Below, in pieces: positions 1 to 16,754 of a DNA stretch of 16,754 bases. Position 1 is the first letter of the stretch. Each line of letters starts with the position of its first letter. A model generated the notes under the pieces. The model had not been told where the DNA came from and did no database searches. It worked only from the letters and a program-made list of their open reading frames with translations. Source of the stretch: Bacillota bacterium. Lineage in GTDB: Bacteria > Bacillota > Sulfobacillia > JAJZYS01 > JAJZLH01. The position numbers were made by a program, and so were the translations under genes. The stretch covers positions 1-16,754 of the forward strand of contig JAJZLY010000023.1 in the NCBI GenBank assembly GCA_021850485.1, in the 5' to 3' direction.

Positions 1-1
1 C

Positions 2-1183
2 GACCTGATCACGCTGGACGGCTCCAGCGGCAAGGTGTACGTCGGCCAGGTGGCGACCCAGGAGCCCGATCTCGGCCCGGAGGTTGGCGTGCTGCTGAGC
101 TGGGCCGATCAGATTCGCAAGCTGGGGGTGCGGGCCAACGCCGACACCCCCGAAGATGCGGTGCGGGCCCGTGAGCTGGGCGCCGAGGGGGTGGGGCTTT
201 GCCGCACCGAGCACATGTTCATGGCCAAAGACCGCCTGCCGGTGGTGCGGCGGATGATCATGGCCGAGACTGTGGAGGAGCGACGGGCCGCTCTCAGCGA
301 GCTGTTGCCGATGCAGCAGCAAGACTTCTCCGGGATCTTGCGGGCGATGGCGCCGTATCCGGTCACCATCCGCCTGCTCGACCCGCCGCTGCACGAATTT
401 CTGCCGCACATCTCCGAGCTGGAAGTGGAGGTGGCGGTAGCCCGGGAGCGGGGCGAAGAGGGGTCTGCCGGCTACCGCCAGGCAGCCGGGCTGCTGCGCC
501 GGGCCAAGGTGCTGGCCGAGGCCAACCCGATGCTCGGCTTTCGCGGCTGTAGGCTGGGCATCGTCTACCCGGAAATCTATGAGATGCAGGCCCGGGCCAT
601 CTTCCAGGCGGTGGCAGCCCTTCGCCAAGAGGGCGTGATGGCCGAGGCCGAGGTGATGATCCCCTTGGTCGGGATGCGCCAGGAGCTGGCGATGATGCGC
701 CAGCTGGTCAGTGAGGTGCATGCCGAGGTGGCGCTGGAGAGCCAGGTGACCATGCCCTTGGTGGTTGGCACCATGATCGAGGTGCCGCGGGCGGCGCTGA
801 CTGCCGGCGAGATCGCCGAGGAAGCCCAGTTCTTCTCCTTTGGCACCAACGACCTGACCCAGACCACCTTTGGCTTTTCGCGAGACGACGCCGAAGGCAA
901 GTTCTTGCCGGCGTACCTGGAGCGAGGCGTACTCGCCGACAACCCGTTTGCCACCTTGGACCGAGACGGTGTCGGCGCCTTGATGAAGATGGCGACGGAA
1001 GAGGGCCGCCGCCGGCAGAGCAAGCTGAAGGTGGGCATCTGCGGCGAACACGGCGGCGATCCTCGCTCGATCGCCCTGTGCCAGGAACTCGGGTTGAATT
1101 ATGTCTCCTGCTCGCCCTACCGGGTGCCCGTGGCCAGACTGGCCGCGGCGCATGCCGCCATGGCCGCCGCCGAGGTGTCCTGA
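2..1183 (+). CDS. ppdK: Pyruvate phosphate dikinase, C-terminal part (5' end outside window)
   Basis: This is the C-terminal PEP/pyruvate-binding TIM barrel of PPDK, which interconverts pyruvate, ATP and phosphate with PEP, AMP and pyrophosphate in the cytosol. The frame is open from base 2, so the GTG at 35 is only an internal valine. The first residues (ITLDGSSGKVYVG) are the usual end of the phosphohistidine domain. Also visible are GLCRTEHMF, the substrate-binding RLLDPPLHEFLP, FGTNDLTQTTFGFSRDD, and GICGEHGGDP, whose cysteine (codon at 1040) is the catalytic proton donor of the family. The next gene begins at or inside its 3' end. The ppdK-dgt-dnaG-rpoD order is a known neighbourhood in Bacillota and Chloroflexota. 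About half of the usual ~880 residues are present, and nothing looks damaged. Confidence 0.96.
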   Translation, partial: DLITLDGSSGKVYVGQVATQEPDLGPEVGVLLSWADQIRKLGVRANADTPEDAVRARELGAEGVGLCRTEHMFMAKDRLPVVRRMIMAETVEERRAALSELLPMQQQDFSGILRAMAPYPVTIRLLDPPLHEFLPHISELEVEVAVARERGEEGSAGYRQAAGLLRRAKVLAEANPMLGFRGCRLGIVYPEIYEMQARAIFQAVAALRQEGVMAEAEVMIPLVGMRQELAMMRQLVSEVHAEVALESQVTMPLVVGTMIEVPRAALTAGEIAEEAQFFSFGTNDLTQTTFGFSRDDAEGKFLPAYLERGVLADNPFATLDRDGVGALMKMATEEGRRRQSKLKVGICGEHGGDPRSIALCQELGLNYVSCSPYRVPVARLAAAHAAMAAAEVS

Positions 1184-2174
1184 AACGGCCGGCCCTTGCC
1201 TGAGGGAGGACTGGGAGGCCTGGGAGAAAGCCTCTTTGTCGCCACACGCCGCTCTGGCCGGGCAAAGCCAAGGCCGCGTCCGGCCAGAGGCAGAGGATGT
1301 GATCCGCACCGCCTTTCAGCGGGATCGGGACCGCATCATCCACTCCAAGGCCTTTCGCCGGCTGAAGGACAAGACCCAGGTTTTTTTGGCCGCTGAGGGC
1401 GACCACTACCGCACCCGCCTCACCCATACCCTGGAGGTCGCCCAGATCGCCCGCACCATCGCCCGGGCGCTGCGCTTGAACGAGGACCTGGCGGAAGCGG
1501 TGGCGCTGGGCCATGATCTGGGGCACACCCCTTTTGGCCACGCCGGCGAAGAGGTGCTGACTCAGTTGTACCCAGGCGGCTTTCGCCACAACGAGCAGAG
1601 CCTGCGGGTGGTGGAGGTGCTGGAGCGGCCGGGTGGGCTGAATCTCACCTTCGAGGTGCGAGACGGCATCTTGAACCATATCGCAGCTGGCCAGCCGGCC
1701 ACACTGGAGGCGCGGGTGGTGCACTTCTCAGACCGCATCGCCTATGTGAACCATGACATCGACGATGCCCTGCGCGGCAATGTGCTCTCCGCAGACGAGA
1801 TCCCGACCGACATCTTGGACGCCTTGGGCCGCACCCACGCCGAGCGCATCGGCACCTTGGTCCAAGACATCGTCGCCAATTCTGCGGGAAACGGCGAAAT
1901 CAAGCTGTCTCCGCCTCGCCAGCAGGCGCTGTCGGAGCTGCGCACCTTCTTGTTCGAGCGGGTGTACATCGGATCAGAGGCGAAACGAGAAGAAGAAAAG
2001 GCCAAGGGTGTGGTATTGGCCCTTTATCAGGCCTATCTGGCAGACGTGGAGCATCCGCCCGGCCAAGACGGCGAGGAGGCCGTGCGCGACTATGTGGCCG
2101 GCATGACCGATCGCTTTGCCATCGCTGCCTTCCGCCGCCGATTTGTGCCCGGAGAATTTCGCCTGGACGACTGA
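1152..2174 (+). CDS. dgt: Deoxyguanosinetriphosphate triphosphohydrolase-like HD-domain protein
   Basis: This is a dNTP triphosphohydrolase of the HD superfamily, expected to hydrolyse dGTP or other dNTPs to the nucleoside and triphosphate, balancing dNTP pools. Counting from the ATG at 1152, the metal ligands are H92 (RLTHTLEVAQIARTIARALRL), H121-D122 (GHDLGHTPFGHAGE) and a late aspartate in SDRIAYVNHDIDDA. FQRDRDRIIHSKAFRRLK is the family signature. The start is uncertain. Family homology seems to begin near REDWEAWEKASLSPHAA (1203), which has no ATG, GTG or TTG just before it. ATG 1152 overlaps ppdK by 32 bases and has no clear ribosome site. TTG 1236 has GGGAG nine bases upstream but would cut conserved-looking residues. 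CTG 1200 is a further option. A T7 run lies at 1381-1387. The stop is 12 bases before dnaG. Confidence 0.9.
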   Translation: MPPWPPPRCPETAGPCLREDWEAWEKASLSPHAALAGQSQGRVRPEAEDVIRTAFQRDRDRIIHSKAFRRLKDKTQVFLAAEGDHYRTRLTHTLEVAQIARTIARALRLNEDLAEAVALGHDLGHTPFGHAGEEVLTQLYPGGFRHNEQSLRVVEVLERPGGLNLTFEVRDGILNHIAAGQPATLEARVVHFSDRIAYVNHDIDDALRGNVLSADEIPTDILDALGRTHAERIGTLVQDIVANSAGNGEIKLSPPRQQALSELRTFLFERVYIGSEAKREEEKAKGVVLALYQAYLADVEHPPGQDGEEAVRDYVAGMTDRFAIAAFRRRFVPGEFRLDD

Positions 2175-2186
2175 CGGAGGTTGAAC

Positions 2187-3894
2187 GTGCCCTCATCCCA
2201 GGACGTGGTGGCCGAGATCAGAAGCCGCGCTCCGATCGCAGAAGTGGTCGGGGAGACGGTGGCATTGCGCCGCCAGGGGCGACGGCTGGCCGGCCTGTGT
2301 CCCTTTCACTCCGAGCGGACGCCGTCTTTCAGCGTCGATCCGGAGCGCGGACTGTTCTACTGCTTTGGCTGTCAGGCCGGTGGCGATGTCTTTGCCTTCG
2401 TCATGCGCCGAGACGGACTTGGCTTTCGAGAGGCGCTGGAGCAGCTGGCCGAGCGGACCGGCGTGGCCCTGCCGGAGCAGGCAAGCGGCCGCCAACAGGA
2501 GTTGGATGCGCTGCGCAGGGTGCTGGAAGCGGCAGCCAGCCTCTATCAGGAGGCGCTGGTGCAACCGATGGCCGCAGCGGCCCGCCGCTACCTGGACGAC
2601 CGCAAGGTGGGAGAGGCAGCGCGCGCGGCTTTTCGCCTTGGCTACGCCCCGGAGGGGCCAGACTGGCTGGTCGCCAAGTTGCGTCAGGGCGGATTTGACC
2701 CGGATCTGGTGATCCGGGCCGGAGTGGCGCAAGCGGGCCGTCAGGGCCAGCCGATCGATCGCCTGCGCCAGCGCCTGGTGTTTCCGATCAGAGACCGCCG
2801 CGGCCAGGTGGTGGGCTTTGGCGGGCGTGCACTGCTGGCAGATCAGCAGCCAAAGTACCTGAACTCACCGGAGACCGAGCTGTTTCACAAGGGCCGCATG
2901 CTCTACGATCTGTCGGTGGCCCACGGCCAGTGGCGGCAGACGCACCAGGCCGTGCTGGTCGAAGGATACATGGATGTGATCGCCCTGCATCAGGCCGGCG
3001 TGCCTGGGGCGGTGGCATCTTTGGGCACGGCTCTGACCGAGGAGCAGGTGCGGATTTTGGCTCAGGCGGTGGAGCAGGTGCAGGTCGCCTATGATGCCGA
3101 TGCGGCCGGCGAACACGCCACCAGCCGCGGCTTGTGGCTGCTGGCCGGCTCCGGGATGGATGCCCGGGTGGTGCGGCTGCCGGCGGGAGAAGACCCCGAC
3201 TCGGTGCTGCGTACGGGCGGCGTGGCACTGTGGCACAGTGCGGTGGAACATTCCCGCCGCCTGATCGACGCCCTCACCGACCAGGCGCTGCAAGAGGTGG
3301 ACCTGGCCACACCGCGCGGCAAGCGGCAGGCCGCTCAGGCGGTGTTGCCAGGTATTTTGCAGCTGCCAAGCCCAGTGGAGCAAAGCGAGGAGATCCGCCG
3401 CCTGGCCCAGCGGCTAGGGGTGGAAGAGGCCGCCCTGTGGCAAGAGGCCAGGCGGGCCGGTGCACCGCAGGTGCGGCTGGCCACCCGGCCGGCTGGGCCG
3501 CAGGCCGCAAGCGGCAAAGTGCGGCGGCGGCTTTTGATCGAGGAAGAAATTCTTCGCATCTTGGTGCAGGATCCTAGCCGTGCCTCGCAAATGAATGATG
3601 TTCGGTTTGAGACACCAGGTGCAGATCTGGTGGTTCAAGATTGCTTTTTGGGTGCTGACCCGGCCCGCAATGAAAGCGCCGAGGCGGCGCGGCTGTGGGC
3701 GCGCGTCGCCGTCAGTGATCGGCCGGTCGGAACCTGGGAGACGCTTTATCCGGAATGGCTACGGGAAGGAAGGCAAGAGCGACTTATGGAACTCCAACAA
3801 GTGGTGCGGCAGACAGAAGCCGCAGGCGATGTTGTGCCAGCCAGCCTGTTGCAAGAGCTCTCCCAGCTGAAGCAGGAGGTCGAGCGCAACCGCC

Positions 3895-3902
<8 letters not shown>
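2187..3902 (+). CDS. dnaG: DNA primase
   Basis: DnaG synthesises RNA primers at the replication fork and works with the replicative helicase. I place the start at GTG 2187: GGAGG (2176-2180) lies six bases before it, whereas TTG 2181 directly abuts that site. The protein has 571 residues, within the family's usual size. The N-terminal CHC2 zinc finger uses C38, H41, C59 and C62 (CPFH...CFGC). The catalytic Toprim domain follows, with E259 in EGYMD and D303/D305 in YDADAAG. The C-terminal ~130 residues are divergent, as expected of the helicase-interaction region. It sits between dgt and rpoD, and its end overlaps the sigma factor's first ATG by eight bases, the macromolecular-synthesis operon pattern. 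Confidence 0.97.
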
Positions 3903-4992
<1,090 letters not shown>

Positions 4993-5132
4993 GCCCGGTG
5001 AAGTTCAGGCGCAGCAGAGCTTGTTCTGCCCGGACTGGTGCCATGAGTCTGGATAAAGCCCCTGGGTTCGGACGTCGCCCCATAGGAGCTGCTGCTGATC
5101 GGCGCGAACGCCAAGCGCCCTGCCGTAGCCAC

Positions 5133-5648
5133 TCAGTCCTGGAAGGCCCGGCCCGTCTCGACCAGCGTCTTGAGGTCGCTGAGCACCCAACTCCAGCCGC
5201 CACCTGCACCATCGGCCTCGAGTTGGCCGGATAAAATGGCCGCGTGTTGCGGCGCACCTGTGAAATCGTGGATCACGGTCAGCTTGGTGACGCCGCCTTG
5301 ACCTTCCTCAATCTCGTAGGTGAGCCGGGTGAACGGCTCCGACCTCAGCGTCGCGTCCATCGGCATCCACCAGGTGAGGACCAGTTTGTGCGGTGGATCC
5401 AGTTCGATCACCTGGCCGTGGACGCCCACCTCCGACGCCGTCAGGTCTGGCGGAGCGCCTGCAGGCATCTCGTCAGGCAAAAACCCGCGGTAGGCGCCCC
5501 CGGGTCGCAGTTCATATTCGCCACGCCCGCCAAAGCCGTAGCGTGCGTTCCACTCCGGTTTGGTGATGGCGTCCCAGATCGCCTGGGGCGTGGCCCTGAT
5601 GTAGACCCGGTAGACCTGGGTGCTCAGGTCTTTTTCGGTCGCACTCAT
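5133..5648 (-). CDS. SRPBCC/AHSA1-family protein
   Basis: This is a 171-residue protein of the START/Bet v1-like AHSA1 (activator of Hsp90 ATPase homologue 1) superfamily, small cytosolic folds with a hydrophobic ligand cavity. Typical features are the opening strand and helix YIRATPQAIWDAIT, an internal GxYELRPGGAYRG strand pair, PPHKLVLTWW, and the closing helix GGWSWVLSDLKTLVE. Its ATG overlaps the stop of the upstream ArsR gene by ATGA, with GAGGAGG a few bases before, so the two are co-transcribed and translationally coupled. ArsR-AHSA1 pairs are common across bacteria and usually respond to an unknown small molecule or stress, and the substrate cannot be read from the sequence. It converges on rpoD, and the 140-base gap between them shows no convincing terminator, only short weak hairpins. 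Confidence 0.9.
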   Translation of the reverse strand: MSATEKDLSTQVYRVYIRATPQAIWDAITKPEWNARYGFGGRGEYELRPGGAYRGFLPDEMPAGAPPDLTASEVGVHGQVIELDPPHKLVLTWWMPMDATLRSEPFTRLTYEIEEGQGGVTKLTVIHDFTGAPQHAAILSGQLEADGAGGGWSWVLSDLKTLVETGRAFQD

Positions 5649-5971
5649 CGTGTCGCCTCCTCTTCGAGCTTCGCCTTGAGCTCGGCCAGCGCCGAGACCT
5701 GGCGTTTCGAGAACTTATCGATCCAGCGGTCATGGATCAGTCGGATCGGCACCGGGTTGAGAAAGTGGAGCTTCTCCCGGCCCGACCGTCTGGTGACCAC
5801 CAGCCCGGCATCCTCGAGAATGCGCAGGTGTTTCATGACCCCATGGCGCGTCAGTTCCAGCGTGGACTCCAGTTCGCTCAGCGTGCGGCCGTCACGCACG
5901 AACAGCTGGTCCAACAGGAAGCGACGTTGCGGGGCTGCCAGCGCCTTGAAGACACGGTCGTCGTCTGTCAC
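5645..5971 (-). CDS. ArsR-family winged-helix transcriptional repressor
   Basis: This is a small DNA-binding regulator. VFKALAAPQRRFLLDQL opens the winged-helix domain, and LSELESTLELTRHGVMKHLRILEDAGLV is the recognition helix-turn-helix with its wing. No cysteine metal-sensing motif is seen, so it belongs to the non-metal, AHSA1-linked branch of the family. I choose GTG 5971 (residues VTDDDRV) over GTG 6001, because the -10 box at 5979-5984 lies inside the longer reading and predicts transcription starting at about 5972. This gives a 108-residue protein from a leaderless message. A 16-bp perfect palindrome in the promoter spacer is the likely autoregulatory operator. Its stop overlaps the start of the AHSA1 gene. 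Confidence 0.9.
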   Translation of the reverse strand: MTDDDRVFKALAAPQRRFLLDQLFVRDGRTLSELESTLELTRHGVMKHLRILEDAGLVVTRRSGREKLHFLNPVPIRLIHDRWIDKFSKRQVSALAELKAKLEEEATR

Positions 5972-5978
5972 GATCGGA

Positions 5979-6008
5979 ATGATACGTGACCAAAAGGTCA
6001 CATGTCAA
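5979..6008 (-). promoter_or_regulatory. Promoter with embedded palindromic operator for the ArsR-AHSA1 operon
   Basis: On the minus strand a perfect -35 TTGACA (6003-6008) is followed after 18 bases by TATCAT (5979-5984), five of six matches to consensus. The spacer holds the perfect palindrome GTGACCAAAAGGTCAC (5986-6001), the right size and place for an ArsR dimer to block RNA polymerase. Expected transcription start is about 5972, next to the GTG at 5971. Operator ownership by this ArsR is inferred from position. Confidence 0.8.
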
Positions 6009-6349
6009 GCGCTCTCCGATCCATGACTCGCCAACCTTTAGATGCAAGCGCCCAGCGGCATAGAGTCCTAGAGCGACCCCCAGCAGTGTGCGAATCAGCT
6101 GACGGGTCGGGAGCTGGGTTGCGTCCGCAGCGATGGCACGCGGCGTGGGCGGTTTCGCCGGTCGCGTCGTGCAGCGGACCGGGATCGCACTCGTGCCCGT
6201 AGAGGTGATCTGACCCGGTCGCTGCCGGGCCGATCAAGACGAGCTTTCGAAGCACGCCTGGCCAGGCTAAAGGCGCGTGGCCCCGGGCTGCGACGGCCAG
6301 GAAGTGCGAACGAGATGGTGAGAGACGGGACCAAGAGCGCCAAAAGGAA
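6009..6349. other. Non-coding stretch between divergent ArsR and kaiC operons
   Basis: About 340 bases without a gene I can support. Open frames on either strand give arginine- and proline-rich translations without recognisable domains, typical of high-GC non-coding DNA. It could hold upstream control sites for kaiC, but I recognise none except the kaiC -10 box at its right edge. Confidence 0.5.
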
Positions 6350-6355
6350 TATAAT
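6350..6355 (+). promoter_or_regulatory. Predicted -10 box of the kaiC operon
   Basis: A perfect TATAAT stands at 6350-6355 in otherwise GC-rich DNA, 67 bases before the kaiC ATG. The best -35 at 17-base spacing (GGGACC, 6327-6332) matches TTGACA at only three positions, so an activator may be needed. The predicted start is about 6362, giving a leader of about 60 bases that carries a hairpin and the AAGGGAG ribosome site (6407-6413). Confidence 0.55.
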
Positions 6356-6383
6356 GGAAGACCGAGAGCGGGATAGGCACCTG

Positions 6384-6399
6384 GGCCCCAGTCGGGGCC
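6384..6399 (+). promoter_or_regulatory. GC hairpin in the kaiC leader
   Basis: GGCCCC and GGGGCC form a perfect six-pair stem with a four-base loop (AGTC), ending seven bases before the kaiC ribosome binding site. It lies downstream of the predicted transcription start. With no U-run it is not an intrinsic terminator. It may affect translation or RNA stability, but this is inference from position only. Confidence 0.4.
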
Positions 6400-6421
6400 G
6401 ACCTATAAGGGAGTTGCTTCC

Positions 6422-8179
6422 ATGGCCGTAGCGCCAGATCGCACCAAACAGCACCTGCTCCCTGGTCTGCGCAAGGCGGCTACTGGGATTCCTGGGTTGG
6501 ACGAGATCACCGGCGGCGGCCTGCCAGCCGGGCGGACGACCTTGGTCTGCGGCACCGCCGGGAGCGGCAAGACCTTGCTTAGTTTGCAGTTCTTGGTCTA
6601 CGGGGCGTCGGCACTGGGCGAACCCGGCGTTTTCATATCCTTCGAGGAGCGCCCCGAAGACTTGGTGGTGAACGTCGCGTCCTTGGGGGTGGACCTGGCT
6701 GCCTTGGTGGCCGAGCATCAGATCTACTTGGACCATGTCGAGGCTGGGCTGGATCAGATGGAGCCGACGGGGAGCTACGACTTAGAGGGGCTGTTCGTTC
6801 GGCTCGGCTATGCGATCGACCAAATCGGGGCCAAGCGAGTGGTGCTCGACACCTTGGAGGTCTTGTTCCAGGGCCTGCGCGACAGCACCGTGGTGCGCGG
6901 CGAATTGCGCCGACTGTTCCGATGGCTGTCCGATCGTGGCATCACCGCCATGGTCACGGCCGAGGCCGGCGCCACCACCCTGACCCGCTACGGCATCGAG
7001 GAGTACGTCTCAGACTGCGTGCTCTCCTTGCACCAAGATCTCGACAGCGGCATCTCGACCCGTCGGCTGCGCGTCGTGAAATACCGGGGATCGCAGCATG
7101 GTAGCAATGAATGCCCATTTTTGATCGACGCCAACGGCGTGGCGCTGTTTGCCATCACGTCGCTGTCCCTGGACCACCCGGCCGGAACTGAGCGGCTGTC
7201 CAGCGGCGTGGCCAAGTTGGACCAGATGCTGGGTGGTAAGGGATTTCTGGAAGGTAGCGCCATCTTGGTGTCTGGGCACGCCGGCAGCGGCAAGGGGAGC
7301 CTGTGTGCGCACTTTGCCGATGCCGTGTGCCGACGAGGCCAGCGCTGCCTGTACCTGGCCCTGGAGGAGTCACCACTGCAGATTGCCCGCAACATGCGGT
7401 CGATTGGCATCGATATGGTGCACTGGCAGGAGGCGGGACTGCTGACCGTGCGTTCCCTGCGTCCGACTGGGGCTGGGCTGGAGTGGCACCTGATGGAGAT
7501 GCAACGCCTAGTCCAGTTGATCGATCCGGCGGTGGTGGTGGTCGATCAGATCGGCGCCTTCGATCTGGTGGGCAGGCCGATCGAGGTTCGCGCCATGCTC
7601 ACCCGGCTGACCGACTTCTTGAAGTCTCGAAACGTCACCGTCATGATGAGCGCCCTGATCAGCGGAGAGGCTGACGAGACGGAAAGTCAGGCCGGCATCT
7701 CTTCCCTGATCGACAGCTGGATCGTGCTCCGAAATGTGGAATATCAAGGAGAGCGAAACCGCACCTTGAGCGTGCTCAAGTCGCGCGGCATGGCCCATTC
7801 TAACCAGGTGCGTGAGTTTTTGGTCTCGGACCACGGCGTGGACCTGATCGATGTGCAGCTGGGACCAGACGGGGTGCTCTTGGGTTCGGCCCGGCTAGCT
7901 GCGCAGACTGCTGCCCGTGCCACCCGTGAGGAGCGCGGCCGGGAAGCGGCCCGCCAGCGGGCGGTGATCGATCGTAAGCGGATGCTGACCGAGTCAGCGG
8001 TAGTTCAGCTCCAAACCCAGTTTCAGGCGGAGCAGGCGGAACTGGAGGCGGCGCTGGATGCAGAGGCGACGCGCCTTGGTGACCTGCGGATGAGCCAGGC
8101 GGCGTCTGAGCGCGAGCGCAGCACCAACGTGGTGGTGCCGCCTCGCACCCGGCCGCTCAGAGCAAAGAGACGCTCATGA
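6422..8179 (+). CDS. kaiC: KaiC-family circadian clock ATPase/kinase homologue
   Basis: This is a double-RecA-domain KaiC of 585 residues (519 in Synechococcus). CI has Walker A GTAGSGKT (44-51), the catalytic pair E75-E76 and Walker B D143. CII has E315-E316 and Walker B D375, but its Walker A reads GHAGSGKG (285-292), with glycine where Thr/Ser normally binds magnesium. The phosphorylation loop aligns well: the cyanobacterial S431-T432 pair corresponds to S427-S428 (GISSLIDSW), and the end of CII (LKSRGMAHSNQVREFLVSDHG) is clearly KaiC. Residues ~488-585 form a charged, probably coiled-coil tail unlike the KaiA-binding tail of cyanobacteria. ATG 6422 has GGGAG eight bases upstream. The stop overlaps kaiB by ATGA. 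Family members autophosphorylate and bind KaiB, and whether this one oscillates cannot be told. Confidence 0.95.
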   Translation: MAVAPDRTKQHLLPGLRKAATGIPGLDEITGGGLPAGRTTLVCGTAGSGKTLLSLQFLVYGASALGEPGVFISFEERPEDLVVNVASLGVDLAALVAEHQIYLDHVEAGLDQMEPTGSYDLEGLFVRLGYAIDQIGAKRVVLDTLEVLFQGLRDSTVVRGELRRLFRWLSDRGITAMVTAEAGATTLTRYGIEEYVSDCVLSLHQDLDSGISTRRLRVVKYRGSQHGSNECPFLIDANGVALFAITSLSLDHPAGTERLSSGVAKLDQMLGGKGFLEGSAILVSGHAGSGKGSLCAHFADAVCRRGQRCLYLALEESPLQIARNMRSIGIDMVHWQEAGLLTVRSLRPTGAGLEWHLMEMQRLVQLIDPAVVVVDQIGAFDLVGRPIEVRAMLTRLTDFLKSRNVTVMMSALISGEADETESQAGISSLIDSWIVLRNVEYQGERNRTLSVLKSRGMAHSNQVREFLVSDHGVDLIDVQLGPDGVLLGSARLAAQTAARATREERGREAARQRAVIDRKRMLTESAVVQLQTQFQAEQAELEAALDAEATRLGDLRMSQAASERERSTNVVVPPRTRPLRAKRRS

Positions 8180-8242
8180 AGGCGCAGGCGGAGATGAACC
8201 CTCAGAGCGAAGAGGCGCTCGTGCAGGCGCAGGCGGAGCTGA
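8166..8242 (+). repeat. Imperfect tandem duplication across the kaiC/kaiB junction
   Basis: Two 32-base copies, 8166-8197 and 8211-8242, match at 28 positions with a 45-base period (15 codons). Each copy carries a potential kaiB start at the same place, ATG 8176 and GTG 8221, both in frame. The kaiB N-terminus is therefore internally repeated (KAQAE then VQAQAE). It looks like an in-frame duplication of the original start region. Confidence 0.8.
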
Positions 8243-8535
8243 GTTCGCTCGCCAGCGCGGCGCGCTGCCGATTGCGGTTATACGTGGCGGGCCTGGCCGC
8301 CTCTTCGACCTTGGCGATCACCAACGTGACGGACATCTGCGAGCAGGAGATGGGTGGCCAGTGCGATCTCGAGGTGATTGATATCTATCAGCAGCCGGAA
8401 CTTGCCCAGCGGGATCAGATTCTGGCCATTCCAACATTGGTCAAGACCTGGCCGCTGCCGATGCGTAGCGTCATTGGCGATCTTAGCCAGAGACAGCGGG
8501 TGCTGACTGGGCTCGGCATCCTCGGCAGGCGCTGA
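8176..8535 (+). CDS. kaiB: KaiB clock protein homologue
   Basis: This is a KaiB, the thioredoxin-like, fold-switching partner that binds the KaiC CI ring. The core from about residue 30 aligns along its whole length with cyanobacterial KaiB: LRLYVAG, then DLEVIDIYQQPELAQRDQILAIPTL, the proline-rich turn, and VIGDLSQRQRVLTGLGIL, including the Gly-Asp known to matter for fold switching. It ends soon after, without the acidic cyanobacterial tail. The first ~27 residues are extra, alanine- and glutamate-rich, and include the duplicated segment, so GTG 8221 is an alternative start giving 104 residues. Its ATG overlaps the kaiC stop (ATGA) and its TGA overlaps the next ATG, so all three proteins are translationally coupled. 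A KaiB-like (rather than SasA-like) identity is clear from the conserved C-terminal half. Confidence 0.95.
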   Translation: MKAQAEMNPQSEEALVQAQAELSSLASAARCRLRLYVAGLAASSTLAITNVTDICEQEMGGQCDLEVIDIYQQPELAQRDQILAIPTLVKTWPLPMRSVIGDLSQRQRVLTGLGILGRR

Positions 8536-11120
8536 TGCGACGGCCAGTCGGAACCAAGAAGCCGAGGAGGCCTCCGCCAAAACTGACGGTGGTGGCCAAT
8601 GGCTTTCGGCCCAAAGGGGTCGCGGCTGATGGGCAGCGGGATGCGGGCGAGGCCATTCCCGGCCCCGGTTTCGAAATTGACATCGCGCCTGGGAACATGC
8701 CAGACGAAGGCTATCGGCGAGTGGTCGAGTCGATGGGCGAGGGCACGCTCAGCGTCAGCCCCGACGGATTGATCCTCTATGCCAATTTGACGTTTGCCGG
8801 CCTGGTCAAGACGCCACTGGAACATGTGATCGGTGCTTCCGTGCAGACCTTCGTCTGCGCTTCTTCGCTGCCTGCCCTAGAGCGGATGATCCGATCTGAG
8901 AGTCCGGACTCCAGCCATCAGCGGATCGACTTCCAAGACAGCCAGGACTTGGCGCTGGCGACCTATTGCCACGCCTTTAGGAGCACCAGTGGCGACCTAC
9001 CGACGATCGGCCTGATCGTCACCGATCTGACCGCACTGTTGGCTGGGGAGTCCGAACGGGCGCATCTTGGCGCCATCGTGGAGTCTGCTTCAGACGCCAT
9101 CATGGGGCTCAGTCCCGAGTTCATGATCACCAGTTGGAACCATGCTGCAGAGGAACTTTACGGATACACTGCGGCCGAGGCGATCGGCCAGCCGGGATCC
9201 TTGATCGTGCCCAAAGAGCGCCAGCGTGCGGTGCGGGCGACCAACGCCACGTTGGCGGTGGGCGGGCGGATTGCCAGCCACGACACCGTGCACCGGCGCA
9301 GCGATGGAAGCTTGATTCCGGTTTCGGTGTCGGTGTCGCCGCTGAGAGACGACCGACAGCGCCTGGTGGGAAGCGCCCTGATCAGCCGGGATCTCCGGCT
9401 CGAGCAGGAAGCAGAAGTCCAACTGAGGCTGGCGGCATCTGTGTTTGAGAGTACCAGTCACGGCATCTTGATCACAGACAGCGTCCACCAGATCGTGGCT
9501 GTAAACAAGACCTTTAGCGTGTTGTTCGGGTTCTCCCAAGACGAACTGATCGGTCGCTCGGTGGCGGCGGCCTGGTTGTCCGAGCCGGGCATCGGTGTGT
9601 CCTATCGAAGCATCCAGATCGAGCTAGGGCGCACAGGATCTTGGCAAGGAGAGTTGTGGGCGAGACACAACGACGGGCACGTGCAGCCGATCCATCTGGT
9701 CGTATCGCAGGTGCGCGACACGCACGGGGCCGTGACCCACCATGTCCTGTTGGCTCGCGACATCAGCCAGCGCAAGGCCGATGAGGAGCGGATCGCCTTT
9801 TTGACCGATCATGACACCTTGACGGGGCTGCCCAGCCGGCTGGCGATGGCAAAGCGGCTAGAAGAGGTACTGGGCGATGCGGTCAGCCATCCGGGATCCA
9901 TGGTGGCGGTGTTGTTCATCGACCTCAAACGGATGAAGGAGGTCAATGACGCCTTCGGGCACACCGTCGGAGACGATGTGCTGAAGAGGGCCGGTGAGCG
10001 CCTGAGAGGCTGCTTGCGCGAGCACGACCTGGTGGCCAGATACGGCGGGGACGAGTTTGTGGTTGTGCTGCAGGGGATGGCCGAGAGGGGGGCGGTGGAA
10101 AAGGTTGCCGCCAAGATCCAAGACGTGCTTGCCCAACCGTTGGTCGTGGACGGAGCGACCGTCTCGACAGATGCTAGCATTGGTGTCAGCCTGAGCCCGT
10201 CCGACGGCAGCGATGAGGAGACGTTGATCCGACGGGCCGGGCTCGCCATGCGTGAGGCGAAAGAGTTGGACCGGGTCGGATCTTGCTTCTACCGAGCGGA
10301 ACTGGACTCTCGGGTGTTTGAGACCCTGTCGTTGGGCACGGCCTTGCGCCAAGCGATCGTCGGCGGAGAGTTGGTGTTGCACTATCAGCCGACGGTCAGC
10401 ATGCCGAGCCAGCGGGTGAGCGGGGTGGAGGCCCTGGTGCGCTGGCAGCGGGCGGGCAGGGGCCTCGTGTCTCCGGCCGAGTTCATCCCCATCGCCGAGC
10501 AGCGCGGACTGATCGTGCCGCTCAGCGAATGGGTGCTCAAAGAGGCCTGTGCCCAGGCCCGCCGCTGGCAACGCCAGGGGATGGGTGCACTGACCGTCGG
10601 CGTCAACATTTCCGCCGTACATTTGAAGCAGCCAGACTTTCGGGCCTCGGTGATCGAGATGATCCGGGAATCCGGGGCGAATCCACGCCAGATCGTGCTG
10701 GAGGTGACCGAAAACAGCCTGGTGCAGCACGATCAGATGGTGGTCGATGCCTTAAACGACCTCCGCCGGCTGGGCATCGGTCTGTTCATTGACGACTTCG
10801 GGACCGGCTATTCATCGTTGACCTACCTGAAGCGGCTGCCGATCGTTGGCTTGAAGATCGACCGCAGCTTTGTCAGTGGTCTGCCCGATCAACTCAGTGA
10901 TCGGGAGATCGTACGGGCCATCTTGGGCATGGCCAAGGGGCTACACCTGTCGGTAGTGGCAGAGGGAGTGGAGACCAGAGGTCAGCTGGACTTCCTGACG
11001 ACAGCAGGCTGCCCGGAGGTGCAAGGGTTCTACTTCAGTCGCCCTCTGACTGGGGCACAGATGCAAGACCTCTGGCACAAAACCGGCGGCGTGTTGCCGC
11101 CCGCCCCGCAGCAGGACTAA
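8535..11120 (+). CDS. PAS-PAS-PAS-GGDEF-EAL bifunctional c-di-GMP cyclase/phosphodiesterase
   Basis: This is an 861-residue cytosolic protein without membrane segments or signal peptide. Three PAS domains lie at about 60-172, 180-297 and 300-415, followed by GGDEF (about 425-580) and EAL (about 600-845). The cyclase motif GGDEF (504-508) is intact, with an RxxD inhibitory site (R495-D498) at the standard spacing. The EAL domain has E632-A-L, VNISA, the EVTEN form of ELTES, DDFGTGYSSL (from D753), LKID, AEGVET and QGFYFSRPL, so all usual metal ligands are present. Both activities are thus predicted, with product feedback. Its ATG overlaps the kaiB stop (TGATG). This placement suggests it is the output or input partner of KaiBC, with the PAS domains as sensor or docking modules. 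What the PAS domains bind cannot be read. Confidence 0.95.
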   Translation: MRRPVGTKKPRRPPPKLTVVANGFRPKGVAADGQRDAGEAIPGPGFEIDIAPGNMPDEGYRRVVESMGEGTLSVSPDGLILYANLTFAGLVKTPLEHVIGASVQTFVCASSLPALERMIRSESPDSSHQRIDFQDSQDLALATYCHAFRSTSGDLPTIGLIVTDLTALLAGESERAHLGAIVESASDAIMGLSPEFMITSWNHAAEELYGYTAAEAIGQPGSLIVPKERQRAVRATNATLAVGGRIASHDTVHRRSDGSLIPVSVSVSPLRDDRQRLVGSALISRDLRLEQEAEVQLRLAASVFESTSHGILITDSVHQIVAVNKTFSVLFGFSQDELIGRSVAAAWLSEPGIGVSYRSIQIELGRTGSWQGELWARHNDGHVQPIHLVVSQVRDTHGAVTHHVLLARDISQRKADEERIAFLTDHDTLTGLPSRLAMAKRLEEVLGDAVSHPGSMVAVLFIDLKRMKEVNDAFGHTVGDDVLKRAGERLRGCLREHDLVARYGGDEFVVVLQGMAERGAVEKVAAKIQDVLAQPLVVDGATVSTDASIGVSLSPSDGSDEETLIRRAGLAMREAKELDRVGSCFYRAELDSRVFETLSLGTALRQAIVGGELVLHYQPTVSMPSQRVSGVEALVRWQRAGRGLVSPAEFIPIAEQRGLIVPLSEWVLKEACAQARRWQRQGMGALTVGVNISAVHLKQPDFRASVIEMIRESGANPRQIVLEVTENSLVQHDQMVVDALNDLRRLGIGLFIDDFGTGYSSLTYLKRLPIVGLKIDRSFVSGLPDQLSDREIVRAILGMAKGLHLSVVAEGVETRGQLDFLTTAGCPEVQGFYFSRPLTGAQMQDLWHKTGGVLPPAPQQD

Positions 11121-11123
11121 GAA

Positions 11124-11146
11124 GGGACGTCGCGGCCCGCGATCCC
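11124..11146. terminator. Bulged hairpin after the kai operon, possible terminator
   Basis: Four bases after the stop of the GGDEF-EAL gene, GGGA plus TCGCG pairs with CGCGA plus TCCC around a three-base loop (GCC), giving nine pairs with a two-base CG bulge. There is no T-run on either side, so it is not a classical intrinsic terminator. It lies between convergent genes, where a bidirectional terminator or transcript-end stabiliser would be expected. Confidence 0.4.
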
Positions 11147-11178
11147 AGTCTGACCAAAGCGGACGCCTGGACGAAGCA

Positions 11179-12159
11179 TCAGTTTGTCGTTGGCCACTTG
11201 GTCAGGCCATCTCGCTCCAGGAGTTGCCCAAACCGAGACGCCGCCCGCCGCTTGGTCGGGTCCAGCACATGGGCGTAGGTGCGCGCGGTCACGGTGGGGT
11301 TTTCGTGGCCGAGGTGCGCCGCAATCTCGGCAATGCCAACACCGGCCTGCAGCTGTAGGCTGGCGTTGGTGTGCCGCAGGGCATGGAGACCGTAGCCAGG
11401 CAGGCCCAGTTCCTGGCGCAGATTGATCCAAGACCGCGTCACGTTGCGTCGGGACAGATGGGTGCCCAAGCGATTGGGAAATACCAGCGGCGACGACGCT
11501 TCGGCCTCGCTGCGCCGGAGCCAGATCGCCCGCAGCAAGGCGACGGTTTGTTCGGGCAGGACGATTTGGCGAAAGCCGGCGGCGCTCTTCGGGCTGCCTT
11601 CGATCAGATGACCGCTGACTTCCACTAGGTTGCGACTAACCGTGAGGGTGGAGGCGTCGAGATCGACATCGGCCCAGCAAAGCGCCAACGCCTCCCCGAT
11701 GCGCAGGCCGCTTTGCCACAGAAACGAAAACAGCGGGCCCAGGCGACAGCGGGTCGAAGCGGCATCCAGACGGCGCATCTCCTCCAGGGAGAAACAGCCT
11801 ACGGGTTGTGGGTGGGCGCGCGGCGGGCGGACAAGCGACATCGGATTGGCGGTGAGAAGTTCGAGGCGAACGGCCTCCGAGAGAGCGGAGCGCAGGACAG
11901 CCTGGACATAGGCCACCGTGCGTGGGGAGAGCCGGGACCCAGAGCGCGACGAAGTGGTGGCGAGCTCGGCCGTCCAGCGGCGCAAGACTGCCGCGGTGAG
12001 GGCAGTGAGCGGCAGCTCGCCAATCCGGGGCAAGATGTACAGGCGGGCCAGTCGCCGGTATGTGTCGGCGGTGGCCGGCCGCAGGCCTGGACCGACGATG
12101 GTGACGAGCCACCATTGCACAAAGACGCCGGTGGTTTGGGCCGTGCTGTCTTCGGCCAA
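11179..12159 (-). CDS. Tyrosine recombinase/phage-type integrase
   Basis: This is a site-specific recombinase of the phage integrase family. An N-terminal SAM-like DNA-binding domain (FVQWWLVTIVGPGLRPATADTYR onward) precedes the catalytic domain. The active-site residues are visible: Arg in SGLRIGEAL, Lys in GSPKSAAG, His and Arg in LHALRH, His in AAHLGH and the nucleophile Tyr in ARTYAHVL. The frame extends upstream to TTG 12252, but that extension is a serine- and leucine-rich stretch without integrase homology and contains a TATTAT box. TTG 12159, with GGGGGAG five bases upstream, gives 326 residues and fits the family's start. GTG 12165 is another option. It converges on the kai operon. 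No tRNA or att repeat is visible nearby, so the element it served is unknown. Confidence 0.9.
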   Translation of the reverse strand: MAEDSTAQTTGVFVQWWLVTIVGPGLRPATADTYRRLARLYILPRIGELPLTALTAAVLRRWTAELATTSSRSGSRLSPRTVAYVQAVLRSALSEAVRLELLTANPMSLVRPPRAHPQPVGCFSLEEMRRLDAASTRCRLGPLFSFLWQSGLRIGEALALCWADVDLDASTLTVSRNLVEVSGHLIEGSPKSAAGFRQIVLPEQTVALLRAIWLRRSEAEASSPLVFPNRLGTHLSRRNVTRSWINLRQELGLPGYGLHALRHTNASLQLQAGVGIAEIAAHLGHENPTVTARTYAHVLDPTKRRAASRFGQLLERDGLTKWPTTN

Positions 12160-12197
12160 GGCCACTCCCCCAGATCGCAGCAAGAGCGAACTGGAAG

Positions 12198-12203
12198 ATA
12201 ATA
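12198..12203 (-). promoter_or_regulatory. Possible -10 box of the integrase gene
   Basis: On the minus strand TATTAT stands in an AT-rich patch, predicting transcription from about 12191, 32 bases before the TTG at 12159 and its GGGGGAG site. No good -35 is found at 16-18 bases; a perfect TTGACA (12257-12262 on the minus strand) is too far away to pair with it. The box supports the shorter integrase start. Confidence 0.35.
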
Positions 12204-12364
12204 CCAATATGCTGAGACGGAGGATAGGCCGGAGCGAGGTGAGCCGTGGCAACGGCTGTCAAACCGACTCGAGAAAAGGGCCGGGCGGGAACAAAAGAAG
12301 TCCGACTTGGTGTCGGGAAGGTGGATACTGGCAAGATGTCTGACCATCAGGGGAGCTGCTAAAC

Positions 12365-13177
12365 GTGCATCGGCTACTCTCCTTGGTCCTTGTATTGCTA
12401 TTCCATGCGGTGGGCACTCCCGGCGCCTACGCCCTCTCGCCAGCCACGTTTCGCCAAGACCTGAGCCTGCTTCACCAGCACCATGTACAGGTGCTGAGCT
12501 TGGCTCAGTTTGAGGGGTACATGAAGGGCACGTATCAGGTGACAACACCATCCGTCCTGATCGCCTTCGACGACGGCAACGTCTCCGACTTCACCCAGGC
12601 GGCGCCGATTTTGGCGGCGTTTCACATGCCGGCGGTTGCCTTCTTGATCGGCAGCCGGATCGGCGAGGGGCCAAACTCGCTGTCGGCGTCCCAAGTCAGG
12701 GCCATGGCAGCCAGCGGCTGGTGGAGCTTTGGCGCGCACACCTATGACCTACACTCCCTGATCGATGGCATGCCCAGTATGCAGTACGCCTTTACCCACC
12801 ACGTGCTCAGTGCCACGGTCAGCCAAGACGTGTATCAAGAGGCCCAGACCTTTTCCGGCCTTGGTCTGCCCCAGCCGACCGCCTTCGCCTACCCGTTCGG
12901 CTTCTACAACACTGAGACCAACGCTCTGCTCGGCCATGCCTATCCTTTTTTGTTCACCTCAGTGCCCGGCTTCGCCCGCCCTGGGCAACGCCTGATCCCG
13001 CGCGTGGACATCGGTATTGGCTTCGACAGCCTGCTCCGCCTGAGCGGCTATCTGGCGGCAATGGACGGCTACTGGGCAACCAGTGCGCGGGGCCAAGACA
13101 TCAGCCGGAATGACGACGGAATGCCGCTCGTCCCGCGGCAGTTGCCGATTGACCACCAGGTGACGCGGGTGGCCTGA
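12365..13177 (+). CDS. Secreted polysaccharide deacetylase (NodB domain, PgaB/IcaB-like)
   Basis: This is a 270-residue carbohydrate esterase family 4-type deacetylase, expected to remove N-acetyl groups from a surface polysaccharide outside the membrane. GTG 12365 has GGGGAG about nine bases upstream. Residues 1-23 are a signal peptide (HR, then a leucine/valine core, then GAYA). The NodB domain shows D69-D70 in IAFDDGN, the metal-binding H125 and H130 in AHTYDLH, and FAYPFGFYN. HTYDLH with an early FDDG and the LSLAQFEGYMKG lead-in resembles the PgaB/IcaB group acting on poly-N-acetylglucosamine, but the gene is alone, without a synthase. It is divergent from the integrase across about 200 bases that contain the integrase leader and a short CCGAC/GTCGG hairpin (12302-12316). 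The family assignment is firm; the substrate is a guess. Confidence 0.87.
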   Translation: MHRLLSLVLVLLFHAVGTPGAYALSPATFRQDLSLLHQHHVQVLSLAQFEGYMKGTYQVTTPSVLIAFDDGNVSDFTQAAPILAAFHMPAVAFLIGSRIGEGPNSLSASQVRAMAASGWWSFGAHTYDLHSLIDGMPSMQYAFTHHVLSATVSQDVYQEAQTFSGLGLPQPTAFAYPFGFYNTETNALLGHAYPFLFTSVPGFARPGQRLIPRVDIGIGFDSLLRLSGYLAAMDGYWATSARGQDISRNDDGMPLVPRQLPIDHQVTRVA

Positions 13178-13286
13178 CCGCCCGCCTGGAGGACGGCACA
13201 GTGGCATCTGGACTGGGCAGTTAGTGTGCTCGGTCAGCCCCGATAAGATGGGAGGGCCAGAGTGTCTCGGCCGCGGCCGGCGTGCG

Positions 13287-13292
13287 TATACT
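13287..13292 (+). promoter_or_regulatory. Predicted -10 box for the small-protein/nucleotidyltransferase pair
   Basis: TATACT matches the consensus at five of six positions in a GC-rich background. It predicts a start at about 13299, leaving an 18-base leader with GAGGGG six bases before ATG 13317. No good -35 is seen at normal spacing. Confidence 0.45.
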
Positions 13293-13316
13293 GGTGGGGG
13301 AAGCGAGGGGATGGCC

Positions 13317-13607
13317 ATGTCAGAAGAGCACGAGCCGCCTTACTCGTGGCGTGATCGATGGCTGGAAGAGCAGGGCAAGGTGGTTGGTCAACGCACCGGT
13401 CACCGTGCGTTCGGGTTCCAGCACATGGAAGGGTTTGCAGAATTGGCGGATGCGCTGCGCGGAGTAGATATCATTCGGCCCCGGGGGGTCGTTCGGTTTC
13501 ACACCTTCGAGGAGGCGGATGCCTGGTGGACGGCGAGCACAGTGATCAGGCCCCGCCCAGTCGGGCGCCCACTCTCCGGGATCTGGTCCGGCTGTGCGAG
13601 GCCCTGA
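13317..13607 (+). CDS. Small protein of unknown function upstream of a nucleotidyltransferase
   Basis: This 96-residue protein matches no family I can name. It is charged and tryptophan-rich: it opens MSEEHEPPYSWRDRW, has a middle part with HRAFGFQHMEGFAELADALR, and then VRFHTFEEADAWW. I chose ATG 13317 because GAGGGG lies six bases before it, while ATG 13311 directly abuts that site. A short ORF ending in a FEEAD-WW-type motif directly before a minimal nucleotidyltransferase is an arrangement I associate with TA-like pairs, so it is the candidate antitoxin or adaptor. Its last 82 bases overlap the start of the nucleotidyltransferase in another frame. Translation past about residue 80 turns into arginine- and proline-rich sequence, the overlapped part, and may not be under selection. 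Confidence 0.7.
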   Translation: MSEEHEPPYSWRDRWLEEQGKVVGQRTGHRAFGFQHMEGFAELADALRGVDIIRPRGVVRFHTFEEADAWWTASTVIRPRPVGRPLSGIWSGCARP

Positions 13608-14041
13608 ATCGGGCTGGATGCCGCTATCTGCTGATCGGCGGGTTTGCCGTGAACTATTACGGGTTGGAACGACTGACCAACGACATCGATTTGCTGGTGA
13701 GTTCGGCACCAGAAAACGTGGCTCGACTCAAGCAGGCGCTGAGCATCCTCGAAGATAACGCTGCCCAAGACATCGGCCTAGACGACATTGAGACGTACAC
13801 AGTGGTCCGGGTGCTGGATGAAATCACCGTTGATCTCCTGGGTGCGGCGGGTGATGTGCGGTTTGAAAATGCCACTGCGATCCAGGTCACGCTGGGAGAG
13901 GTGGTCATTCCGATAGCTGATCTGACTACCCTGATCGCCCTCAAGCAAGGGGCCCGGGGCAAGGATCGAGCGGACCTTGAGTTTTTGTTGCAGGTGAAGA
14001 ACCGACAGAGACTGGGTGGAGACCAAGGGCCTGACTGCTAA
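13526..14041 (+). CDS. Minimal nucleotidyltransferase-fold protein (MNT/DUF6036-like)
   Basis: This is a 171-residue DNA polymerase-beta-like nucleotidyltransferase. Signature elements are LLIGGFAVNYYG (the GG motif), then NDIDLLV supplying the two metal-binding aspartates, then a third acidic residue in ITVDLLG. The C-terminal IADLTTLIALKQGARGKDRADLEFLLQ is typical of small stand-alone transferases found in toxin-antitoxin and phage-defence loci. GTG 13526, with GAGGAGG (13509-13515) ten bases upstream, gives the compact form; the frame stays open upstream to 13358 but that part is a shadow of the small protein. It overlaps the upstream gene by 82 bases, implying coupled expression. Such enzymes transfer NMPs to proteins or tRNAs, but the target here cannot be known. 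Confidence 0.85.
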   Translation: MDGEHSDQAPPSRAPTLRDLVRLCEALNRAGCRYLLIGGFAVNYYGLERLTNDIDLLVSSAPENVARLKQALSILEDNAAQDIGLDDIETYTVVRVLDEITVDLLGAAGDVRFENATAIQVTLGEVVIPIADLTTLIALKQGARGKDRADLEFLLQVKNRQRLGGDQGPDC

Positions 14042-14374
14042 CGCCGACGGCTCATGCCATGCTGTGCCCTTGCAGACGCGGGTCGGATCTGGGCTGTGAG
14101 CCGGGCAAGCGCGACGAACCGACCGGCCACGGGCAGCGATGGAGACCTTCGATAGGTTTTCTCTTCTGGCCGGACGTGAGACGAAGCCAGCATGCGGGTG
14201 AGGGGCCGAGTCCTTCTTCCGAAAGCCACAGAGTGATGCTGCGCCTGGAACTTGGCGACCGGAGCGTCTTGAGGCGGGATAGGCTGGCTCGGCAAAAGCT
14301 CGCCGCCTGATCTTGGCCCCATTTCCACGACCGGGTGCCGGCGTGTCGTGGCGGCCGTCGCAGTCGGGTGCACC
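14042..14374. other. Non-coding stretch before the oxidoreductase gene
   Basis: About 330 bases with no supported gene. Open frames on both strands (for example 14059-14310 on + and 14038-14373 on -) give low-complexity, arginine- and serine-rich translations without domains, good ribosome sites or family likeness. It could be decayed sequence. No repeat or tRNA is seen. Confidence 0.5.
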
Positions 14375-14402
14375 TTGATGTCGACCGCACCCGTGCTATT
14401 CT
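14375..14402 (+). promoter_or_regulatory. Promoter of the MDR oxidoreductase gene, predicted leaderless
   Basis: TTGATG (14375-14380) and TATTCT (14397-14402) are separated by 16 bases. The transcription start expected seven bases after the -10 box is 14409, exactly the A of the ATG. No ribosome binding site precedes the start, in keeping with a leaderless message. Confidence 0.65.
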
Positions 14403-14408
14403 ACGGAC

Positions 14409-15356
14409 ATGTCAACATCTGCTGTGGCCGCCCGTCTGCACCAGCCCGGAGATCCACTTCGGGTTGAATCGGTCGCGCTCTTGGAACCGGGTCAGGACGA
14501 GGTTTTGGTCAATTTGGCCTATGCGGCGATCAATCCGGTCGACCGCTACGTGGCGCTGGGACGGGTGGCCCCGGACAGCCCCCTGCCGCGCACGCTCGGC
14601 TCCGAAGCCGTGGGTACAGTGGACGGTCGGCCGGTTCTGGTCTGCGGACACCAGCTCGGCCGCCAGCGCGACGGGCTGTGGGCCACTGCGGCCGTGGTGC
14701 CGCGCGGGGCGGTGAGCGATCTGCCGGCTGGCGTCGACCTGAGGCAGGCGGCGGCCATCGGCGTGGTGGGGGTCACCGCCTGGACGGTCGTCACCAGGCT
14801 GGCCGGGGTGACGGCGGCCGATCGGGTCCTGGTGCTGGGTGCCAGCGGTGGCGTCGGATCCACGGCCATCTCCCTCGTCCGCTCGATCGGGGCCCAGGTG
14901 TGGGGCCAGACCGAGGACTCCAAGAAGCGGGCCTGGATCTCAGCCAGAGGTGCGAGCCAGGTGGTGGTGACGGATAGCGAGCACCTGGTGGAAGAGGTGA
15001 GAGCGCTACGCCCCACGGTGGTGCTCGACCCCCTGGGTGGCCAGTTCACGGCCGGCGCCATCACGGCGCTGGAGCCCTTCGGCCGGCTGATCATCTTCGG
15101 CACATCAGCCGGACTGCGCGGCGAGATCAGCATCCAGGAGCTCTACCGCAAGGAGCTCACGGTGCTGACCTACTCGGGGCTGATCGAACCTCCGGAGCGC
15201 TTCGCGGCGGGTGTGGCGGGAGCTCTCGGCGCACTGGCCGACGGGCGCCTCCGGATCAGCGTGGACAGCGTGATGCCGCTGGCCGAGGTCAATGAAGCGC
15301 TGGCCCGCCAGGCCAACCGGGAAGTGCTGGGCAAACTGGTGCTCGATCTGAGCTGA
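14409..15356 (+). CDS. Zinc-independent MDR-family quinone oxidoreductase-like protein
   Basis: This is a 315-residue NAD(P)H-dependent oxidoreductase of the medium-chain dehydrogenase/reductase superfamily, quinone reductase branch. The N-terminal GroES-like domain carries YAAINPVDRYVALG and LGSEAVGTV. The Rossmann domain has the dinucleotide loop LVLGASGGVGSTA (142-153). The structural and catalytic zinc ligands of alcohol dehydrogenases are absent. The end (LAEVNEALARQANREVLGKLVLDL) is the standard family ending. It is likely to reduce quinones or an alpha,beta-unsaturated carbonyl, with the substrate unknown. It stands alone, with its own predicted leaderless promoter, and converges on the vapBC-like pair. 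Confidence 0.9.
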   Translation: MSTSAVAARLHQPGDPLRVESVALLEPGQDEVLVNLAYAAINPVDRYVALGRVAPDSPLPRTLGSEAVGTVDGRPVLVCGHQLGRQRDGLWATAAVVPRGAVSDLPAGVDLRQAAAIGVVGVTAWTVVTRLAGVTAADRVLVLGASGGVGSTAISLVRSIGAQVWGQTEDSKKRAWISARGASQVVVTDSEHLVEEVRALRPTVVLDPLGGQFTAGAITALEPFGRLIIFGTSAGLRGEISIQELYRKELTVLTYSGLIEPPERFAAGVAGALGALADGRLRISVDSVMPLAEVNEALARQANREVLGKLVLDLS

Positions 15357-15442
15357 CCAAAGCAACGAAGCCCGCCGGCCTGGCCCTCAGGGTACTGGAT
15401 TGCAGCGATGGCACTGTCTAAGAAGGCGTCGAACCGAGCGAG

Positions 15443-15458
15443 GTTGGTTGCCACCAAC
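15443..15458. terminator. Small hairpin between convergent genes
   Basis: GTTGGT and ACCAAC form a perfect six-pair stem with loop TGCC in the 118-base gap between the converging oxidoreductase and toxin genes. No T-run follows on either strand, so terminator function is only suggested by position. Confidence 0.3.
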
Positions 15459-15474
15459 TGCGAGACGGGAGGAG

Positions 15475-15894
15475 TCAGGTCTGTCGCCACGGGTCGATGA
15501 CAGCGATGCCGGAGTGGCGGAAGTCCTTGCCGTTGCGAGTGGCCAGGGCCGCACCGTGCGCCAGACAGATGGATGCGATCTGGGCGTCGAAACCGTCAAT
15601 CGGCAGCCCGAGACTGTCGCGGCGGGCAACGACCAAGGCGTAGTGGGTGGCGGCAGCGGCGTCGAAAGAAAGAACGTGGCTCTCGAAGGCAGAAAAGACG
15701 TCTCTTGCCGTGGCGCCGAGAAGTTCCTTGCGCTGGCCCGCCGCCAGCCTTTCGATGCCATAGAGAATCTCACCTAGCGAGATCGAGGTCGTGTAAAGTT
15801 CGTTCCCGGATTGGGCCAGCACCCAGTCTTTCACCGCTGGGACGGGAGACGGTTTCATCAGTTCAGACAGCACATTGGTGTCGACGACAATCAT
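15475..15894 (-). CDS. vapC: VapC/FitB-like PIN-domain toxin ribonuclease
   Basis: This is a 139-residue PIN-domain endoribonuclease, the toxin of a type II toxin-antitoxin module. The acidic active-site residues are D5 (VVDTNVLSELMKP), E42 (SLGEILYGI), D103 (GFDAQIA) and D124 (TRNGKDF), all intact. The opening and the TRNGKDF element place it closest to the FitB-like branch. Its ATG overlaps the antitoxin stop by ATGA and has no ribosome binding site of its own, so translation depends on the antitoxin being translated first. RNA targets in this family are usually tRNA or rRNA, and this one's target is unknown. Confidence 0.94.
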   Translation of the reverse strand: MIVVDTNVLSELMKPSPVPAVKDWVLAQSGNELYTTSISLGEILYGIERLAAGQRKELLGATARDVFSAFESHVLSFDAAAATHYALVVARRDSLGLPIDGFDAQIASICLAHGAALATRNGKDFRHSGIAVIDPWRQT

Positions 15895-16136
15895 GACGAG
15901 AGATCGGCGGCCCTAGGCGGCGCGGATCGCACCGGCAGGTCCAGTTCTGTGCCTCCGATGGCGGTGAAGCGATCCAGCAGTGTGGCGAGAAGGCCAGCGG
16001 ACGCACTGGGCATACTGACTGCGTCGGCCAGGATGGCGCGGATCTCCGCCTCCACCGAACGGCCATGGGCGGCCGCCCGCAGGCGGAGTTGGGCTTTAAC
16101 CCGATCATCCAAGTTGCGGATACTGACAGCGGCCAT
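15891..16136 (-). CDS. vapB: VapB/FitA-like ribbon-helix-helix antitoxin
   Basis: This is an 81-residue antitoxin. Residues 1-40 (SIRNLDDRVKAQLRLRAAAH, then GRSVEAEIRAILADA) form the ribbon-helix-helix DNA-binding domain of the FitA group. The C-terminal half is the expected toxin-wrapping tail. ATG 16136 is preceded by GGGAGGTGA with eight bases of spacing. The open frame continues upstream, but the promoter and operator lie there, so the longer reading is not used. It is predicted to bind the 19-bp palindrome upstream and repress its own operon together with the toxin. Confidence 0.9.
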   Translation of the reverse strand: MAAVSIRNLDDRVKAQLRLRAAAHGRSVEAEIRAILADAVSMPSASAGLLATLLDRFTAIGGTELDLPVRSAPPRAADLSS

Positions 16137-16152
16137 TGCACTCACCTCCCGG

Positions 16153-16171
16153 GTGCTATCAATGATAGCAC
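16153..16171 (-). promoter_or_regulatory. Palindromic operator and -10 box of the vapBC-like operon
   Basis: GTGCTATCAATGATAGCAC is a perfect palindrome with nine-base arms and a single central base. On the minus strand it contains TATCAT (16162-16167), a good -10 box predicting transcription from about 16155 and a 19-base leader to ATG 16136. Occupation by the VapB-VapC complex would block RNA polymerase directly. No strong -35 is seen. Confidence 0.75.
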
Positions 16172-16197
16172 TGTCATTCAGGATGGCACCTTCTTCT

Positions 16198-16754
16198 TGA
16201 CCGGTTGTGGCTTGGCCATCACGGCCGGGTAACCAGCCGCCAAGGGTGTCCCAACGAGCGTGCCGAGGGTGCGGAGCCCAGGAGTTGATCGTTGCCGTTG
16301 GGGGCAGGGACAGATTTCTGCCTGTGACCAGGCCACACAGGTCTGCTGGCACCGCCTGCTTTGCGATAGCCGGCTCGTGCCACCGACGGAGAGAAACCTG
16401 CCCGCAGGTGGCAACGGGCCGGGGCGCCAGCAGGGGCCGTCGGCCCGAACACGTCGAAAGGGGAGCCGCATGTCATGAGCCTTCGCAGCGACACTACCTG
16501 CAGCATCGGCTGGGTGGCGGCCCGGGCCATCTTATGGGCCATCTTCCTGAGCCGCAACCATCCCACCCCATCGCCAGGTGGGTCTGTCCGCTACCCAAGG
16601 CGCACCCAGAGACAGTGTCCTAGCCGTCTCACGAGCGGGCTGACCAGGACATGTGGCGTGGTGGCCGGGCCCTCAGGGGCCCCAGCTGGCCCTCGCACTT
16701 GATTGCGACTGTCCGGAAGTCTTTGCCCGTTAACTCCTCCGTGCGCAAGACTGG
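16198..16754. other. Right-end stretch without a supported gene
   Basis: No reading frame here resembles a known protein. Frames such as 16207-16623 and 16475-16702 on + and 16219-16566 on - are low-complexity shadows without convincing ribosome sites. Local structure includes ACCTGC-CC-GCAGGT (16397-16410) and GGGCCC-TCAG-GGGCCC (16667-16682). A minus-strand frame open from the right edge to about 16641 could be the tail of a gene outside the window, but it is too short to judge. Confidence 0.5.

Follow-up and report, generated by a model that had tools for sequence, protein, structure and literature searches.

In Rhodobacter (Cereibacter) sphaeroides, kaiC and kaiB are followed by a gene for an HWE histidine kinase, and the same gene order is found on Rhizobium plasmids. 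Passages of PMC10076222 describe a coiled-coil extension in the R. sphaeroides KaiC (KaiC-RS), report that the protein functions without KaiA, and name the ATP-to-ADP ratio as the driving cue. In purple bacteria, PAS kinases adjoin kaiBC, and an oxygen input has been suggested in passages of PMC10931921. According to passages of a 2011 survey (PMC3164672), most kaiC-kaiB pairs outside the cyanobacteria are followed directly by a gene for a histidine kinase or a GGDEF/EAL protein. For cyanobacteria, passages of a 2026 article (PMC13001216) suggest that c-di-GMP acts indirectly on the Synechococcus clock.

The window, that is, the whole 16,754-nucleotide stretch of Bacillota DNA analyzed here, contains a three-gene kai operon:

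6422..8179, plus strand: kaiC, assigned to the KaiC2 type; 585 aa, with CI and CII ATPase domains and a C-terminal helical extension
8176..8535, plus strand: kaiB; 119 aa, the KaiB domain being preceded by an N-terminal extension
8535..11120, plus strand: PAS-PAS-PAS-GGDEF-EAL gene, the third gene of the operon; 861 aa

As read from the sequence, kaiC and kaiB overlap by four bases (ATGA, 8176-8179), and kaiB and the third gene by one base (TGATG, 8535), which confirms the overlapping three-gene unit of the preliminary description. A sister species, the second of the genus (G001), carries the three genes in the same order and on the same strand with both overlaps. Protein identity between the two species is 88% for KaiC, 76% for KaiB, and 64% for the third protein, and the corresponding dN/dS values are 0.07, 0.19, and 0.28, which are rough because dS is about 1. 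Both kaiC and the third gene evolve under purifying selection. Since the triad is conserved together with both overlaps, its arrangement is not due to chance; the proposal had been made to depend on conservation of this order in relatives, and the order is kept.

The operon resembles that of R. sphaeroides in its gene order, in a KaiC2 protein with two serine sites and a C-terminal helix, and in the lack of KaiA. It differs in the third gene, which encodes a histidine kinase in R. sphaeroides, and in the CII Walker A motif, which reads GKS there and GKG here. With a c-di-GMP protein immediately 3' of kaiC-kaiB, it also resembles clusters in passages of PMC3164672, and it shares its operon plan and output domains with four kaiC-kaiB-PAS-GGDEF-EAL operons of Chromatiaceae and Methylococcaceae (L068, L083, L089, and L090). 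Unlike the window, these four keep a leading helix at the front of the third protein, and three of them have two kaiB genes. The pairing of kaiBC with a c-di-GMP enzyme has thus already been described and is not unique, as the preliminary description had suspected. The data neither establish nor reject a single origin of the GGDEF-EAL operons of the window and of Chromatiaceae and Methylococcaceae (AU p = 0.62).

Our preferred reading, to which we assign a probability of about one half, is that the locus encodes a KaiA-independent KaiC2-KaiB module with a co-translated c-di-GMP phosphodiesterase as its partner, coupled through the first PAS domain (PAS1) of the third protein.

The first protein contains two PF06745 stretches corresponding to CI and CII and scores 645 bits against the NCBIfam KaiC model NF006799 (cut-off 408). 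Among solved structures, it is closest to R. sphaeroides KaiC (8dba, E = 2e-167), in an alignment that spans KaiC residues 15-551 and includes the coiled-coil region. Fold comparison of the predicted structure also ranks 8dba first, with a large rmsd that probably reflects a different domain orientation in the model. Three features of this protein bear on its type and activity:

7274..7297, plus strand: CII Walker A motif, GHAGSGKG; residue 292 is Gly, as in G001, and Thr or Ser in 85 of 85 other KaiCs
7700..7705, plus strand: predicted SS phosphorylation pair of KaiC2, Ser427-Ser428, aligned with R. sphaeroides S413/S414
7883..8128, plus strand: C-terminal helix, residues 488-569; one long helix in the predicted model, which corresponds to the coiled-coil extension in R. 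sphaeroides KaiC

KaiC2 proteins are recognized by a helical C-terminal extension of about 50 residues, which is found here in the model helix and in the 8dba alignment through residue 551, and by two phosphosite serines and two KaiC-family P-loop ATPase domains, all of which are present, with CII divergent. By these sequence features, the protein is of the KaiC2 type, nearest to the KaiA-free R. sphaeroides KaiC.

The divergence of CII was examined in an alignment with 85 other KaiCs. Besides the Gly at position 292, residue 376, which follows the Walker B Asp, is Gln here and Pro or Ser in all 85, and residue 378 is Gly here and Thr, Ser, Asn, or Asp in all 85. CII retains GxxxxGK, the Glu pair, and the Walker B Asp. 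The Ser or Thr of Walker A serves as a Mg ligand and is invariant among P-loop NTPases, according to passages of PMC9599734. Because this residue is replaced by Gly, the CII kinase is likely weakened, and KaiC autophosphorylation may be impaired in both species. The KaiA-independent autophosphorylation that is a trait of KaiC2 is accordingly a doubtful prediction for this KaiC, and doubt also falls on the earlier proposal that KaiC phosphorylation serves as the signal. These substitutions, each unique among the compared KaiCs, together with the long, unplaced branch of the window and G001 pair in the KaiC tree, could mean that KaiC has lost its own cycle and persists as a fixed ATPase scaffold or a stress protein without a timing role. 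We regard this as possible if doubtful, and it would be compatible with a link to c-di-GMP. It is countered by the intact CI motifs, both CII catalytic Glu residues, and Ser427-Ser428, as well as by the low dN/dS of kaiC. Within a limited literature search, the CII substitution looks new. If it abolishes autophosphorylation, the genus would offer a natural test of KaiC signaling without phosphorylation.

The second protein has a KaiB domain (89 bits against a Pfam cut-off of 27), scores below the NCBIfam equivalog cut-offs for circadian KaiB, and has Legionella KaiB (Lpp1115) as a structural relative. The window has the KaiC and KaiB core in common with the cyanobacterial KaiABC-SasA system. 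In contrast to that system, a search of the window genome, which is 97% complete, gave no match to KaiA and no SasA-type kinase with a KaiB-like domain, the KaiB of the operon being the only KaiB-domain protein of the genome. As no histidine kinase lies within the operon either, the preliminary description of a kaiBC operon without kaiA or a histidine kinase agrees with these searches.

In its predicted structure, the third protein has three PAS folds ahead of GGDEF and EAL, and Pfam likewise finds PAS folds, GGDEF (138 bits), and EAL (249 bits). The domains to which the argument returns are the following:

8703..9062, plus strand: PAS1, residues 57-176; the front-end PAS common to third-slot proteins of KaiC2 operons
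9807..10268, plus strand: GGDEF domain with an intact motif and I-site (RxxD) in the window; the motif is destroyed in G001
10341..11045, plus strand: EAL domain; active-site motifs intact in the window and in G001

We surveyed GTDB species genomes for kai loci and considered the best 80, ranked by similarity to the KaiC described here. A full front end, consisting of a leading helix (AEETLxAIRxGEVDALVV) and a PAS domain, occurs in 74 of the 76 third-slot proteins among these 80 loci. The window and G001 proteins lack the leading helix and keep only the PAS half, so the third protein is described here as sharing the PAS and not as a full member of the front-end group. PAS1 scores 77-83 bits against the operon-specific front-end profile; PAS2 and PAS3 score 13-17 bits, and unrelated PAS proteins from outside kai loci reach at most 34 bits. 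Among the best 80 loci, the third-slot outputs include HATPase_c in at least 49, GGDEF in at least 8, EAL in at least 6, and a sigma-54 activator in at least 2, counts that are lower bounds because some proteins end at contig ends, and proportions that apply to this ranked set and not to all KaiC2 operons. The six EAL cases are the window, G001, three Chromatiaceae, and one Methylococcaceae; GGDEF-HD is also among the outputs joined to the front end. The shared front end of these clock-linked proteins likewise appears to be a new detail as far as our limited literature search extends, and it offers a rule, open to testing, for the way in which KaiA-free Kai systems are linked to their outputs.

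The c-di-GMP enzyme occupies the slot held by a kinase in related operons and has PAS1 in common with those kinases, which makes the proposed role of a second messenger enzyme as a KaiBC partner plausible. Signaling from KaiC to c-di-GMP, the other half of that proposal, is something we infer from the operon and the shared domain. The opposite direction has also to be weighed, namely that the PAS protein is an input that senses redox or another cue and acts on KaiBC, with c-di-GMP turnover as a side branch. Passages of PMC10931921 treat the adjoining PAS kinase of R. rubrum and R. sphaeroides as a possible oxygen sensor signaling to the clock and not as an output, and the heme oxygen sensor DosP is among the solved PAS proteins closest to the front end, with a weak E value of 2e-06. 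Against this, the front end is joined in turn to a kinase, GGDEF/EAL, GGDEF-HD, and a sigma-54 activator, a series that fits outputs better, and we consider an input role unlikely. The preferred reading, with PAS1 on the output side, has its own difficulty here, in that the missing leading helix could be the part that contacts KaiBC.

We also compared the GGDEF-EAL part on its own. It matches other kai operons at 310-359 bits and proteins of the same order at up to 318 bits; as the two sets of matches are about equal, they point to no particular donor for this part.

For the direction of c-di-GMP turnover, the window GGDEF domain retains its motif, the metal-binding Asp, the Asn, and the I-site, and cyclase activity is therefore possible. 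In G001, the motif has become GSQEF and the metal-binding Asp is replaced by Lys, with EAL intact; this, too, looks like a new detail within the limited literature search. The EAL active-site positions present in the window are EAL, N, E, DDFGTGYSSL, K, E, and Q, and identity between the two species is 77% for EAL and 56% for GGDEF. In NCBIfam, the PAS3-GGDEF-EAL part comes closest to phosphodiesterases such as DibA, matched below their cut-offs. Because GGDEF is dead in G001 with EAL intact, and EAL is the better conserved domain, breakdown of c-di-GMP is the better guess and the likely activity of the third protein. Net synthesis with a secondary EAL, for which the intact GGDEF of the window speaks, we judge very unlikely in view of its loss in G001, the conservation of EAL, and the phosphodiesterase relatives. 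The earlier view, in which KaiBC could set c-di-GMP levels through this enzyme, needs the correction that breakdown is the probable direction. The 2011 survey (PMC3164672) works from domain drawings, and the passages of it drawn on here contain neither the front end, nor the CII change, nor the dead GGDEF with intact EAL of G001.

Under the preferred reading, KaiC would assemble, like R. sphaeroides KaiC, into a double ring that its C-terminal helices hold together, and would switch state according to the ATP/ADP ratio, one of the states being bound by KaiB, again as in R. sphaeroides. PAS1 at the front of the third protein would then read the KaiBC state and control the EAL domain, and through it the c-di-GMP level. 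Because the CII P-loop is without its Mg-binding Ser or Thr, the read-out in this genus may depend less on autophosphorylation than on nucleotide state or KaiB binding. Presumptive elements of this scheme are the double ring, the timing role, the physical contact with its direction, and the net phosphodiesterase activity. A broader version would make the front-end PAS a common adaptor of KaiC2 operons, reading out the state of KaiBC and joined to exchangeable outputs; in this genus, a KaiC with a crippled CII kinase site would then control a c-di-GMP phosphodiesterase without any phosphorylation cycle, by way of nucleotide state and KaiB binding. We put this forward tentatively, as an extension that is rather unlikely. 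Either version, if true, would link an hourglass-type KaiBC module to a second messenger. Downstream of c-di-GMP, the genome speaks less for the preferred reading: PilZ and MshEN, two common receptor domains, were not found in it, which leaves the suggested control of biofilm, motility, or polysaccharide without support. Seven GGDEF matches occur in the genome, so the third protein is not the only source of c-di-GMP control.

The distribution of the operon is patchy. It is present in two of the three species of the genus, the third (G002) giving no hit for any of the three proteins at the applied thresholds, and KaiB was matched with an E value of 1e-9 or lower in 3 of 398 genomes of the phylum, namely the window, G001, and one other. 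This pattern suggests that the operon was either acquired by transfer within the genus or lost from G002. The distance from rpoD to a quinone oxidoreductase gene is 1.24 kb in G002, 9.4 kb in the window, and 29.8 kb in G001, and a recombinase gene adjoins the operon:

11179..12252, minus strand: tyrosine integrase, adjoining the kai operon in the window and in G001

The three genes might therefore be cargo of a mobile element that merely share an operon, with no direct functional coupling, as their rarity, the neighboring integrase, and the 1.24-kb slot of G002 would allow. We find this highly unlikely, given that gene order and overlaps are kept and that the front-end PAS is common to third-slot proteins of many phyla.

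Within the window, the variable slot between rpoD and the quinone oxidoreductase gene extends over 4992-14409; in G002, it holds a small toxin-antitoxin-like pair. The DNA alignment of the window and G001 begins at the kaiC start and takes in the integrase together with a polysaccharide deacetylase gene (12365-13177), which lies downstream of the integrase in both. No tRNA adjoining the operon was found in the window, and no sigma-70 site for kaiC was found upstream on the plus strand. Divergent from kaiC, an ArsR-type regulator and an AHSA1 protein are encoded on the minus strand (5133-6001), with a sigma-70-like site matching at 11 of 12 positions at 6008-5979. Farther downstream, the same-strand ORF (15891-16352) upstream of a PIN-domain protein gene (15475-15894) looks antitoxin-like and has no NCBIfam match, and an AbiEii-like nucleotidyltransferase (Pfam AbiEii, 28 bits) is encoded at 13358-14041.
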